From Chakrabartia godavariana (lineage in GTDB: Bacteria > Pseudomonadota > Alphaproteobacteria > Sphingomonadales > Sphingomonadaceae): a DNA stretch of 64,000 bases. Where the stretch lies: assembly GCA_005518185.1 (NCBI GenBank), contig RKSN01000001.1:868501-932500 (forward strand), written 5' to 3'. Shown here one piece after another: positions 1 through 64,000 of the stretch (position 1 is the stretch's first letter; every line of letters begins with the position of its first letter). Under the pieces are notes generated by a model that worked only from the letters and a program-made list of their open reading frames with translations, made no database searches and was not told where the DNA came from. Made by a program: the position numbers and the translations under genes.

Positions 1-333
1 ATCATGAAAGACGATCTCCGGCTCGGCATCAGCGGCCAGCGCCTCGATTTCGGCAGCGGCCAGGCGCCAGTTGAAGGGGACGAAGATCGTGCCCGCGCGC
101 ACGCCTGCATGTTGCAGGATGACCATTTCCGCACAGTTCTTGGACAGGGTGGCCAGCCGGACGCCGCTGTTCGGCCCGAATTCGTCCGCGATCCATGCGG
201 CAAGGCGATCCACCGCGCGGTCGAGTTGGCCATAGGTCCAGCGCCGCTGGCTCTCCAGATCGAGAATGGCAAGCGCATCGGGATTGGCACGGGCGTGCGT
301 ATGGATCGGGTCGCAGAAGGTCATGACGGACAT
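1..333 (-). CDS. AMP-dependent acyl-CoA synthetase, N-terminal part (probable hydroxycinnamate/feruloyl-CoA ligase)
   Basis: This minus-strand frame opens at an ATG at 333 (MSVMTF...) and runs off the left edge of the window, so only about 111 residues are visible. The visible part has the usual start of ANL-superfamily ligases: an acyl-substrate recognition region, a RRWTYGQLDRAVDRLA stretch and a KNCAEMVILQHAGVRAG stretch. The catalytic motifs lie outside the window. It follows the hydratase-lyase gene by 60 bases on the same strand. This fits a two-gene ech-fcs type operon, in which the ligase would make feruloyl-CoA or p-coumaroyl-CoA from the free acid. Substrate assignment rests on the neighbour, not on this fragment. 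A second in-frame ATG lies at 324. Confidence 0.8.
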   Translation of the reverse strand, partial: MSVMTFCDPIHTHARANPDALAILDLESQRRWTYGQLDRAVDRLAAWIADEFGPNSGVRLATLSKNCAEMVILQHAGVRAGTIFVPFNWRLAAAEIEALAADAEPEIVFHD

Positions 334-393
334 GTGCCCTGTTTGGAGTGGTGTCGGCAAGGGGTGGGGGCTCCGGACCGGAGCCCCGCAGGT

Positions 394-1233
394 TCAGCCT
401 TTGACCTTGCTCGCGTCGAACGTGCCAAGGCCCGGCTTGAACGACTTTTCGTCGAGGAACTGCCGCGTGGCTTCCTTGCGGGCATTGGCCCCGCCAAAGC
501 TGTGCAGCGCTTCCTGCGCGCGGATCTGATATTCCAGACCATTGTCATAGGTCATGTCGACCATGCGGCGCATCGTCCACTTGGTCGCACGCAGGGCGTG
601 GCTGTCCTTCTTCTTTAGAACGTTGGCAATTTCCAGCACGCGTTCCTTCAGGCGATCAGCCGGCACAGCCTCGGTCACCAGACCCTGTTCTTCGGCCTGC
701 TTGCCCGTCAGGTTTTCGCCCATCATCGCGTGGTACATCGCCTTGCGGAACGGCATCAGTTCCTGTGCGACCTTTGAGGCACCACCGCCGGGCAGGATGC
801 CCCAGTTGATTTCGGAAAGACCGAACTGCGCATCTTCGCTGGCGATCGCGATGTCGCAGCCGAACAGCGGGCCGTAGCCGCCGCCGAAGCACCAGCCATT
901 GATCATGGCAATCGTCGGCTTTTCGTACCAGCGCAGGCGCTCAAACCAGCCGTAGCTTTCGCGCTGCGACTTGCGGATCGCCCACAGGCCCTGTTCTTCG
1001 GTCTCGCGGAAATATTCCTTGAGGTCCATGCCTGCGGTCCAAGCATCGCCTTCGCCCGTCAGAACGAGAACCTTTACGTCTTCGCGGAACTCCAGCTCTT
1101 CCAGAACCTTCTTCATCTGGCGGTTGAGCTTGGGGCTCATGCAATTGCGCTTTTCGGGGCGGTTGAACTTCACCCAGGCAATGTCGTTCTCGACAGTGTA
1201 GGCAACGGTATCTTCTTCGGCACGATCCGACAT
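394..1233 (-). CDS. ech: p-hydroxycinnamoyl-CoA hydratase/lyase (feruloyl-CoA hydratase-lyase), crotonase family
   Basis: This 279-residue crotonase-fold protein hydrates feruloyl-CoA or p-coumaroyl-CoA and cleaves the product to vanillin or 4-hydroxybenzaldehyde plus acetyl-CoA. It carries the family-specific blocks MDLKEYFRE (69-77, with Tyr74), NGWCFGGG (112-119) and FGLSEINWGILPGG (137-150). Glu141 corresponds to the catalytic glutamate of the Pseudomonas fluorescens enzyme, and Tyr235 to its second active-site tyrosine. Length matches the family (about 275-280). A good ribosome site (GAGGTGAG) precedes the ATG. The gene is divergent from a MarR regulator across a perfect palindrome, so induction by the CoA-thioester is likely, as described for FerC in Sphingobium SYK-6. 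No vanillin dehydrogenase gene is visible nearby. Confidence 0.92.
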   Translation of the reverse strand: MSDRAEEDTVAYTVENDIAWVKFNRPEKRNCMSPKLNRQMKKVLEELEFREDVKVLVLTGEGDAWTAGMDLKEYFRETEEQGLWAIRKSQRESYGWFERLRWYEKPTIAMINGWCFGGGYGPLFGCDIAIASEDAQFGLSEINWGILPGGGASKVAQELMPFRKAMYHAMMGENLTGKQAEEQGLVTEAVPADRLKERVLEIANVLKKKDSHALRATKWTMRRMVDMTYDNGLEYQIRAQEALHSFGGANARKEATRQFLDEKSFKPGLGTFDASKVKG

Positions 1234-1253
1234 GGCTCACCTCATCGTTGAAT

Positions 1254-1272
1254 ATGTTATGATCTATAACAT
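1254..1272. promoter_or_regulatory. MarR-type operator palindrome between hydratase-lyase and regulator
   Basis: A perfect inverted repeat with 7-base arms, ATGTTAT and ATAACAT, separated by 5 bases lies in the divergent intergenic region. It is 20 bases upstream of the hydratase-lyase ATG and 42 bases upstream of the regulator ATG. Size, AT-richness and placement are typical of MarR operators, so it is probably the site where the adjacent regulator represses the minus-strand operon and possibly itself. Confidence 0.75.
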
Positions 1273-1314
1273 TCGACGTTGCGTGCGGCAAGCCGGATTG
1301 ATAGCAAGACCGTG

Positions 1315-1737
1315 ATGCAGGATCCGTTGCTCCAATATCCCGGCTATGTGCTGCGCCGCGCCTCAAGTGCGGCGATGACCGCGTTCGCGCGGCGGCTGGA
1401 TGCGATTGGTCTGCGGACCGTCGAGGCGACGATCCTCCAGATTGTTCACGACAACCCCGGCATATCGCAAAGTGCGCTCGGACGGATGCTGGACATCCAG
1501 CGGGCGAACATGACGCCGATGGCGGCGCGCCTGGAAGCGCGGGGTTGGGTCCAGCGCCTTCCCAGTGATGGGCGGTCGCTGGGGCTCGAACTTACCGAGG
1601 CGGGTCTCGCCAAGGCGAAAGAGGCGCGCGCCGTTATCGATGCATTCGAAGCCGAACTGACCGCCCGGATTCCGGAAGCGCACCGGGCCCATTTGCTGCC
1701 GGCGCTGCTCGCGCTCTGGGATGCGTTTGACGCCTAG
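1315..1737 (+). CDS. MarR-family transcriptional regulator (FerC-like)
   Basis: The product is about 140 residues with a winged-helix MarR fold. It has an N-terminal dimer helix, a helix-turn-helix around ISQSALGRMLDIQRANMT, the wing segment QRLPSDGRSLGLELTEAG, and a C-terminal dimerisation helix. I chose the ATG at 1315. The open frame extends back to a TTG at 1279, but those extra residues lack family similarity and would approach the palindrome. It is divergent from the hydroxycinnamoyl-CoA hydratase-lyase operon. This is the arrangement of ferC and ferBA in Sphingobium SYK-6, where the regulator releases DNA on binding hydroxycinnamoyl-CoA. The DNA-binding class is certain; the effector is inferred from context. 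Confidence 0.85.
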   Translation: MQDPLLQYPGYVLRRASSAAMTAFARRLDAIGLRTVEATILQIVHDNPGISQSALGRMLDIQRANMTPMAARLEARGWVQRLPSDGRSLGLELTEAGLAKAKEARAVIDAFEAELTARIPEAHRAHLLPALLALWDAFDA

Positions 1738-1828
1738 AATCACGACGCATTTCACTCCCGCGCGCTTGACGCCGATCTTCGGCAGGTCGTAAGCGTTACT
1801 TACTAAATCAGGAGCAGGGTGCTGACAG

Positions 1829-3406
1829 ATGCGTGCCATTGACTATTTTGACCGCGGCCATGACCGCAACCCCAGCCGGACCGCCATCATCGACACGGTG
1901 ACGGGACAGGAATGGACCTTCGCCGAGGTGAAGGCCTTGTCCGAACAGATCGCTGCGGCGATGCAGAAGCACGGCTTTGAAAATCAGGATCTGCTGGCGC
2001 TTTATGGGCCGAATGGCGGGATGCTTCTCGTTGCCCTGCTCGCCATGTGGCGCGCGAACGGGAAGTGGATCCCGGTCAACACGCGCAATGCCATCGACGC
2101 CAATGCCGGGTATATCAACTACGTCCGCTGCAAGTGGATGTTCTACCATTCCAGCCTTGTCGATGAGGTGAGCGAACTTCGCCGCCTGTGTCCGACGCTC
2201 AACAAGTTCGTGTGCATCGACAAGCCCATGGACAATGAATGGGGTGGCGATCCTTCGCTCGAACAGTTCATCGGCGACGTGACGGCGGCTGACTTCGTCG
2301 AGCCCGAAATTGACGCCTTTGGCAACATGCACGAACTGGTCGGCATCTTCCCGACCGGTGGCACAACCGGCCCGTCCAAGGGCGCGAATGTCACCAACCT
2401 TGGCTGGGGTACGATGATCGAGACCGCTGCCGACGGCATGGGCGGCCGCACCGACAATCCGGTCGCACTGGTCTCCGCGCCGATCACGCACGCGGCAGGC
2501 CCGATCTCGCTCTCGACGCTAAGCCTCGGGGCAACGCAGGTCATCCTGCCTGGTTTCGATGCGGAAAAGGTGCTGTCGGCCATCGATCATTACAAGATCA
2601 GCCACATGTATCTGCCGCCGACGGCGCTCTATCAGCTGCTCGCCTCGCCGGAGCTGGCCGATCATGACTATTCCTCGCTGCGGATCTTCATCCTCGTCGG
2701 CAGCCCGTGCAGCCCGGAGAAGCTGCGTCAGGCCGTGGATGTCTTTGGCCCGTGCATGTGCCAGTCCTATGGTCAGGTCGAATGTCCGATGATCGTCGCC
2801 TGGTTCCCGCCTGAAGACGTGGCCCGCTTCGCCACCAATGCGCCGGAAAAGCTTGCCTCCTGCGGGAAGGTCACGCGGTCGATCAAGGTCGCGCTGCTCG
2901 ATGACGATGGTCATCAGGTGCCGCAGGGCGAGGCCGGCGAAATCTGCGTGCGCGGCGTGCTCGTGTCTCACAGCTATTTCGAAAAGCCGGAAGAGACCGC
3001 CGAGATCCGCAAGTTCGGCTGGCACCACACCGGCGACGTCGGAAAGTTCGATGAGGACGGTTATCTCTACATCGTGGACCGCAAGAAGGACATGGTCGTC
3101 TCCGGCGGCTTCAACGTCTTCACGTCCGAGGTCGAGGCTGCAGTCACCGAACTCGCCGAAGTCCGCGAATGCGCCGTCATCGGTATTCCGCACGAAAAGT
3201 GGGGCGAACAGGTCCACGCGATCGTCGTGGCCGATGGCATCGACGACGCGGCGATCATCGCGCACTGCAAGGCACGGCTGGGCGGCGTGAAGGCGCCGAA
3301 GTCGGTCGCGTTCGTTGACTCGATCCCGCGCACGGCCGCCGGCAAAATGGACAAGAAGGCGCTGCGCATTCCCTATTGGGGTGCGAATGCCCGCATGGTG
3401 AACTAA
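1829..3406 (+). CDS. AMP-dependent acyl-CoA synthetase (ANL superfamily)
   Basis: This complete 525-residue acyl/aryl-CoA ligase converts a carboxylic acid to its CoA thioester with ATP. The phosphate-binding motif is at 174-185 (FPTGGTTGPSKG), the A5 motif YGQVE is at 314-318, the hinge region HHTGDVGKFDEDGYLYIVDRKKD follows, and the adenylation lysine is Lys506 in PRTAAGKMDKKAL. The ATG at 1829 follows an AGGAG about 13 bases upstream. It is not a copy of the ligase at 1-333. In an island that seems to make aryl beta-keto acids or aryl acids it may activate such a product, but the substrate cannot be read from the sequence. It is convergent with the minus-strand operon that ends at 3420. 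Confidence 0.9.
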   Translation: MRAIDYFDRGHDRNPSRTAIIDTVTGQEWTFAEVKALSEQIAAAMQKHGFENQDLLALYGPNGGMLLVALLAMWRANGKWIPVNTRNAIDANAGYINYVRCKWMFYHSSLVDEVSELRRLCPTLNKFVCIDKPMDNEWGGDPSLEQFIGDVTAADFVEPEIDAFGNMHELVGIFPTGGTTGPSKGANVTNLGWGTMIETAADGMGGRTDNPVALVSAPITHAAGPISLSTLSLGATQVILPGFDAEKVLSAIDHYKISHMYLPPTALYQLLASPELADHDYSSLRIFILVGSPCSPEKLRQAVDVFGPCMCQSYGQVECPMIVAWFPPEDVARFATNAPEKLASCGKVTRSIKVALLDDDGHQVPQGEAGEICVRGVLVSHSYFEKPEETAEIRKFGWHHTGDVGKFDEDGYLYIVDRKKDMVVSGGFNVFTSEVEAAVTELAEVRECAVIGIPHEKWGEQVHAIVVADGIDDAAIIAHCKARLGGVKAPKSVAFVDSIPRTAAGKMDKKALRIPYWGANARMVN

Positions 3407-3419
3407 GGTCCGTCCTGGA

Positions 3420-4088
3420 TCAGACCGCTGCCTCCAGCAGGATGGCAGCGGTCTCTTCCGGCTTTTCGGTCATCACCCCGTGGCCCGTGTCGAGCGAATA
3501 GCTCTTCCAATGGGGATCCGTCGTCACGCGCTCATGGAACTTCGTGAAGACGGTCGGCGCGCCTTTGGTCGCGTAGATATAGGCCCGGCGCGCAATCGCC
3601 TGTTCCGCGCCGGTCATCCGGACGGGTTCCAGCAGCGTCAGCAACGGGTGGCGCGTCAGATAGGATGGTGAGCCTGGGAAGGGCGCGACAAGCCCCGGCT
3701 GGTCGCGCTGCGCATCGATATAATGCTGGCGCGAGGGATCATCCGCAATGTCCCAGAGCGCCTCGCCATCGCGCGGAAGGAAAGCGTCGGCATAGACGAT
3801 GGCACGGATCACGCCGCCCAGGCGGTTGGCGACTTCGGTGATGATCATCCCGCCATAGCTGTGCCCGGCGAGGATGATGTCGCTGAGCCCATGCGCCTCA
3901 ATGAGGTTGGTCACGTCGGTCACATGAGTGTCGAGCGTGATGGTGGGCGACAGCAGATGCTTCTTTTCGCCAAGGCCGGTGAGCGTGGCGATGTGGACTT
4001 CATGCCCGCCGGCGCGCAGAAGGCGGGCCGTGGCATGCCAGCCCTGACCGCCGCCCCACGCGCCGTGGACGAGAACGAAATTGGCCAT
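3420..4088 (-). CDS. alpha/beta hydrolase (EstC / plant methylesterase-like)
   Basis: This 222-residue compact alpha/beta hydrolase begins with the strand and oxyanion motif FVLVHGAWGGG. The nucleophile elbow is GHSYGG with Ser77, and the catalytic histidine is His203 in DTGHG. The family includes EstC esterases and plant hydroxynitrile lyase/methylesterases, acting on small esters or carbon-carbon bonds. It is the last gene of the long minus-strand catabolic operon, 5 bases after the MBL-fold gene. Possible jobs are hydrolysis of an aryl ester or beta-keto compound; nothing in the sequence decides this. Confidence 0.85.
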   Translation of the reverse strand: MANFVLVHGAWGGGQGWHATARLLRAGGHEVHIATLTGLGEKKHLLSPTITLDTHVTDVTNLIEAHGLSDIILAGHSYGGMIITEVANRLGGVIRAIVYADAFLPRDGEALWDIADDPSRQHYIDAQRDQPGLVAPFPGSPSYLTRHPLLTLLEPVRMTGAEQAIARRAYIYATKGAPTVFTKFHERVTTDPHWKSYSLDTGHGVMTEKPEETAAILLEAAV

Positions 4089-4093
4089 GGGGT

Positions 4094-4972
4094 CTATTCC
4101 TGCCAGGCGGGCTGTTCACCCTTCGCTACGCGGGAGCTGTTGCCCAGAAGGAAGTCGCCCAGCACGTCGACCGCCTCGGGGTAGGCGGCCTTCGCCTTGG
4201 CCTGCAATTCCGCCGACGTCTTCGACGCCGCAACCATTTTCGGCCAGTCAGCGATATAGCGCTGGCTGAAGGTGATGCCGGAGAGGTCATTGGGCAGGCC
4301 CGGCTTGGAGTGGCCCGCAACGACAATGTCGGGCTTGAGCGCAGCCAGTTCGTCCAGTGACTTCCCCCAGGCGGCAATCGCCTTGGGGTCATGCTCGCCG
4401 AACCAGAGGTACATCTGGTTGTACACAAGATCGCCGGGGAAGAGCGCCTTGATGTCGGGTGCCCACAGGGCAGTGGCATGGGCATGATCGCCCTGCATCG
4501 GGCCCAGCACCTTGAGCGCATGGCCTTCGAGCATGATGGTGTCACCCTCCAGCGGCAGCGGGGCCGTCGGCGTCTTCGGCGCATTCATGCCCAGCACCGG
4601 ATACCAGCGCTTCACCTTGAATGGCATCGACTTCCAGATATCGGCCACGACCGTCGGATGGGCGACGATCTTCACATTTGGAAAGGCCTGTGTGATCGCT
4701 TCCATCGCAAAGAAATGATCGGGATGGTCGTGCCCGACAAAGACCGTCTCCAGTTCCTTGCCACTGTCGAGCACCATCGCGACGACGCGGTGCGCGTCTG
4801 CCATGGTGAAGGGCGCGTCGACGAGGACGGCCTTCTTCTCCCCCTTGATGAGCGCGATATTGGCATAGAGCGACCCGGCGCTGGTGCGCAGGACCTCAAC
4901 CTCAAGCGGCTTTTGCTGGGCAAGGGCAGGCGTGGCCGCCAGTGCAAGGGTCGCGGCAAACAACAGGCGCAT
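4094..4972 (-). CDS. Secreted MBL-fold metallohydrolase
   Basis: This is a 292-residue protein when started at the ATG at 4972, which has an AGGAG 7 bases upstream. A longer open frame begins at 5053 but adds only non-conserved residues before the signal peptide. The first 19 residues (MRLLFAATLALAATPALAQ) are a typical Sec signal peptide, so the enzyme should be periplasmic. The metal motif HDHPDH is at 81-86, with further histidines in the GPMQGDHAHAT and VVAGHSKPG segments, as in metallo-beta-lactamase-fold hydrolases. Its operon partners are phenol-oxidising enzymes, two of which also look exported. Substrate unknown; an antibiotic-resistance role is not suggested by the context. Confidence 0.85.
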   Translation of the reverse strand: MRLLFAATLALAATPALAQQKPLEVEVLRTSAGSLYANIALIKGEKKAVLVDAPFTMADAHRVVAMVLDSGKELETVFVGHDHPDHFFAMEAITQAFPNVKIVAHPTVVADIWKSMPFKVKRWYPVLGMNAPKTPTAPLPLEGDTIMLEGHALKVLGPMQGDHAHATALWAPDIKALFPGDLVYNQMYLWFGEHDPKAIAAWGKSLDELAALKPDIVVAGHSKPGLPNDLSGITFSQRYIADWPKMVAASKTSAELQAKAKAAYPEAVDVLGDFLLGNSSRVAKGEQPAWQE

Positions 4973-4983
4973 GGACAGTCTCC

Positions 4984-5739
4984 TCAGTGTGCGGTCTGGC
5001 CGCCGTCGATCGTGAACAGCGCGCCATTGATGAAGCTGGCCGAGGGCGAGCACAGGTGCAGCACCGTGCCCGCAATCTCGTCCGGCTGGGCTGCGCGGCC
5101 GCTGATGTTTTGGGCGAAGAACGCCTTGCGGAAGTCCTCGCTGTCAGCCCAATGCTGCGTCATCGGCGTCACGACGAAGCCCGGCGCAATCGCGTTCACG
5201 CGGATGCCCAATTGGGCGTATTCGATCGCTGCTGCCTTGGTCAGGCCGACAACGGCATGCTTGCAGGCGACATAGGCGGACATGTTCGGGTCCGCGATGA
5301 CGCCCCCGACCGAGGCCGTATTGACGATCGCGCCCCCACCGGCCTTCAGGAAATGCCGGATCTCCGCCTGCATGGCGAAGAACACGCCCTTCAGATCGAC
5401 GTCGATGGCAAGATCAAGTTCGGCTTCGGTCACTTCGTGGAGCGGACGTTGCGGCGGCAGGACGCCCGCATTGTTGAAGGCGAAGTCCATGCTGCCGAAG
5501 CGGGCGATGCACTCGTCCACCAGCGCAGTCATGGCGGCGGCACTGGTCACGTCGGCCTTCACATAAGCCGCCTTGCCACCGGCGGCGGTGATCGCCGCGA
5601 CCGTTTCAGCCGCGCGATCATCGACATCGCCGATCATCACTGCTGCGCCGGCATTGGTAAAGGCAATACATGTTGCTCTGCCAATGCCGGTCGCCCCCCC
5701 AGTCACCAAAACCGTCTTGCCGGAAAAATCCGCTGACAT
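4984..5739 (-). CDS. Short-chain dehydrogenase/reductase (SDR)
   Basis: This 251-residue classical SDR is started at the ATG at 5739 (MSADFSGKTV), which has GAGAAGG just upstream; the frame stays open to 5787. The NAD(P) motif TGGATGIG is at 13-20, NNAG at 89-92, the catalytic Ser143 in TASVGG, and YVACK (Tyr156, Lys160). An acidic residue (Asp38) after the second strand suggests NAD preference. It probably oxidises an alcohol produced in the pathway, for example the benzylic alcohol from the flavocytochrome. It lies between the MBL hydrolase and the zinc alcohol dehydrogenase, 11 and 17 bases away. Confidence 0.9.
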   Translation of the reverse strand: MSADFSGKTVLVTGGATGIGRATCIAFTNAGAAVMIGDVDDRAAETVAAITAAGGKAAYVKADVTSAAAMTALVDECIARFGSMDFAFNNAGVLPPQRPLHEVTEAELDLAIDVDLKGVFFAMQAEIRHFLKAGGGAIVNTASVGGVIADPNMSAYVACKHAVVGLTKAAAIEYAQLGIRVNAIAPGFVVTPMTQHWADSEDFRKAFFAQNISGRAAQPDEIAGTVLHLCSPSASFINGALFTIDGGQTAH

Positions 5740-5756
5740 GCCTTCTCTCCCAATCC

Positions 5757-6764
5757 CTATTGCCCCGGTGCGATCAGCACCTTGCACTCATGCGTGCGCT
5801 TGCGCAGCGCCTCAAATCGTGTCGGCGTGTCAGCGAGTGAAATCGTGTCGGTCACCAGCGCGCGCGGCTCCGCCGCCCCGGCATCGAGGGCATCAAGCGC
5901 CTCTTCATATTCCTGCCGCGTGAAGAAAGCCGAGGTGATGAGCCGGACTTCCTTTGACAGCATGGCAAAGCTGTTGAATGTGTCGGGGCGGGTGCACAGG
6001 CCAAGCAGGCAGATCGTGCCGCGCTTGCGCACCTGTTCGACGGTCTGCGCGATCAGGCCGGGCACGCCCACACATTCAAAGACGATGTCGGGCTTTGCCC
6101 CCAGCATCGCCTCAACGCTGGCGACGGGATCGTCCGGACTCACCGAAAAGCCGGTGGCGCCCATCTCCAGCGCACGCGCCTCCTGAAAGGTCGCCAGGTC
6201 CTGGATGATGACGTCGCTTGCGCCCTTGCGGCGCGCCCAGAACGCGACCGCAAGGCCGATGGGACCTGCGCCAAGGATCAGTACCTTGTCACCCGGCTTC
6301 ATGCCGGACATGTTGACGCCGTGAAGCGCGACCGCGAGCGGCTCGATGATCGCGCCATCTGCCATGCTGGCGGACTGGGGCAGGCGAATGCACTGATTGG
6401 GCCGTGTGACAGCATATTCGGCATAGCCGCCGCCCTGCAGGCCAAACTGGTCGCACCAGGCCACTTCGCCTGACTTGCAGGATGCGCATTGGCCGCAGCT
6501 CTTGAGCGGAATGACCGAAACGAGATCGCCGACTTTCAGGCCTTCGGCACCCTTGCCAAGGGCGACGACTTCCCCCGCAAATTCGTGGCCAAGCACATCG
6601 CCTTTGCTGACGCCATAGGCCGGGTCTTCCGTCATGTGCAGGTCTGACCCGCAAATGCCGCAGCGCCCGACCTTGACGACGACTTCGCCCGCCTGCGGGG
6701 TCGGGTCATCGACAGTTTCGAGCGCCAGCGGCTGGTGCAGCCCCTGCATGACGACGGCGCGCAT
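5757..6764 (-). CDS. Zinc-dependent medium-chain alcohol dehydrogenase
   Basis: This 335-residue MDR protein has a complete set of zinc ligands. The catalytic zinc is bound through Cys35 (GRCGICGSD) and His60-Glu61 (GHEFAG). The structural zinc site has cysteines 90, 93, 96 and 104. The Rossmann motif GAGPIG starts the cofactor domain. It resembles threonine/sorbitol/aryl-alcohol dehydrogenases. Only one base separates it from the flavoprotein gene upstream, so the two are probably cotranscribed and act in sequence. The likely step is oxidation of a hydroxyaryl alcohol to the aldehyde or ketone. Confidence 0.9.
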   Translation of the reverse strand: MRAVVMQGLHQPLALETVDDPTPQAGEVVVKVGRCGICGSDLHMTEDPAYGVSKGDVLGHEFAGEVVALGKGAEGLKVGDLVSVIPLKSCGQCASCKSGEVAWCDQFGLQGGGYAEYAVTRPNQCIRLPQSASMADGAIIEPLAVALHGVNMSGMKPGDKVLILGAGPIGLAVAFWARRKGASDVIIQDLATFQEARALEMGATGFSVSPDDPVASVEAMLGAKPDIVFECVGVPGLIAQTVEQVRKRGTICLLGLCTRPDTFNSFAMLSKEVRLITSAFFTRQEYEEALDALDAGAAEPRALVTDTISLADTPTRFEALRKRTHECKVLIAPGQ

Positions 6765-6765
6765 G

Positions 6766-8385
6766 TCAGGCGATCCCTGACTTGCCCGGCGCGATCACGC
6801 CATTGGGGTCGATCGCATTCTTCAGCAGCTTGTTGAAGTCACGATTGGTCTGGCCATATTGCTGGGCGACCAGCTCCATCGAGTTGACCCCCGTGCGATA
6901 GCTGGCCCAGCCCTTCTTGCCGAAGCGCGTCACGAGTTCCCGGTAACAGGCGTCTGCCTTCTTTTCCTGTTCCGGATCGCTCTTGTCATAGAGAAGCGCG
7001 ATGATGTGGTGCAGGTCGCGCCAGCCAATGGCGTAGGCCGCAGTATAGTCAAAGCCGTGCGCGTCGAGGATCTCGCGCGCGAGCTTGGTCTGGGCTTCGG
7101 CCTCAACGCCCTTTGCGGCCGCCACCGGCGCAAACCAGGCGAGCCCGCCACCGGCACCGCGCCAGCGCAATAGGCCGATCTCGTCGAGGTTGAGGCCACC
7201 CTGCATCAGCGTCTGATGGTGATGGAACCAGGGGTTCCCCTCCATTTCCGCTGCCGTCATGACTTCGCCACCGCTCGGGGCGAGGGCGCCGCGAATAATG
7301 GGTTCGATCGCCGCGACCGTTTCTTCGGTGCCGTACAGCGCAAAATAGGTGTTCCACATGCCCAGACCATTGGCCTTGGCCGCACGCTTCACCGACTCGT
7401 CATCGAGCGGACGCCCATCGGGCACGATCTCGTTGCGGCGCTTGAACATGGCGAGCTGGTAGGAGGCGCTCATCATCAGATTCACGTTCGGGATGAGGCT
7501 CGCCACGCGCAGCGGCCGCATCGCTTCGATGATGGCGGGGACGTCGCCCATATTGTTGTGGCGGACCATGAACGGCTTGTAGACCGGCGGGCGCGGCATC
7601 AGCCACATGCCCATCTTGGTCACGATGCCGAAGTTGGACTGGGTGAACAGGCCATCGACATAGGGGCCATAGCCCCATTTGAACGCCTGCCAGGCGGTTG
7701 AGCCTTCAATGCTGCCCATCCCTGTGCGCATGACTTCGCCATTGGGGAGGACGACTTCCATGCCGCACTGGAAGGTGAAATGCTCGCCATAGGGCGTGTA
7801 GCCCACGCCACGGTCGAGCGTGTTGCCGACCGGCGAGGCAATCGGCCCGACCGTCGGCACGTCGATCCACAGCGGGATGTTGTTCTCGTCCAGATAGTCC
7901 TTCAGCTGCTGGTAGGTGACACCCGGCTCTACAAGGCACGTGCCGAGATCCGGATCGACCTCCAGAATGCGGTTCATGCGCTTCAGGTCGAGCACGATCT
8001 GACCCGGCGTCGCGGGGGTGGCCATGCCATAGCCCATGTTCTTGCCGGTGGAGATGGGCCAGATGGGCTGCTTGAACTTGTTGGCGATGCGGACGATTTC
8101 CTGCACCTCTTCCACGGTGCGCGGGCAGACCGCGCCGACGGGCACGTGGCGGCCACTGGGATCGGGGATGTAGTTCTTTTTCCAGGGCACGACAGCGTCG
8201 GGATCACCAAAGACCCATTCATCGCCGACAACGCCGCGCATCGCCTTGATGGCACCGGCAAAGTCCGCCTTGGACACGCCGGGGGAGAGGGTGCCGCGGT
8301 TGTCACACGAGGCGAGCCCGACCATGGCGGCGCCAAGGACGCTTGCGCCAATCAGGCCACGGCGGTTGAGTTCAAAATCGCTCAT
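6766..8385 (-). CDS. FAD-linked 4-alkylphenol oxidase/dehydrogenase (4-cresol dehydrogenase PchF / eugenol hydroxylase / VAO family)
   Basis: The product is 539 residues with a PCMH-type FAD-binding domain (PRTVEEVQEIVRIANKF, then PISTGKNMGYG, then the long GVTYQQLKDYLDENN and SPVGNTLDRGVGYTPYGEH segments) and the VAO C-terminal domain. The N-terminus has a twin-arginine-like signal (NRRGLIGASVLGAAMVGLASC), possibly with a lipobox cysteine, so it is probably exported. In this family a para-alkylphenol is oxidised to a quinone methide and hydrated at the benzylic carbon, with electrons passed to a c-type cytochrome. The adjacent cytochrome gene overlaps by 4 bases, which makes a flavocytochrome likely. 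I could not assign by eye the residue that would carry FAD covalently. Candidate substrates are 4-ethylphenol, 4-ethylguaiacol, 4-propylguaiacol or eugenol. Confidence 0.88.
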   Translation of the reverse strand: MSDFELNRRGLIGASVLGAAMVGLASCDNRGTLSPGVSKADFAGAIKAMRGVVGDEWVFGDPDAVVPWKKNYIPDPSGRHVPVGAVCPRTVEEVQEIVRIANKFKQPIWPISTGKNMGYGMATPATPGQIVLDLKRMNRILEVDPDLGTCLVEPGVTYQQLKDYLDENNIPLWIDVPTVGPIASPVGNTLDRGVGYTPYGEHFTFQCGMEVVLPNGEVMRTGMGSIEGSTAWQAFKWGYGPYVDGLFTQSNFGIVTKMGMWLMPRPPVYKPFMVRHNNMGDVPAIIEAMRPLRVASLIPNVNLMMSASYQLAMFKRRNEIVPDGRPLDDESVKRAAKANGLGMWNTYFALYGTEETVAAIEPIIRGALAPSGGEVMTAAEMEGNPWFHHHQTLMQGGLNLDEIGLLRWRGAGGGLAWFAPVAAAKGVEAEAQTKLAREILDAHGFDYTAAYAIGWRDLHHIIALLYDKSDPEQEKKADACYRELVTRFGKKGWASYRTGVNSMELVAQQYGQTNRDFNKLLKNAIDPNGVIAPGKSGIA

Positions 8386-8699
8386 TTGCCGTGCTCCTCG
8401 GTCCGGACGGGGCTCTTGGAAATCCAGGTCGCCAGCGCGTCCAGTTCCGCGTTGGTCACTTCGGTCGGGCGGAAGGCCGGCATGCCGTTGCGGCCCTGCC
8501 GCGCGACCGCCTTGATCATGTCAGTGTCGAGCTTTCGGCCAAGCAGGATCGGGCCGATATTGCGTCCGTGGCAATAGCCGCAGACCTTTGCGTAGACCAC
8601 CTCAGGCGCGCATTCGGCCTGATACTCGCCCAGCTTCTGGGCGGCAAAGGCCGAGGATGCGATCCCCAGCGCGGCCAATCCTCCCCAGATCAGTTTCAT
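8382..8699 (-). CDS. c-type cytochrome subunit of the alkylphenol flavocytochrome (PchC/EhyA-like)
   Basis: This 105-residue periplasmic cytochrome has a signal peptide over about residues 1-20 (ending AFAA), one haem site Cys40-x-x-Cys43-His44 (CGYCH), and a probable axial Met73 in NGMPAF. Small size and tight coupling match the cytochrome subunits of 4-cresol dehydrogenase and eugenol hydroxylase. Its start overlaps the stop of the SDR upstream and its stop overlaps the flavoprotein start, each by 4 bases. The operon context therefore strongly supports an electron acceptor role for the flavoprotein. Confidence 0.9.
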   Translation of the reverse strand: MKLIWGGLAALGIASSAFAAQKLGEYQAECAPEVVYAKVCGYCHGRNIGPILLGRKLDTDMIKAVARQGRNGMPAFRPTEVTNAELDALATWISKSPVRTEEHGK

Positions 8700-9520
8700 T
8701 TGAAATTCCCCAGTTGGACGCCACCGTCGATCACGACATGGGCGCCGGTGATGAAGCTTCCCGCATCCGATGCGAGCAGAAGCGCGAGCGGCTTGATTTC
8801 GGTCGTGTCCGCCATGCGGCCGATCGGAATGGTCTTTTCGAAGGAAGTCCGGGCATCCGGGTTCTTCTTGACCCAGCCATCGCCAATGTTGGTGACAAAG
8901 GGGCCAGGCGCAATGGCGTTCACGCGGATGCCGAACTCGGCCAGCTCCAGCGCGGCATGCCGCACCATGTGGAGGACGCCCGCCTTGGCCGGCATGTAGG
9001 GGATGCCGACAATCGGTTCATTGATGATGCCCGCGTTTGACGCAGTCGCGATGATCGAGCCCTTGCGGCCACCTGCGCGCATGCACCGCACCGCCTCGCG
9101 GATGGTATAATAAGCGCCATTGAGGTTGATATCGATCGAGCGCTTCCACTTGGCGGCATCATATTGATCTATCCGGCCCTTGGGGTTGCGTTCCCCGGCA
9201 GGTGACCAGAACCCGTCTCCGGCGTCCCACCCGGCATTGGCGAAGGCGATATCGAGCCCGCCATAGGCGGCCACGTGCGCATCAAAGGCGGCGGCGACCT
9301 GATCAAGATCGGAAATGTCGCATTGGACGGCCTGCACCTCGGCACCTTCGCTGCGCAGGCGGGCGGCCTCGCGCTCGGCGCCTGCGCCATCCAGGTCGGC
9401 GATGGTCACCTTGGCACCCGCTTCGGCCATTGCTTCGGCATAGGCCAGGCCGATGCCCGATGCGCCGCCGGTCACCAGCGCACTGCGCCCTGCGATATTG
9501 AACTGGTCGAGTGTCTTCAT
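8696..9520 (-). CDS. Short-chain dehydrogenase/reductase with an extended substrate loop
   Basis: This is a 274-residue SDR with TGGASGIG at 17-24, NAG at 95-97, Ser161 in ATASNAG, and YMPAK with Tyr175 and Lys179. An insertion at about 101-120 (GDGFWSPAGERNPKGRIDQY) is longer than in classical SDRs and resembles mycofactocin-type or carveol dehydrogenase-like enzymes in outline. Asp42 after the second strand indicates NAD use. Start and stop overlap the neighbouring Rieske and cytochrome genes by 4 bases. Together with the other SDR it could oxidise 1-(4-hydroxyaryl)alkanols to ketones. Which SDR does which step cannot be told. Confidence 0.88.
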   Translation of the reverse strand: MKTLDQFNIAGRSALVTGGASGIGLAYAEAMAEAGAKVTIADLDGAGAEREAARLRSEGAEVQAVQCDISDLDQVAAAFDAHVAAYGGLDIAFANAGWDAGDGFWSPAGERNPKGRIDQYDAAKWKRSIDINLNGAYYTIREAVRCMRAGGRKGSIIATASNAGIINEPIVGIPYMPAKAGVLHMVRHAALELAEFGIRVNAIAPGPFVTNIGDGWVKKNPDARTSFEKTIPIGRMADTTEIKPLALLLASDAGSFITGAHVVIDGGVQLGNFK

Positions 9521-10578
9521 GCCTCTTGTGCCTCTGCCTTTATCATTTTTTGAAGGAGCCGACGGGCACGGATGCCGCCGCCATCGCCGCTCAGGACGAG
9601 CGGCTCCATGTCCCAGAAATCCTTGCCGGCCATCAGGCGATGCGCATCGCGGATCACCGGCAGGTCCTCATGCTCAAACGCGAAGGACAGCGCCGCGTGC
9701 AGCCCGGCGCTGAATTCCGCATCGCCCAGCGCATAGTCCCGCGACGTGGCCCAGACGTAGTGCGTCGTATCGGGCGTTTCGGGGGTAAAGGCATGGAGCG
9801 ACAGAAGTGCCCGCATGTCCGGAACCGGCGTGCCGGGTTCGCCTGCGCGATAATCGAAGAACAGTGTGGCCGGCGCGTGCCAGGTCACTTCGCCGAAGAA
9901 GTCCTGCTTGCGGCCCTCCACACCCAGCACGCCGGCAAGGGCAGGGGAGATGAAGTCGTTCTTCTGCGTATAGCGCGAATAGGCGTGGGTCTCATCCTGC
10001 CAGAACTTGCGTTCGCCCTGTGTGAAGGCGCTGGCGACAAGGGCAGGGTGGACGAAGTTCGCGTGGCTCAAATCAAGGATATTGTCGCTGTAGAGCTCGT
10101 AATGTCCCTCAGCGAGCGTCTGTCCCCGAACGGCCTCCCACGCAGGATCATCGAGCCAGCTGAAATCAGGGATCAGCGCGGGATCGGCCTTTGCCGCATC
10201 GCCCATCCAGATCCACAGCAGGCGGTAGCGCTCGACCAGCGGGTACGCGGGCACGCGCGCCTTGGGGACAGGGTCGCTCAGATGCGGATTATGGATGCAC
10301 ACGCCCGCGCCATCGAAGCGCAGCCCGTGATAGGGGCAGGCGAGCGCGCCATCGATCACGCTGCCGTCGCCAAGCGCTGCAAAACGGTGCGGGCAGCGGC
10401 CGCCAATGGCCCTGGCCCCGCCGTCACCGTCGCGGAAGAGCGCCACAGGCTCTTCGAGGAAGACCTTCGCCTGCGGCGTGTCCTTCAGCTCATCGGCCCA
10501 TCCCGCAACGTACCAGCAGTTGCGCAGATAGGTACCGCGCGCGGCGGACAGTTTCGGGATGGGACCGTTCGCGCCCAT
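9517..10578 (-). CDS. Rieske non-haem iron oxygenase, VanA-like (aryl O-demethylase or hydroxylase)
   Basis: This 353-residue oxygenase alpha subunit has the Rieske cluster ligands Cys62-x-His64 (CPH) and Cys81-x-x-His84 (CPYH). The mononuclear iron site is DNILDLSHANFVH with Asp169, His172 and His177, the arrangement of vanillate O-demethylase VanA and related monooxygenases. It has no beta subunit, as expected for this group. No ferredoxin reductase (VanB-like) gene is in the window, so electrons must come from elsewhere. O-demethylation of a guaiacyl compound or hydroxylation of an aryl ketone would both fit the operon. Confidence 0.88.
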   Translation of the reverse strand: MGANGPIPKLSAARGTYLRNCWYVAGWADELKDTPQAKVFLEEPVALFRDGDGGARAIGGRCPHRFAALGDGSVIDGALACPYHGLRFDGAGVCIHNPHLSDPVPKARVPAYPLVERYRLLWIWMGDAAKADPALIPDFSWLDDPAWEAVRGQTLAEGHYELYSDNILDLSHANFVHPALVASAFTQGERKFWQDETHAYSRYTQKNDFISPALAGVLGVEGRKQDFFGEVTWHAPATLFFDYRAGEPGTPVPDMRALLSLHAFTPETPDTTHYVWATSRDYALGDAEFSAGLHAALSFAFEHEDLPVIRDAHRLMAGKDFWDMEPLVLSGDGGGIRARRLLQKMIKAEAQEA

Positions 10579-10587
10579 GTGTCGGTA

Positions 10588-11118
10588 TTACAGGTACAGG
10601 GCCGGGTTCAGCGCGATGCCATGTTCCTTGCAGTAGCTTTCATAGTGGTTGATGAACCACCACACGTCGAGCGTTTCGACATGGTTGCCATTCTCGTCGT
10701 AAAACTCGTTGGCGCCCTGCATGTGGAACAGCGCCTTCATGCCATTGGGATCGTCCGTCACCAGCGTGTGCGCAGTGCCGGGCGTTTCCGTGATGAACTC
10801 GCCCGCACGGCAGATCCAGTCATATTCCAGATAGCGGAATGAGCCTTCCAGTCCGACCGCCCAGACCTTGCCCCGGTGCTTGTGCGTGCCGATGACGCCC
10901 GGACCCTTGATCCACAGGATGTTGACGTAAATGTTTTCCTTCACGTCAAAGGCGAGGTGGCGAATGGCCGCATTGTCGCCAAAGGGGACCCAGGGGCTCT
11001 CGGCTTCCGAGGCGCCGACATAGGTGCCTTCGGACCCGCGCGCCTTGATGATGTCGCCATAGAGTTCGGGGACGTTGACGATCTTATAGGCGCCGGAAGG
11101 CGGGGCTTTCATCGACAT
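10588..11118 (-). CDS. Cupin dioxygenase, 2,4'-dihydroxyacetophenone dioxygenase (DAD) family, copy 1
   Basis: This is a 176-residue single-domain cupin, started at the ATG at 11118 with AGGAAC 7 bases upstream; the frame is open back to 11205. The conserved metal residues are His79 and His81 (GTHKH), Glu98 (YLEYDW) and His117 (TAHTL). The spacing matches the His-His-Glu-His set reported for DAD enzymes. Those enzymes cleave the carbon-carbon bond of 2,4'-dihydroxyacetophenone to 4-hydroxybenzoate and formate. It is one of three consecutive paralogues and is closer to copy 2, sharing SPWVPFGDNAAI and LAFDV blocks. Confidence 0.82.
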   Translation of the reverse strand: MSMKAPPSGAYKIVNVPELYGDIIKARGSEGTYVGASEAESPWVPFGDNAAIRHLAFDVKENIYVNILWIKGPGVIGTHKHRGKVWAVGLEGSFRYLEYDWICRAGEFITETPGTAHTLVTDDPNGMKALFHMQGANEFYDENGNHVETLDVWWFINHYESYCKEHGIALNPALYL

Positions 11119-11129
11119 GGTCGCTGTTC

Positions 11130-11666
11130 CTAGAGATAAAGCTTGGGATTGATCGGGATGTTGTTTTCGCGACAATAGGTCTCGTAGTGGTTGATGAACC
11201 ACCACACGTCCGTCGTGTCGACGAACACGCCCTTGTCGTCGTAGAATTCAATGGGGCCTTGCATCCAGCCGAAAAGCTTGCACCCTTCGGGATGATCGCT
11301 GACCAGAGTGTGGCTCTCACCCGGCGTTTCGAGAATGAGCCCGCCGGGCGTTGCCACCCAGTCATATTCCAGATAGCGCACGCTGCCTTCAAGGCAGACC
11401 ATGGTGATCGTGCCACGGTGGAAATGCGTTCCGATCACGCCCGGGCCTTTGACCCAGAGGATGTTCGAAAACAGGTTCTGCCGCACATCGAACGCCAGAT
11501 GCTTGATCGCGGCATTGTCACCGAAAGGCACCCAGGGGCTGTCGGCATCGGTTTGCGCATCGATATACCGGCCGCCGGGGCTCAGCCGGGCCACCAGATC
11601 CTTGTGCGCAAAAGGCACGTCGACGATTTCGGCCTTGTTGGACGGCGGCGCAGTCATCACGGTCAT
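11130..11666 (-). CDS. Cupin dioxygenase, DAD family, copy 2
   Basis: This 178-residue cupin lies 11 bases upstream of copy 1. The metal set is intact: His81, His83 (GTHFH), Glu100 (YLEYDW) and His119 (ESHTL). It shares long blocks with copy 1, including SPWVPFGDNAAI, a WVKGPGVIGT-type segment and a VWWFINHYE near the C-terminus, so the two arose by tandem duplication. The residues lining the pocket after the HxH motif differ (RGTITMVCLEGS against RGKVWAVGLEGS), which suggests different substrates or subunits of a mixed oligomer. Confidence 0.82.
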   Translation of the reverse strand: MTVMTAPPSNKAEIVDVPFAHKDLVARLSPGGRYIDAQTDADSPWVPFGDNAAIKHLAFDVRQNLFSNILWVKGPGVIGTHFHRGTITMVCLEGSVRYLEYDWVATPGGLILETPGESHTLVSDHPEGCKLFGWMQGPIEFYDDKGVFVDTTDVWWFINHYETYCRENNIPINPKLYL

Positions 11667-11680
11667 GTCAGATGCCTCTG

Positions 11681-12214
11681 TTAGCGGATCAATGTGTCGA
11701 CATAGTCCGCGCCAATGCCGTTTGAGGCGTAATGGTCGCGGGCGAGCTTCATATAGTCGAAGACGTCAAAATGGCCGACGGTGTTGCCTTCTTCGTCCAG
11801 CCACATGAGGGGGCCGGAGACGACGAAGAAGACCTTCATCGGGTCAGCATGTTCGTAGCAGACCAGCGTGTGGCTCTCGCCGGGCGTTTCATAGACGAAG
11901 TCGCCTGCGGTCGCGGTCCAGTCATGTTCCAGATAGGCCCATTTGCCGCTGATCGTGTAAGCCCAGATGGGGTGGGGGTGATAATGACGGTTCACCAGAC
12001 CCGCCGACTTGGACATCAGCACATCGGCCCACATGTTCTTGGACGGGCTGATCCAGACCGGCTTTGAAGAGACTGTCTCGCTGATGGGCACCCAATAGCG
12101 CTCATCGCCTTCCGCGATCTTCGACAGGTACACCTCCGGCAGGCCGCCTTCGCGGAAAACCTTGTCGACCGGCTTGATGTCTTTCCAGAACTCGGAATGG
12201 GCAGTCTCGGGCAT
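11681..12214 (-). CDS. Cupin dioxygenase, DAD family, copy 3 (divergent)
   Basis: This 177-residue cupin is started at the ATG at 12214, preceded by GGAGAGAAAA. His77 and His79 (NRHYH), Glu96 (YLEHDW) and His115 (ESHTL) keep the metal site. The rest has drifted from copies 1 and 2: the N-terminal third is different, and the C-terminus lacks the WWFINHYE block. It is the first cupin gene after the TonB receptor and lies just downstream of a terminator-like hairpin. It may act on another ring substitution pattern or have a structural role. Confidence 0.8.
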   Translation of the reverse strand: MPETAHSEFWKDIKPVDKVFREGGLPEVYLSKIAEGDERYWVPISETVSSKPVWISPSKNMWADVLMSKSAGLVNRHYHPHPIWAYTISGKWAYLEHDWTATAGDFVYETPGESHTLVCYEHADPMKVFFVVSGPLMWLDEEGNTVGHFDVFDYMKLARDHYASNGIGADYVDTLIR

Positions 12215-12231
12215 TTTTCTCTCCAAATTCG

Positions 12232-12263
12232 AAAAGGGCGGAGCCGCTCTTGCGACCCCGCCC
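12232..12263 (-). terminator. Hairpin with T-run between TonB receptor and cupin operon
   Basis: On the minus strand two 12-base arms (12252-12263 and 12236-12247) pair with two mismatches around a 4-base loop and are followed by TTTT. This is the form of an intrinsic terminator. It sits 13 bases after the receptor stop and before copy 3 of the cupins, so it may reduce readthrough and set different levels for receptor and enzymes. Confidence 0.65.
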
Positions 12264-12275
12264 CAATTACTTCGC

Positions 12276-14789
12276 TTAGAAGTTCACGTTCAGACGTGCG
12301 TACCATTCACGCGGACGGCTGTAGGTGCCGTACGCCTGGCCGCCAGCGAACTGCGCCTGGCCTGTCACGAGATAGCGCTCGTCGGTCAGGTTGGTACCGC
12401 CGAAGGTCAGACCCCAATTTTCAGCCGCCTTGTACTGGATGCTGGCATTGAGGACGTCGGTCGCCGGACGCATCAGCAGGAAGTAGCCTTCCGTGTCGTT
12501 CTTGAGCTTCGTCGTGTGGGTGTAGTCACCGACGAGGATCACCGACCCGCCATTGGCGAGTTCGATTTCATAACGCGGGCTGATGTTGAACTTGAACTTC
12601 GGCGTCTTGGGGAGCGTGGCCCCCGGAACGACACCGTAATTGCCGAAGATTCCCGTCGACGGAGCGACCTGTGCGGGGCCGTCAACGCGCTTGTACTTCG
12701 CGTCGAGGTACCCGATCGCGCCGTTGATCGTCAGGCCATGGACGGGTGCAGCCACCAGTTCGACTTCGATACCCTTGATGCGGGCATCGCCGGCGTTCTG
12801 AATGGTCGGCGACACGCCCTGCTGGAAGTTCAGCTGAATGCCGTTGTAGTTCGACTGGAACACAGCGGCATTGATCTGCAGACGACGGTCAAGAAGCGTC
12901 GACTTCACGCCGAGTTCGAAGGTCTGTGCCTTTTCTTCGCCGAAATCCGGAGCCGTGGGCAGCGGGTTCGACAGACGGGTGGTCCAGCCGCCCGTCTTGT
13001 AGCCGCGCGACCAGGACCCGTAGACCATGACATCGTCATTCGGGTGGATCTGGATGCCGGCCTTCGGCGAGAAGTTGCTGAACGTCTTCGTCTGCGTGCC
13101 TGCAATGTAGTAACGCAGCGGCTGACCGGCGTTCGGGAAACCGGCAGCAATGCGGCAGGCATCCGAAATCGTCGGGACGATCGAGGCGCAGGGCGGCACG
13201 CCGACCTGGTTCAGGATCTTGTAGGTCAGGCCGTTGGCGTCCGACTGGAAGCCTTCGAAGCTCTTGTTCTCGTGCGTGTAGCGACCACCGACGGTGAAGC
13301 TGACCATGTCGCTCAGCTTATAGTCAGCCTGCCCGAAGAACGCGTAGTTCTTGGTGGACAGATCGTTCGGACCGTCAACCTGCAGCAGGCCTTCGGCGAA
13401 CGTCACATAGTCGTGCAGGTCGCCGGCTTCCTTGAAGTAATAGGCGCCGAGAACGTAGTTCAGCTTGTCGTCCAGAGCCTTGCCGAGCAGCTGGACTTCC
13501 TGGCTGAACTGCCACTGGTTCATCGAGAAGCTGGTGTGCAGGAAGTTGAGCGGCGAACCGTCCAGATCCATGCCGACGACCCAGTGCAGTTCACGATAGG
13601 CCGTGATCGACTTGAGCTGCGTGTTGTCCGACAGGTCATACGACATCGTCAGCGCGCCGCCATAGGTCTTCAGCTTCGAGAAGTTGTTGCCCGTGGCGTA
13701 GGAGGTGTCGATGTCGCCCGTGATGAAGCGATCGTCATAGGGGACGCGATTGTTGGACGGGTTGGCATCGACGTTGACACCGAACACGGTGGGGTTGTCG
13801 GCAATGCCGTTCAGGCCACCGATACCGCCGATGAAGGCGAAGGCCGGCGGGCCAACGCCGCAGCTGGGATCAACCGTCGCGGTGAGCGCGCAGTTGTAGG
13901 TGCCGGCAAAGATGAACGGCACCGTCTTGATCAGCGTGTTGGCGATCTGTTCGTTGTCGATCTTGCTATAGTCACCCGACAGCGTTGCCTTGAAGGCGCC
14001 GCCATTGTCCCAGTTCAGCTTGGTGCGCAGGTTCCAGGTGTCTTCGCCACCTTCAGTGCCAAAGCCGATGCCGCCATAACCGGCAGCCTTGTAGGAGGTG
14101 ACCGGCGGGTTGTTGAAGTTGATGCCGCCCGGGAAGGGGATGCGCTTCAGATAGCCGTTGCGGTTCTTGATCGAGAAGGCGACCGAAGAGGAGAGGCCAT
14201 CCGACAGCGGCACGTCCACGGTGCCACGCGCCTGCATCAGGCTTTAGCTGCCGACGGTGACGTCGCCGACGAAGCGGAACTTGTCGCCCGGCGTGTGCGT
14301 GACGATCGAGATCGCACCACCAATGGTGTTGCGGCCGAACAGGGTGCCCTGCGGGCCCTTCAGAACTTCGACGCGATCAACGTCCGGCAGTTCCTGGTTC
14401 GCGCCGACCGAACGGGCGAGATAGACGCCGTCGAGATAGACGCCGACACCCGGATCGATGTTGAAGGCGAAGTCGTTCGCGCCGATGCCGCGGATATAGG
14501 CGGCGAGCACGGCGCCCGAACCGGAGAAGGGCGTGCCCGCGTCAAGCGTGACGTTCGGGGCGAGGTTGGACAGCGACGACACGTCGGTGACGCCACGCTC
14601 CTGCATCGCTTCTGCCGTGAAGGCCGAAATCGCGATCGGAACGTCCTGAACATTTTCAGCGCGCTTCTGCGCGGTCACGACGATTTCAGCGATGCCGCCG
14701 TCGTCAGACTGAGCTTGCTGCGCAAATGCCGGCATGGCCACTGTGGTACACAGCGCTGTGGCGGCAAGGGCGGTGATTTTGAGCTTCAT
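12276..14789 (-). pseudogene. TonB-dependent receptor interrupted by one in-frame TAA
   Basis: Read through the stop, the product is about 837 residues, normal for an outer-membrane TonB-dependent receptor. The ATG at 14789 follows an AAGGGGAG-type site and opens a signal peptide (MKLKITALAATALCTT...AFAQ), then a TonB-box-like IAEIVVTAQKRAENVQDVPIAISAF and the plug domain. A TAA at 14246-14244 ends the plug part (last residues VGDVTVGS). The frame continues at once as SLMQARGTVDVPL and runs through the whole barrel to the C-terminal FYARLNVNF-like end. No frameshift is needed. A single base change from a tyrosine codon would explain it. It may be a true nonsense mutation, a sequencing error, or a suppressed stop. 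It heads the phenolic operon and would import an aromatic substrate. Confidence 0.85.
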
Positions 14790-14916
14790 GCTACTCCCCT
14801 TCCTAAATTGCCTGCCGTTATAACTCCGGCAGTCTTGGACGATCGGACTATGCGCCTTGGCATCGGCCCGGTCTTGCACTCACGCGCATCCCGTTCAGGA
14901 CTCGCGCGAAAGCAAT

Positions 14917-15849
14917 CTACTTGTGCCCCCGCCACTGGCGTGGTGTCGTGCCGAATCTCTGTCGGAAGCACCTGGTGAAATATGCACTGTCGTTGAAGCC
15001 CGCGTCATAGGCGATGCGGGTAATGCTGACACCATGCGAAGAGGCCAGCTTTTCCGACGCTTTTTGAAGTCGCCGTTCCAGAATATAGGCGCTCGGCGTG
15101 GTCCCCATGGCCGCGAAAATATTTTGCACGGTGCGCAACGAAATTCCCAGTTGGGCAGCGATGGTCCCCGTCTTGAGGTCCGGATCACCAAGACGCGCCT
15201 CGATGAGCGCCAGAATGCGGTCGCGCGTGCCCTTGGATGTCACCAGCGTCGTGCCCGCGCCCTTTACGGCAAATGCCAGAAGATCGAGGAAAACGTTGGC
15301 GATGCCCTCCTGCCAGTCGGGGTCGGCGTCGCTTTGGTCGCCCTGCTGCCAGAGCGAGAGGAGGAAGTCGTGGACCAGCCGTGTGCCGGGCGCTGAGCCG
15401 GGAATGGTCCGGCACAGATGGTCTTCGAGATTGGGAAGGCGCGAGGCGAGGGCGGCGCGGGACATTTCCACCACCAGCATCTCGTTCCGGTCTGAAAGAT
15501 CGGTGAAATAGGTCTCACCCGCATAGCACAAGGTGAGATCACCCGTCGCCAGTTCCGCCTCACGCTGCCACTGGCTGTTCAGCGAGTTTCCGCGGTTCTG
15601 CAGGTGGAAGATGATGCGGTCGGGGCGTTCGCTGGCGCCATCTTTCCAGCGGTGGACGCGGGCACGCTGCGACACGGGCCGGATCATCGTCAGGTCACCA
15701 AGCCGCCAGCGTGACATGTTGGCGGCGAAATTGTCGGATGCGGAGTCAACGACCAGACCGGAGAAGGTTTCGCTGGAGACGCGGTTCCAGAAATGGAGCC
15801 GCTCGGGCGGTGCCACGCTGTCGGTTGCGAACGTCTCGATGATGCTCAC
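14917..15849 (-). CDS. AraC-family transcriptional regulator (FeaR/NphR-like)
   Basis: This is a 310-residue regulator when started at the GTG at 15849, which has a strong GGAGG site 7 bases upstream; the open frame extends to 15948. The N-terminal 200 residues look like the AraC-binding-like domain of FeaR/NphR (FWNRVSSETFSGLVVD, CYAGETYFTDLSD). The C-terminal 100 residues hold two helix-turn-helices, ending in the signature ITRIAYDAGFNDSAYFTRCFRQRFGTTP (quoted in two parts: ITRIAYDAGFNDSAYF and TRCFRQRFGTTP). FeaR-type proteins activate aromatic amine, nitrile or phenol catabolism. It lies upstream of the TonB receptor operon and is its probable activator. Confidence 0.88.
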   Translation of the reverse strand: MSIIETFATDSVAPPERLHFWNRVSSETFSGLVVDSASDNFAANMSRWRLGDLTMIRPVSQRARVHRWKDGASERPDRIIFHLQNRGNSLNSQWQREAELATGDLTLCYAGETYFTDLSDRNEMLVVEMSRAALASRLPNLEDHLCRTIPGSAPGTRLVHDFLLSLWQQGDQSDADPDWQEGIANVFLDLLAFAVKGAGTTLVTSKGTRDRILALIEARLGDPDLKTGTIAAQLGISLRTVQNIFAAMGTTPSAYILERRLQKASEKLASSHGVSITRIAYDAGFNDSAYFTRCFRQRFGTTPRQWRGHK

Positions 15850-15871
15850 CGTAAACCTCCTCTCCTGTCCA

Positions 15872-17113
15872 TCAGGCCGTTGCTGGACGCTGCCCTCCGC
15901 TGCGACGGGCCAGAACACGCGGTGCGGTTTCCCGGAGACCCAGGCCAACCACGGCAGCCGTCAGCGTCAACGCCAGCATCATCCACATGACCGCCGACCG
16001 GCCATAGGCATCGGACAGCATCCCGGCCGCAAAGGGGCTGAGAACGCCGCCAAGGACTTCGCCAATGCCCATCACGATACCGGTGAGCGAGGCGGTGAGG
16101 CGCGGATCGACCGATTCCGACGGGATGGTCGCCATGAACAGCGGGAACACGCCGTTCAGCGCCCATCCGAAGAAGAAGATGGCCGCGAGCGCCCAGCTGC
16201 TGCCGGTGAAGAACATCGCGCCGAGCGGCAGGATGACGCCGAGGAGCGAGAAGCCGACGATCGATACCTTGCGGCCAATGAAGTCCGACAAGGCCGAGAC
16301 GGCGAAGCTTCCAATCCCGGCCGAAATGCCGAGTGTCGCCATCAGCCACTTGGTCGTGTCCGCGTCAAAGCCACGCTCATTCGTCAGATAGAGCGGCATG
16401 AAGGCCCAGCAGCAGACGAGGTAGGACACCAGCAGGATCGAGATGACCGAGCAGAGCTGCACGTTGCGATCGGCAAATGCCTCCTTCAGCGTGGCCGTCG
16501 GCGTGTCACCCGCATGGAATGCGGCGGCGTCGGGTTCCTTGACGAAGAACCAGATGATGGCCGCGCTGATCAGGCCTGGGGCGGCGGCGAGGAAGAAGGC
16601 TTCGCGCCAGCCATAGGCAATCGCGACCGGGATCAGGATCAGCGGTGCGGCGGCCGAGCCGAGCACGTTGGAGCCCAGGTTCTGGCCAACACCCATGGCG
16701 AGGCCGCGCTTGTCCTCATCGACTTCGGCGGCGATGATCGAATGGCTGACCGGCATGACGCCGCCTTCAGCCGCACCCATGAGCAGGCGGGCGCCAAGCA
16801 GCATCAGGAAGGAGGTCGCGACGCCCGACACGAAGGAGCACAGGCAGAAAGCGATTGTGGCGACGACGATGACCGGCTTGCGCGATCCCAAGCGGTCCGA
16901 AATGCGGCCCACGAGGAACCCGGCAATAGCCCAGGTGAGGGAGAGGCTGGAGGACAGCATCCCGACCTGCGTGTCGCTCAGCTGCAGGTCCGGCTGGACG
17001 TACGGCATCAGGAAGTTGAGGGCGTTCCGGTCAAAGAACAGGATCCCGAAGTTCAGGCTCAGGATGCCGACCAGAAAAGCCTGGTAGGCGCCGGACCGGC
17101 GTTGCTGCGTCAT
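15872..17113 (-). CDS. MFS transporter (aromatic acid/anion symporter-like)
   Basis: This 413-residue major facilitator protein has about twelve hydrophobic helices. The first half has the signature segment GFLVGRISDRLGSRKPV between helices 2 and 3, repeated in weaker form (ALSDFIGRKVSIVG) in the second half. FDRNALNFLMPYVQPDL in helix 1 is typical of the anion:cation symporter group, which carries aromatic and sugar acids. It lies between the AraC regulator and the VOC gene in the same direction. Inner-membrane uptake of the phenolic substrate is the likely role. Confidence 0.88.
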   Translation of the reverse strand: MTQQRRSGAYQAFLVGILSLNFGILFFDRNALNFLMPYVQPDLQLSDTQVGMLSSSLSLTWAIAGFLVGRISDRLGSRKPVIVVATIAFCLCSFVSGVATSFLMLLGARLLMGAAEGGVMPVSHSIIAAEVDEDKRGLAMGVGQNLGSNVLGSAAAPLILIPVAIAYGWREAFFLAAAPGLISAAIIWFFVKEPDAAAFHAGDTPTATLKEAFADRNVQLCSVISILLVSYLVCCWAFMPLYLTNERGFDADTTKWLMATLGISAGIGSFAVSALSDFIGRKVSIVGFSLLGVILPLGAMFFTGSSWALAAIFFFGWALNGVFPLFMATIPSESVDPRLTASLTGIVMGIGEVLGGVLSPFAAGMLSDAYGRSAVMWMMLALTLTAAVVGLGLRETAPRVLARRSGGQRPATA

Positions 17114-17202
17114 AGCGTCCTCTCCTTCATCGCCTCCCCTGCATCAACCGGAGGTCATTTGTATGTAAGGCAAACAGAAATTTGCATCAATTGCAATGTA
17201 TT

Positions 17203-17742
17203 TCAGGCGAAAGGCCGTACCGGATCGGTGCCATCCCATCCTACCGACGCCGCCCAAAAGCGGGTGAAGACCTCATTCATGCCCTCATTTGCCGGGATGA
17301 GTTCCAGAAAGCCGGGGTCGTTCACGCCATTGTCGAGATAGGCGACAGCCCCGCCGGTCGGCACACCGGCGCGAAACGCGACCTCATATCCCTTGGCGGC
17401 ATAGGCCGCGATTTCGGCGTCGACATCATGCACCGCGACGCCGATATGGTGGAAGCCATAGCCGCGCTGATCGACGGTTTCCTTGTAGACCGACGGATTG
17501 TTATCGAGCGGCTGGATGAGTTCGATGCACATCGAACCGGCAAAGGCCATCGCAATGGAAACGTCCGCAGTCGACTTGGTCCCGCGATAGACATGGTCGT
17601 CTGCAAGGAAGTTATCGAGCAGGAACCAGGGCCCTGTGTTGGCAGAGTTGATCCACCAATTGATCGCGGCGCGGATGTCCTTGACGACATAGGCCGTCTG
17701 GATAACGCGGCCGACTTCCTGTCCAAATCCGAATGTGTTCAT
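17203..17742 (-). CDS. VOC (glyoxalase/bleomycin-resistance/dioxygenase) superfamily protein
   Basis: The product is 179 residues with one or two beta-alpha-beta-beta-beta modules. Metal-type residues are visible in GYGFHHIGVAVHD (tandem histidines near residue 99-100) and in GFLELIPAN (glutamate near the C-terminus). Family members include glyoxalases, methylmalonyl-CoA epimerases and ring-cleaving dioxygenases. Size fits a small lyase, epimerase or isomerase rather than an extradiol enzyme. Its start overlaps the stop of the following alpha/beta hydrolase gene by 4 bases, so the two are coupled. Specific reaction unknown. Confidence 0.8.
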   Translation of the reverse strand: MNTFGFGQEVGRVIQTAYVVKDIRAAINWWINSANTGPWFLLDNFLADDHVYRGTKSTADVSIAMAFAGSMCIELIQPLDNNPSVYKETVDQRGYGFHHIGVAVHDVDAEIAAYAAKGYEVAFRAGVPTGGAVAYLDNGVNDPGFLELIPANEGMNEVFTRFWAASVGWDGTDPVRPFA

Positions 17743-18473
17743 CGTTCGATATCCCTTGCGATTTTGAGGAGCGCGTCGGCGAGGTCTTGCGGACGCGACA
17801 GGAACGGGCTGTGATCCGCATCGAGCGTCGTGACCGACTGGCAGGGCTGCAGCGATTGCATCATGCGCTGATCCGCAATCGGGATCGTCCGGTCATGCAG
17901 GCATTCGATATAGTGGCGCGGCACTGAGCCATAGCGGCTTTCGGTCAGATTGAGCTCGGTCATGCGCGGCTGATCGGGCTCGGCCATCAGGCGATCGAAG
18001 GCGCGTTCGACGAGGTCCGGCGGGGACAGTTGCGCAAAGATCGGGGCGGCGTTGGCCCGGTCGATGACCGTTGCGATGCCTGAGGGATGCGGCTGCACAA
18101 TGGCGCGAAAGGCGGGGTTGGGCTCTGCGCGCTCACGCCACTGTTCACGGGACAGGCCGGACGGCAGCATCATCGCGCAGATATAGACCAGCGCCGCAAT
18201 TTCGGAGGGCACCCGCTCGGCCGTTTCGCTCAGGACAAGGCCGCCCCGGCTGTGCCCGCACAGGATGACCGGCTTTTCGGCCTTGATGCACAGGTCAGCG
18301 ACAAAATCGGCCCAGCGCGCGAGCGTGGCGTTGGCCAGCTCTTCCGGCGATCCGCCCATGCCGGGCAGGTCCGGCGCAATGACCGTGTGCCCCTGCGCCT
18401 CAAGCAGCGGCTGGATCAGCTCAAAGCTCCAGCCGCCATGCCAGGCCCCGTGGATCAGAACGAAGGTCGCCAT
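17739..18473 (-). CDS. Alpha/beta hydrolase (EstC-like)
   Basis: This 244-residue hydrolase has FVLIHGAWHGGW at the N-terminus, the nucleophile elbow GHSRGG and a C-terminal DADHSPF holding the catalytic histidine. It belongs to the same general group as the hydrolase at 3420-4088 but is not a close copy. It is coupled to the MDR gene upstream (1-base overlap) and the VOC gene downstream (4-base overlap), forming a three-gene unit. Ester or beta-diketone cleavage is possible. Confidence 0.85.
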   Translation of the reverse strand: MATFVLIHGAWHGGWSFELIQPLLEAQGHTVIAPDLPGMGGSPEELANATLARWADFVADLCIKAEKPVILCGHSRGGLVLSETAERVPSEIAALVYICAMMLPSGLSREQWRERAEPNPAFRAIVQPHPSGIATVIDRANAAPIFAQLSPPDLVERAFDRLMAEPDQPRMTELNLTESRYGSVPRHYIECLHDRTIPIADQRMMQSLQPCQSVTTLDADHSPFLSRPQDLADALLKIARDIER

Positions 18474-19489
18474 CAGAGCGTGATCACCGTCTTTCCGAAC
18501 AGGTCCGGCGAGGATTGATAGGCATAGGCGGCCTTGGCGTCGTCCATCGCAAAGGTGCGATCCACGACCGGCTTGATGCCATGCGTATCGACGAAGACGT
18601 TCAGCCGTTCGGCCATTCCGCGCGAACCGACGAAGATGCCGCGCATGCTGGCACCCTTGAACATCATCGCGTGCGGAGAGGTATCTCCTTCACGCGTCAG
18701 CACGCCGATCAAGGCAATTTCGCCGGCAAAGCCGACCGCCTGGATCGACTGGGCGAGAGTGCCTGCGCCGCCCACTTCGACGACATGATCGATGCCTTTG
18801 CCACCCGTGAGGCGCACGGCCTCTGCGCCCCAGGCGGGCGTCGCGCGGTAGTTGATGGTTTCATCTGCCCCGAGCGCGCGGGCGCGGGCGAGTTTCTCGT
18901 CAGATGACGAGGTCGCGATGACGGTTGCCCCGGCGGCTTTCGCAATTTGCAGCGCCAGAATTGAGACGCCGCCGGTTCCGAGCACCAGCACGGTGTCGCC
19001 CGGCCGTGTCGGGCGGGGCCCTTCCATCAGCGCGTTCCAGGCGGTGACGCCGGCGCAGGGGAGGGTGGCGGCCTCCTCAAAGCTCAGGCTATTGGCAATG
19101 TGCACAACGCCCTGTTCGGGCAGGACGACATATTCGGAAAGCATCCCATCTGCGGGCGGCGCGCCCAGTGCGGGCCCAGCGGCGGGATTGGCAGGGCCAT
19201 CTTCCCAGTTCTGGAAGAACGTGCCGCCCACCCGGTCACCAATGGCAAAGCGCGTCACATTCGCGCCAACCGCTGTGACTTCCCCGGTGCCGTCGGACAA
19301 GGGCACGGTATCGGCACCAATCGTGCCGCCCATATATCTGCCCTGCGGGATCAATTGGTCACGGAAGTTGAGGGAACAGGCGCGCACGCGGATCTGCACT
19401 TCGTTCGGTCCGGGGTGCGGGATGTCGCGTTCGACAAGATGCATGTCATCAAGCGACGATGCGCCAGCGTTGAGTAGCCAAGTCTTCAT
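18473..19489 (-). CDS. Zinc-independent MDR oxidoreductase (quinone reductase-like)
   Basis: This 338-residue medium-chain reductase has the cofactor motif GTGGVS and SSSDEKLARARALGADETINY. It lacks the GHE catalytic-zinc motif and the four-cysteine lobe of classical alcohol dehydrogenases. It therefore belongs with NAD(P)H:quinone or enoyl reductases of the MDR superfamily. The ATG at 19489 follows GGGAGAG. It is the first gene of the MDR-hydrolase-VOC unit, 82 bases downstream of the IclR gene. Reduction of an enone or quinone methide is plausible. Confidence 0.87.
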   Translation of the reverse strand: MKTWLLNAGASSLDDMHLVERDIPHPGPNEVQIRVRACSLNFRDQLIPQGRYMGGTIGADTVPLSDGTGEVTAVGANVTRFAIGDRVGGTFFQNWEDGPANPAAGPALGAPPADGMLSEYVVLPEQGVVHIANSLSFEEAATLPCAGVTAWNALMEGPRPTRPGDTVLVLGTGGVSILALQIAKAAGATVIATSSSDEKLARARALGADETINYRATPAWGAEAVRLTGGKGIDHVVEVGGAGTLAQSIQAVGFAGEIALIGVLTREGDTSPHAMMFKGASMRGIFVGSRGMAERLNVFVDTHGIKPVVDRTFAMDDAKAAYAYQSSPDLFGKTVITL

Positions 19490-19571
19490 AGATGCTCTCC
19501 CTTTGAGCGGGAGCGGTGCGATCCCGGCCCGCGCAAGGCAAGCAAATTCGATTTCGTTCTATGAAATTTTA

Positions 19572-20366
19572 TCAGTTGGCCTCGAGCGCCTGACCGATGC
19601 GATCCGCGATGCTCTGCAGCGTGTCGAGATGCCGCGATACGACATCCTCCACACGGACGCGACGGCTCGGCCAGGTGACGTTGATCGAGGCAACAGCATG
19701 GCCGTTGGTCATGACGGCGACGCCAATTGACGTCTTGCCGTCGCGCAGGACAGTCTGGCGATTGCGGTCGGGCCAGGGATGGTGCGGCTCGCGGGTGGAA
19801 TAGCCCCGCGTCCGCGTTTCGGCGATGATGGTGTCGAGCAGTTCGCGCTCTTCCGTTGTCGCGTTCTCGGGCTGGAGACGCGCAATGATGGCCTCGCGCT
19901 CGCGCGCGTCGCAGGCGGAGAGATAGGCCCGGCCTGTCGCTGTGTGCAGATAGCTGAGTTTGACGCCGACCGGGCCGAGAATGGCCGAATCGAAGCGGGC
20001 CAGAGGGCTGTTGGTCTCGATGATTTCCACATGGTCCATGCGCGGCACCGCGATGATGGAGGGCCATACGACCCGCTCGCTCAGTTCCACCATGAAGGGC
20101 GATGCAATTTCGGCGAGGCGCTCCGTCACGTCGGAACGGCGGCCTGGGGAGGCAAGCGCGGTGGGCAGATAGGCGCCATCGGCCAGACGCTGCCAGACAA
20201 GCCCGCGCGACGACAGCGTCACGAGCAGGCGAAGGAGGGTCGCCTTGGCGAGCCCCAGCCGCAGATGCAGTTCGTGCAGACTGATGCCGCCGCTCCGCTG
20301 CACTTCCAGCAAGACGTCAAGTCCGCGCTCCAGGGCACGGATGGATTTGACCTTCCGATCAATCAT
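19572..20366 (-). CDS. IclR-family transcriptional regulator
   Basis: This 264-residue protein has an N-terminal winged helix (SLHELHLRLGLAKATLLRLLVTLSSRG region, residues about 25-50) and a C-terminal IclR effector domain containing RTRGYSTREP and IGVAVMTNGHAVASINV. It is divergent from the Tm-1-like/carboxylase operon across about 105 bases that contain palindromes. IclR regulators commonly control aromatic catabolic operons, so control of the carboxylase operon, and perhaps of the MDR unit downstream on its own strand, is likely. The effector is unknown. Confidence 0.88.
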   Translation of the reverse strand: MIDRKVKSIRALERGLDVLLEVQRSGGISLHELHLRLGLAKATLLRLLVTLSSRGLVWQRLADGAYLPTALASPGRRSDVTERLAEIASPFMVELSERVVWPSIIAVPRMDHVEIIETNSPLARFDSAILGPVGVKLSYLHTATGRAYLSACDAREREAIIARLQPENATTEERELLDTIIAETRTRGYSTREPHHPWPDRNRQTVLRDGKTSIGVAVMTNGHAVASINVTWPSRRVRVEDVVSRHLDTLQSIADRIGQALEAN

Positions 20367-20375
20367 GGCAAAACC

Positions 20376-20439
20376 TGTTTCACGCGGTGCAACTAGCCGC
20401 TCGGATTTGATTAGGCAATCGCGGACGAATGTGAAACAT
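20376..20439. promoter_or_regulatory. Candidate IclR operators in the divergent intergenic region
   Basis: Two symmetric elements are visible. One at 20377-20393 is GTTTCAC-GCG-GTGCAAC, a 7-base inverted repeat with one mismatch. The other at 20429-20439 is ATGT-GAA-ACAT, a perfect short palindrome. The 8-mer TGTTTCAC (20376-20383) also recurs inverted as GTGAAACA (20431-20438). The sites lie just upstream of the IclR gene and 33 bases upstream of the Tm-1-like gene start. They are plausible regulator sites; binding is untested. Confidence 0.5.
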
Positions 20440-20471
20440 CGCCGCGCATAACGGAGAGGATGAGCGGCACC

Positions 20472-21683
20472 ATGTCAGGCCCCAATGTCTTGTTGATTGT
20501 CACGCAGGATACCAAGGAACAGGAGGCCGCCTATGTGCGCGGCATTCTGGAGGAGGCGGGCTGCACCGTTCTCCATCTTGATCCAAGCATTCGCCGCACG
20601 GTCGGCGGTGCGGAGATTTCGCCAGAGATGGTGGCGGAGGCCGCTGGGCATACCATCGAACAGGTTCGTGCGCTCGGCCATGAAGGCAAGTGCCAGGCGG
20701 TGATGACCGAAGGGGCCGTCAAATGTGCGCTAGATGCACATGCCCGGATCGGTCTGTCCGGCGTCCTGTCCATCGGCGGGTCGATGGGGACTGGACTGGC
20801 CGGAACGGTCATGCAGGCTCTGCCTTATGGCCTCCCCAAGCTGATCGTCTCGACGATGGCCTCAGGCTTTACCAAGCCGTATCTCGGCGTGAAGGACATC
20901 GCGATCATGAATGCGGTGACCGACGTGTCGGGCATCAATTCGATCAGCGGCGAAGTCTATCGCAACGCCGCCCTTGCCGTCGCTGGCATGGCGAAGGGCT
21001 ATACGCCGAGTGCACCGGCACAGAAGCCGCTTGTTCTCATGACGACGCTCGGCACCACCGAAAAGAGCGTGAAGCCGATCCGTGAGGCGCTGGAGGCCGA
21101 CGGGTGCGAGGTGATGGTCTTCCATTCCTCGGGTGCTGGCGGTCCCACGCTCGACGGCATTGCGGCCGAGCGGGACGTGGCGCTCGTCCTGGACCTGTCG
21201 CTGACCGAGATTCTAGACCATCTCCATGGCGGGCTTGCGGACTCCGGTCCTGACCGGTCGAAACCCGCGCTGGCGCGGGGCATTCCGGTCGTGTTCGCGC
21301 CCGGCAATGTCGATTTCATCATCGCCGGCCCGATTGACGTCGCGCAGCGGCAATTCCCGGGCAAGAAGTACCATATTCACAACCCGGCGCTGACCGCTGT
21401 CCGCACCGACCTTGAGGATCTGAAGCCGCTTGCCGATCATGTCGCCGCGCTGTGCGCCGACGCCAAGGGGCCGGTCAGCTTCTTTGTGCCGCTGAAGGGC
21501 TTTTCGAACCACGACAGCCCCTATGGCCATATCCACGACCCAAGCATTCCCGGCCCCTTTGCCGACTATGCGCGCGGCGTCATGCCCAGCAATGTCGAGT
21601 TCCGGACGATCGATGCGCATTTCAACGATGATGCATTTGCGGACGCGGTGATCGCCAAGGCACGGGAGCTGCTCGCGCGATGA
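20472..21683 (+). CDS. Tm-1-like ATP-binding protein (UPF0261); candidate hydroxyaryl-ketone kinase component
   Basis: This 403-residue protein (407 from the ATG at 20460, which abuts the GGAGAGG site and so is less likely) matches the UPF0261/Tm-1-like family. Diagnostic blocks are VLSIGGSMGTGLAGTVMQALP, PKLIVSTMASGFTKPYLG and AVTDVSGINSISGEVYRNAA, followed by a second domain beginning VLMTTLGTTEKSVKPI. The N-terminal domain of plant Tm-1 binds ATP. Plant Tm-1 continues into a TIM-barrel domain; that part is absent here and I find no gene for it in the window. It is first in an operon with a biotin-dependent carboxylase and an aryl-phosphatase-like HAD protein. This context suggests phosphorylation of a phenolic hydroxyl before carboxylation. 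That function is inferred. Confidence 0.85.
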   Translation: MSGPNVLLIVTQDTKEQEAAYVRGILEEAGCTVLHLDPSIRRTVGGAEISPEMVAEAAGHTIEQVRALGHEGKCQAVMTEGAVKCALDAHARIGLSGVLSIGGSMGTGLAGTVMQALPYGLPKLIVSTMASGFTKPYLGVKDIAIMNAVTDVSGINSISGEVYRNAALAVAGMAKGYTPSAPAQKPLVLMTTLGTTEKSVKPIREALEADGCEVMVFHSSGAGGPTLDGIAAERDVALVLDLSLTEILDHLHGGLADSGPDRSKPALARGIPVVFAPGNVDFIIAGPIDVAQRQFPGKKYHIHNPALTAVRTDLEDLKPLADHVAALCADAKGPVSFFVPLKGFSNHDSPYGHIHDPSIPGPFADYARGVMPSNVEFRTIDAHFNDDAFADAVIAKARELLAR

Positions 21684-22144
21684 CGACCGATTTGCCCCTG
21701 ACACCTGAAGATGTGAACGAGATCGCATCAATCCTCGACGGTTCGAACTATGACCGTCTCGACATCCGGACCCCGCGTTACCGGCTCCGCGTGGAGCGGT
21801 CAGGAGACGGCTGGTCGCAGGAATGGTCGCTCGACGATGCGGGCGAGGCGGCGGCAACGCCCACCGTTCCGGCCGCAGCGCCTGTAGCGGCGGTGCCCGA
21901 TGGGCTGGAAGGCATTGCAGCGCCGCTTCCTGGCACCTTCTACCGAGCACCTCAGCCCGGTGCGCCGCCCTTCGTTGCCGAAGGGGATGAGGTTGGGCCG
22001 GATACGGTCGTCGGGATCGTCGAGACGATGAAGCTCATGAACCCCGTCCATGCCGGCTGTCGTGGCCGCGTGGCGGCCATCTGCGTCGACAATGCGACCA
22101 TGGTCGATGGCGGCGCCATCCTCATGCACGTCAAGCCAGCCTGA
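21680..22144 (+). CDS. Biotin carboxyl carrier protein (carboxylase subunit)
   Basis: This 154-residue carrier begins with an ATGA overlap on the stop of the upstream gene. It has an N-terminal BCCP region, an Ala/Pro-rich linker (about 56-72, AAATPTVPAAAPVAAVP) and a biotinyl domain with VETMKLMN, where Lys118 is the biotin site. The variant AccB-like layout differs from housekeeping AccB in its short linker and its position with a dedicated biotin carboxylase and carboxyltransferase. It should shuttle carboxyl groups between the next two gene products. Confidence 0.93.
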   Translation: MTTDLPLTPEDVNEIASILDGSNYDRLDIRTPRYRLRVERSGDGWSQEWSLDDAGEAAATPTVPAAAPVAAVPDGLEGIAAPLPGTFYRAPQPGAPPFVAEGDEVGPDTVVGIVETMKLMNPVHAGCRGRVAAICVDNATMVDGGAILMHVKPA

Positions 22145-22146
22145 CC

Positions 22147-23484
22147 ATGATCCGTCGGCTGTTTATCGCCAATCGCGGGGAAATTGCGCTCCGCGTGATC
22201 CGGACCGCGCAGCGTCTCGGCATGACGACCATCCTTGGTGCGTCCGAAGCAGACGTTGCGAGCTGGCCAGCCCGTGCCGCTGATGAGGTGGTGGTCATCG
22301 GCCCTGGACCGTCACCTTTGTCCTATCTGTCGGTCGATGCCGTCATTGCGGCGGCCCGTGCGGCTGGCGCGGATGCGATCCATCCCGGTTATGGTTTCCT
22401 CTCTGAAAATGCTTCCTTTGCACGGGCAGCGGCGGCCGCAGGCATCCGTTTCGTCGGGCCGGACGTGTCGAGCCTTGAGGCGATGGGCGACAAGCTGATG
22501 GCGCGCCGCGTGGGCATAGAGGCGGGCCTGCCGGTGGTTCCGGGTGGAGAGGCGGCAGACAAGGCGCAGGCGCTTTTACGCGCGCAGGAAACGGGATTTC
22601 CGGTTCTCCTGAAGGCTGTCTCCGGCGGCGGCGGCAAGGGGATGAAGCGCGTTGATCGTGCCGAAGACTTGGAAGCCGCGATCGACATGGCGATGGCCGA
22701 AGCGCAGGCCGCCTTTGGCGATCCGCGCATCTATGTGGAACGCTTCATTTCCTCAGGCCGGCATGTCGAGGTTCAGGTGCTGGGTGACGGAGAGGCTGCG
22801 ATCCACCTTGGCACGCGCGACTGCTCCATCCAGCGGCGCTTCCAGAAACTCGTTGAAGAAGCGCCAGCTCCGGCCATCCCCGATGACAAGCGCCACGCCA
22901 TTGAGCAGGCAGCCGTCAATCTGGCGCGGCATCTCGCCTATCGGGGGGCAGGCACGGTCGAGTTTCTCGTCGATGCCCAAAGTTTCGATTTCTACTTCCT
23001 CGAAATGAATGCGCGCATTCAGGTCGAGCATCCGGTGACCGAAGAAATTACCGGCGTCGATCTCGTCGAGCAGCAGCTTTTGATTGCCGATGGACAGCGC
23101 CTGACGCTGACGCAGGATATGGTGGCACCCACGGGCCATGCCATTGAGGTGCGCATCAACGCGGAGAGCTGGGCCGACGATTTCCGGCCGTCTCCGGGTA
23201 CTGCGGCGACAGCTGCGTGGCCCGTTGGTCCGGGCATTCGCGTCGATACCCACATGCCCAAGGGCGGGGTCGTGCCACCATATTATGACTCGCTGCTCGG
23301 CAAGCTGATCGTGCGCGGGGCGACGCGGGAGGCGGCCGTCGAGACGCTGGCCTCCGCGCTTGACCGGCTCCGCATTGAGGGGATCGCCACAACCGCTGAT
23401 CTGCACCGGGCCATTGTGCGCGACGCGCGCTTTCAGGCCGGTGGCGTGGACACCCGTTTCTTCGAAGGGCTGAACAATGGCTGA
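22147..23484 (+). CDS. Biotin carboxylase subunit
   Basis: This 445-residue ATP-grasp enzyme carboxylates carrier-bound biotin using ATP and bicarbonate. It has the N-terminal FIANRGEIALRVIRTAQRLG region, PGYGFLSENASFARA, the glycine-rich ATP loop GGGGKGMK (about 160-167), and the catalytic segment ARIQVEHPVTEEITG around 289-303 with Arg290, Glu294 and His295. Length equals stand-alone AccC. Two bases separate it from the carrier gene, and it overlaps the carboxyltransferase gene by 8 bases. It is more likely a pathway-specific paralogue than the housekeeping AccC. Confidence 0.92.
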   Translation: MIRRLFIANRGEIALRVIRTAQRLGMTTILGASEADVASWPARAADEVVVIGPGPSPLSYLSVDAVIAAARAAGADAIHPGYGFLSENASFARAAAAAGIRFVGPDVSSLEAMGDKLMARRVGIEAGLPVVPGGEAADKAQALLRAQETGFPVLLKAVSGGGGKGMKRVDRAEDLEAAIDMAMAEAQAAFGDPRIYVERFISSGRHVEVQVLGDGEAAIHLGTRDCSIQRRFQKLVEEAPAPAIPDDKRHAIEQAAVNLARHLAYRGAGTVEFLVDAQSFDFYFLEMNARIQVEHPVTEEITGVDLVEQQLLIADGQRLTLTQDMVAPTGHAIEVRINAESWADDFRPSPGTAATAAWPVGPGIRVDTHMPKGGVVPPYYDSLLGKLIVRGATREAAVETLASALDRLRIEGIATTADLHRAIVRDARFQAGGVDTRFFEGLNNG

Positions 23485-24955
23485 GATTTCGCTTGTCGAC
23501 GTATCGATGCGGGACGGCAATCAGAGCCTGTGGGGCGCGACCGGCCTGAACACCGCCCAGATGCTCCAGATTGCGGGGCAGACTGACCGTGTCGGTTTCC
23601 GCGCGATCGACTTCACCTCGTCCAGCCACATGGCTGTCGCGGTTCGCTATTTCCAGAACAACCCTTGGGAACGCATTCGCCGCGTCGCCGCCGCCATGCC
23701 GCGCACGCCGCTCCAGTTCATCACAACAGGGCTGCGCTTCATTGCCTGGCAGCAGGCGGACCCAGAGTTCATGCGGCTCGTCTATCGGCGGCTTCAGGCG
23801 AACGGTATCCGTCGTTTCGTCATGCTCGACCCGATGCACGATGCCGAAGCGGTGATTGAGGCAGCGCGGATCGTCCGCGAAGAGGGCGATGCCGAGATCA
23901 TGGGGGCGCTCACCTTCACGCTGTCCGAGGTGCATACCGATCAGTTCTACGCCGATTTCGCGCGGAAGATTTGCACAAGCCCAGACATCGACCTCATCTA
24001 TATCAAGGACCCGGGCGGCCTCCTGTCGCCTGACCGCGTCCGCACGCTTGCGCCTGCGGTCAAGGCCGTCATCGGCAACCGTCCGCTTGAGATCCACGCG
24101 CACTGCACGATCGGCTATGGGCCGCTTTCCAGCCTTGCGGCCGCGGACCTTGGCGTCATTGATGCGGTCCATGTCGGCATCGGGCCGCTGGGGGAGGGAA
24201 GCTCCCTGCCGGAAGCCGCGCGCATGGTCGCAAACCTCCGCAACGCCGGGCATTCGGTGAATGTGGATGACGCGATGCTGGCCAGCGTCTCCGATTATTG
24301 GTGGCGGCTGGCCCGCGCGGAAAGTCTGCCCGCGGGAGTCCCGCAGGCGTTCGATTCCAGCTTCCTGCGGCATCAGATTGCGGGCGGCGTCATGACGACA
24401 ACGCGGCGTCAGCTGGAAGAGCTGAAGATGGGTGACCGGTTCGATGCCGTCGTCGCTGAGACCGAGCGCGTGCGCGCCGAACTCGGCTACCCCATCATGG
24501 TCACACCGTTCCCGCAGATGGTCATGAGCCAGGCGCTGTTCAACGTCATCGGGGACCGGCGCTATGCGCAGGTTTCGGATCAGGTGCTGCGCTATGTCAT
24601 GGGCAAGTTCGGTCACCCGACAAGCCCGATTGATCCGGCGGTGGAGGCGGCCATTCTGGACCGTCCACGCGCCCGTGAGATCGAGGTGGAGCCGATGTTC
24701 CCCGCTTATGTGGATCTGCGGCGCAAGTTCGGCGTGCACATGCCCGATGAGGAGTTCCTCCTGCGGGCGGTCATGCCGGAGGATCAGGTTGACGCCATGC
24801 TCGCCTCAGGACGGTCCCGCGCGACCTATTCGCCCGAGGCCGCGCCTTTGCTGCAATTGCTGAAAAAACTGGCGGCCAATCCGGCGGCGCGCAATCTTGT
24901 GGTCGAACGTCCCGGCCTGCGCATCGCCCTTCACGGAGGTGCGCATGTCGCCTGA
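23477..24955 (+). CDS. Carboxyltransferase subunit (pyruvate carboxylase/oxaloacetate decarboxylase CT-like TIM barrel)
   Basis: This 492-residue protein carries the HMGL/pyruvate-carboxylase carboxyltransferase barrel followed by a PYC_OADA-like region. Key residues are Asp8/Arg12-Asp13 in DVSMRDGNQS, Lys177 in YIKDPGG (the lysine carbamylated in pyruvate carboxylase) and the metal pair His207/His209 in EIHAHC. In known enzymes this domain moves carboxyl from biotin to a keto-methyl group. An aryl methyl ketone such as acetovanillone phosphate is a chemically similar acceptor. With the two preceding genes it forms a complete three-subunit carboxylase. Its end overlaps the phosphatase gene by 11 bases. 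Confidence 0.9.
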   Translation: MAEISLVDVSMRDGNQSLWGATGLNTAQMLQIAGQTDRVGFRAIDFTSSSHMAVAVRYFQNNPWERIRRVAAAMPRTPLQFITTGLRFIAWQQADPEFMRLVYRRLQANGIRRFVMLDPMHDAEAVIEAARIVREEGDAEIMGALTFTLSEVHTDQFYADFARKICTSPDIDLIYIKDPGGLLSPDRVRTLAPAVKAVIGNRPLEIHAHCTIGYGPLSSLAAADLGVIDAVHVGIGPLGEGSSLPEAARMVANLRNAGHSVNVDDAMLASVSDYWWRLARAESLPAGVPQAFDSSFLRHQIAGGVMTTTRRQLEELKMGDRFDAVVAETERVRAELGYPIMVTPFPQMVMSQALFNVIGDRRYAQVSDQVLRYVMGKFGHPTSPIDPAVEAAILDRPRAREIEVEPMFPAYVDLRRKFGVHMPDEEFLLRAVMPEDQVDAMLASGRSRATYSPEAAPLLQLLKKLAANPAARNLVVERPGLRIALHGGAHVA

Positions 24956-25787
24956 GATTCAAGATCGTATTCGTCACGCGCGCGGCTTCATCTTTGACAT
25001 GGACGGCACGATTGCGTTGGGCGACGCCGCTTCGGGCGGCCACGTCGCGCTGCCCGGCGCGGTGGCGTTCCTCGGCAAGCTGCGCGCCCTTGGAATCCCC
25101 TTTCGCGTCTTCACCAACGGAACGGCCAAGCCGCCCGCCGCTTATGCCGCGAGCCTGCGCAACGCCGGCTTTGATCTTGCCGATCATGAAATGATGACGC
25201 CGTCCTCCTCGGCGGCGATCTGGTTCGAAAAGCAGGGCATTCGCCGGGTGCGTGTGCTCGGCAATGCCGGTGTCGCCGCACCACTCAAGGACCGGGGCAT
25301 CGAAGTGGTTGGCGCGTCGGACGAGGGCGATGTCGAGGCGGTCTACACTGGCTGGTTTCGCGAGTTCACCTTCCCCGATCTGGAGGCGGCATGCCAGTCC
25401 GTCTGGGACGGGGCGACGCTGACAACCGCGAGCCACGTGCCCTTCTTTGCGACCGCAACCGGGCGCGGCATCGGGTCAAGCTTTGCGATCAACAAGATGA
25501 TTGCAGCGATGACGGGCAAGCAGGCCAAGGTTCTCGGCAAGCCGTCGCGCATCGCCTTTGACGCGGCGGTTGCCGCCATGGGCCTGCCGCGTGCGGCCGC
25601 GCGTGACATTGTCGTCTTTGGCGATGATCCTGCGCTGGAGATGCGCATGGCGCGCGGTGCAGGTGCTGTTGGCGTCGGCCTGACAACGGGCCTGATGAAG
25701 CGCGAAGCTCTGGCCACCTTGCCCGAGAGCCAGCAGCCGCATCTCTTGATCGATGATTACGCCCCCGTGATGCGTCTGTTCGCCTGA
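24945..25787 (+). CDS. HAD-IIA family phosphatase (NagD / p-nitrophenyl phosphatase-like)
   Basis: This is a 280-residue protein from the ATG at 24945, with GGAGGT 4 bases upstream; the frame is open to 24897. Motif I is FDMDGT with nucleophile Asp18 and Asp20, motif II is the FTNGT segment, a lysine follows in VLGKPSRIAF, and motif IV is FGDDPALEM. HAD-IIA members include aryl phosphatases and nucleotide or sugar phosphatases. As last gene of the carboxylase operon it would remove the phenolic phosphate after carboxylation, as reported for acetovanillone catabolism. The family assignment is firm; the substrate is inferred. Confidence 0.9.
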   Translation: MSPEIQDRIRHARGFIFDMDGTIALGDAASGGHVALPGAVAFLGKLRALGIPFRVFTNGTAKPPAAYAASLRNAGFDLADHEMMTPSSSAAIWFEKQGIRRVRVLGNAGVAAPLKDRGIEVVGASDEGDVEAVYTGWFREFTFPDLEAACQSVWDGATLTTASHVPFFATATGRGIGSSFAINKMIAAMTGKQAKVLGKPSRIAFDAAVAAMGLPRAAARDIVVFGDDPALEMRMARGAGAVGVGLTTGLMKREALATLPESQQPHLLIDDYAPVMRLFA

Positions 25788-25846
25788 AGGGAACCGGCTC
25801 CCTGGCCACGGGTTAAGCAGGCGCGCACTCGTCGAGGAGGCCTGCC

Positions 25847-26860
25847 ATTCCCGTTTCCCCTATCGAACTGTGCAATCGTCACGGCGCGCGCGTCCACATC
25901 CTGCCGCTTGGCGCGACGATACAGCGTCTGGAGGTGCCGGATCGTTATGGACAGCTCGACGACGTCGTTCTGGGCTTCGACAGTGCCGAGGCCTATCTGG
26001 CGAGCAATGCCTATTTTGGCGCGGTGGTCGGGCGTTATGCGAACCGCATTCGTGCCGGGCGCTTTACGCTCGACGGGCGCGAGGTCCGGCTGGCGGTAAA
26101 TGAAGGGCCCAATTGCCTGCACGGCGGCCCGCTTGGGTTCAGTCGCCGTGTCTGGTCGGTGGATGACACGGTGGGAGCGCCGCCCGCCACGGCATCGTTC
26201 GTGCTGGTGAGCGTGGATGGCGACCAGGGCTTTCCCGGCGAAATGGTCGCCCGTGTCACCTATTCCTGGAGCGACGATTTCTGCCTCGACATCGACTATG
26301 CCGCGATGACGACGGCAGCCACACCCATCAATCTGACGCAGCATAGCTACTTCAATCTCTCAGGCATCACGCGGATGGCCGCACCAATCCTTGACCATCT
26401 GCTCACCATCCATGCCAGCCATTATCTTCCCGTGGATGAGGCCTTGCTGCCTATTGGCATGCTGCAGGCGGTCAAGGGCGGCGCACTTGATTTCAACCAG
26501 CCCAAACGCATTGGCAGGGATATCGATGCCGACGATGCGCAGCTTCGTCTGGCGGGCGGATATGATCATGATTGGGCCTTGGCGGGGGAGGGCTTTCGGC
26601 TGGTGGCCGAGCTGTCTCACCCGCTTTCCGGACGCAGCATGGCCATTTTCACCGATCAGCCGGGGTTGCAGGTCTATTCGGGAAACCTGCTCGGGCAGGA
26701 GGCGCCGGGCAAGAATGGTGTCCATTATGCCCGCCACAGCGGCGTCGCGCTCGAGACGCAGCATTGGCCCGATTCGCCCAATCACCAGCGCTTCCCGGAT
26801 ACGGTGCTTCGGCCTGGTGAGACCTTCCGCAGCCGGACGCGCTATGCCTTTTCCACCTGA
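25847..26860 (+). CDS. Aldose 1-epimerase (galactose mutarotase family), apparent ATT start
   Basis: The family's N-terminal strands (IELCNRHGARVHILPLGATI) lie upstream of the first GTG at 25934, and the frame is open back to a TAA at 25814. No ATG, GTG or TTG lies between. An ATT at 25847 is placed 6 bases after a perfect GAGGAGG (25834-25840), so it is the best start and gives 337 residues, the usual length. Mutarotase motifs are NRIRAGRF, CLHGG, TQHSYFNLSG (catalytic His), YDHDWAL, QVYSGN and VALETQHWPDSPNH (catalytic Glu). It interconverts alpha and beta aldose anomers. It is convergent with, and overlaps by 19 bases, the UdgX gene. Confidence 0.85.
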   Translation: MPVSPIELCNRHGARVHILPLGATIQRLEVPDRYGQLDDVVLGFDSAEAYLASNAYFGAVVGRYANRIRAGRFTLDGREVRLAVNEGPNCLHGGPLGFSRRVWSVDDTVGAPPATASFVLVSVDGDQGFPGEMVARVTYSWSDDFCLDIDYAAMTTAATPINLTQHSYFNLSGITRMAAPILDHLLTIHASHYLPVDEALLPIGMLQAVKGGALDFNQPKRIGRDIDADDAQLRLAGGYDHDWALAGEGFRLVAELSHPLSGRSMAIFTDQPGLQVYSGNLLGQEAPGKNGVHYARHSGVALETQHWPDSPNHQRFPDTVLRPGETFRSRTRYAFST

Positions 26861-28248
26861 GGCTCCAGATGGCGCTTCAGCACGGCCAGATCATCCCGGA
26901 ACTTTGCCTCCTCGCGCGCCCGTGACTCGCCCTCAAGGCGGAGCAGATAGCTGGGATGCGCGGTGATCAGGATCTGGCTGCCATCGGCCTGCGGCAGCAA
27001 TTGCCCGCGCTCCTTACCGATCGAGGGGGTGCGGCCAAGCAGGCCGCGCGCCGCTGTCGCACCAAGGGCAAGGATGATCTGCGGGCGGACGATGGACCGC
27101 TCCGCGTCCAGCCACCAGCGGCAGATGTCGATTTCGCCCGCCGTCGGGCTCTGGTGCAGGCGCCTTTTGCCGCGCAGGGCGAACTTGAAATGCTTGACCG
27201 CATTGGTGACATAGGCGCTGCCCCGGTCAATGCCCGCCGCCGCGAGATGCAGGTCGAGCACCTGGCCTGCCGGGCCGATAAAGGGGCGCCCGGCCACTTC
27301 CTCCTGATCGCCCGGCTGCTCCCCGACAATCATCAGGCGACTGCCGGCCGCGCCTTCGCCACTGACGGCGCGCGTTCCGTTGCACCCGATCGGACAGTTG
27401 CTACAGGCTTGGAGGCCGTCTGCAAGTGCTGCCAGCTCGGTCGGAGGCGTGCCCCCAAAAGAACTTGCGCCGCTTGCGATCATGCCCGCCTCTCGTCGTT
27501 GTGCGCCTGCAATGAGCGCCGGGATCTGCCGCGTCTCCGGCATATTGGCCCAATAACGACGGGGCATCTCCTTCAGCATCGCATCCACCTTCAGCCGAGC
27601 CGGATTGAAGATTGAACGGTAATAACCAAGCCAAAGGTCCTCGGCGGCATCTTCGGCGGGCACGTCCTCGCGCCGCGCGGGCGGGCCCTCGCTCAGCTTC
27701 CGACCGTCCCAGTGCAACGACAGGCGGGGGGTGAGGATGGACCAGCGCTGATTGGCGAAGCGTCCGGTAAAGAAGCCGATATTGGCACGTTCGATGCGGT
27801 GGTCGGGCTCGAACCAGGCGACATAGCGGTCGATGCCGTCGGGGTCCTGCAGCACGCGAAAGCGTACAAAGGCCCGCATCTTGTGAATGTCCCGGCGCAC
27901 CTGCTTGTTGAGGATGCACAGCTGGACGATGTCGGCGTCTGCCGGATCGTCCATCAGGCGCGGCTGCGTCTGCAGGCGCCAGAGCACCCGGTAGAGCAGC
28001 GGCAGGCGGGCCGGATCACGGTGCAGAATGACAGTGCGGGCCAGCTCCACGAAGCTGCGGCTGACGCGGATCGCATCGACGCGCACCGCATGTGGCGGTG
28101 CCGCCTGTTCTGAAAAGAGATCGGTCGATGACGTGCCCTCTTCGCTCCACACGATATCCGCCGGCGCGGTGCCTGTCTGGAGCAGTGTCCGTGCGAGCGT
28201 GCGCCATGCGCCGAAATCATCCGGGGGCGCGAGATAGGCCGAGATCAT
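26842..28248 (-). CDS. UdgX-family uracil-DNA glycosylase fused to a DUF4130 domain
   Basis: The product is 468 residues. The N-terminal half (about 1-235) is the DUF4130/SAM-linked domain, with FVELARTVILHRDPARLPLLYRV-type helices (conserved parts HRDPARLP and DIHKMRAFVRFR). The C-terminal half is a family-4-like uracil-DNA glycosylase. It has iron-sulfur cysteines 282, 285 and 289, GEQPGDQEE (309-317), and the UdgX-specific insertion KRRLHQSP at 361-368. His365 corresponds to the histidine that bonds covalently to the abasic site in mycobacterial UdgX. It overlaps the radical SAM gene by 4 bases, a pairing conserved in many bacteria. Confidence 0.92.
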   Translation of the reverse strand: MISAYLAPPDDFGAWRTLARTLLQTGTAPADIVWSEEGTSSTDLFSEQAAPPHAVRVDAIRVSRSFVELARTVILHRDPARLPLLYRVLWRLQTQPRLMDDPADADIVQLCILNKQVRRDIHKMRAFVRFRVLQDPDGIDRYVAWFEPDHRIERANIGFFTGRFANQRWSILTPRLSLHWDGRKLSEGPPARREDVPAEDAAEDLWLGYYRSIFNPARLKVDAMLKEMPRRYWANMPETRQIPALIAGAQRREAGMIASGASSFGGTPPTELAALADGLQACSNCPIGCNGTRAVSGEGAAGSRLMIVGEQPGDQEEVAGRPFIGPAGQVLDLHLAAAGIDRGSAYVTNAVKHFKFALRGKRRLHQSPTAGEIDICRWWLDAERSIVRPQIILALGATAARGLLGRTPSIGKERGQLLPQADGSQILITAHPSYLLRLEGESRAREEAKFRDDLAVLKRHLEPQVEKA

Positions 28249-29486
28249 CCGAAGAGTTCAAGCTGCCGGGCAGGGGGCGTCAACTGAGCCTTCAGGTCCA
28301 CGCGATCGGTCAGCAGGGTCGGCCGCCAGTCGGTCGTGATGATGAACGGGCGCACCTTCTTCAGCGAAACGGTCAGGCGGGCAATATCGTCAATCCGAAG
28401 CGAACGGTGGCGGCGGGCTGTCAGGATCGCGCCCACGGCGCGCGTCCCGAGCCCTGGCACGCGCAGCAACATCGACTTGGAGGCGCGATTGACGTCGACC
28501 GGGAAATGCTCCCGGAACCTGAGCGCCCAGGCAAGCTTGGGGTCGATGTCGAGCGGCAACATGCCCGTATCGTCGGTCGCGTGCTGCACGTCCTGCGGTG
28601 CGAAGCCATAGAACCGCATGAGCCAGTCCGATTGGTAGAGCCGATGCTCCCGCATCAGGGGCGGGCGCTTCAGGGGCAGGACGGCGCTGGCATCGGGGAT
28701 CGGGCTGAACGCTGAATAATAGACGCGGCGCAGGCGAAAACGGTCATACAGGCTGCTGGCCTTGCCCACGATGTCGGCATCGCTCGCGTCGTCGGCACCC
28801 ACGATCATCTGCGTTGATTGGCCTGCCGGGGCAAATTTTGGCGCGGACCGGAAGTGCTTGCGCGCATCCTTGTTCTCGATGATGTCGGACGACACGCGCC
28901 GCATCGTCCCTTCGATCCGCGTGCCATTCTTGTCCGGCGCCAGTCGCGCAAGACCCGCTTCGGTCGGCAGTTCGACGTTGATCGACACACGGTCGGCCCA
29001 AAGGCCGGCCTGGCGCACCAGTTCGGGATCCGCCTCCGGGATGGCTTTCAGATGGATGTAACCCCGGAAATCATGATCTTCGCGCAGGCATCGGGCGACC
29101 TCCACCATCTGTTCCATCGTGTGGTTCGATGACTTCACGATGCCCGACGACAGGAACAGACCCTCAATGTAATTGCGGCGATAGAAGGAAAGGGTGAGGT
29201 CCACCACTTCCTTCGGCGTGAAGCGTGCGCGAGCCACGTTGGAGCTTTTGCGGTTCACACAATAGTGGCAGTCAAAGATGCAATGGTTCGTCAGCAGCAG
29301 CTTCAGGAGCGAGATGCACCGGCCATCGGGCGCATAGGCATGGCAGATCCCGCTCCCCGTCGTTGATCCGATGCCGCGACCGCCCTTGCTGTCCCGCCGC
29401 GTCGTCCCCGACGACGCGCAGGATGCATCATATTTTGCTGCATCTGCAAGGATTTCCAAACGCGTGAGAACATCGGGCTGTGACAT
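28245..29486 (-). CDS. Putative DNA modification/repair radical SAM protein (UdgX-linked)
   Basis: This is a 413-residue protein from the ATG at 29486; the frame is open to 29555. The radical SAM cluster is Cys69-x3-Cys73-x2-Cys76 (CIFDCHYC). The N-terminus has the family's LEILADAAKYDASCASSG, and the C-terminal part has a helix-hairpin-helix (RVPGLGTRAVGAILTARR) expected to contact DNA. Its function is not established in the literature I know, but it almost always accompanies a UdgX/DUF4130 gene, as here. A LexA-type box lies immediately upstream, so the pair is probably SOS-induced. Confidence 0.9.
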   Translation of the reverse strand: MSQPDVLTRLEILADAAKYDASCASSGTTRRDSKGGRGIGSTTGSGICHAYAPDGRCISLLKLLLTNHCIFDCHYCVNRKSSNVARARFTPKEVVDLTLSFYRRNYIEGLFLSSGIVKSSNHTMEQMVEVARCLREDHDFRGYIHLKAIPEADPELVRQAGLWADRVSINVELPTEAGLARLAPDKNGTRIEGTMRRVSSDIIENKDARKHFRSAPKFAPAGQSTQMIVGADDASDADIVGKASSLYDRFRLRRVYYSAFSPIPDASAVLPLKRPPLMREHRLYQSDWLMRFYGFAPQDVQHATDDTGMLPLDIDPKLAWALRFREHFPVDVNRASKSMLLRVPGLGTRAVGAILTARRHRSLRIDDIARLTVSLKKVRPFIITTDWRPTLLTDRVDLKAQLTPPARQLELFG

Positions 29487-29488
29487 AC

Positions 29489-29503
29489 GTTCTGTATATG
29501 TTC
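29489..29503. promoter_or_regulatory. Alphaproteobacterial LexA (SOS) box
   Basis: The sequence GTTC-TGTATAT-GTTC exactly matches the GTTC-N7-GTTC direct repeat bound by LexA in alphaproteobacteria. It ends 3 bases before the radical SAM start codon (minus strand), so bound LexA would block the start region itself. No separate ribosome site is visible between box and ATG, so the mRNA may be leaderless. The TonB receptor start lies 131 bases away on the other side. Confidence 0.75.
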
Positions 29504-29633
29504 TAGTTACACGGCATTCAAGCCGGTTCCCGCTGTTTCTCTGAACTGACACCAAATCTTCGCTGTGCCGTCACGCACGGGTGCGAAGGCAGCCGCGCCG
29601 GGCGATGCCGGTCTTGGATTTGGGGGCGACAAT

Positions 29634-32003
29634 ATGCACAAGTTTTTCGGAGTTTCGCTGTTGGCGATGGCGCTCTTCCAGTCGACGTCCGCGCGGGCAG
29701 ATGACGGCGCCACGGTAGCGAGTGAGGCTGAAGACACCATCATCGTCACGGGCACCCGTGAAGCCAGCCGGACCCAGTTCGAATCGGTTGCGCCTGTCGA
29801 TGTGCTGTCGAAGGAACTTGTGTCCTCCAGCGTCTCTGGCGACCTCAACGACCGGATGGCGCAGCTGCTGCCGTCGTTCAATGTGCAGCGTCTGCCGGCG
29901 GCGGATGGACAGGCCTTTGTCCGCCCGGCAACACTGCGCGGCCTGTCCGCCGACCACACGCTCGTCCTTGTGAATGGCCATCGCTATCACCGGTCGGCCC
30001 TGCTCGGCTCGCGCGGCGCGCAGGCGCCCGACCTCGCCAGCATCCCCAATCTCTCAATCGGTCAGGTCGAAGTTCTGCGCGACGGCGCGTCCGCACAATA
30101 TGGTTCCGATGCGATTGCCGGCGTCATCAACATCATCCTGGATGAAACGCCGGGGATGCACTTCGTCAGCCAGTTCTCGGAATATTATGAAGGCGACGGG
30201 ACGGAATATCTGGTCGGTGCCCGCGGCGGCATCGCGCTGGACGACCGCGGCTTTCTGAGTTTTTCGGGCGAATGGAATGATCAGGCGGCCACGTCGCGCA
30301 CGCGGCAGCGGCCCGATGCAATTGCATTCCAGGCGGCCAACCCGACGCTCGCGGTCCCCAATCCCGTCCAGCGATGGGGTCAGCCCGATATCACGTCGAT
30401 CAAGGGCGCGGCCAATCTTCGGTACGAACTTGCGCCAGAGGCGGAGATCCATGCGCTCATCGTCGCACAAAATGGCGAGGGGCTGACCGACTTCAACTGG
30501 CGCAACCCTGCCACCACCGGGTCGGTGTTCAATCCGAGTACAGCGTTTCCGGGTTTTTCGTTCAAGACCATTTACCCCACCGGCTTCACGCCGCGCTTTG
30601 GCACCCAATATGAGGACCTGCATCTGAGCGCCGGGATGGGCGGCGCCCTGTCGGACAATTTTACGTATGACCTCGCGGCGTCCTTCGGCAAAAGCACGAT
30701 TGACTATTTCCTGAAAGAAAGCCTGAACGCCTCGCTCGGACCGAACAGCCCGACGAGCTTCTATCTTGGGCAGCTTCAGCAGCGTGAACTCACGTTCAAC
30801 GCCGATTTTGTCTATCGTCTTGATGTCGGCAGTGCGGAGCCGGTCAACGTCGCTATTGGCGCGGAACACCGCAAGGAAACCTATCGCGTCGGGCTTGGCG
30901 ATCCCGCTTCCTATGCCATCGGACCAGGCGCGGCGACAGGGCTTGCGCCGAATTCCAACGGCTTCCCGGGCTTCGGTCCGTTGCAGGCGGGCGAATTCGA
31001 CCAGACGAGCAAGGCTGCCTATCTGGATCTGGAATGGAAACCGGCCGAGGTCCTCACAATTGGCGCCGCAGGCCGGTATGAGGACTACGCGTCCTTCGGT
31101 GACAATTTTACTTACAAGGTAGGCGCGCGGCTCGAGCCGGTCAGAGGCTTTGCGCTGCGCAGCTCGATGTCGACCGGGTTCCGGGCCCCGACGCCGGGTC
31201 AGCTCAATGCGACCAACGTGTCACAGGGGCTGGACACGCGTACGCTCCAGATCTTCAATACTGGACGTCTCTCGCCCAGCGACCCGCTCGCGATCGCGCT
31301 CGGAGCCTCTCCGCTCCGTCCCGAAAAGTCGAACACGAAGACGGTCGGGATCGCATGGCAGCCCGGTGGCGGACTTGGGCTGACCGTCGATCTGTATCAA
31401 ATTAAGGTTCGGGACCGATTTGGCGAGTCCGCGACCTTCGCCGTTCCGGCCGCGTTCCCAAATCCGAACCGCTTCACCTCGGTACGCTATTACACGAATG
31501 ACTTTTCCACCCGCACGCGCGGCATGGATTTCGTGCTGAGCTACAATGCCGCCCTTGGGGCGGGTCGCGTGAATGCGACTGCGGCGTATAACTACAACCA
31601 GACCAAGGTGACGAGCGGGACGACAGCCGCGATTGCCAATGCGACGCAACTTCGGATCTTCCAGGAACGTCTGCCGCGTCACAATGCGACGGCGACTTTG
31701 GGCTATTCGCTTGGGCCGGTCGACTTCGTGACACGCGGTCGCTTCTATGGTCCATGGACCGATGTCAGCGGAAACGCGACCGGCGAGATTTTCCAGCGCT
31801 TCGGGTCGATGACGCTCTTTGACGCCTCAATCTCGGTGCGCATGGCCGAGCACTTCACGGTCAAGGTCGGTGCGGAGAACCTGCTGAACACCTTCCCCGA
31901 TGAGGCGACCAATCAGGCGGCGCGTGGCCTGATCTATTCCCGCAACGCGCCGTACGACACGGATGGCGGGCAATATTATGTCCGTCTCGATGTCCGGTTC
32001 TGA
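29634..32003 (+). CDS. TonB-dependent receptor
   Basis: This is a 789-residue receptor from the ATG at 29634, which starts the signal peptide MHKFFGVSLLAMALFQSTSARA; the open frame extends to 29565. A TonB-box-like DTIIVTGTREASRTQ is followed by the plug (RGLSADHTLVLVNGHRYH, EVLRDGASAQYGSDAIAGVINI) and a 22-strand-type barrel ending in an aromatic residue (YYVRLDVRF). It is divergent from the SOS-box gene pair. Downstream are a putative exported PLP enzyme and a secreted EEP phosphatase. The three may form one uptake-and-processing unit for a phosphorylated or amino-group-bearing nutrient. Ligand unknown. Confidence 0.9.
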   Translation: MHKFFGVSLLAMALFQSTSARADDGATVASEAEDTIIVTGTREASRTQFESVAPVDVLSKELVSSSVSGDLNDRMAQLLPSFNVQRLPAADGQAFVRPATLRGLSADHTLVLVNGHRYHRSALLGSRGAQAPDLASIPNLSIGQVEVLRDGASAQYGSDAIAGVINIILDETPGMHFVSQFSEYYEGDGTEYLVGARGGIALDDRGFLSFSGEWNDQAATSRTRQRPDAIAFQAANPTLAVPNPVQRWGQPDITSIKGAANLRYELAPEAEIHALIVAQNGEGLTDFNWRNPATTGSVFNPSTAFPGFSFKTIYPTGFTPRFGTQYEDLHLSAGMGGALSDNFTYDLAASFGKSTIDYFLKESLNASLGPNSPTSFYLGQLQQRELTFNADFVYRLDVGSAEPVNVAIGAEHRKETYRVGLGDPASYAIGPGAATGLAPNSNGFPGFGPLQAGEFDQTSKAAYLDLEWKPAEVLTIGAAGRYEDYASFGDNFTYKVGARLEPVRGFALRSSMSTGFRAPTPGQLNATNVSQGLDTRTLQIFNTGRLSPSDPLAIALGASPLRPEKSNTKTVGIAWQPGGGLGLTVDLYQIKVRDRFGESATFAVPAAFPNPNRFTSVRYYTNDFSTRTRGMDFVLSYNAALGAGRVNATAAYNYNQTKVTSGTTAAIANATQLRIFQERLPRHNATATLGYSLGPVDFVTRGRFYGPWTDVSGNATGEIFQRFGSMTLFDASISVRMAEHFTVKVGAENLLNTFPDEATNQAARGLIYSRNAPYDTDGGQYYVRLDVRF

Positions 32004-32007
32004 CGGC

Positions 32008-33285
32008 ATGACGTTGCTGCACCGGCGTGACATGATCGCCGGTGCCGCGGCTGTGCCGCTCCTGACCGCGCTGCCGACGGCCGGCGCGGCAGCAGGTCCG
32101 GCGAACAGGCCATTGGACGAGCGTCACTGGCGTGGCGTTGCCGCGCAATATGATCGCCCCTCGGGCGTGATCCAGCTGGAACATGGCAATTGGGGGGCAA
32201 TGGCGCGCCCGGTGCGCGAGGCCTTTGTGCGCCATGTCGAACGCGTCAACCGGGACACCAGCTATTATGCGCGACGGTCGATGGGGGGTGACCTTCAGGC
32301 GGCCCATGGTGCAGTTGCCACCCTGCTCGGGGTGGATCCGTCCGAGCTGCTCCTGACCCGCAACGCGACCGAAGCGCTGCGCGCACTCATCCTCGGTTAT
32401 CGCAAACTGCAGCCCGGTGACACGGTCGTCTATGCCGACCATGATTATGACTCGATGCAGCATTGCATGATGGCTTTGGCTGCGCGCCGTAAGGTCCAGG
32501 TGGTGCGGCTAGCTCTGCCCGAGGGCGCGTCGCAGGACGCGTTGCGGGACGCCTATGCTGCGGCTTTCCGAACCTATCCACGGGTCCGGCTGGTCCTGTT
32601 GACGCATCTTGGTCATCGCACGGGGGTTGTCCTCCCCGTGGCAGAAATTTCTGACCTCGCCCGCGCATACGGAGCGGACGTGATTGTCGATGCGGCCCAC
32701 AGCCTCGGGCAGCTTGATTTTAAGGTACCTGATTTGCGGGCCGATTTTGTCGGGGTGAACCTCCACAAATGGATCGGCGCACCATTGGGGATCGGCGCGA
32801 TGATCGTCCGGACCGGGCGGACCGCCGATATTGAGCCTGACCCGGCCGCTGACCCGGAGGCAGATCGGGGGATCCGGGCCCTGGTCCATACGGGCACAAC
32901 CGATTTTGCCGCTGCCCTCACACTGCCCGATGCGCTCCGGTTTCTGGACAGTGCCGGGCCTCTGTCGGCGCGGGTGGCACGTTTGAGGGCCCTAAGGGAT
33001 CGCTGGGTCCAGCCCCTTCGGGCGGTGCCGGGCATTTCCATTCTGACCAATGATGAACCGGGTGCGTGTGGCGCGATAACGGCATTCCGCCTGAACGGGG
33101 ACACGTCGGAGGCGGGCAACCGGGTCTTGGTGACCCGGCTGCTTGAGACCTTCGGCATTTTCACGGTCGTGCGCACCGGCCTGTCTGGCGGTGCCTGTGT
33201 GCGCATCACCCCGTCTCTCGCCAGCAGAATGTCCGAACTGGATCATCTGGTAGAGGCATTGGGGCATTTGGCATCCCATATCTAA
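32008..33285 (+). CDS. Class V aminotransferase-fold PLP enzyme with putative Tat signal (isopenicillin-N epimerase-like)
   Basis: This is a 425-residue protein when started at the ATG at 32008. In-frame ATGs at 31963, 31978 and 31990 lie inside the receptor gene and would put extra residues before the signal. The N-terminus MTLLHRRDMIAGAAAVPLLT has twin arginines and a hydrophobic stretch, so Tat export of a folded cofactor-bearing enzyme is likely. PLP residues are Asp228 and His231 (IVDAAHS) and Lys254 (NLHKW). It starts 5 bases after the receptor stop. Relatives include isopenicillin-N epimerase-like and cysteine desulfurase-like proteins; the reaction is unknown. Confidence 0.85.
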   Translation: MTLLHRRDMIAGAAAVPLLTALPTAGAAAGPANRPLDERHWRGVAAQYDRPSGVIQLEHGNWGAMARPVREAFVRHVERVNRDTSYYARRSMGGDLQAAHGAVATLLGVDPSELLLTRNATEALRALILGYRKLQPGDTVVYADHDYDSMQHCMMALAARRKVQVVRLALPEGASQDALRDAYAAAFRTYPRVRLVLLTHLGHRTGVVLPVAEISDLARAYGADVIVDAAHSLGQLDFKVPDLRADFVGVNLHKWIGAPLGIGAMIVRTGRTADIEPDPAADPEADRGIRALVHTGTTDFAAALTLPDALRFLDSAGPLSARVARLRALRDRWVQPLRAVPGISILTNDEPGACGAITAFRLNGDTSEAGNRVLVTRLLETFGIFTVVRTGLSGGACVRITPSLASRMSELDHLVEALGHLASHI

Positions 33286-33382
33286 GAGGCGTCATCGCAC
33301 TGTCAGGGTGACGTCAGCTTTGTGCTGGTTTGCAGGTTTAATGGGCGGGCAGGGGCAGATGCTGCGTCGTCCAGGATTACAA

Positions 33383-34417
33383 ATGCGCCATTTTCGCTAT
33401 TTTTTGCTGATTGCTGCATCGGCCCTTATGGGGGCGCCAGCGACATCGGCCATTGTCAACAGCCTCCGCCTTCCGTCACAAATGGGCACAATGCCGGGCG
33501 CTGTCCCGCTCTCCGTGATGACCTATAACGTGAAGGGCCTGCCCTGGCCCGTGGCCAGCGGACGTCCTGCTGCGATCACCGAAATCGGAAGTCGTCTGCA
33601 CGCGATGCGCGGGGCGGGCGTACAGCCGAACCTCGTCATGTTGCAGGAAGGCTTTAGCGAGGAAGCCCGGAAGTTGGGAGGCTTCGCGGGCTATCGCTAC
33701 GTCGCCTTTGGCCCCGACACAGCGCCGGAAATGGCGCGGCCGCCGCTTGGCATGGCGTTTGCGGCGCACGAGCAGCGCCTGAAGGGCGAAGGCGTCGGCT
33801 CGCTCCTCAACAGCGGTCTCGTGATCCTGTCCGACTATCCCATCATCCGGACAGCCCGATATGCGTTTCCGGCAGGCGCTTGCGCCGGCTTTGATTGCCT
33901 TGCCGCCAAAGGGGCGCTCGTCGCTTGGGTCGACGTGCCCGGGGCAGGCCGTCCCGTCGCGGTCGTTGATGTCCACCTCAATGCCCGCAAGGCGACGATG
34001 GTCTCCATCGGCCGCGCCGATGCAGCCTATTTCTGGCAGGTTGCCTCGGTCCGTCGTTTTCTGGGCCGTGTTGTGTCGGCGGATACCCCCGTCATCTTTG
34101 CTGGCGACCTGAACATCGGGATCTATGGGGATCGCACGGCGGCCTTTTCTGCGCCGATCATCGGATCAGGCCAGCGCGAAGTGCTTCCGGAGGTCTTGGC
34201 AGAAGGCAAGGTGCCGCTGCCGTCCCTGCGTGAAGCGCTGGGCGTTGTCGAGCGGAACAAGGACAAGATTTTTGCGCGCAATGCAGGCGGCATCGCGCTG
34301 ACACCGCAGCGCGCCTGGGTTCCCTTCGGGGTGGCCAATACGGCGTCCCCCCTGTCTGACCATGCGGGTTTCGTGGTCGATTTCACGCTCTCAAAGGCCC
34401 GACAGCGCGCCGGTTGA
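33383..34417 (+). CDS. Secreted endonuclease/exonuclease/phosphatase (EEP) family protein
   Basis: This 344-residue protein is started at the ATG at 33383, with AGGA 6 bases upstream; the frame is open to 33308. The signal peptide is MRHFRYFLLIAASALMGAPATSA. The EEP catalytic motifs are in order: MTYNVKGLPWP, LQEGF (metal Glu), VVDVHLNA, FAGDLNIG (Asp/Asn) and LSDHAGF (His). This fold covers phosphodiesterases including DNases, inositol phosphatases and sphingomyelinases. Export and the adjacent TonB receptor point to nutrient or phosphate release at the cell surface rather than DNA repair. The exact substrate cannot be read. Confidence 0.87.
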   Translation: MRHFRYFLLIAASALMGAPATSAIVNSLRLPSQMGTMPGAVPLSVMTYNVKGLPWPVASGRPAAITEIGSRLHAMRGAGVQPNLVMLQEGFSEEARKLGGFAGYRYVAFGPDTAPEMARPPLGMAFAAHEQRLKGEGVGSLLNSGLVILSDYPIIRTARYAFPAGACAGFDCLAAKGALVAWVDVPGAGRPVAVVDVHLNARKATMVSIGRADAAYFWQVASVRRFLGRVVSADTPVIFAGDLNIGIYGDRTAAFSAPIIGSGQREVLPEVLAEGKVPLPSLREALGVVERNKDKIFARNAGGIALTPQRAWVPFGVANTASPLSDHAGFVVDFTLSKARQRAG

Positions 34418-34439
34418 ACGTCAGGTCATGTGAAGGAAG

Positions 34440-34515
<76 letters not shown>

Positions 34516-34617
34516 ACATCGCGGAGGAAAGTGACGGTCTGGACCGCCGGATTCGCTTGCGAGAACGGGCCGATAGCAGCGCGATTCCTGCTTTGCAATG
34601 CCCCAAGCGAACTCTTT

Positions 34618-35724
34618 TTACAGGCCGGTGCGGCGGCGGTTGTGCCGGTCGATTGACATGAGGACGCCGAGGCACAGCATCACGGTCAGCATTGCGGTGC
34701 CGCCATGGGAGACCATGGGCAGTGGAATGCCGACGACTGGGGCCAGACCCATGACCATCAGGAGGTTGATCGTCACATAATAGAAGATCGTCATCGACAG
34801 TGCGGCGGCGGTCAGGCGGCCAAATCGGGTGTTCGCACGATTGGCGACCTTCAGACCCCAGCGGCCGACCATCACGAACGCGATGATGATCGCAAGCCCA
34901 CCCAAAAGGCCCCATTCCTCGGCCATCGTCGCGAAGACGAAGTCGGTATGGCCCTCAGGGAGATAGTCGAGATGGCTCTGTGTCCCGTTGAGGAAGCCCT
35001 TCCCGAAAACGCCGCCCGACCCGATGGCGATTTTGGACTGCGTGATGTGGTACCCGGCGCCTAGCGCATCCTCTTCCGGATTGAGGAAGATGAGGACACG
35101 CTTTTGCTGATAGTCGTGAAGCATGCTGTAGACGATGGGAAGGGCGGCGGCGCCGAGGCCCGCCGCGCCGACGAAGAGGCGCAGCGGAATGCCCGAAAGA
35201 AACATGACGGTGATGCCGCCGGCTGCAATCATCGTTGCGGTGCCAAGGTCTGGCTGGACCAGGACGAGGGCAAAAGGGATGCCGAACAAGAGCGCCGCCG
35301 GCCAGATCGCTGCCCAGCTGCGGATCTGCCCGGCGGGCAGCAGCGCGTAAAAGCGTGCTGTCGCCAGCACGATGGCGAGCTTCATCAGCTCGGAGGGTTG
35401 CAGGCGGATGAAGCCAAGGTCGAGCCAGCGTTGGCTGCCGCCGCTGATCCCGCCGATCAGTTCGACCGCGATCAGCAGGAGGAGGACCGCGCCATAAGCG
35501 GGAATGGCCAGACGGGCATAGACCTCTTCCGGGATGCGTGACATCACGATAGCCATGACCAGAAAGATGCAGAAGCGCGCGAAGTGGCTGGCCGCCCAGG
35601 GTGTCAGGCTACCCCCCGCTGCCGAATAAAGAACGATCGACCCAAAGCCGCCAATGGCGATCAGGAGGAAGAGCAGCCGCCAGGGCAATTGCTTGAGCGG
35701 GGCGGGAATGAAGCCGTCGGTCAT
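34618..35724 (-). CDS. rodA: Rod-shape SEDS glycosyltransferase RodA
   Basis: This 368-residue polytopic membrane protein of the SEDS family polymerises peptidoglycan glycan strands for lateral wall growth with PBP2. About ten membrane helices are visible. The conserved segments include QPSELMKLAIVL, LVLVQPDLGTA, FLNPEEDALGAGYHITQSKIAIGSGG and LPEGHTDFVFATMAEEWGLLGG (quoted shorter as GHTDFVFATMAEEWG). It is last in the mreBCD-mrdA-rodA operon and overlaps mrdA by 4 bases. Confidence 0.96.
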   Translation of the reverse strand: MTDGFIPAPLKQLPWRLLFLLIAIGGFGSIVLYSAAGGSLTPWAASHFARFCIFLVMAIVMSRIPEEVYARLAIPAYGAVLLLLIAVELIGGISGGSQRWLDLGFIRLQPSELMKLAIVLATARFYALLPAGQIRSWAAIWPAALLFGIPFALVLVQPDLGTATMIAAGGITVMFLSGIPLRLFVGAAGLGAAALPIVYSMLHDYQQKRVLIFLNPEEDALGAGYHITQSKIAIGSGGVFGKGFLNGTQSHLDYLPEGHTDFVFATMAEEWGLLGGLAIIIAFVMVGRWGLKVANRANTRFGRLTAAALSMTIFYYVTINLLMVMGLAPVVGIPLPMVSHGGTAMLTVMLCLGVLMSIDRHNRRRTGL

Positions 35725-37814
35725 TGCGGGGCTCCCGTGGCAGGCGGCGTCTGGGGCGCAGGCGACAGCGGTCCGCTTGCCGTTTCCGGCTCGGGCGTTG
35801 CGGCAGCATCGCGGTTGACGGGTGTCTCGGACGTGCGCGCGGCGTCACCCTCGGTCGTCTTCTTGACCTCGGCATCTTCGACACTGCCTTGAGCAGCCTC
35901 GGCTGCGGCCTTGGGGTCGTTCGCCGTCTTCCACGCGGCGGACTTGCGCGCCATGCGCGTATTCACGTCACCGCCCCAACCGGATTCGAGCGCGGTCAGC
36001 TCTTCCATCGCCTTGGCGGGATCGAACATGTAGGTCATCATGCTCTTGGCCACTGGCGCCGCCGCGCGGGCGCCCCCCATGCCATGCTCGATGACGACGG
36101 CGCCTGCGTATTTGGGCCGATCGACCGGCGTAAAGAAGACGAACAGGCCGTGGTCACGATACTTCCATGCGCCGGATTGCCCGCGCTGGGCGCCCTTGAT
36201 GCCGCGCACCTGCGCCGTGCCGGTCTTGCCGGCCATGCGCACGCCGTCGATGGGCAGGCGACTGCGCACCGCGGTGCCTGCGCCATTGACGACCAGATCC
36301 ATGCCATCGCGCACGACCTGGAGCTGCTCCGGCGTGAAAGGCAGGGGACGGGCGGGCTTCTGCTGCCCGTGGATCAGATAGGGCTCCAGCATTTTGCCCG
36401 ATGCGACCCGTGCGGCAAGGACCGCAAGCTGCAAAGGGCTGACCTGCACATAGCCCTGACCAATTGTCGCGTTGAGCGTATCCGACTGGGACCACTCCTG
36501 ATCGAACTTGCGCTTCTTCCACGCACTGTCCGGCACCGTGCCATAGCGCTGGGACGGCATGGGGAGTTCAAACTCCTTGCCCAGACCCAAAAGGCGCGCG
36601 ACCGGGGCAATCCGATCATAGCCGATGCGGCGCCCCATTGAGTAGAAATAGGTGTTGCAGCTCTTCATGAGCGCATGGCGCATGTTCATCGGGCCGTGAT
36701 GTCCAAGGCAGCGGAAGGTGCGCGATCCGAGCCGGTAGCCACCGTTGCAGAAGACGATCTCTTCGGGGTCAACGCCATGCTGCAGCAGCGCAAGCGCCGC
36801 CGCCGGTTTGACGGTTGACCCCGGCGGATAGAGGCCCTGCATCGCCTTGTTGAGCATCGGGATGTGATCATCCTCCTGCAACATTTTCCATTCGGTCCGC
36901 CCGATGCCGTCCGAAAAACTGTTGGGATCAAAGCAGGGCATGGACGATAGCGTCAGGATGCCGCCCGTTTCGCAATCGATGACAACGGCCGAACCGGATT
37001 CGAGCCCCAGCCGGCGCCCGGTATAGGCCTGTAGCCCGGCGTCTATCGTCAGGCGGACGGTCTTGCCCGGCACGTCGGGGCGCGTGGCCAGATCGCGCAC
37101 CAGCTTGCCGCGTGCGGTCACTTCGGTGCGTTTCGCCCCGGGAGCGCCGCGCAAAGTCGCTTCCTGCGTCTTTTCAAGGCCCGCCTTGCCGATCTTGAAC
37201 CCCGGCGTGATCAGAAGGGGATCACGCCTGTCCTCATAGTCCTTGGCAGATGCAGCACCCACATAGCCGATCAGGTGGCCGACACTGGCGCCTTCGGGAT
37301 AATAGCGGGTGAAGAACTCGCTCGGTGCGACCCCGGGCATTTCGGGCGTGCGTAGGCTGACAGCCGCAAAGGTTTCGCCATCGACATTCTCGGCCACCGG
37401 AACCGGCTGAAACCCTGCCGCTTTTTTGAGGTCCGCGCGCACGCGTTCCACATCGACGGGCGTCAGCCGCATGATCTGGGCGAGTTCGTTGATGACGCCG
37501 TCCCTGTCGACCAGACGGTCAGGGATCAGGTCGACGCGGAAGGCGGTGCGATTGAGCGCGATGGGATGACCCTTGCGGTCGACGATCCACCCGCGTCGCG
37601 GCGGCATGATCTGCAGATTGACGCGATTGCTTTCGGCGAGCAGCGAATATTTCTCGTTCTCGGCCACCGCCAGCCATGTCATCCGCGTGGCGAGCAGCGC
37701 GCCGATGCCGATCTGCGTCCCGCCCAGAAAGAAGGCGCGGCGTGAAAAGGTGAATTGCTGCTGGGCCTCGGTGACCTGCCGCTTGGCCCCGAAGAGAAGC
37801 TTCAGAGGGTCCAT
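35721..37814 (-). CDS. mrdA: Penicillin-binding protein 2 (elongation transpeptidase)
   Basis: This is a 697-residue class B PBP from the ATG at 37814; the frame also offers GTG at 37838 and ATG at 37832 inside mreD, so the start is not certain. An N-terminal membrane helix (FFLGGTQIGIGALLATRMTW) is followed by the dimerisation domain and the transpeptidase domain. The latter has the nucleophile Ser333 in PGSTVKP, SCN in MKSCNTYFY, and KTGTAQV. The roughly 100 residues after the domain form an unusual Ala/Glu/Pro/Thr-rich periplasmic tail. It cross-links peptidoglycan with RodA. Confidence 0.95.
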   Translation of the reverse strand: MDPLKLLFGAKRQVTEAQQQFTFSRRAFFLGGTQIGIGALLATRMTWLAVAENEKYSLLAESNRVNLQIMPPRRGWIVDRKGHPIALNRTAFRVDLIPDRLVDRDGVINELAQIMRLTPVDVERVRADLKKAAGFQPVPVAENVDGETFAAVSLRTPEMPGVAPSEFFTRYYPEGASVGHLIGYVGAASAKDYEDRRDPLLITPGFKIGKAGLEKTQEATLRGAPGAKRTEVTARGKLVRDLATRPDVPGKTVRLTIDAGLQAYTGRRLGLESGSAVVIDCETGGILTLSSMPCFDPNSFSDGIGRTEWKMLQEDDHIPMLNKAMQGLYPPGSTVKPAAALALLQHGVDPEEIVFCNGGYRLGSRTFRCLGHHGPMNMRHALMKSCNTYFYSMGRRIGYDRIAPVARLLGLGKEFELPMPSQRYGTVPDSAWKKRKFDQEWSQSDTLNATIGQGYVQVSPLQLAVLAARVASGKMLEPYLIHGQQKPARPLPFTPEQLQVVRDGMDLVVNGAGTAVRSRLPIDGVRMAGKTGTAQVRGIKGAQRGQSGAWKYRDHGLFVFFTPVDRPKYAGAVVIEHGMGGARAAAPVAKSMMTYMFDPAKAMEELTALESGWGGDVNTRMARKSAAWKTANDPKAAAEAAQGSVEDAEVKKTTEGDAARTSETPVNRDAAATPEPETASGPLSPAPQTPPATGAPQ

Positions 37815-38317
37815 CGGAGCACGTCCAGCCATGCGCACAGGCGCACCATCAGCGGGAACATCAGGATGGACACCAGAACCTGCGGCAGAATGACCGCAGG
37901 GGAGGCGCCGCCCCCGCTGTTATTGGCGATGGCGAGGCTGAGAAACAGCACGACCGCGATGAGCGTCCCGGCAATGGCCCAGTCCTGACGGTAATCCCGC
38001 CACATCATCCAGCGGTCAAAGATATCGAGCACGAGAAACACCAGCGTCCACAGCAGCATGGCAGAACCCATGGGCTGCCCGCTGAAGATGTCGTCGAACA
38101 GGCCCAAAGGCAAGGCGGCCCAGACCGGCCAGAGATCGCGGACAATCATGCGCCACGCCAGCAGGATGAGCAGGCCGAAGGGCGGCAGGATGGGATAAAG
38201 CGAGATTTGCGGGACGAGGACGGTCATGGACCCGAGCATCACCGAAGCGGCTGGAATGCCGATCAGTGCCCAGCGGGAGGGCACGCGGTTCAGTCGTGGC
38301 TCATACCCGCGCGGCAT
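37802..38317 (-). CDS. mreD: Rod shape-determining protein MreD
   Basis: This 171-residue inner-membrane protein has about five hydrophobic helices (for example VMLGSMTVLVPQISLYPILP and LAWRMIVRDLWPVWAALPLGLF, each under one helix). Its position between mreC and mrdA identifies it; MreD sequences are poorly conserved. It shares one base with mreC and overlaps the mrdA start. It helps anchor the elongasome and links MreC to the membrane. Confidence 0.92.
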   Translation of the reverse strand: MPRGYEPRLNRVPSRWALIGIPAASVMLGSMTVLVPQISLYPILPPFGLLILLAWRMIVRDLWPVWAALPLGLFDDIFSGQPMGSAMLLWTLVFLVLDIFDRWMMWRDYRQDWAIAGTLIAVVLFLSLAIANNSGGGASPAVILPQVLVSILMFPLMVRLCAWLDVLRWTL

Positions 38318-39201
38318 CAGTCTTCCTTGGGCTCGCCGACCTGCGAGGGCGCGGGTGGCGGGCGCATCTGGAACACGGGTTCGACAACAGCAAAGTCAAG
38401 CCGCGCGGGATCAGCCATCGGACGTGCCTTTGTCCCTTCACGGCCTCGGTCGATCGCGCGGGCCACCGGTATGCCCGGCCGATAGATGCCGCCGGACCCC
38501 GATGTGACAAAGACGTCGCCGGGCTTGAACTGCACGCCGCTGGTCAAGGGGCGCAGGATGAGCCGTCCGTCGCCGCTTCCCATGGCCAGAGCCGGTGCGC
38601 CATCCAGCGTCCGTTTAACCGGCGTGACATTGCCGGCGTCAACGATGAGCAGCACACGCGCGCTGACCCGCCCGACGCTGACGACCCGACCGATCAGCCC
38701 GTCCGGGCCGAGCACCGGCTGGCCATTGGCCACGCCATCCGTCGCGCCAGCCGAAAGCGTCGCATAGCGGCGGCTGCTCGACCCTGTGGAGCTGACCAGT
38801 GCAGCGCGCGCGACAGGCGGCGCCGCATCCGCGCTCATGCCGAGCAGCTGCTTGAGACGCCGGTTCTCAACGCGCAGAACATCGGCTTCAATCAGCTTTT
38901 TGTGCGCAGCGGCGAGTTCCCGCGACATCGCCTTGTTCTTCGCGGCGGCATCCACATAGGCGCCGATGCTCTCCCCCACATCGCCGACGGCTGTCAGCGC
39001 GGTGCGTCCGGCGGCGGAGACTGGCGACGTGAGGTCGGCAAGGATGCTCTGCAGCGCCGAGTGGCCGTCCGGGTCAAAGCGGGCGGTGAGCACGAGAAGC
39101 AAGGCGAATGCCGCCCCGAAAACGGCAATCACATAAGAGGCGAAAATGCCATATTGGGCCCGGCGGGAAAATCCGGGGCGCCGGGGAGAGGGCGGCGCCA
39201 T
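38317..39201 (-). CDS. mreC: Rod shape-determining protein MreC
   Basis: This is a 294-residue bitopic protein from the ATG at 39201, which has GGGGA about 9 bases upstream. One N-terminal membrane helix (GIFASYVIAVFGAAFALLLV) is followed by a coiled-coil (about residues 85-120, AAAHKKLIEADVLRVENRRL) and the beta-barrel domain with GLIGRVVSVGR and GDVFVTSGSGGIYRPGIPV. The last 30 residues are proline-rich. It lies 16 bases downstream of mreB and activates the PBP2-RodA synthase. Confidence 0.95.
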   Translation of the reverse strand: MAPPSPRRPGFSRRAQYGIFASYVIAVFGAAFALLLVLTARFDPDGHSALQSILADLTSPVSAAGRTALTAVGDVGESIGAYVDAAAKNKAMSRELAAAHKKLIEADVLRVENRRLKQLLGMSADAAPPVARAALVSSTGSSSRRYATLSAGATDGVANGQPVLGPDGLIGRVVSVGRVSARVLLIVDAGNVTPVKRTLDGAPALAMGSGDGRLILRPLTSGVQFKPGDVFVTSGSGGIYRPGIPVARAIDRGREGTKARPMADPARLDFAVVEPVFQMRPPPAPSQVGEPKED

Positions 39202-39217
39202 GTCTGGCAATCCCCGA

Positions 39218-40330
<1,113 letters not shown>

Positions 40331-40394
40331 CTAAGTCGATGACCCTTCACCCGACGGGTCGCGGAATAGCGCCCGATGGGGTAGAGCGCAGCCC

Positions 40395-42167
40395 ATGTCA
40401 ATACGCCGCCTTCCCGAGCATCTGGTCAATCGCATCGCTGCGGGGGAAGTCGTTGAAAGACCGGCAAGTGCGCTGAAGGAACTTGTCGAAAACGCGGTCG
40501 ATGCCGGGGCGATGCGAATCGATGTGCGGCTCTCCGCGGGCGGCATTGACCTGATCGATGTCAGCGATGACGGCTGCGGCATGACGCCTGCCGACATGGC
40601 GCTCGCGCTGGAACGTCATGCCACCTCCAAGCTGCCCGGCGATGATATCGAGCACGTCGCGACGATGGGATTTCGCGGCGAAGCGCTGCCCAGTATCGCG
40701 AGTGTCGCACGGCTGTCGCTCGAGAGTCGCGTGCGCGGGGCCGATGGCTGGCGGCGCGTGGTCGACAATGGCCGTGTCGTCGAAGAGGCACCGGCTGCGC
40801 TTCCTCCGGGAACGCGGGTCCGCGTGGAGGGCCTGTTTGAGAAAGTGCCCGCGCGCCGCAAGTTCCTGCGGACGCCGCGTTCGGAATATGCCGCCGCGCT
40901 TGATGTGATGAAACGGCTGGCGATGGCGCGGCCCGACATCGGCTTTTCGCTGGAGCATGACGGGCGGCGGACGCTCTCCGTCCCACCGGGTCAGACGCGG
41001 CCCGAGCGGGTGGCGGCGCTCACCGACCGTGATCTGGCAGAGAATAGCGTCGCCGTGGATCTGGTGCGGGGCGACTATCAGCTCGGCGGGGTTGCGGGCA
41101 TCCCGACGTTCAACCGGGGGGCGGCGGACCATCAATATCTGTTCGTCAATGGCCGACCTGTGAAGGACCGGCTGCTGATTGGTGCCGTCCGGGGCGCCTA
41201 TGCCGATTTCCTGGCGCGGGATCGGCATCCCGTCGTCGCCCTGTTCCTCGATCTGCCGCCCACCGAAGTCGATGTGAACGTCCATCCGGCCAAGACCGAA
41301 GTCCGCTTCCGTGATGCAACACTGGTGCGCGGGATGATCGTCTCCGGCCTGCGTCGTGCGCTGGAAGAGGCGGGCCACCGAAGCGCGCAACCCGCCGCGG
41401 CCGATGCGCTGGGGCTATGGCAGGCTGAACCCGTGGCCAGTCCCGGCCCGGCTATGCCACTCTGGTCGCAGGGGGGAGAGCCGCGCGCCCAAGGCTATGC
41501 CCAGTTCCATGACCGGCGCCCGACCTTTTCGCCGCCGCCCATGGCGCGTGCCGAGCCGGCTTATGCGCCGCTGCCCGAAAGCGTCAGCCATCCGATGGGC
41601 GTCGCGCGTGGTCAGGTCAACAAGACCTATATCGTCGCCGAGGCGGAAGACGGGCTCGTCATTGTTGATCAGCATGCGGCGCATGAACGGCTCGTTCTGG
41701 AACGAATGCGCCGCGCGCTGGAGGGCGGGACGATCGCCTCGCAGGCGTTGCTTCTGCCCGAGGTCGTCGAGCTTGAGGAACCCGCCTGCGACCGGCTGGA
41801 AGAGCGGGCGGCAGAGCTTGCGGAGTTTGGTCTCGACCTGGAACGCTTTGGCCCGAACGCCGTGCTCGTCCGCGCGACGCCCGCGCTGCTGGGGCATGGG
41901 GACGTGAAATCTCTTGTCACCGATCTTGCCGATGAACTGGCTGCGTTTGATCAGGCGCTTTCGCTGAAGGAAAAGCTTGAAGCAGTTGCCGCGACCATGG
42001 CCTGCCATGGCTCTGTTCGCGCCGGTCGCGTGCTATCCGTCGCGGAAATGAACGCGCTGCTGCGCGAAATGGAAGTGACGCCGCACTCCGGCCAGTGCAA
42101 CCATGGGCGCCCAACCTGGATCAAGCTGGCGCATGGCGACATCGAGAAGCTGTTCGGGCGGCGTTAG
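40395..42167 (+). CDS. mutL: DNA mismatch repair protein MutL
   Basis: This 590-residue GHKL ATPase of mismatch repair has motifs IAAGEVVERPASALKELVENA (shown in part: IAAGEVVERP, KELVENAVDAGA), DDGCGM, TSKLPGDDI and GFRGEALPSIASV in the N-terminal ATPase domain. A Pro-rich linker lies at about 345-395, and the C-terminal dimerisation domain has IVDQHAAHERL. The C-terminus also has ACHGSVRAGRVLS and GQCNHGRPT, typical of alphaproteobacterial MutL. It is divergent from mreB. It couples mismatch recognition by MutS to strand removal. Confidence 0.96.
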   Translation: MSIRRLPEHLVNRIAAGEVVERPASALKELVENAVDAGAMRIDVRLSAGGIDLIDVSDDGCGMTPADMALALERHATSKLPGDDIEHVATMGFRGEALPSIASVARLSLESRVRGADGWRRVVDNGRVVEEAPAALPPGTRVRVEGLFEKVPARRKFLRTPRSEYAAALDVMKRLAMARPDIGFSLEHDGRRTLSVPPGQTRPERVAALTDRDLAENSVAVDLVRGDYQLGGVAGIPTFNRGAADHQYLFVNGRPVKDRLLIGAVRGAYADFLARDRHPVVALFLDLPPTEVDVNVHPAKTEVRFRDATLVRGMIVSGLRRALEEAGHRSAQPAAADALGLWQAEPVASPGPAMPLWSQGGEPRAQGYAQFHDRRPTFSPPPMARAEPAYAPLPESVSHPMGVARGQVNKTYIVAEAEDGLVIVDQHAAHERLVLERMRRALEGGTIASQALLLPEVVELEEPACDRLEERAAELAEFGLDLERFGPNAVLVRATPALLGHGDVKSLVTDLADELAAFDQALSLKEKLEAVAATMACHGSVRAGRVLSVAEMNALLREMEVTPHSGQCNHGRPTWIKLAHGDIEKLFGRR

Positions 42168-42188
42168 GGCGGATTCTCTTACATCATC

Positions 42189-42209
42189 ATCCTGAACTTG
42201 TGTCAGGAT
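42189..42209. repeat. Short palindrome downstream of mutL
   Basis: A perfect inverted repeat, ATCCTGA and TCAGGAT, encloses a 7-base loop and begins 22 bases after the mutL stop. It resembles the dispersed CATCCTGA...TCAGGAT repeats of alphaproteobacterial genomes and may also act as a weak terminator between the convergent mutL and hemA genes. Confidence 0.55.
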
Positions 42210-42263
42210 TCATTGGCATCGGGGACGTCAGGTTCGCGCGGAGACGCGGTGGAGATGCACAGC

Positions 42264-42341
42264 GTGCTCCGGGCTTGACCCGGAGCCCAGAGCCGCAACG
42301 GCATACAACCGACAATATGGGCTCCGGAACGGGCCCGGAGC
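42264..42341. repeat. Inverted pair of REP-like palindromes (GTGCTCCGG family)
   Basis: Two hairpins face each other. The first at 42266-42286 is GCTCCGGG-CTTGA-CCCGGAGC followed by CCAG. The second at 42321-42341 is GCTCCGG-N7-CCGGAGC preceded by GG and lies in the opposite orientation. The core matches the repeats that bound the GIY-YIG gene at 59205-59564, so both belong to one REP family. The 246-base stretch 42168-42413 contains no gene. Confidence 0.7.
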
Positions 42342-42413
42342 AAAGCAGAAGGCGACCTTATAGAAAACGGACCGACATCAAGATGATGACGTTGCGCGCA
42401 GACGTCATGGCCC

Positions 42414-43628
42414 TCAGGCCGCCTTGCGCAGCTCCATGCGTTCCCAGATCTCGCACAGCGCCGACGTCAGTTCGGTCATCATCGCTTCGGTGTGCGTCGG
42501 CCCCGGCGTGAAGCGCAGGCGCTCCGTGCCGCGGGGGACGGTCGGGAAGTTGATGGGCTGCACATAGACGCCGTACTCGGCGAGCAGGATGTCGCTGATG
42601 CGCTTGGCCTTGACCGGATCACCAATCATCAGCGGCACAATGTGCGTGTCGCTGTCCATGACAGGCAGGCCGGCATCCGCGAAGCTCTTCTTCAGGAAGG
42701 CGGCCGCAGCCTGCTGCGCCTCGCGCTCGACCGAAGAGGCCTTGAGGTGACGGACGCTGGCCAGAACACCGGCCACGAGGACCGGCGAGAGCGAGGTCGT
42801 GAAGATGAAGCCCGGTGCGTAGGAACGGATGACGTCGACGATCACCTTGTCGGCCGCGATATAGCCGCCCATCACGCCAAAGGCCTTGCCGAGCGTACCT
42901 TCAATGATGGTAATGCGTTCGGCGACTTCATCGCGTTCGGTAATGCCGCCGCCGCGCGCGCCATACATGCCGACGGCGTGGACTTCGTCGCAATAGGTGA
43001 TGGCGTTATACTTGTCGGCCAGATCACAGATCGCGGCGATCGGGGCGATGTCGGCATCCATCGAATAGACGCTTTCAAAGGCGATCAGCTTCGGCGCGTC
43101 GGGGTCGGACTCGGCGAGCAGTTCTTCGAGATGGGCGAGGTCATTGTGACGCCACACCTTCTTTTCGCAGCCCGAATTGCGGATGCCCGCAATCATGGAG
43201 GCGTGGTTGAGTTCATCCGAATAGATGATGCAGCCGGGCAGGATCTTGGCAAGTGTCGCCAGCGTCGCTTCGTTCGAGACATAGCCCGAGGTGAAGAGCA
43301 GCGCCGATTCCTTGCCGTGTAGATCCGCCAGTTCGGCCTCCAGATCGACATGGTAATGCGTGTTGCCGCCGATGTTGCGGGTGCCGCCGGAGCCTGCGCC
43401 CACATCGTGCAGCGCTTCTTCCATGGCGGCGATGACCTTGGGGTGCTGGCCCATGCCGAGATAGTCGTTGGAGCACCAGACGGTGATCGGCTTTGGCCCG
43501 TTATGCCCGGCAAAGCAGCGGGCATTGGGGAAGGCGCCCTTATTGCGCAGGATGTCGATGAAGACGCGGTAGCGGCCTTCCTCATGGAGGCGGTCAATCG
43601 CGGCGTTGAAGACCTTGCTATAATCCAC
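42414..43628 (-). CDS. hemA: 5-aminolevulinate synthase
   Basis: This is a 404-residue PLP enzyme from the GTG at 43628 ([10 protein letters not shown]...), with AGGA 8 bases upstream; the open frame to 43850 adds non-conserved residues. It condenses glycine and succinyl-CoA to 5-aminolevulinate, the first step of haem synthesis in alphaproteobacteria. Conserved blocks are [25 protein letters not shown] (79-93), [11 protein letters not shown] and the PLP lysine Lys248 in GTLGKAFG. A Fur-like box lies about 54 bases upstream. Confidence 0.96.
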
Positions 43629-43680
43629 GGAACATTCCTGCGAGCCTGTTTTTTGCGCCAATATCGCTTCGCTCGGGGCA

Positions 43681-43703
43681 TTGCCAGTGAGAACGATTCG
43701 CAA
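43681..43703. promoter_or_regulatory. Fur-like iron box upstream of hemA
   Basis: Read on the minus strand, the 23 bases have the form TTGCnAnT-core-TTCTCA-ending-GGCAA, symmetric at the ends (TTGC/GCAA with internal A.T pairs). This resembles the alphaproteobacterial Fur consensus (TTGCnAATnnTTCTCAnTnGCAA type). It sits 53-75 bases upstream of the hemA GTG, in the promoter region, which fits iron-dependent control of haem synthesis. Confidence 0.5.
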
Positions 43704-43726
43704 CACCTCGCGTAAAACTAAGGTAT

Positions 43727-44185
43727 TCACGCCTGATTGGCGGCGTCGACCAGTCTTGGTTTCTGGGCAGAGCGGATCGGCACGGCCGCACTTGTCAGCC
43801 GCGCGAGCAGCTTGCCATCGGCGTCGAACAGGTCTGCCTCCAGAAAGCACGAGGATTTTCCCATTTTCACGCAGCGTCCTTCCGCCTGAAGATGCCCCGG
43901 AAACGCTGGCGCGAAAAAGCTCGTCTTGATTTCCAGCGACGCAATGAAGCCCGGTTCACCGAGCGCGACGATCCCGGCATAGGCCGCACAATCATCCAGC
44001 ATGGCAGCGACTATGCCACCCTGAAGCGTGCCACGCGGGTTGGTCAGCTGTTCGCCGGGAGAAAACGACATGCGGACGACGCCCTTGTCCTGATCAACAC
44101 CGAGCACCCTCATGCCGAACAACGGCCCGGTCGGAGGCTGCTTCGCGTTGAAACGTTCGACAAGCTCGGCTTCGGTCAGCGGCAT
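43727..44185 (-). CDS. PaaI-type thioesterase (hotdog fold)
   Basis: This 152-residue hotdog-fold protein has the PaaI-like catalytic block [17 protein letters not shown], where the aspartate pair and the asparagine at the helix start are typical. It then has the strand [21 protein letters not shown]. It should hydrolyse acyl- or aryl-CoA thioesters. It lies 98 bases upstream of hemA on the same strand and 8 bases downstream of murI, so it may be cotranscribed with murI. Substrate unknown. Confidence 0.87.
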
Positions 44186-44193
44186 GTACCCCC

Positions 44194-44988
44194 CTATAGA
44201 TAATCGATTTTGCTGAGCCCGTAGACATCAAGCGCGTGGGTCAGCGATTTGGCTTCGGCATCCTGCCGCGTGAAGACCGCTCGGCCGCCGGGCAACACAG
44301 GCCACGCCTGGCCCTTGGTCAGAAAGGCGGTGCGCCGCGCAATGCCTTCCCCGGAGTCGACCAGCGTCACATGCGGCGGGCTCGCCGCGCTGATCTCACG
44401 GGCGAGCAGCGGAAAATGCGTGCAGGCAAGCACAACCGCGTCAATCCTGTCGCCGCCGTCCTGCCCATAGAGCCCTTGCATCACGCGACGCATCTCTTCG
44501 GGGGACGGCGGGTGCCCGCGCAATTTGGCTTCCGCCATATCGACCAGCTCGGCCGTGCCGTGCCGCAGCACCAGACAATCGCTCGCAAATTCGGCCACGA
44601 GATTGTCGACATAGGGCTGGCGCACCGTGGCCTGCGTGCCCAGCACGCCGATGACCCGCGTCTTTGAAAGGAGGGCCGCCGGCTTGATCGCCGGGACGGT
44701 GCCAACGACGGGCAAGTCCAGAGCGGAGCGCACATGCGCCAGCGCGATGGTTGAGGCCGTGTTGCAGGCAATCACGATGATGCGTGGATGGTACCGTTCG
44801 ACCAGGCGGCCAAGCAGGGCCGGGACGCGCGACGCGATTTCGGCCTCGCTCTTCGTGCCATAGGGATAGCCGGCATTGTCGGCCGCATAGACGATGCTCG
44901 CCTTGGGCAGGGCGCGGCGGATGTGTTGCAGGACGGACAGCCCCCCAACACCCGAGTCGAACACAAGGATGGGACGTTCATCGGACAT
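44194..44988 (-). CDS. murI: Glutamate racemase
   Basis: This is a 264-residue enzyme from the ATG at 44988, preceded by AAGGG; the frame is open to a TTG at 45024. It interconverts L- and D-glutamate for peptidoglycan. Motifs are VFDSGVGGLSVL, the first catalytic cysteine in IACNTASTIA, and the second in LACTHFPLL. It is divergent from plsY across about 70 bases. Confidence 0.95.
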   Translation of the reverse strand: MSDERPILVFDSGVGGLSVLQHIRRALPKASIVYAADNAGYPYGTKSEAEIASRVPALLGRLVERYHPRIIVIACNTASTIALAHVRSALDLPVVGTVPAIKPAALLSKTRVIGVLGTQATVRQPYVDNLVAEFASDCLVLRHGTAELVDMAEAKLRGHPPSPEEMRRVMQGLYGQDGGDRIDAVVLACTHFPLLAREISAASPPHVTLVDSGEGIARRTAFLTKGQAWPVLPGGRAVFTRQDAEAKSLTHALDVYGLSKIDYL

Positions 44989-45058
44989 CGGGACTTGCCC
45001 TTGCACAATCGGAGCCTCTATCAAACCCGAAAAGAGGGGGCCAACGGGAGATCAAGCC

Positions 45059-45655
45059 ATGCCCATGTGGATCGCAGGCGCCATGTCGCTCGTTCTGGGC
45101 TATCTGCTCGGTTCGATCCCCTTTGGTGTCATCCTGACGCGGATGTTCGGCGCCGGTGACCTCCGGCAGATCGGCTCCGGCAATATCGGGGCAACCAATG
45201 TCCTGCGCACCGGGCGCAAGGGGCTGGCCGCCGGGACGCTGATCCTCGACGCCCTGAAGGGCGTGGCGGCGGTCCTCATCGGTGCGCATCTTGTGCCCGG
45301 CGGGGAACTGCTTGGCGCGGTCGGCGCCTTTTACGGGCACCTTTACCCCGTCTGGCTGAAATTCCGGGGCGGGAAGGGCGTCGCAACGATGCTCGGCATC
45401 TGCTTTGCGCTCGATTGGCGGATCGGGGCTGTGTATGCGATCTGCTGGCTGGGCGGCATGGCGCTGACGCGCATTTCGTCGGTCGGCGGGCTGGTCGCCG
45501 CCGTGTCGGCGCCGATTTCGGCGCTGTTGTTCGACCGGCTGGCAATGGCCGTCATGCTTGCAGCGCTTGCGATCTCCGTCCTGTGGAAACACAGCGACAA
45601 TATCGGCCGATTGATGGCGGGGACAGAACCGCACATCGGCCAGAAGACTGAGTGA
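45059..45655 (+). CDS. plsY: Acyl-phosphate glycerol-3-phosphate acyltransferase PlsY
   Basis: This 198-residue inner-membrane acyltransferase makes lysophosphatidate from acyl-phosphate. The ATG at 45059 has GGGAG 8 bases upstream. The three conserved loops are visible: GYLLGSIPFGVIL, IGSGNIGATNVLRTG and KFRGGKGVATMLG, with about five membrane helices. Its stop overlaps the dprA start (GTGA). Confidence 0.95.
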   Translation: MPMWIAGAMSLVLGYLLGSIPFGVILTRMFGAGDLRQIGSGNIGATNVLRTGRKGLAAGTLILDALKGVAAVLIGAHLVPGGELLGAVGAFYGHLYPVWLKFRGGKGVATMLGICFALDWRIGAVYAICWLGGMALTRISSVGGLVAAVSAPISALLFDRLAMAVMLAALAISVLWKHSDNIGRLMAGTEPHIGQKTE

Positions 45656-46740
45656 CCCTGCCGCCGGCAGAGACTGAGGATCGGCTGCGGCTGATCCGGT
45701 CGGCCAATATTGGCCCCGTGACCTATGTCCAGCTCATGCGCCGCTTTGGCAGCGCGGCCGCCGCTCTGGACGCGATCCCCCAACTGGCCGCCCGGGCCGG
45801 AGGACGGGCGCCCCGCATTGCGTCGCTCGACGAGGTGCGCCGGAAGATGGCAGCGGTTGCAAAGGCCGGCGCGCGCTATCTCTTTCTGGGGGAGGCCGAC
45901 TATCCCCGCCTTCTGGCCGAAATCGACACCGCACCTCCCGCACTGACGGTGCGCGGTGATGCCGCGCTCGGCAACCGGACGTGCATCGCGATTGTCGGTG
46001 CGCGCAATGCGTCGGCCGCCGCGTGCCGCTTTGCGCGCGAACTGGCGACCGGCCTTGCCCGTGACGGCATCGTCGTCGTTTCGGGTCTGGCGCGCGGGAT
46101 CGATACCAACGCCCACGCAGGCTCGCTCGAGGGCGGGACGGTTGGCGTCATCGCGAGCGGGATCGACATTGCCTATCCGCCCGAAAATGCCGCCTTGCAG
46201 GAGGCGGTGGCTGAACGTGGCCTGCTGATTGCGGAACAGCCACCCGGGCGGGAGCCGCTGGCCCGCCACTTTCCTTATCGCAACCGCATCATTGCAGGCA
46301 TGTCCGCCGGGACGGTGGTGGTGGAAGCCGCCCCCAAATCGGGGTCGCTCATTACCGCGCGTCTGGCGAATGAGGCAGGGCGGGAGGTGATGGCTGTGCC
46401 GGGCTCGCCTCTCGATCCAAGGGCGCAGGGGTGCAACCAGCTCATCCGCGACGGGGCGACGCTGATCCAGAACGCGGCCGATGTGCTTGAGACGATCCGG
46501 CCGATATCGGGCCACGTCGCCCAGCAGAGGGCCGACTTTCAGGGCGGGCCGTTCTCAGGCGATCCGTCAGATGCCGAACGGCGGGACATTGTCGGGCTCC
46601 TGTCGCCGGTGCCGGTCGCGATCGACGAGATCGTCCGGCAGGCCGGATGTGCGCCGGCCCTGGTCCAGCTTGTCCTGCTGGAGCTGGAGCTTGCCGGGCG
46701 GCTAGAACGTCATGCGGGTGGTCGCGTCAGTCTGTGCTGA
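45652..46740 (+). CDS. dprA: DNA-processing protein DprA/Smf
   Basis: This 362-residue protein loads RecA on incoming single-stranded DNA during transformation. It has an N-terminal SAM/HhH-like region, the Rossmann domain with IVGARNASAAACRFARELA, VSGLARGIDTNAHAG, VIASGIDIAYPPENAAL and the PFRNR-equivalent ARHFPYRNRIIAGMS, then a C-terminal winged helix (VAIDEIVRQAG...LVLLELELAG). The start is GTG overlapping plsY. It overlaps the convergent DUF418 gene by 14 bases. Confidence 0.94.
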   Translation: MTLPPAETEDRLRLIRSANIGPVTYVQLMRRFGSAAAALDAIPQLAARAGGRAPRIASLDEVRRKMAAVAKAGARYLFLGEADYPRLLAEIDTAPPALTVRGDAALGNRTCIAIVGARNASAAACRFARELATGLARDGIVVVSGLARGIDTNAHAGSLEGGTVGVIASGIDIAYPPENAALQEAVAERGLLIAEQPPGREPLARHFPYRNRIIAGMSAGTVVVEAAPKSGSLITARLANEAGREVMAVPGSPLDPRAQGCNQLIRDGATLIQNAADVLETIRPISGHVAQQRADFQGGPFSGDPSDAERRDIVGLLSPVPVAIDEIVRQAGCAPALVQLVLLELELAGRLERHAGGRVSLC

Positions 46741-47965
46741 CGCGCATCGGCTGCCATTTCCAGCGGGCGAGTGAACGCCACACCCATTCCAGCGGCCCGT
46801 AACGATAACGGTCCAGCCACGGCTTGGACCAGGCGAGCATGAGCGCCCAGACGAGGGGCACGACCAGATACACCTGTGCGCGGGAAAGCGCGCCGTACAA
46901 GCCGCCGCCATAGCCATAGAAGAGCGTCGTCATTAGCACCGACGTCAGGATATAGTTGGAAAAGGCGATGCGCCCTGCCGCGCCGACCCGCGCAAGTCGC
47001 GAAGCGCTTGTAGTGCCGATGAGGGCCAGAAGCAGCATCAGATGCCCGATCATCATGGCCATGCGGGGCACCACGCTCCAGACATAATAGATGTCGTTCA
47101 TCGTCAGCGGATCGAAACCGGACGCCGCGCCCGCCCAGACTAGTGCTGCCGAAAGCGGTAGGCCAATCGCATAGGCAGCAAGGGCCGCCTTCAGGCATCG
47201 GCGCGCGGGCCATTGTCCGGTCAGGATGCCGGATTTGAGCAGCGCCATGCCCCAGGCCATCAGGCCGACGGTCTCCGGCCCATAGGCAAAAACCTGAGCG
47301 ATAAGGCCGCCTGACCCGTCAACAAAGCGGGCGGCGGCAATCTCTGAATAGCGGCCAAGCTGAAGCATGACATCTGCCCGGACGCCGGGATCGCCCGGGG
47401 CGCCGAGTGCCGCAATGATTTCGGCGTATCGTGCCCGGGCTGCTTCGCTGGCGCCGATCGCCTGTGCTTCGAAACGCGCCTCGTGAAATTCGAGCGCGGT
47501 CATTCCCCACAGCAGCATGTTGAACAGGATGAGGCCTGCCCCGAGCCACAGGAGCGTTTTCGGATTAGCGTCCTTCAGCATGAAAGCGAACGCGCCACAC
47601 AGCGCGTAGAGCGCCAGAATGTCGCCCGCCCATATGAGGCAGAAGTGCAGCAGCCCAAAGAGGAACAGCCAGCCCATCCGCCGGAAATGCACACTGGCGG
47701 CGTCCAGCCCGTTTGCCTCGGCGCGCGAGATCACCAGCAGCATCGAGGCGCCGAACAGCAGAGAGAACAGGCCGCGCATCTTTCCGTCGATCAGGACGGA
47801 AGCGATTGTCCAGGCCCAGAAATCGGCACCAGATGCGCCGCCCCAAACAGCCGGATTGGCATAAGCGGACATGGGCATGGCAAAGCCGATGATGTTCATC
47901 AGCAGGATGCCCATCACCGCAAATCCGCGGAGAATATCGAGGGAGGGGTAGCGGGTCTGCGGCAT
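46727..47965 (-). CDS. DUF418 family membrane protein (YeiB-like)
   Basis: This 412-residue polytopic protein has about ten membrane helices. It starts with the family N-terminus YPSLDILRGFAVMGILLMNI and ends with the DUF418 block GRIAFSNYILTSVLMTTLFYGYG and PLEWVWRSLARW (each shortened). I prefer the ATG at 47965 (MPQTRYP) to an upstream start at 47977. DUF418/YeiB proteins are distant relatives of membrane acyltransferases; no function is established. It is divergent from sdhB. Confidence 0.87.
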   Translation of the reverse strand: MPQTRYPSLDILRGFAVMGILLMNIIGFAMPMSAYANPAVWGGASGADFWAWTIASVLIDGKMRGLFSLLFGASMLLVISRAEANGLDAASVHFRRMGWLFLFGLLHFCLIWAGDILALYALCGAFAFMLKDANPKTLLWLGAGLILFNMLLWGMTALEFHEARFEAQAIGASEAARARYAEIIAALGAPGDPGVRADVMLQLGRYSEIAAARFVDGSGGLIAQVFAYGPETVGLMAWGMALLKSGILTGQWPARRCLKAALAAYAIGLPLSAALVWAGAASGFDPLTMNDIYYVWSVVPRMAMMIGHLMLLLALIGTTSASRLARVGAAGRIAFSNYILTSVLMTTLFYGYGGGLYGALSRAQVYLVVPLVWALMLAWSKPWLDRYRYGPLEWVWRSLARWKWQPMRVSTD

Positions 47966-48037
47966 CTTATGTCCCAAGTGACATGTGGCCGGAATGGGCG
48001 CAACCGTGCTTCAGAATTACAAATCCATCGCAAGAGG

Positions 48038-48065
48038 TTGACGCGCGGCACCATCCCGCTATCGG
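48038..48065 (+). promoter_or_regulatory. Possible sigma-70-type promoter of sdhB
   Basis: A TTGACG at 48038-48043 is followed after 16 bases by TATCGG (48060-48065), about 30 bases upstream of the sdhB ATG. The -35 element is good, the -10 weak. It is the only promoter-like pair seen by eye in the 130-base gap between the DUF418 gene and sdhB. Confidence 0.35.
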
Positions 48066-48095
48066 CAAAGACAACTTGATTCAGGGGTTTTGGTA

Positions 48096-48878
48096 ATGGC
48101 TGAGTTCCGCCTTCCGGCAAACAGCAGGATCAACAAGAACGGCAAGACGCATAAGGCCGATGGGGCCGCGCGTCCCAAGTCGTTCAAGATTTACCGCTAT
48201 GATCCCGACAGCGGCGAAAATCCGCGCTACGACACGTTTGAGGTTGATCTCGACACTTGTGGTCCGATGGTCCTCGACGCGCTCATCAAGATCAAGTCGG
48301 AACAGGACAGCTCGCTGACCTTCCGTCGCTCCTGCCGTGAAGGCATCTGCGGTTCCTGTTCGATGAACATTGACGGCACCAACACGCTCGCCTGCACCAA
48401 GGCGATCGAGGACTGCAGCGGCGAAGTGCGCATCACCCCGCTGCCGCACATGGATGTCATCAAGGACCTCGTTCCGGACTTCAAGCACTTCTACGCGCAG
48501 TACGCCTCGATCGAGCCGTGGCTGAAGACCAAGACGACCACGCCTTCGGGCAAGGAGCGTCTGCAGTCGCCGGAAGACCGCGCCAAGCTCGACGGGCTGT
48601 ATGAGTGCATCCTGTGCGCCTGCTGCTCGACGAGCTGCCCGAGCTATTGGTGGAACAGCGACAAGTTCCTTGGTCCGGCCATTCTGCTCCAGGCCTATCG
48701 CTGGCTCGCCGACAGCCGTGACGAGTTTACGGGTGAGCGTCTCGACGAGCTGGAAGATCCCTTCCGCCTCTATCGCTGCCACACCATCATGAACTGCGCC
48801 AATGTCTGCCCCAAGGGCCTGAACCCGGCCAAGGCGATTGCAGAAACCAAGAAGATGGTGGCCGAACGCGCCATCTGA
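48096..48878 (+). CDS. sdhB: Succinate dehydrogenase iron-sulfur subunit
   Basis: This 260-residue subunit of complex II carries three clusters: 2Fe-2S (Cys80, 85, 88, 100; [10 protein letters not shown]), 4Fe-4S (Cys171, 174, 177, 181; [11 protein letters not shown]) and 3Fe-4S (Cys228, 234, 238; [14 protein letters not shown]). It passes electrons from the flavoprotein SdhA to quinone. The ATG at 48096 follows CAGGGG. No sdhA, sdhC or sdhD gene is adjacent or elsewhere in the window, so the complex is encoded at more than one place. A hotdog thioesterase and zapE follow. Confidence 0.96.
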
Positions 48879-48902
48879 CGCGCCGGTCTGGAAAGTGCAT
48901 CC

Positions 48903-49376
48903 GTGACAGAACGCCCGCTCAAGGTGGTGGAAGACGCCGCCTTTGACAATGATCACGACCCCGATCATCCGGGCTGGCGACGCTGGGAACTGCGTGACGA
49001 GAGTCGCTTCAATGGGCAAGTCATGGGCCGGATGCTCGTTCGCGTGGAGGGGCCACTCGTCCGCACGCGGATGTTCCCGGAGCATCGCCACACCAACCTG
49101 CTCGATATCGTCCACGGGGCAACCACGCTTGCGCTGATGGATATCTCCATCTTTTCGTGCGGCCACATGCTGGGGCTGGACGGTATGGCAGGCTCGGTCA
49201 CGCTCGACCTCTCGGCGCAGTTCATTGGCGGCGCGGTGCCCAATGAACCGCTTGATTCCGTGGTCGAAATCCTGCGTGAGACGAAACGGCTCGTCTTCCT
49301 GCGCGGTATCGTTGAACAGGGCGACAACAAGGTCGGTGCCTTTTCCGCCACGATCCGCAAGGGCCGTCGCCAGTGA
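48903..49376 (+). CDS. PaaI-like hotdog thioesterase
   Basis: This 157-residue hotdog protein starts at a GTG at 48903. The family block is NLLDIVHGATTLALMDISIF, with LDLSAQFIGGAVPNEPLDSV and FLRGIVEQGDNKVGAFSATI following (shown under twenty each). It is a probable acyl-CoA thioesterase of unknown specificity. It lies 24 bases after sdhB and overlaps the zapE start by 4 bases, so all three are probably one transcript. Confidence 0.85.
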   Translation: MTERPLKVVEDAAFDNDHDPDHPGWRRWELRDESRFNGQVMGRMLVRVEGPLVRTRMFPEHRHTNLLDIVHGATTLALMDISIFSCGHMLGLDGMAGSVTLDLSAQFIGGAVPNEPLDSVVEILRETKRLVFLRGIVEQGDNKVGAFSATIRKGRRQ

Positions 49377-50485
49377 CGACCGTGCTCGACCGCTATCGGC
49401 AGCTTGTCGCAGCGGGAGAGTTGAAGCCGGATGCCGAGCAGGAAGCGGCAGCGACGCGGCTGGACGCGCTTCAGCACGAACTTGAAAATCCGCCGAAGTC
49501 AGGGCTTCTGGGGCGCCTTTTTGGCAAGGCGTCTGAAGATGTGCCGCGCGGTCTCTACATCTGGGGCAGCGTCGGACGCGGCAAGTCGATGCTGATGGAC
49601 CTTTTCCACAGCTGCCTCAATCTACCCGCCAAGCGCCGCGCGCATTTCCATGAATTCATGATCGAGGTGCACGCGCGGCTGCGCATCGAGCGCGCCAAGG
49701 AGATTGGTGACCCGATTCAGCCGGTCGTCTCGGCGATTGCCGGGGAGACGAAATGCCTGTGTTTTGACGAGATGGTCGTCAACAATTCCGCCGACGCGAT
49801 GATCATGTCGCGGCTCTTCACCGGGCTGATCGAAGCGGGCGTGGTCATCGTCACGACGTCCAACCGCGCGCCCAAGGACCTCTATAAGGACGGTCTCAAT
49901 CGGGAGCATTTCCTGCCTTTCATCGCGCTGATCGAGGCGCGGCTCGACGTGCTGACGCTCAATGGCCCGACCGATTACCGGCTAGAGCGGCTGGCCGGGA
50001 TGGACACCTGGCACAGTCCGCTGGGGCCTTCCGCGACAGAGGCGTGCCGCGAGGCCTTTTTCCGCCTGACCGACTACCCGCCCGAAGATGCTGCCCATGT
50101 GCCGTCGGAGGACATCGACGTCGGTGGCGGGCGCATGTTGCACGTGCCCAAAAGCCTGAAGGGCGTCGCCGTCTTTTCGTTCAAGCGCCTGTGCGCTGAG
50201 GCGCGCGGGGCCACAGATTATCTCACGATTGCGCGCCATTTCCATAGCGTCATCATCGTCGGCATCCCGAAACTCGGGCCGGAGAACCGCAACGAGGCGG
50301 CCCGATTTGTGACGCTTATCGATGCGCTTTACGAACATAAGGTCAAACTGATCGCGGCGGCGGACGCCGAACCCGCCGAACTTTATGAAAAGGGCGACGG
50401 CCGCTTCGAGTTCGAACGCACCGTTTCGCGCCTCATGGAAATGCAATCGCAGGATTATCTTGCCGAAGGGCATGGCGAATCCTGA
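49373..50485 (+). CDS. zapE: Cell division protein ZapE (AFG1-family ATPase)
   Basis: This 370-residue P-loop ATPase has Walker A GSVGRGKSMLMD (65-76), Walker B CLCFDEMVVNN, and FHSVIIVGIPKLGPENRNEAAR near the C-terminus (shown in part: GIPKLGPENRNEAAR). ZapE destabilises FtsZ rings and is the bacterial relative of mitochondrial AFG1/LACE1. The GTG start overlaps the thioesterase stop. Confidence 0.93.
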   Translation: MTTVLDRYRQLVAAGELKPDAEQEAAATRLDALQHELENPPKSGLLGRLFGKASEDVPRGLYIWGSVGRGKSMLMDLFHSCLNLPAKRRAHFHEFMIEVHARLRIERAKEIGDPIQPVVSAIAGETKCLCFDEMVVNNSADAMIMSRLFTGLIEAGVVIVTTSNRAPKDLYKDGLNREHFLPFIALIEARLDVLTLNGPTDYRLERLAGMDTWHSPLGPSATEACREAFFRLTDYPPEDAAHVPSEDIDVGGGRMLHVPKSLKGVAVFSFKRLCAEARGATDYLTIARHFHSVIIVGIPKLGPENRNEAARFVTLIDALYEHKVKLIAAADAEPAELYEKGDGRFEFERTVSRLMEMQSQDYLAEGHGES

Positions 50486-50528
50486 TTTTCACGTTAGCGT
50501 TCCCGCATTAATTTGAAGGATCATCCCA

Positions 50529-51905
50529 ATGCGCCGTCTGCTTCTTGCTGCCTCCGCTCTCGCCATGACCACCCCTGCGCTCGCGGCGCCCGATTGGCAC
50601 GCCAAGGGGCGGGAGATCTTTGAGACGGCGATCAATATCCCGACCACCCAGTCACGCCCGGAAGAGATGAAGAAGCTGACCGCCTATCTGAAGGGCCAGT
50701 TTGAGGCCGCTGGCATCAAGGATGTCGTCATCAAGGACCATGACGGCACGCAGTCGATGATCGTGCGCTGGAAGGCCGACGGCAAGCCGACCAAGAAGCC
50801 GATCCTGCTGCTCGGCCATATGGACGTCGTCGAGGCCAAGCGCGAGGATTGGCCGCGCGATCCGTTCAAGATGGTCGAGGAAAACGGCTATCTCTACGGG
50901 CGCGGGGCGATCGACATGAAGTCTGGCATCGCCGCCATCGCCAATTCGCTCCTCTGGCTGAAGGCCGAGGGGTTCAAGCCGAAGCGGGACATCATCATCC
51001 TGTTCACGGGCGACGAGGAAACGGCGGGCAATGGCGCGCTGCGCGCGGCGACTGAATGGCGGGATCTGGTCGATGCCGAATATGCGCTGAACGCGGATGC
51101 CGGGGGCGGGGCCTATACCAAGGATATGGTCCCCCTCGGCTTTGGCTTCCAGACGTCGGAAAAGATGTTCCAGAGCTATTGGCTGACGGCGCGCAACCCC
51201 GGCGGCCATAGCTCCCGCCCGCGTCCGGATAACGCCATTTATGATCTGGCGACGGCGCTCAAAACGCTCGAAGCGCATCGCTTCACGCCGATGCTCAATG
51301 AGACGACGCGCGCCTATTTCCAGTTTCGGCAAAAGCATGAAAAGGGACCGCTTGGCGATGCGATGCGACGCTGGCTTGCCAATGAAAAGGATGGCGCGGC
51401 CGCCGACATCATCGAAGCCGATCCGCTTGAAGTCGGCCAGACCCGGACCCGCTGTGTCGCGACGCGGCTCGAAGGCGGCCATGCTGACAATGCCCTGCCT
51501 CAGATGGCGCGCGCGATGGTCAATTGCCGCATCTTCCCGGGTGTCGAGGCAAAGTCGGTTCAGGACGAGCTTCAGCAGGCCGTCGGCAGCGCCATCACCG
51601 TAGATCCCGTCGCGGAGGCCCGCCCGTCCCCGCCATCGCCGCTGCGTGCCGATGTGATCAAGGCGGTGACGGACTCACTGCGCAAGCGCCACAAGGATGC
51701 CGAACTCGCCCCGCAAATGTCGACAGGCGCGACCGACGGGCTGTTCTTCCGCTCGGTCGGGATCCCGGTCTATGGCGTGTCAGGTGCCTGGATCATCTCC
51801 CCCGACGACGAACGCGCCCATGGCAAGGATGAGCGCATTCCGGTCAAGAGCTTCAACGAAGAGCTCGATCACTGGCACGACATCGTGAAGGCGCTGGCGG
51901 GGTAG
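50529..51905 (+). CDS. Secreted M20-family metallopeptidase
   Basis: The product is 458 residues. A signal peptide (MRRLLLAASALAMTTPALA) targets it to the periplasm. Zinc ligands and catalytic residues are His in LLGHMDVV, Asp in GRGAIDMKSG, Glu-Glu in GDEETAG, Asp in LNADAGG, and the last His in ERAHGKDER. A dimerisation domain is inserted in the middle (RNPGGHSSRP region). It probably trims peptides or acylated amino acids taken up from outside. It is followed by a REP-type inverted repeat. Confidence 0.92.
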   Translation: MRRLLLAASALAMTTPALAAPDWHAKGREIFETAINIPTTQSRPEEMKKLTAYLKGQFEAAGIKDVVIKDHDGTQSMIVRWKADGKPTKKPILLLGHMDVVEAKREDWPRDPFKMVEENGYLYGRGAIDMKSGIAAIANSLLWLKAEGFKPKRDIIILFTGDEETAGNGALRAATEWRDLVDAEYALNADAGGGAYTKDMVPLGFGFQTSEKMFQSYWLTARNPGGHSSRPRPDNAIYDLATALKTLEAHRFTPMLNETTRAYFQFRQKHEKGPLGDAMRRWLANEKDGAAADIIEADPLEVGQTRTRCVATRLEGGHADNALPQMARAMVNCRIFPGVEAKSVQDELQQAVGSAITVDPVAEARPSPPSPLRADVIKAVTDSLRKRHKDAELAPQMSTGATDGLFFRSVGIPVYGVSGAWIISPDDERAHGKDERIPVKSFNEELDHWHDIVKALAG

Positions 51906-51920
51906 GGGATCCCCGTTTCC

Positions 51921-52010
51921 GTTCGTGCTGAGCTTGTCGAAGCACCGTCCTTCTCTGTTCCTCGAAGCACAAAGGAGAAGAACAGCCCTTCGACAGGCTC
52001 AGGGCGAGCG
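51921..52010. repeat. Large imperfect inverted repeat (REP/BIME-like) between convergent genes
   Basis: CTGAGCTTGTCGAAG at 51928-51942 pairs with CTTCGACAGGCTCAG at 51988-52002 with one mismatch. Between them CTGTTC/GAACAG and CTTCTC/GAGAAG also pair, so the whole can fold as a long hairpin. It lies between the convergent M20 peptidase and DsbA-like genes and may end both transcripts. The outer arms look like a repeat dispersed in sphingomonad genomes. Confidence 0.65.
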
Positions 52011-52029
52011 GTGGATTTAGGATGTCAGT

Positions 52030-52692
52030 TTACGCCGCCTCTTTCTCCATCACCTTTTCCAGCACCCGCACGAACGTGTCGGCGTCCTGCGCGCCGGGGA
52101 TCATGTATTTGCCGTTGACGATGAAGGCCGGGACGCCGTTGATGTTCTGGTCAAGCCAATGGGCGAATTCGGCCTCGACAATGGTGTCGTAGCGGGGGTC
52201 GTCCAGCGCTCGGGCGGCAGCGGCCCTGTCGAGCCCCGCGGCCTCCACGGCATCCAGCAGCACCGCGTCATCGCTCACATTCTTCTGTTCGGTGAAGTAG
52301 GCGTGGAACAGCGCCTTCTTGAGCGCGGTTTGTCCGCCCGTCTCGCCCGCCCAGGTCAGCAACTTGTGTGCGCGGCGTGTGTTATAGATGCGGCTGTCGG
52401 CCGAATAGTTGAACTCCAGTCCCAGCGCTTTGCCGGCATCGGTGATGCGCGTGCGGCTTGACGTCGACTGTTCGGGCGTCGCGCCATAGCGGTCGCGCGT
52501 ATAGTCGGCGATGTTCTGCCCCTCGGGCGGGAGGTTGGGTGCAAGCTGAAACGGATGCCAGCGCACACCCACCTCGAGACGGTCCCCCATCTTGCCGATG
52601 GCGCGTTCCAGCTGGGCGTAGCCAATGGCGCACCAGGGACAGACGACGTCAGACACGATGTCGATGTGCAATTGGACGGGGCTCTTCATCAT
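52030..52692 (-). CDS. DsbA-family oxidoreductase (FrnE-like)
   Basis: This 220-residue thioredoxin-fold protein with a helical insertion has a Cys18-Pro-Trp-Cys21 active site (DVVCPWCAIG) and a cis-proline region GVPAFIVNGKY. There is no signal peptide, so it is probably cytoplasmic, like FrnE/HCCA-isomerase-type DsbA relatives. A role in thiol redox stress or polyketide-type isomerisation is possible. It is divergent from mdh; the 209 bases between should hold the mdh promoter, but I see no clear element. Confidence 0.9.
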   Translation of the reverse strand: MMKSPVQLHIDIVSDVVCPWCAIGYAQLERAIGKMGDRLEVGVRWHPFQLAPNLPPEGQNIADYTRDRYGATPEQSTSSRTRITDAGKALGLEFNYSADSRIYNTRRAHKLLTWAGETGGQTALKKALFHAYFTEQKNVSDDAVLLDAVEAAGLDRAAAARALDDPRYDTIVEAEFAHWLDQNINGVPAFIVNGKYMIPGAQDADTFVRVLEKVMEKEAA

Positions 52693-52856
52693 CTTGTCTC
52701 CATGTCGTTATCGAGAGAGACTAATGGATAAATGGCGGAACGGAAATCATGAATTCTCGACCGCTGAACTGATAGAAACGCTATTGCGAATGAATTGCAG
52801 AAAAAGTCTTAACTCTACGGCATTATGCGTTTGCATGAGAGTTCAAACGGGCTTAA

Positions 52857-53863
<1,007 letters not shown>

Positions 53864-53864
<1 letters not shown>

Positions 53865-54199
53865 TGGGGGTTCTGCTGATCGCGCTCAGCGGCATTGTCG
53901 CTGGAGTTGCAGGGCTGGTACGGCTCTGGTTGCGCCAGTCGGCAGCCTCCCTTTTGGGGGGTGCGATCGGTCTTCTCCTGCTAGCATGCGCTGTCGCGTT
54001 TACGGCAGAGTACTGGTTTGATCTTCTGGGTTTCAGCCGGGGTGATGGTCAGGTATTCATCGGGTACTTCATGGTCGGCGGCATGGCCTTTCTTGCAATC
54101 CCTACGCTCGGTTTGGCAGCGGCGATTGTGATGGCCATTCGCCCGAAGGGTTTGGACGAACAAACAGGGACGCGCGTCGATCCGGCGAACGTCGAATAA
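53864..54199 (+). CDS. Small hypothetical membrane protein between mdh and sucD
   Basis: This 111-residue protein has three hydrophobic segments (about 2-22, 28-50 and 66-92) and a polar C-terminal tail. Start overlaps the mdh stop by one base, and sucD follows after 14 bases, so it is translated in the TCA operon. I recognise no family. It occupies the place where sucC normally stands, but it has no sequence relation to SucC. Codon use looks like a real gene. Confidence 0.7.
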
Positions 54200-54213
54200 C
54201 AGGACAGGACGGC

Positions 54214-55098
54214 ATGAGCATTTTCGTCAACAAGAACACCAAGGTCATCACGCAGGGGATGACCGGCGATACGGGCACCTTCCACACGCAGCAGGCGCTG
54301 GATTACGGCACGCAGATGGTCGGCGGCGTCACCCCGGGCAAGGGCGGTACCACGCACATCGGCCTGCCGGTGTTCGACACCGTTGCGGAAGCCGTGACCA
54401 AGACCGGCGCCGACGCCTCGGTCATCTACGTGCCGCCGCCCTTTGCCGCAGACTCGATCCTTGAAGCGATCGACGCGGAAGTGCCGCTGATCGTCTGCAT
54501 CACCGAAGGTATTCCGGTGCTCGACATGGTCAAGGTGAAGCGCTCTCTGTCCGGTTCCAAGTCGCGTCTTATCGGCCCGAACTGCCCCGGCATCCTGACG
54601 CCTAATGAATGCAAGATCGGCATCATGCCCGGTTCGATCTTCTCCAAGGGTTCGGTCGGCGTCGTCTCGCGTTCCGGTACGCTGACCTATGAAGCTGTGT
54701 TCCAGACGACGGCGGAAGGCCTTGGCCAGACGACGGCCGTTGGCATCGGTGGCGACCCGGTCAACGGCACCAACTTCATCGACTGCCTTGAGGCCTTCCT
54801 TGCCGATGATGAGACCAAGTCGATTGTCATGATCGGTGAAATCGGTGGCGACGCGGAAGAGCAGGCTGCCCAGTTCCTCATCGACGAAGCCAAGCGCGGC
54901 CGCAAGAAGCCGATGGTCGGCTTCATCGCGGGCCGCACGGCGCCTCCGGGCCGCCGCATGGGCCATGCCGGTGCCATCGTGTCCGGCGGCAAGGGCGATG
55001 CGGACTCGAAGATCGCAGCGATGGAGGCCGCGGGCATCCGTGTGTCGCCGTCTCCGTCGGAACTCGGCCGCACGCTGGTGGAGGTGCTGAAGGGCTAA
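54214..55098 (+). CDS. sucD: Succinyl-CoA ligase alpha subunit
   Basis: This 294-residue alpha subunit has the CoA-binding Rossmann region [17 protein letters not shown], the segment [10 protein letters not shown], and the phosphohistidine His251 in [11 protein letters not shown]. It converts succinyl-CoA to succinate with nucleotide triphosphate formation, but needs the beta subunit SucC, for which no gene exists between mdh and sucD or elsewhere in the window. Confidence 0.96.
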
Positions 55099-55146
55099 AC
55101 CCCTTCGCACGGCCGCCGATCTCCTCTCCCCAGGAAGGCGTTAGAT

Positions 55147-57954
55147 ATGGGTTTTGAAAGCCACGAATTCGAAGTCGAGCAGGGCCCCAGCTGGGCCCGG
55201 CCCAACTGGCCGCTCTCCGACACCGATGATCTGACGGCGGCGCTCGATCCGACGCAGATGCAGGTTGCGGTGAAGGCGGCGGCGAAGGCCGCGGGCAAGC
55301 CGATGGCCGAAGCGGACGTCGCGGCGGCGGCTGGCGACTCGATCCGCGCGATGATGCTCATCCGCACCTATCGCGTGCGCGGACACCTGGCGGCGAACCT
55401 CGACCCCCTCGGACTGACCAAGCAGGACCTGCCGGCGGACCTGACGCCGGAATATCATGGCTTTTCGGCTGCTGACCTTGATCGCAAGATCTATGTCGGT
55501 GGGACGATGGGGCTGGAATGGACGACCGTGCGGGAGCTCGTCGGCATTTTGCGCGCCAACTACTGCGGTAATGTCGGCCTGGAATACATGCACATCTCCG
55601 ACGTGGAGGAGCGCCGCTTCTTCCAGGAGCGCATGGAAGGCGCCGACAAGTCGATTGGCTTCACCAATGAGGGCAAGAAGGCCATTCTCGGCAAGGTGAT
55701 CGAAGCCGAGCAGTACGAGAAGTTCCTCGGGCGAAAATATGTCGGCACCAAGCGCTTCGGGCTTGATGGTGGCGAGGCGATGATCCCGGCGCTGGAAAGC
55801 TTCATCAAGCATGGCGGCGCGCAGGGCGTCCGCGAAATCGTGATCGGGATGCCGCACCGCGGCCGCCTGAACGTGCTCGCGAACGTCATGGGCAAGCCAT
55901 ACCGCGTGATCTTCCACGAATTTTCGGGCGGCTCGGCCAACCCCGAAGACGTCGGCGGCTCGGGCGACGTGAAGTATCACCTCGGCACGTCCACCGACCG
56001 GGAATTTGACGGCATCAAGGTGCATATGAGCCTCGTGCCTAACCCCTCGCACCTTGAGGCGGTGGACCCGGTCGTGCTCGGCAAGGTCCGCGCGAACCAG
56101 ACGTTCCGCGACGATATCGGCAAGGGCAAGCACACGCAGGTCCTTCCCGTGTTGCTGCACGGCGACGCGGCCTTTGCGGGGCAGGGGATTGTCTGGGAAT
56201 GCCTCGGCTTTTCCGGCATCCGCGGGTACAATACGGGTGGCTGTATCCACTTCATCGTCAACAATCAGGTCGGCTTCACGACGAGCCCGCAATTCGCGCG
56301 CTCCTCGCCTTATCCGTCGGACGTGGCCAAGGGTGTTCAGGCGCCGATCCTGCACGTCAACGGCGACGATCCCGAAGCCGTGACGTTTGCGAGCAAGCTG
56401 GCCGTTGAGTTCCGGCAGAAGTTCCACCGCGACATCGTGATCGACATGTGGTGCTATCGCCGCTTCGGTCACAATGAAGGTGATGAGCCGGGCTTCACCC
56501 AGCCGCTGATGTACAAGAACATCAAGACGCATCCGGGCGTGAGTGAAATCTATGCCCAGCGGCTTGTCGATCAGGGCGTCATTGACGCCAGCTGGGCCGC
56601 CGAGCACGCGATGCGCTTCACGCAGGTTCTGGAACAGGAGTTTCAGGCGGCGCCTGACTACAAGCCCAATGACGCCGACTGGTTTGGCGGCCGCTGGGCG
56701 GGCCTCAACAAGCCCGCGGACCCGGAAACGGCGCGCCGCAACGTCGAAACTGGCATTTCGCGCAAGCTGCTCGACAGCCTTGGGCGCACGCTGACGACGG
56801 TGCCGGACGGGCACAACATCCATCCGACGCTCGCCCGCGTGCTGGCGGCGAAGAAGGACATGTTTGCCAGGGGCGAGGGCTTTGACTGGGCGACGGCCGA
56901 GGCGCTGGCGTTCGGATCGCTGTTGTCCGAGGGCTATGGCGTCCGCCTGTCGGGTCAGGACTCCGGTCGCGGCACCTTCAGCCAGCGTCATGCCGTCTGG
57001 GTCGATCAGACCAACGAAAACAAGTACATCCCGCTCTCGACCGTGCCGCACGGACGGTTTGAGGTGCTCGATAGCCCGCTGTCGGAGTTTGGCGTGCTTG
57101 GCTTCGAATATGGTTATGCCGGGGCCGACCCCAAGGCACTCGTGCTTTGGGAAGGCCAGTTTGGTGACTTCGCCAATGGCGCACAGGTCATGATCGACCA
57201 GTTCATCGCTGCGGGTGAGTCCAAGTGGCTGCGTGCCAACGGCCTCGTCATGCTGCTGCCGCACGGTTATGAAGGTCAGGGGCCGGAGCACAGCTCTGCG
57301 CGTCTGGAGCGCTATCTTCAGCTTTGCGCCGAGGATAACATCCAGGTGGCCAACTGCACGACGCCGGCCAACTATTTCCACATCCTGCGCCGCCAGATGC
57401 ATCGGCAGTTCCGCAAGCCGCTGATCATCATGACGCCCAAGTCGCTCTTGCGGCACAAGCTGGCGGTATCGAAGGTGGACGAGTTCCTCGACCAGAGCCA
57501 CTTCATGCGGATTCTGTCCGACCCGTGGGCGCCTGCCGACACGGACGTGAAGCGGCTTGTCCTGTGTTCGGGCAAGGTCGCCTATGATCTGATGGAAGCG
57601 CGCAACGCCGCGGGGGATACCACCACGGCGATCGTCCGCATCGAGCAGCTCTATCCGTTCCCGTCCGAACCGCTCGTCGCGCGCCTGAAGCGCATGACGA
57701 ACCTTGAAGAAGTTGTCTGGGCGCAGGAAGAGCCGAAGAACAACGGATCGTGGTTCTTCGTCGAGCCGTTCATCGAGGAATGCCTTGCCGACGCCGGCGT
57801 CAAGCCGGATCGCGCCCGCTATGCCGGTCGCAAGGCAAGCGCTTCGACGGCCACTGGCCTCATGAAGCGCCACCAGGCGGAACAGGCCGCTCTCATCTCC
57901 CATGCGCTGGGCCATAGCGTCCGCGCCGAAATCAGACGCCAGCGGAAAGGCTGA
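55147..57954 (+). CDS. sucA: 2-oxoglutarate dehydrogenase E1 component
   Basis: This 935-residue thiamine-diphosphate enzyme decarboxylates 2-oxoglutarate and passes succinyl to the lipoyl arm of SucB. Visible are the N-terminal E2-binding segment ([11 protein letters not shown]), [35 protein letters not shown], the ThDP region [13 protein letters not shown] with NNQVGFTT, and C-terminal [18 protein letters not shown]. Length is usual. It precedes sucB by 2 bases. Confidence 0.97.
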
Positions 57955-57956
57955 TC

Positions 57957-59183
57957 ATGTCGACTGAAGTAGTAGTCCCGACCCTCGGTGAATCCATCTC
58001 GGAAGCCACGCTTGGCCAGTGGCTGAAGCAGCCCGGCGAACCGGTTGCTGCCGACGAAGCCATTGCGAGCCTCGAGACCGACAAGGTCGCGGTGGAAGTG
58101 ACCGCGCCGGTGGCGGGCGTCATGGGGGCCCATGCCGTGGCCGAAGGCGCCACCGTCAATGTCGGCGCCGTCATCGGCTCGATCGAAGCGGGTTCCGGCG
58201 CGCCTGCCGCGCCGAAGGCTGCAGCGGCAGCCCCGGCACCGGCCGCCGCTGCACCCGGACTGGACGCAGATGACAGCGGCGATCTGACGCTGTCGCCGTC
58301 GGTCCGCCGCCTTGTGCTTGAACATGGCCTTGATCCCACGAAGATCAAGGGCACCGGCAAGGATGGCCGCCTGACCAAGGATGACGTGATGGCCGCCGTG
58401 TCGGCGGGGACGGCCACCGCCAAGGCAGAAGCTGCGCCCATGGCTGCACCTGCCGCAGCCCCGGCTGCCACGCCGTCATCGGGCCGCGCGGAAGAGCGCG
58501 TGAAGATGACCCGCCTGCGCCAGACGGTCGCCCGTCGCCTGAAGGAAGCGCAGAACACCGCCGCCATGCTGACGACGTTCAACGACGTCGACATGACCGA
58601 AGTCATGGCCGCGCGGACCAAGTACAAGGACCTGTTCGAAAAGAAGCATGGCGTCCGCCTGGGCTTCATGGGCTTCTTCACCAAGGCCGTGTGCATGGCC
58701 CTGAAGGACATTCCCGCCGTCAACGCGAGCATCGAAGGCGATGAGATCGTCTATCGCAACTATGCCGACATTTCGGTCGCCGTCTCCGCGCCTAACGGCC
58801 TTGTCGTGCCCGTCATCCGGGACGCGCAGGATATGTCAGTGGCCGGTATCGAACGCACGATCGGGGACTTCGGCAAGCGCGCCAAGGACGGCACGCTGAC
58901 GATGGACGACATGAAGGGCGGCACGTTCACCATCTCCAATGGCGGCGTGTTCGGCTCGCTGATGTCGACCCCGATCATCAACCCGCCGCAGTCCGCGGTG
59001 CTCGGTCTGCACCGCATCGAGGACCGTCCGGTCGTCCGCGATGGTCAAATCGTCATCCGCCCGATGATGTATCTCGCGCTCAGCTACGACCACCGTCTGA
59101 TCGACGGCCGCGAAGCGGTGACGTTCCTCGTCGCGGTCAAGAATGCGATTGAAGACCCGACGCGGTTGTTGATTGATCTTTGA
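57957..59183 (+). CDS. sucB: 2-oxoglutarate dehydrogenase E2 component (dihydrolipoyl succinyltransferase)
   Basis: The product is 408 residues. The N-terminal lipoyl domain has Lys43 in [10 protein letters not shown]. An Ala/Pro linker (about 83-102) leads to the E3-binding domain ([28 protein letters not shown], of which [12 protein letters not shown] and GTGKDGRL are diagnostic). The catalytic domain ends with [14 protein letters not shown], His379 being catalytic. Downstream, where lpd would normally follow closely, a 360-base REP-bounded element with a GIY-YIG gene intervenes. Confidence 0.96.
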
Positions 59184-59204
59184 TGCATAGTCCTTGCATC
59201 TTGG

Positions 59205-59232
59205 GTGCTCCGGCGAAGGCCGGAGCCCAGGG
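59205..59232. repeat. Left inverted REP of the GIY-YIG element
   Basis: This 28-base repeat starts 21 bases after the sucB stop. It contains a perfect hairpin (GCTCCGGC-GAAG-GCCGGAGC) with GT before and CCAGGG after. It is the reverse complement of 59537-59564 at 27 of 28 positions. The core also matches the REP pair at 42264-42341. Confidence 0.85.
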
Positions 59233-59242
59233 GTGAAGGGCA

Positions 59243-59533
59243 GTGAACTCCGGATATGTCTACCTGATGGCCAGCCAGCCGAACGGGACGATCTATCTGG
59301 GTGTGACGAGCAACCTTGCCCAGCGTGCCTATCAGCATCGCCACGGGCTGGTTGAAGGTTTCAGCAAGAAGCATGGGTGCACGCTTCTTGTCTGGTATGA
59401 GAAGCATGACGATATTCAGGATGCGCGTATCCGCGAATATCAGATGAAGAGTTGGAAGCGGGCGTGGAAGTTGCGCCTCATCGAAGGACGCAACCCGCAG
59501 TGGCGGGATCTGTTCGGCGAATTGATGCGCTAG
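59243..59533 (+). CDS. GIY-YIG nuclease-domain protein (UPF0213-like), REP-associated
   Basis: This 96-residue single-domain protein has the GIY-YIG signature as GYVY (4-7) and YLGVTSNLAQR (18-28, with Arg28), followed by the conserved helix QHRHGLVEGFSKKHG, a glutamate-bearing helix RIREYQMKSWKR and an end NPQWRDLF. The GTG start follows GAAGGG. Such small proteins are predicted DNA endonucleases without a separate DNA-binding domain. The whole gene lies between inverted REP copies, suggesting it may act on, or be spread with, these repeats, in the way RAYT transposases do with other REPs. Confidence 0.88.
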   Translation: MNSGYVYLMASQPNGTIYLGVTSNLAQRAYQHRHGLVEGFSKKHGCTLLVWYEKHDDIQDARIREYQMKSWKRAWKLRLIEGRNPQWRDLFGELMR

Positions 59534-59536
59534 CGG

Positions 59537-59564
59537 CCCTGGGCTCCGGCCTGCGCCGGAGCAC
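59537..59564. repeat. Right inverted REP of the GIY-YIG element
   Basis: This 28-base repeat starts 4 bases after the GIY-YIG stop and contains the hairpin GCTCCGGC-CTGC-GCCGGAGC. It is the mirror of the left copy, differing at one base in the loop. The lpd ribosome site (GGAG at 59569-59572) lies just outside, so the insertion left the lpd translation signal intact. Confidence 0.85.
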
Positions 59565-59579
59565 AATTGGAGTGACATT

Positions 59580-60974
59580 ATGACCGACACCAATTTCGAC
59601 CTTATCGTCATCGGCGCGGGCCCCGGCGGCTATGTTGCGGCCATCCGTGCCGCGCAGCTGGGCCTGAAGACCGCGTGCGTCGAAAGCCGCGAGACGCTGG
59701 GTGGCACCTGCCTCAATGTCGGCTGCATCCCCTCCAAGGCGCTGCTGCACGCGTCGGAGCTTTTTGAGGAAGCGCATTCGGGTTCGCTCACCAAGTTCGG
59801 CATCAGCTTCAAGGACGTGACGGTGGATATCGCCGCCATGCAGGCCGAAAAGGCGAAGGCAGTCGGCGAACTGACCGGCGGGATCGAGTTCCTTTTCAAG
59901 AAGAACAAGGTGACCTGGATCAAGGGCCGCGCCGCGTTCACGTCGCCCAGCAGCATTGATGTTGGCGGCACGGCCTATACGGCCAAGAAGATCATGATCG
60001 CGACGGGGTCATCGGTGACGCCGCTGCCGGGTGTCGAGATCGACCAGAAGGTGGTCGTCGATTCCACCGGCGCGCTCGCGCTCCCCAAGGTGCCAAAGCA
60101 CCTCGTCGTCATTGGCGGCGGCGTGATCGGTCTGGAACTGGGCAGCGTGTGGAAGCGGCTTGGCGCAGAGGTGACGGTCGTTGAATATCTCGACCAGCTT
60201 CTCCCCGGCATGGACGGAGAGGTCCGCAAGGAAGCGGCCAAGATCTTCAAGAAGCAGGGCATGACCCTCAAGCTGTCGACGAAGGTCACCGGGGTTGCGG
60301 TCAAGGGCGGCACGGCGACCGTCAGCATCGAACCCGCAGCCGGCGGTGCTGCCGAAACGCTGGAGGCGGATTGCGTCCTCGTCGCTATCGGGCGTCGTCC
60401 GAACACGGACGGCCTCGCCCTCGACAAGGCGGGTGTCGCGCTCAACGCGCGGGGCCAGATCGAGGTCGGTCATGACTTCCAGACCAAGGTGCCCGGCATT
60501 TACGCTGTTGGCGACGTGACGCCGGGCCCGATGCTCGCGCACAAGGCCGAAGACGAAGGTATTGCGGCAGCGGAATTCTGCGCTGGCCTGACGGGCATTG
60601 TGAACCATGATGTCATTCCCGGCGTCGTCTACACCATGCCGGAGTTTGCCAGCGTCGGCCTGACTGAAGAGCAGGCGAAGGAAAAGGGCGAGGTCAAGGT
60701 CGGCAAGTTCCCGATGATGGCAAACAGCCGCGCCAAGACCAATCGCGACACCGACGGCTTTGTGAAGGTCGTGGCCGATGCGAAGACGGACCGTGTGCTC
60801 GGGGTGCATATCGTCGCCTCGCTCGCCGGCACGATGATCGCCGAAGCTGCGATCGCAATGGAGTTTGGCGCGACGAGCGAGGACATCGCCTATACCTGCC
60901 ACGCCCACCCGACGCATGCTGAGGCGCTGAAGGAAGCGGCCATGGCCGTCACAGGCAAGCCGATCCACATCTGA
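59580..60974 (+). CDS. lpd: Dihydrolipoamide dehydrogenase (E3)
   Basis: This 464-residue flavoprotein reoxidises lipoyl groups of the 2-oxoglutarate dehydrogenase complex. It has the FAD motif VIGAGPGGYVAAIRAAQLG, the redox disulfide Cys44/Cys49 in GGTCLNVGC, the NAD motif VIGGGVIGLELGSVWKRLGA, GIYAVGDVTPGPMLAHKAEDEG and the C-terminal catalytic HAHPTHAE. It is separated from sucB by the REP-bounded GIY-YIG cassette, so readthrough or its own promoter must supply expression. Confidence 0.97.
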   Translation: MTDTNFDLIVIGAGPGGYVAAIRAAQLGLKTACVESRETLGGTCLNVGCIPSKALLHASELFEEAHSGSLTKFGISFKDVTVDIAAMQAEKAKAVGELTGGIEFLFKKNKVTWIKGRAAFTSPSSIDVGGTAYTAKKIMIATGSSVTPLPGVEIDQKVVVDSTGALALPKVPKHLVVIGGGVIGLELGSVWKRLGAEVTVVEYLDQLLPGMDGEVRKEAAKIFKKQGMTLKLSTKVTGVAVKGGTATVSIEPAAGGAAETLEADCVLVAIGRRPNTDGLALDKAGVALNARGQIEVGHDFQTKVPGIYAVGDVTPGPMLAHKAEDEGIAAAEFCAGLTGIVNHDVIPGVVYTMPEFASVGLTEEQAKEKGEVKVGKFPMMANSRAKTNRDTDGFVKVVADAKTDRVLGVHIVASLAGTMIAEAAIAMEFGATSEDIAYTCHAHPTHAEALKEAAMAVTGKPIHI

Positions 60975-60978
60975 TCGG

Positions 60979-61668
60979 ATGCGGCCGCGGCGCGCCTTTT
61001 ACCGGCTCCATCTGTGGACCGGCTGGCTGATCGGCATTCCGCTGCTGTTCTGGACAGTGAGCGGCCTCTGGATGGTCGCGCGACCGATTGAGGAAGTGCG
61101 CGGCTCGGCCTTGCGCGCAGAGCAGCCCCGGCTGGTCCTGCCCGCGCAGGTGATCGCCCCCAAGACAGATGGCCGCCCGATCCTGTCGGCCAAGCTGGAA
61201 CAGCGCCCTTGGGGGCCGCAATGGACCATCGACTATGCCGATGGTGGCGTCGGGCGCCTTGATCCTGTGACCGGACGCTATCTGAAGCGGCTGACCCTGT
61301 TGGAAGCGCGGGCAGCGGTGCTTGCGGCCTATGCAGGCACTGGCAAGATCGAAGCGTTGCGTTTTGTGGCGGCCGATCGCAATCCGCTCGAACTGCGTCG
61401 GGAGCGGCCTGCCTGGGAAGCTGACTTTGATGATGGCACGCATGTGTTCATCGATGCGGACAGCGGCGCGCTCCTTGCCGTGCGCACGGGGCAGTGGCGG
61501 CTTTATGATTTCATGTGGGGCCTCCACATCATGGACCTTCAGACGCGCGAGGACACGCACCACCCGATCCTGATCGCGATGGCGGCCTTGGCAGGCTTGG
61601 GCACGATCTTCGGCCTCGTGCTCCTTCCAATGGCGTCGCGGATGAAGCGGAAGGCCAAGGCGTCGTGA
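60979..61668 (+). CDS. PepSY domain membrane protein
   Basis: This 229-residue protein has an N-terminal membrane helix (LHLWTGWLIGIPLLFWTVSG), a periplasmic PepSY-type region (about 40-180) and a C-terminal helix (LIAMAALAGLGTIFGLVLLP). The RLHLWTGW start is typical of PepSY-associated TM proteins, some of which act in iron-siderophore reduction. It lies 4 bases after lpd and overlaps the next gene by 4 bases. Function unknown. Confidence 0.82.
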   Translation: MRPRRAFYRLHLWTGWLIGIPLLFWTVSGLWMVARPIEEVRGSALRAEQPRLVLPAQVIAPKTDGRPILSAKLEQRPWGPQWTIDYADGGVGRLDPVTGRYLKRLTLLEARAAVLAAYAGTGKIEALRFVAADRNPLELRRERPAWEADFDDGTHVFIDADSGALLAVRTGQWRLYDFMWGLHIMDLQTREDTHHPILIAMAALAGLGTIFGLVLLPMASRMKRKAKAS

Positions 61669-62267
61669 TCCCGTTGCCCGCCTGGCTCGATCTGCTCGGT
61701 ATTGCCGTCTTCGCGGCCTCCGGCGCCCTGGCGGCCGCGCACAGGGGCCAGACGCTGGTGACGTTCTCCTTTTTCGCGCTCGTGACCGGCGTGGGCGGCG
61801 GCACGGTGCGCGATCTGCTGATCGGCGCACCTGTATTCTGGGTGCAGGACTGGCACGTGCCTGCCATCTGCCTTGCCGTTGTGGGTCTTATCTGGGTCAC
61901 GCCGGTGCGCTGGTGGCAGGGCAGGGCGCTCGACTGGTTCGATGCCATCGGGCTGGCCGTCTACGCAGTGTTCGGGGCGTCCAAGACGCTCGCCATGGGC
62001 GTCGCGCCGATTACCGCCGTGCTGATGGGTGTCATCACCGCGTGCGTCGGTGGCATCATCCGCGATGTGTTGGCGGGCGAACCCTCCATCCTGCTGCGCC
62101 CGGAAATCTACGTGACGGCGGCGGCGCTCGCGGCAGGGCTGTTCGTGCTTCTGTGGTGGGCGGGTGTTCCGCTGCTCATTGCGGCAGCCCTCGGCACCGC
62201 TGCTGGATTTGCGCTGCGCGCCATGGCGATCGTAAAGGGCTGGGCCATCCCTTCCTATAAGGGCTGA
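61665..62267 (+). CDS. TRIC-family cation channel (YadS/UPF0126)
   Basis: This is a 200-residue protein from the GTG at 61665, overlapping the PepSY stop; the frame is open to 61515. Two homologous halves of about three membrane helices each are visible. Each half has the family signature, GVGGGTVRDLL and CVGGIIRDVLAGEPS, the glycine-rich kinks that line the pore of trimeric intracellular cation channels. Ion transport is known for homologues; the physiological role here is not. Confidence 0.9.
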   Translation: MIPLPAWLDLLGIAVFAASGALAAAHRGQTLVTFSFFALVTGVGGGTVRDLLIGAPVFWVQDWHVPAICLAVVGLIWVTPVRWWQGRALDWFDAIGLAVYAVFGASKTLAMGVAPITAVLMGVITACVGGIIRDVLAGEPSILLRPEIYVTAAALAAGLFVLLWWAGVPLLIAAALGTAAGFALRAMAIVKGWAIPSYKG

Positions 62268-62313
62268 TACATATAACGGTTGACCGTGCCGCCCATCGTG
62301 GCAGCATCCCGCA

Positions 62314-63645
62314 ATGACGTCTTCCCTCACCGACATCACCGCCCGTGTCCGCTCCCAAAAGGAATTGCTGCCCGCGCTCTATGACCGGTTCGATTTTGAT
62401 CGTCCGCCCGAACGCTTTGCCGACCGGCCTGAGGACGTAACCGAGTTCCGGGTTGGTTCCGCCTTCCCGCGTGAGGAGATGCTGAGGGACAGCGCGCTGG
62501 TCGGCCGCTTTCGCGAATATACCAATCTTGGCGACATTACCGGCGATGCCTATGCCGCGCTGATGCCGCAATATGGCTTCCGTCCGCTCGTGGATATGCT
62601 GGTGACGGCGTGTGACAAGGGACTGGACGCCGTGCCCAATGCGCCGCCGGAGCTGGTCGCGCTGATCGCCGAGATGGAGCGCGTGCCCGACTGGCTCGAC
62701 ATGAAGATGGTGGAGGCCGGGGCCAAGGAAGAGCGCAACAGCGCGGCCAACCTGTCGCCCTTTGCCATTCGCGGCGCGTTCATCGCGACCTTCCTCAATA
62801 AATATTCCGCACTCCCCATGGCGCTGACGGGCACCCTGAGCCACGCCACCGCCGCGCGGCGGGTGAAGGAAACCGCGACCTTCTTCACGACGACGATCCT
62901 GCCCGGCGCGCTAGAGCGGTTCAGCCCCGGCTTCAAGGCGGCAGCAATGGTGCGGCTGATGCACTCGATGGTGCGCGTCAACGTCCTCTCGCGCCCGGGC
63001 ATGTGGGATGAAAAGACCTATGGTGTGCCCATCCCGCAGCTCGACCAGATGCCCGCTGGCCTCATTCCCATTTATTTTCTGTCGAACGACGTGCTGAAGG
63101 CGGGGCGCAAGAGCTTCACGCCTGCCGAACGTGCGCGTGTGGAACTGGCGCGGTACCGCTGCTATCTGCTCGGGCTTCCCGAAGACCTGCTCGCTGACAC
63201 GCCGGAAGAGATCGTTCGCATCTGGCTGACGCGCAGCGCGACCCTGCGCCATGAATATGATGACAAGATCTGCGGCGGGCTTCTGCGCGCAACGATGGAG
63301 GCTGAGCTGTCGACCGATCGCTCGCTGTCGGGCCGCGCCTTTCGTCTGCTTGAACGGTCCTTTGCGCGCGTCTTCTTCGCAAAGGCCTTTCTGAACGGTG
63401 ATTGGGCAGCGGCAGAGCGCGTCGGGGTAAAGATCACGCGGATGGACAAGTTTCTCTATGCTGCAACGATCGCGGTCATCACCTTCCGCATGGCGGCCTA
63501 TGCCATTGCGGGCAGGCTTCCCGTGCTGGGCGAACTGACCGACCGTCATCTCGTTTCAAAACTGCGCCGCCAGCTCGCAAGCTATGGCCATGCAGAGTTC
63601 ACCACCGATAGCGCGCAGTATCGCCCCGCAACGGCGGCGACCTGA
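62314..63645 (+). CDS. MpaB/DUF2236-family haem oxygenase-like protein (Lcp-related)
   Basis: The product is 443 residues, all-helical. The DUF2236 core includes SHATAARRVKETATFF with Arg182, Lys185 and Thr187, and RLMHSMVR with His217. These correspond in spacing to the haem-pocket Arg/Lys/Thr and proximal His of latex-clearing protein. The family includes rubber-cleaving Lcp and fungal MpaB (mycophenolic acid pathway); bacterial members are mostly uncharacterised. There is no signal peptide. It may cleave or oxidise a terpenoid or lipid. Confidence 0.83.
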   Translation: MTSSLTDITARVRSQKELLPALYDRFDFDRPPERFADRPEDVTEFRVGSAFPREEMLRDSALVGRFREYTNLGDITGDAYAALMPQYGFRPLVDMLVTACDKGLDAVPNAPPELVALIAEMERVPDWLDMKMVEAGAKEERNSAANLSPFAIRGAFIATFLNKYSALPMALTGTLSHATAARRVKETATFFTTTILPGALERFSPGFKAAAMVRLMHSMVRVNVLSRPGMWDEKTYGVPIPQLDQMPAGLIPIYFLSNDVLKAGRKSFTPAERARVELARYRCYLLGLPEDLLADTPEEIVRIWLTRSATLRHEYDDKICGGLLRATMEAELSTDRSLSGRAFRLLERSFARVFFAKAFLNGDWAAAERVGVKITRMDKFLYAATIAVITFRMAAYAIAGRLPVLGELTDRHLVSKLRRQLASYGHAEFTTDSAQYRPATAAT

Positions 63646-63646
63646 G

Positions 63647-64000
63647 TCAGCCCGCCTTCAGCACGCCGGATCGCAGCAGCGGAACGAGCAGCAGGACAAG
63701 CAGGACGGTGTTCGACACCGCGTTGAGCGCAAAGCCAGTGGCAACCGACAACAGACTGTCCGGGATGAACCAGACGAGCGCGCCTGTGACGATCAGCCGC
63801 CAGATCGGCCGCGCCTGCCCAGCGGGCAGGGCCCAGGCTGCGCGGAAGGCGGCAAGGAAGGTCACGCCCCAGCCCATGGTGACACAGCCCATCAGCCCGA
63901 CGGCAAAACGAAGGTGCGCGTCAGGGTCTGCGGGCACGGAATTGCCGAGAATGTCGAACATCAGACGTCCGGGCGCGTCGGTTGCGGGCAGGGCAAAGGT
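63647..64000 (-). CDS. Hypothetical membrane protein, N-terminus outside the window
   Basis: The minus-strand frame is open to the right edge, and at least 117 residues are visible (…FALPATDAPGRLMFDILG…). Four hydrophobic segments span most of it (GLMGCVTMGWGVTFLAAF, LIVTGALVWFIPDSL, LLSVATGFALNAVSNTVL and LLVLLLVPLL). No family is recognised. The methionine at 63961 is probably internal because the preceding residues are also protein-like. It is convergent with the MpaB-like gene, with a 1-base gap. Confidence 0.65.
   Translation of the reverse strand, partial: TFALPATDAPGRLMFDILGNSVPADPDAHLRFAVGLMGCVTMGWGVTFLAAFRAAWALPAGQARPIWRLIVTGALVWFIPDSLLSVATGFALNAVSNTVLLVLLLVPLLRSGVLKAG

Follow-up and report, generated by a model that had tools for sequence, protein, structure and literature searches.

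A predicted MarK-type hydroxyphenylethanone operon with a single UPF0261 kinase in Chakrabartia godavariana

In the 64,000-nucleotide stretch of the Chakrabartia godavariana genome analysed here (the window), a gene of an uncharacterised family ("UPF0261", "Tm-1-like") heads a run of genes for a biotin-dependent carboxylase and a phosphatase. What does this operon act on, and can one protein do the work that the original prediction assigned to a two-protein kinase? We consider the operon, with a probability of about 0.92, to be a MarK-type hydroxyphenylethanone operon for lignin-derived phenolic ketones such as acetovanillone. This reading, based on sequence comparison, would make the gene, in this organism and in related sphingomonads, a predicted kinase of lignin ketones. 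The chemistry is already known, having been published in 2022-2025, and the surprise is limited; the parts worth following are the exchange of kinases and a link to bisphenol A.

Operon layout and carboxylase type

Five ORFs, all open and complete, lie nose to tail on the plus strand from 20460 to 25787, separated successively by a 4-bp overlap, a 2-nt gap, an 8-bp overlap and a 14-bp overlap, and the IclR gene is divergent from them. A scan of genome contigs for the carboxyltransferase yielded 70 related loci; counts were made on the 59 in which 7.3 kb or more of DNA precedes that gene, the other 11 being cut by contig ends. The features are as follows.

15872..17113, minus strand: MFS transporter, candidate for uptake (Pfam; 40 of 59 loci)
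17203..17742, minus strand: VOC/glyoxalase-like protein (Pfam; 41 of 59 loci)
17739..18473, minus strand: alpha/beta hydrolase (Pfam; only 5 of 59 loci)
18473..19489, minus strand: zinc-type medium-chain dehydrogenase, ADH (Pfam; 46 of 59 loci, with both kinase types)
19572..20366, minus strand: IclR-family regulator (IclR_C 2e-8, HTH_IclR 3e-7; 45 of 59 related loci)
20378..20392, no strand: palindrome TTTCAC-N3-GTGnAA, candidate IclR operator, conserved in IclR-UPF0261 intergenic regions
20460..21683, plus strand: UPF0261/Tm-1-like protein, predicted MarK-type single-component hydroxyphenylethanone kinase (407 aa, or 403 aa from the probable true start at 20472; Pfam, 9mpy match, clade)
21680..22144, plus strand: biotin carboxyl carrier protein, BCCP (Pfam Biotin_lipoyl 6e-14; ETMK motif)
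22147..23484, plus strand: biotin carboxylase (BC) subunit (three BC domains in Pfam, to 8e-69)
23477..24955, plus strand: carboxyltransferase (CT) subunit, HMGL + PYC_OADA type (PYC_OADA 7e-23, HMGL-like 2e-10)
24942..25787, plus strand: HAD-IIA phosphatase (Hydrolase_6 3e-20; best NCBIfam model TIGR01460, HAD-SF-IIA, below its cut-off)

The Pfam names of all five operon proteins agreed with these assignments above the curated cut-offs, with 6.7e-55 and 2.6e-60 for the UPF0261 N and C domains, and the predicted set of five tightly packed genes divergent from an IclR gene was thus confirmed. The BCCP contains ETMK, which we take to hold the biotinyl Lys, and HxH and KDP in the CT and DxDGT and GDD in the HAD protein are presumably the motifs of those two enzyme types. 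A Shine-Dalgarno-like GGAGAGG ends at 20459, directly before the first kinase ATG (20460), and in a related locus (L004) GGAGAGG is followed after 11 nt by the ATG that matches window position 20472. Because of this position and spacing, the start at 20472, as originally predicted, is probably better than the one at 20460.

By sequence, the solved structures closest to the CT are those of pyruvate carboxylase subunit beta and oxaloacetate decarboxylase alpha, which would suit a carboxylase for a CoA ester, pyruvate or acetone, with the kinase unrelated to it. However, the CT scored under the cut-off of every NCBIfam model that it matched, including those for pyruvate carboxylase and oxaloacetate decarboxylase, and in all 59 loci with enough upstream DNA the carboxylase was linked to one of two kinase types. 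Nor was a CoA-type carboxyltransferase domain found by Pfam in the five proteins: the carboxyl_trans domain of geranyl-CoA and acetyl-CoA carboxylases (PF01039, as we take it) was absent, and the CT matched PYC_OADA and HMGL-like only. We regard a carboxylase of this kind, with an unrelated kinase, as very unlikely.

A single UPF0261 protein in the kinase slot

The source genome (3.17 Mb, 5 contigs) contains one UPF0261 match and no second UPF0261 gene. The search for a TIM-barrel protein, proposed with the original prediction, returned no PF09370 match in the whole genome, and the lack of a TIM-barrel counterpart noticed in the window therefore extends genome-wide. An HpeI-type PPDK_N protein was also not found in this genome, PPDK_N occurring only inside one 902-aa frame.

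The hpeHICBAD genes of Rhodococcus rhodochrous GD02 and acvABCDEF of Sphingobium SYK-6 likewise combine a kinase, a three-part biotin carboxylase and a phosphatase according to excerpts of the published descriptions, a likeness by description in which the sole sequence comparison is that of the HpeI PDB entry with a relative's protein. Their kinase consists of two proteins that form a PEP-synthase-like dikinase (with PEP-utilizers and PPDK_N domains, as seen in related loci), whereas the window carries no such pair before the carboxylase and has UPF0261 in that slot. HpeI is described as similar to the ATP-grasp domain of rifampin phosphotransferase and HpeH as similar to its swivel and substrate-binding domains (excerpt of PMC12167813), and AcvABCDEF is reported to be homologous and syntenous to hpeHICBAD (excerpt of PMC9618137); neither "Tm-1" nor "UPF0261" is mentioned in the main texts of these two papers. 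The premise that the known pathways use a Tm-1-like kinase with a TIM-barrel partner was hence mistaken, HpeHI and, by homology, AcvAB being a dikinase of the PEP-synthase type in these excerpts. Since the two-protein kinase is not Tm-1-like, nothing is missing at the window operon.

The closest known system is that of Novosphingobium aromaticivorans DSM 12444. Its kinase MarK is described as single-component (excerpt of PMC13101465), and PDB entry 9mpy is entitled "Saro_1862, a UPF0261 domain protein from Novosphingobium aromaticivorans with bound acetovanillone"; we infer that MarK is probably Saro_1862. The window kinase matched 9mpy with an E value of 1.2e-183 and 67-69% identity, which leaves its substrate unfixed. 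Orthology is accompanied by synteny: the two kinases share a nine-gene neighbourhood, with a single UPF0261 kinase, the same five-gene order and a divergent IclR-ADH-VOC-MFS arm, although the proteins are 57-75% identical and the alpha/beta hydrolase of the window arm has no match there. A search for an HpeI-type protein in N. aromaticivorans found none, PPDK_N being present only in two 912-aa frames.

Phylogenetic analysis placed 26 carboxylase-linked UPF0261 proteins and 9mpy in one clade against 50 other alphaproteobacterial UPF0261 proteins, with an SH-aLRT of 100; the tree took 26 of the 58 carboxylase-linked proteins, and a short row (L070), four identical rows and L001, the window copy, were left out. 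The window thus has a kinase of the 9mpy clade, linked to a biotin carboxylase of three subunits and to a HAD phosphatase, and no second kinase component. Structure prediction of the kinase gave a pLDDT of 42 without an alignment and 89.5 with a 44-row alignment (the window protein and 43 of 57 full-length locus proteins), and the model superposed on 9mpy (VIA-align) with an rmsd of 9.3, the domain arrangement not being reproduced.

A different possibility is that UPF0261 is half a kinase and depends on a TIM-barrel protein (PF09370) whose gene lies elsewhere. The two families co-evolve (excerpt of PMC5028733), and PF09370 lies within 6 kb of 37 of 60 alphaproteobacterial UPF0261 genes. In arriving at the 60 places, one place below the cut-off and two second fragments of a single gene were set aside, and 50 PF09370 places were used, with eight weak ones left out, one above the cut-off (G379, already counted as adjacent). 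However, the other 23 UPF0261 genes, some of them near contig ends, have no PF09370 within 6 kb, the source genome has none anywhere, let alone adjacent or fused as in the Tm-1/TBST two-component arrangement, and MarK is described as single-component (excerpt of PMC13101465). Plant Tm-1 (PDB 3wrw, 3wrx and 3wry), which inhibits tomato mosaic virus replication, has an extra TIM-barrel domain (excerpt of PMC5028733), whereas the window protein has none. We find the half-kinase hardly credible; the window kinase most likely needs no TIM-barrel partner. Among the three options originally offered, a single-subunit kinase is therefore favoured, with the MarK-type single-component kinase and 9mpy as evidence, and a missing partner is not; the single component that had looked unusual is the published MarK-type solution (PDB 9mpy; excerpt of PMC13101465).

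In the MarK-type pathway, which supports the original guess of phosphorylation, biotin-dependent carboxylation and dephosphorylation of a hydroxyphenyl ketone, the UPF0261 protein alone would use ATP to phosphorylate the phenolic hydroxyl of acetovanillone or 4-hydroxyacetophenone, substrates proposed because the single-component orthologue was crystallised with acetovanillone. We infer from HpeCBA that the BCCP/BC/CT biotin enzyme would carboxylate the phospho-compound at its methyl ketone, giving a phospho-beta-keto acid, and from HpeD that the HAD protein would then take off the phosphate. The aroyl-acetate would be split to vanillate or 4-hydroxybenzoate, which would enter a ring pathway via PobA and LigA-type proteins, and both of these are present in the source genome. 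The same chemistry could serve another natural aryl ketone (acetosyringone, a 4-hydroxyphenyl alkyl ketone or a lignin-dimer product), with acetovanillone as a side substrate; the divergent arm varies between loci, and the title of the MarK paper mentions multiple aromatic monomers. Against this stand the acetovanillone bound in the 9mpy orthologue and a bisphenol A plasmid context that fits 4-hydroxyacetophenone, and we consider another ketone unlikely, albeit with a real chance.

The divergent arm and the beta-keto acid step

The strict palindrome TTTCAC-N3-GTGnAA was found in 26 of 46 IclR-UPF0261 intergenic regions, versus 0.01% of shuffled copies, and a relaxed form, TTTCAC-N3-[GAT]TGnAA, picked after viewing the sequences, was found in 44 of 46. 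Part of this conservation is common descent, the loci being related. The source genome has two exact strict sites, one at the kinase promoter and the other inside an ORF, and a genome-wide search with the operator pattern identified no further IclR target. The palindrome is a candidate IclR operator.

The enzyme that would cleave the beta-keto acid may also be encoded in the divergent arm. At a threshold of at least 40% identity, BKACE was detected in 5 of 59 loci (L027, L054-L056 and L020) and a thioesterase in 5 of 59 (L027, L054-L056 and L052); L020 has BKACE and a thioesterase at 37%, and L052 has the thioesterase alone. All six loci are without the ADH arm. We take N. aromaticivorans F199 to be the same strain as DSM 12444. 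F199 has no VceA and VceB homologues (excerpt of PMC11837543), and the ADH and VOC proteins are therefore candidates for the aroylacetate step. The ADH-VOC-MFS arm may thus hold the beta-keto acid step, a lead that comes from few and related loci. BKACE itself was rejected for this step in C. godavariana, whose sole match is distant (34% over 169 aa to the BKACE of plasmid pBAR1). The alpha/beta hydrolase of the arm (17739-18473) is akin to pyrethroid hydrolase, salicylic-acid-binding protein 2 and methylketone synthase I.

Kinase exchange, plasmid copies and the wider UPF0261 family

The kinase slot of the 59 loci was occupied by UPF0261 in 54 and by an HpeH + HpeI pair in five (L012, L014, L030, L064 and L069; PEP-utilizers and PPDK_N by Pfam), with no locus having both or neither; the HpeI structure 9goj matched the L012 protein at 1.5e-74. 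In both a CT tree (38 rows) and a BC+CT tree (36 rows: 29 UPF0261-type and 7 HpeHI-type, L058 and L145 of the CT tree left out), both built from loci chosen by hand among the 70, kinase type required at least two changes. Forcing the UPF0261-type rows into one clade was rejected (AU p 1.7e-5, 36-row BC+CT tree). Two kinase types thus trade places before one carboxylase. The exact history of the exchange, with long branches at L144, L064, L143 and L105, is less sure than the number of changes.

MarK-like genes are patchy, matching in 19 of 397 genomes of the family, four weakly (28-35% identity), and in 53 of 195 genomes of the genus to which G741 and G780 belong, two weakly. A Sphingomonas MAG, Aurantiacibacter xanthus and Sphingobium bisphenolivorans (L054-L056) share one identical kinase protein, and their operon coordinates and identities agree; this identity reflects either recent intergenus transfer or contamination.

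Sphingomonas bisphenolicum AO1 also carries the cluster, on its plasmid pBAR1. There it directly follows genes whose annotations are carotenoid oxygenase, aldehyde dehydrogenase, NTF2-like, thioesterase and 3-keto-5-aminohexanoate cleavage protein; pobA is close by, and a P450/ferredoxin pair lies in another part of pBAR1. The pBAR1 regions are L104 5572-16357 and L151 16534-18197. The carotenoid-oxygenase-family enzyme, we assume, would make 4-hydroxyacetophenone. The gene content suggests that the plasmid operon handles this ketone and that pBAR1, a single mobilizable plasmid, possibly encodes the greater part of a bisphenol A route. AO1 presumably degrades bisphenol A, in line with a passage of PMC6366072. 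The same cluster is present on S. yanoikuyae pSYA3-2, and Pseudomonas putida YC-AE1 has a more distant one on a plasmid, behind acetoacetate-CoA ligase.

Cleavage of bisphenol A is reported to yield 4-hydroxybenzaldehyde and 4-hydroxyacetophenone, the latter being assigned to a route of hapA monooxygenase and hapB hydrolase, and hapA and hapB were found inactive in that study's Sphingomonas (excerpts of PMC6366072). The degrader YC-AE1 was reported to clear 4-hydroxyacetophenone completely within 24 h, with data not shown there, and a 4-hydroxyacetophenone hydrolase gene was among those raised on bisphenol A (excerpts of PMC9733184), which speaks against the plasmid-operon reading for YC-AE1. 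Tm-1 and carboxylase are not mentioned in the main texts of these two papers. Literature searches joining bisphenol A, 4-hydroxyacetophenone, Sphingobium and carboxylase found nothing, a broader search had no Tm-1-like protein, biotin carboxylase or pBAR1 among the matches listed, and UPF0261 together with carboxylase retrieved only Brucella genome or virulence papers, judged by title and abstract.

A joint reading can be drawn from these observations, which we offer as tentative and on balance doubtful. UPF0261/Tm-1 proteins would be a family of small-molecule kinases made of one piece, which supplanted the unrelated HpeHI dikinase within the carboxylase operon and were in turn supplanted by it; in bisphenol A mineralisation, the plasmid module would form the true 4-hydroxyacetophenone branch, instead of the published Baeyer-Villiger (hap) route; and the ADH-VOC arm would encode the aroylacetate-cleaving step of N. 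aromaticivorans. The plasmid copies in any case point to a testable 4-hydroxyacetophenone route for bisphenol A degraders.

Long UPF0261 ORFs in the wider family were considered as TIM-barrel fusions and rejected, the three scanned being ABC-ATPase fusions. In these alphaproteobacterial loci (L074, L083 and L091), UPF0261 is fused behind an ABC-transporter ATPase domain, and a PF09370 TIM-barrel gene is close by in the genome. Four other UPF0261 genes (L111, L113, L117 and L118), without a TIM barrel within 6 kb, stand beside mostly catabolic or transport genes, including those for a P450, a glutamine-synthetase-like ligase, HpaB, TctA/TctB transporters, an aldehyde dehydrogenase, an FAD reductase and an M24 peptidase. 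These settings suggest more substrates for the UPF0261 family.
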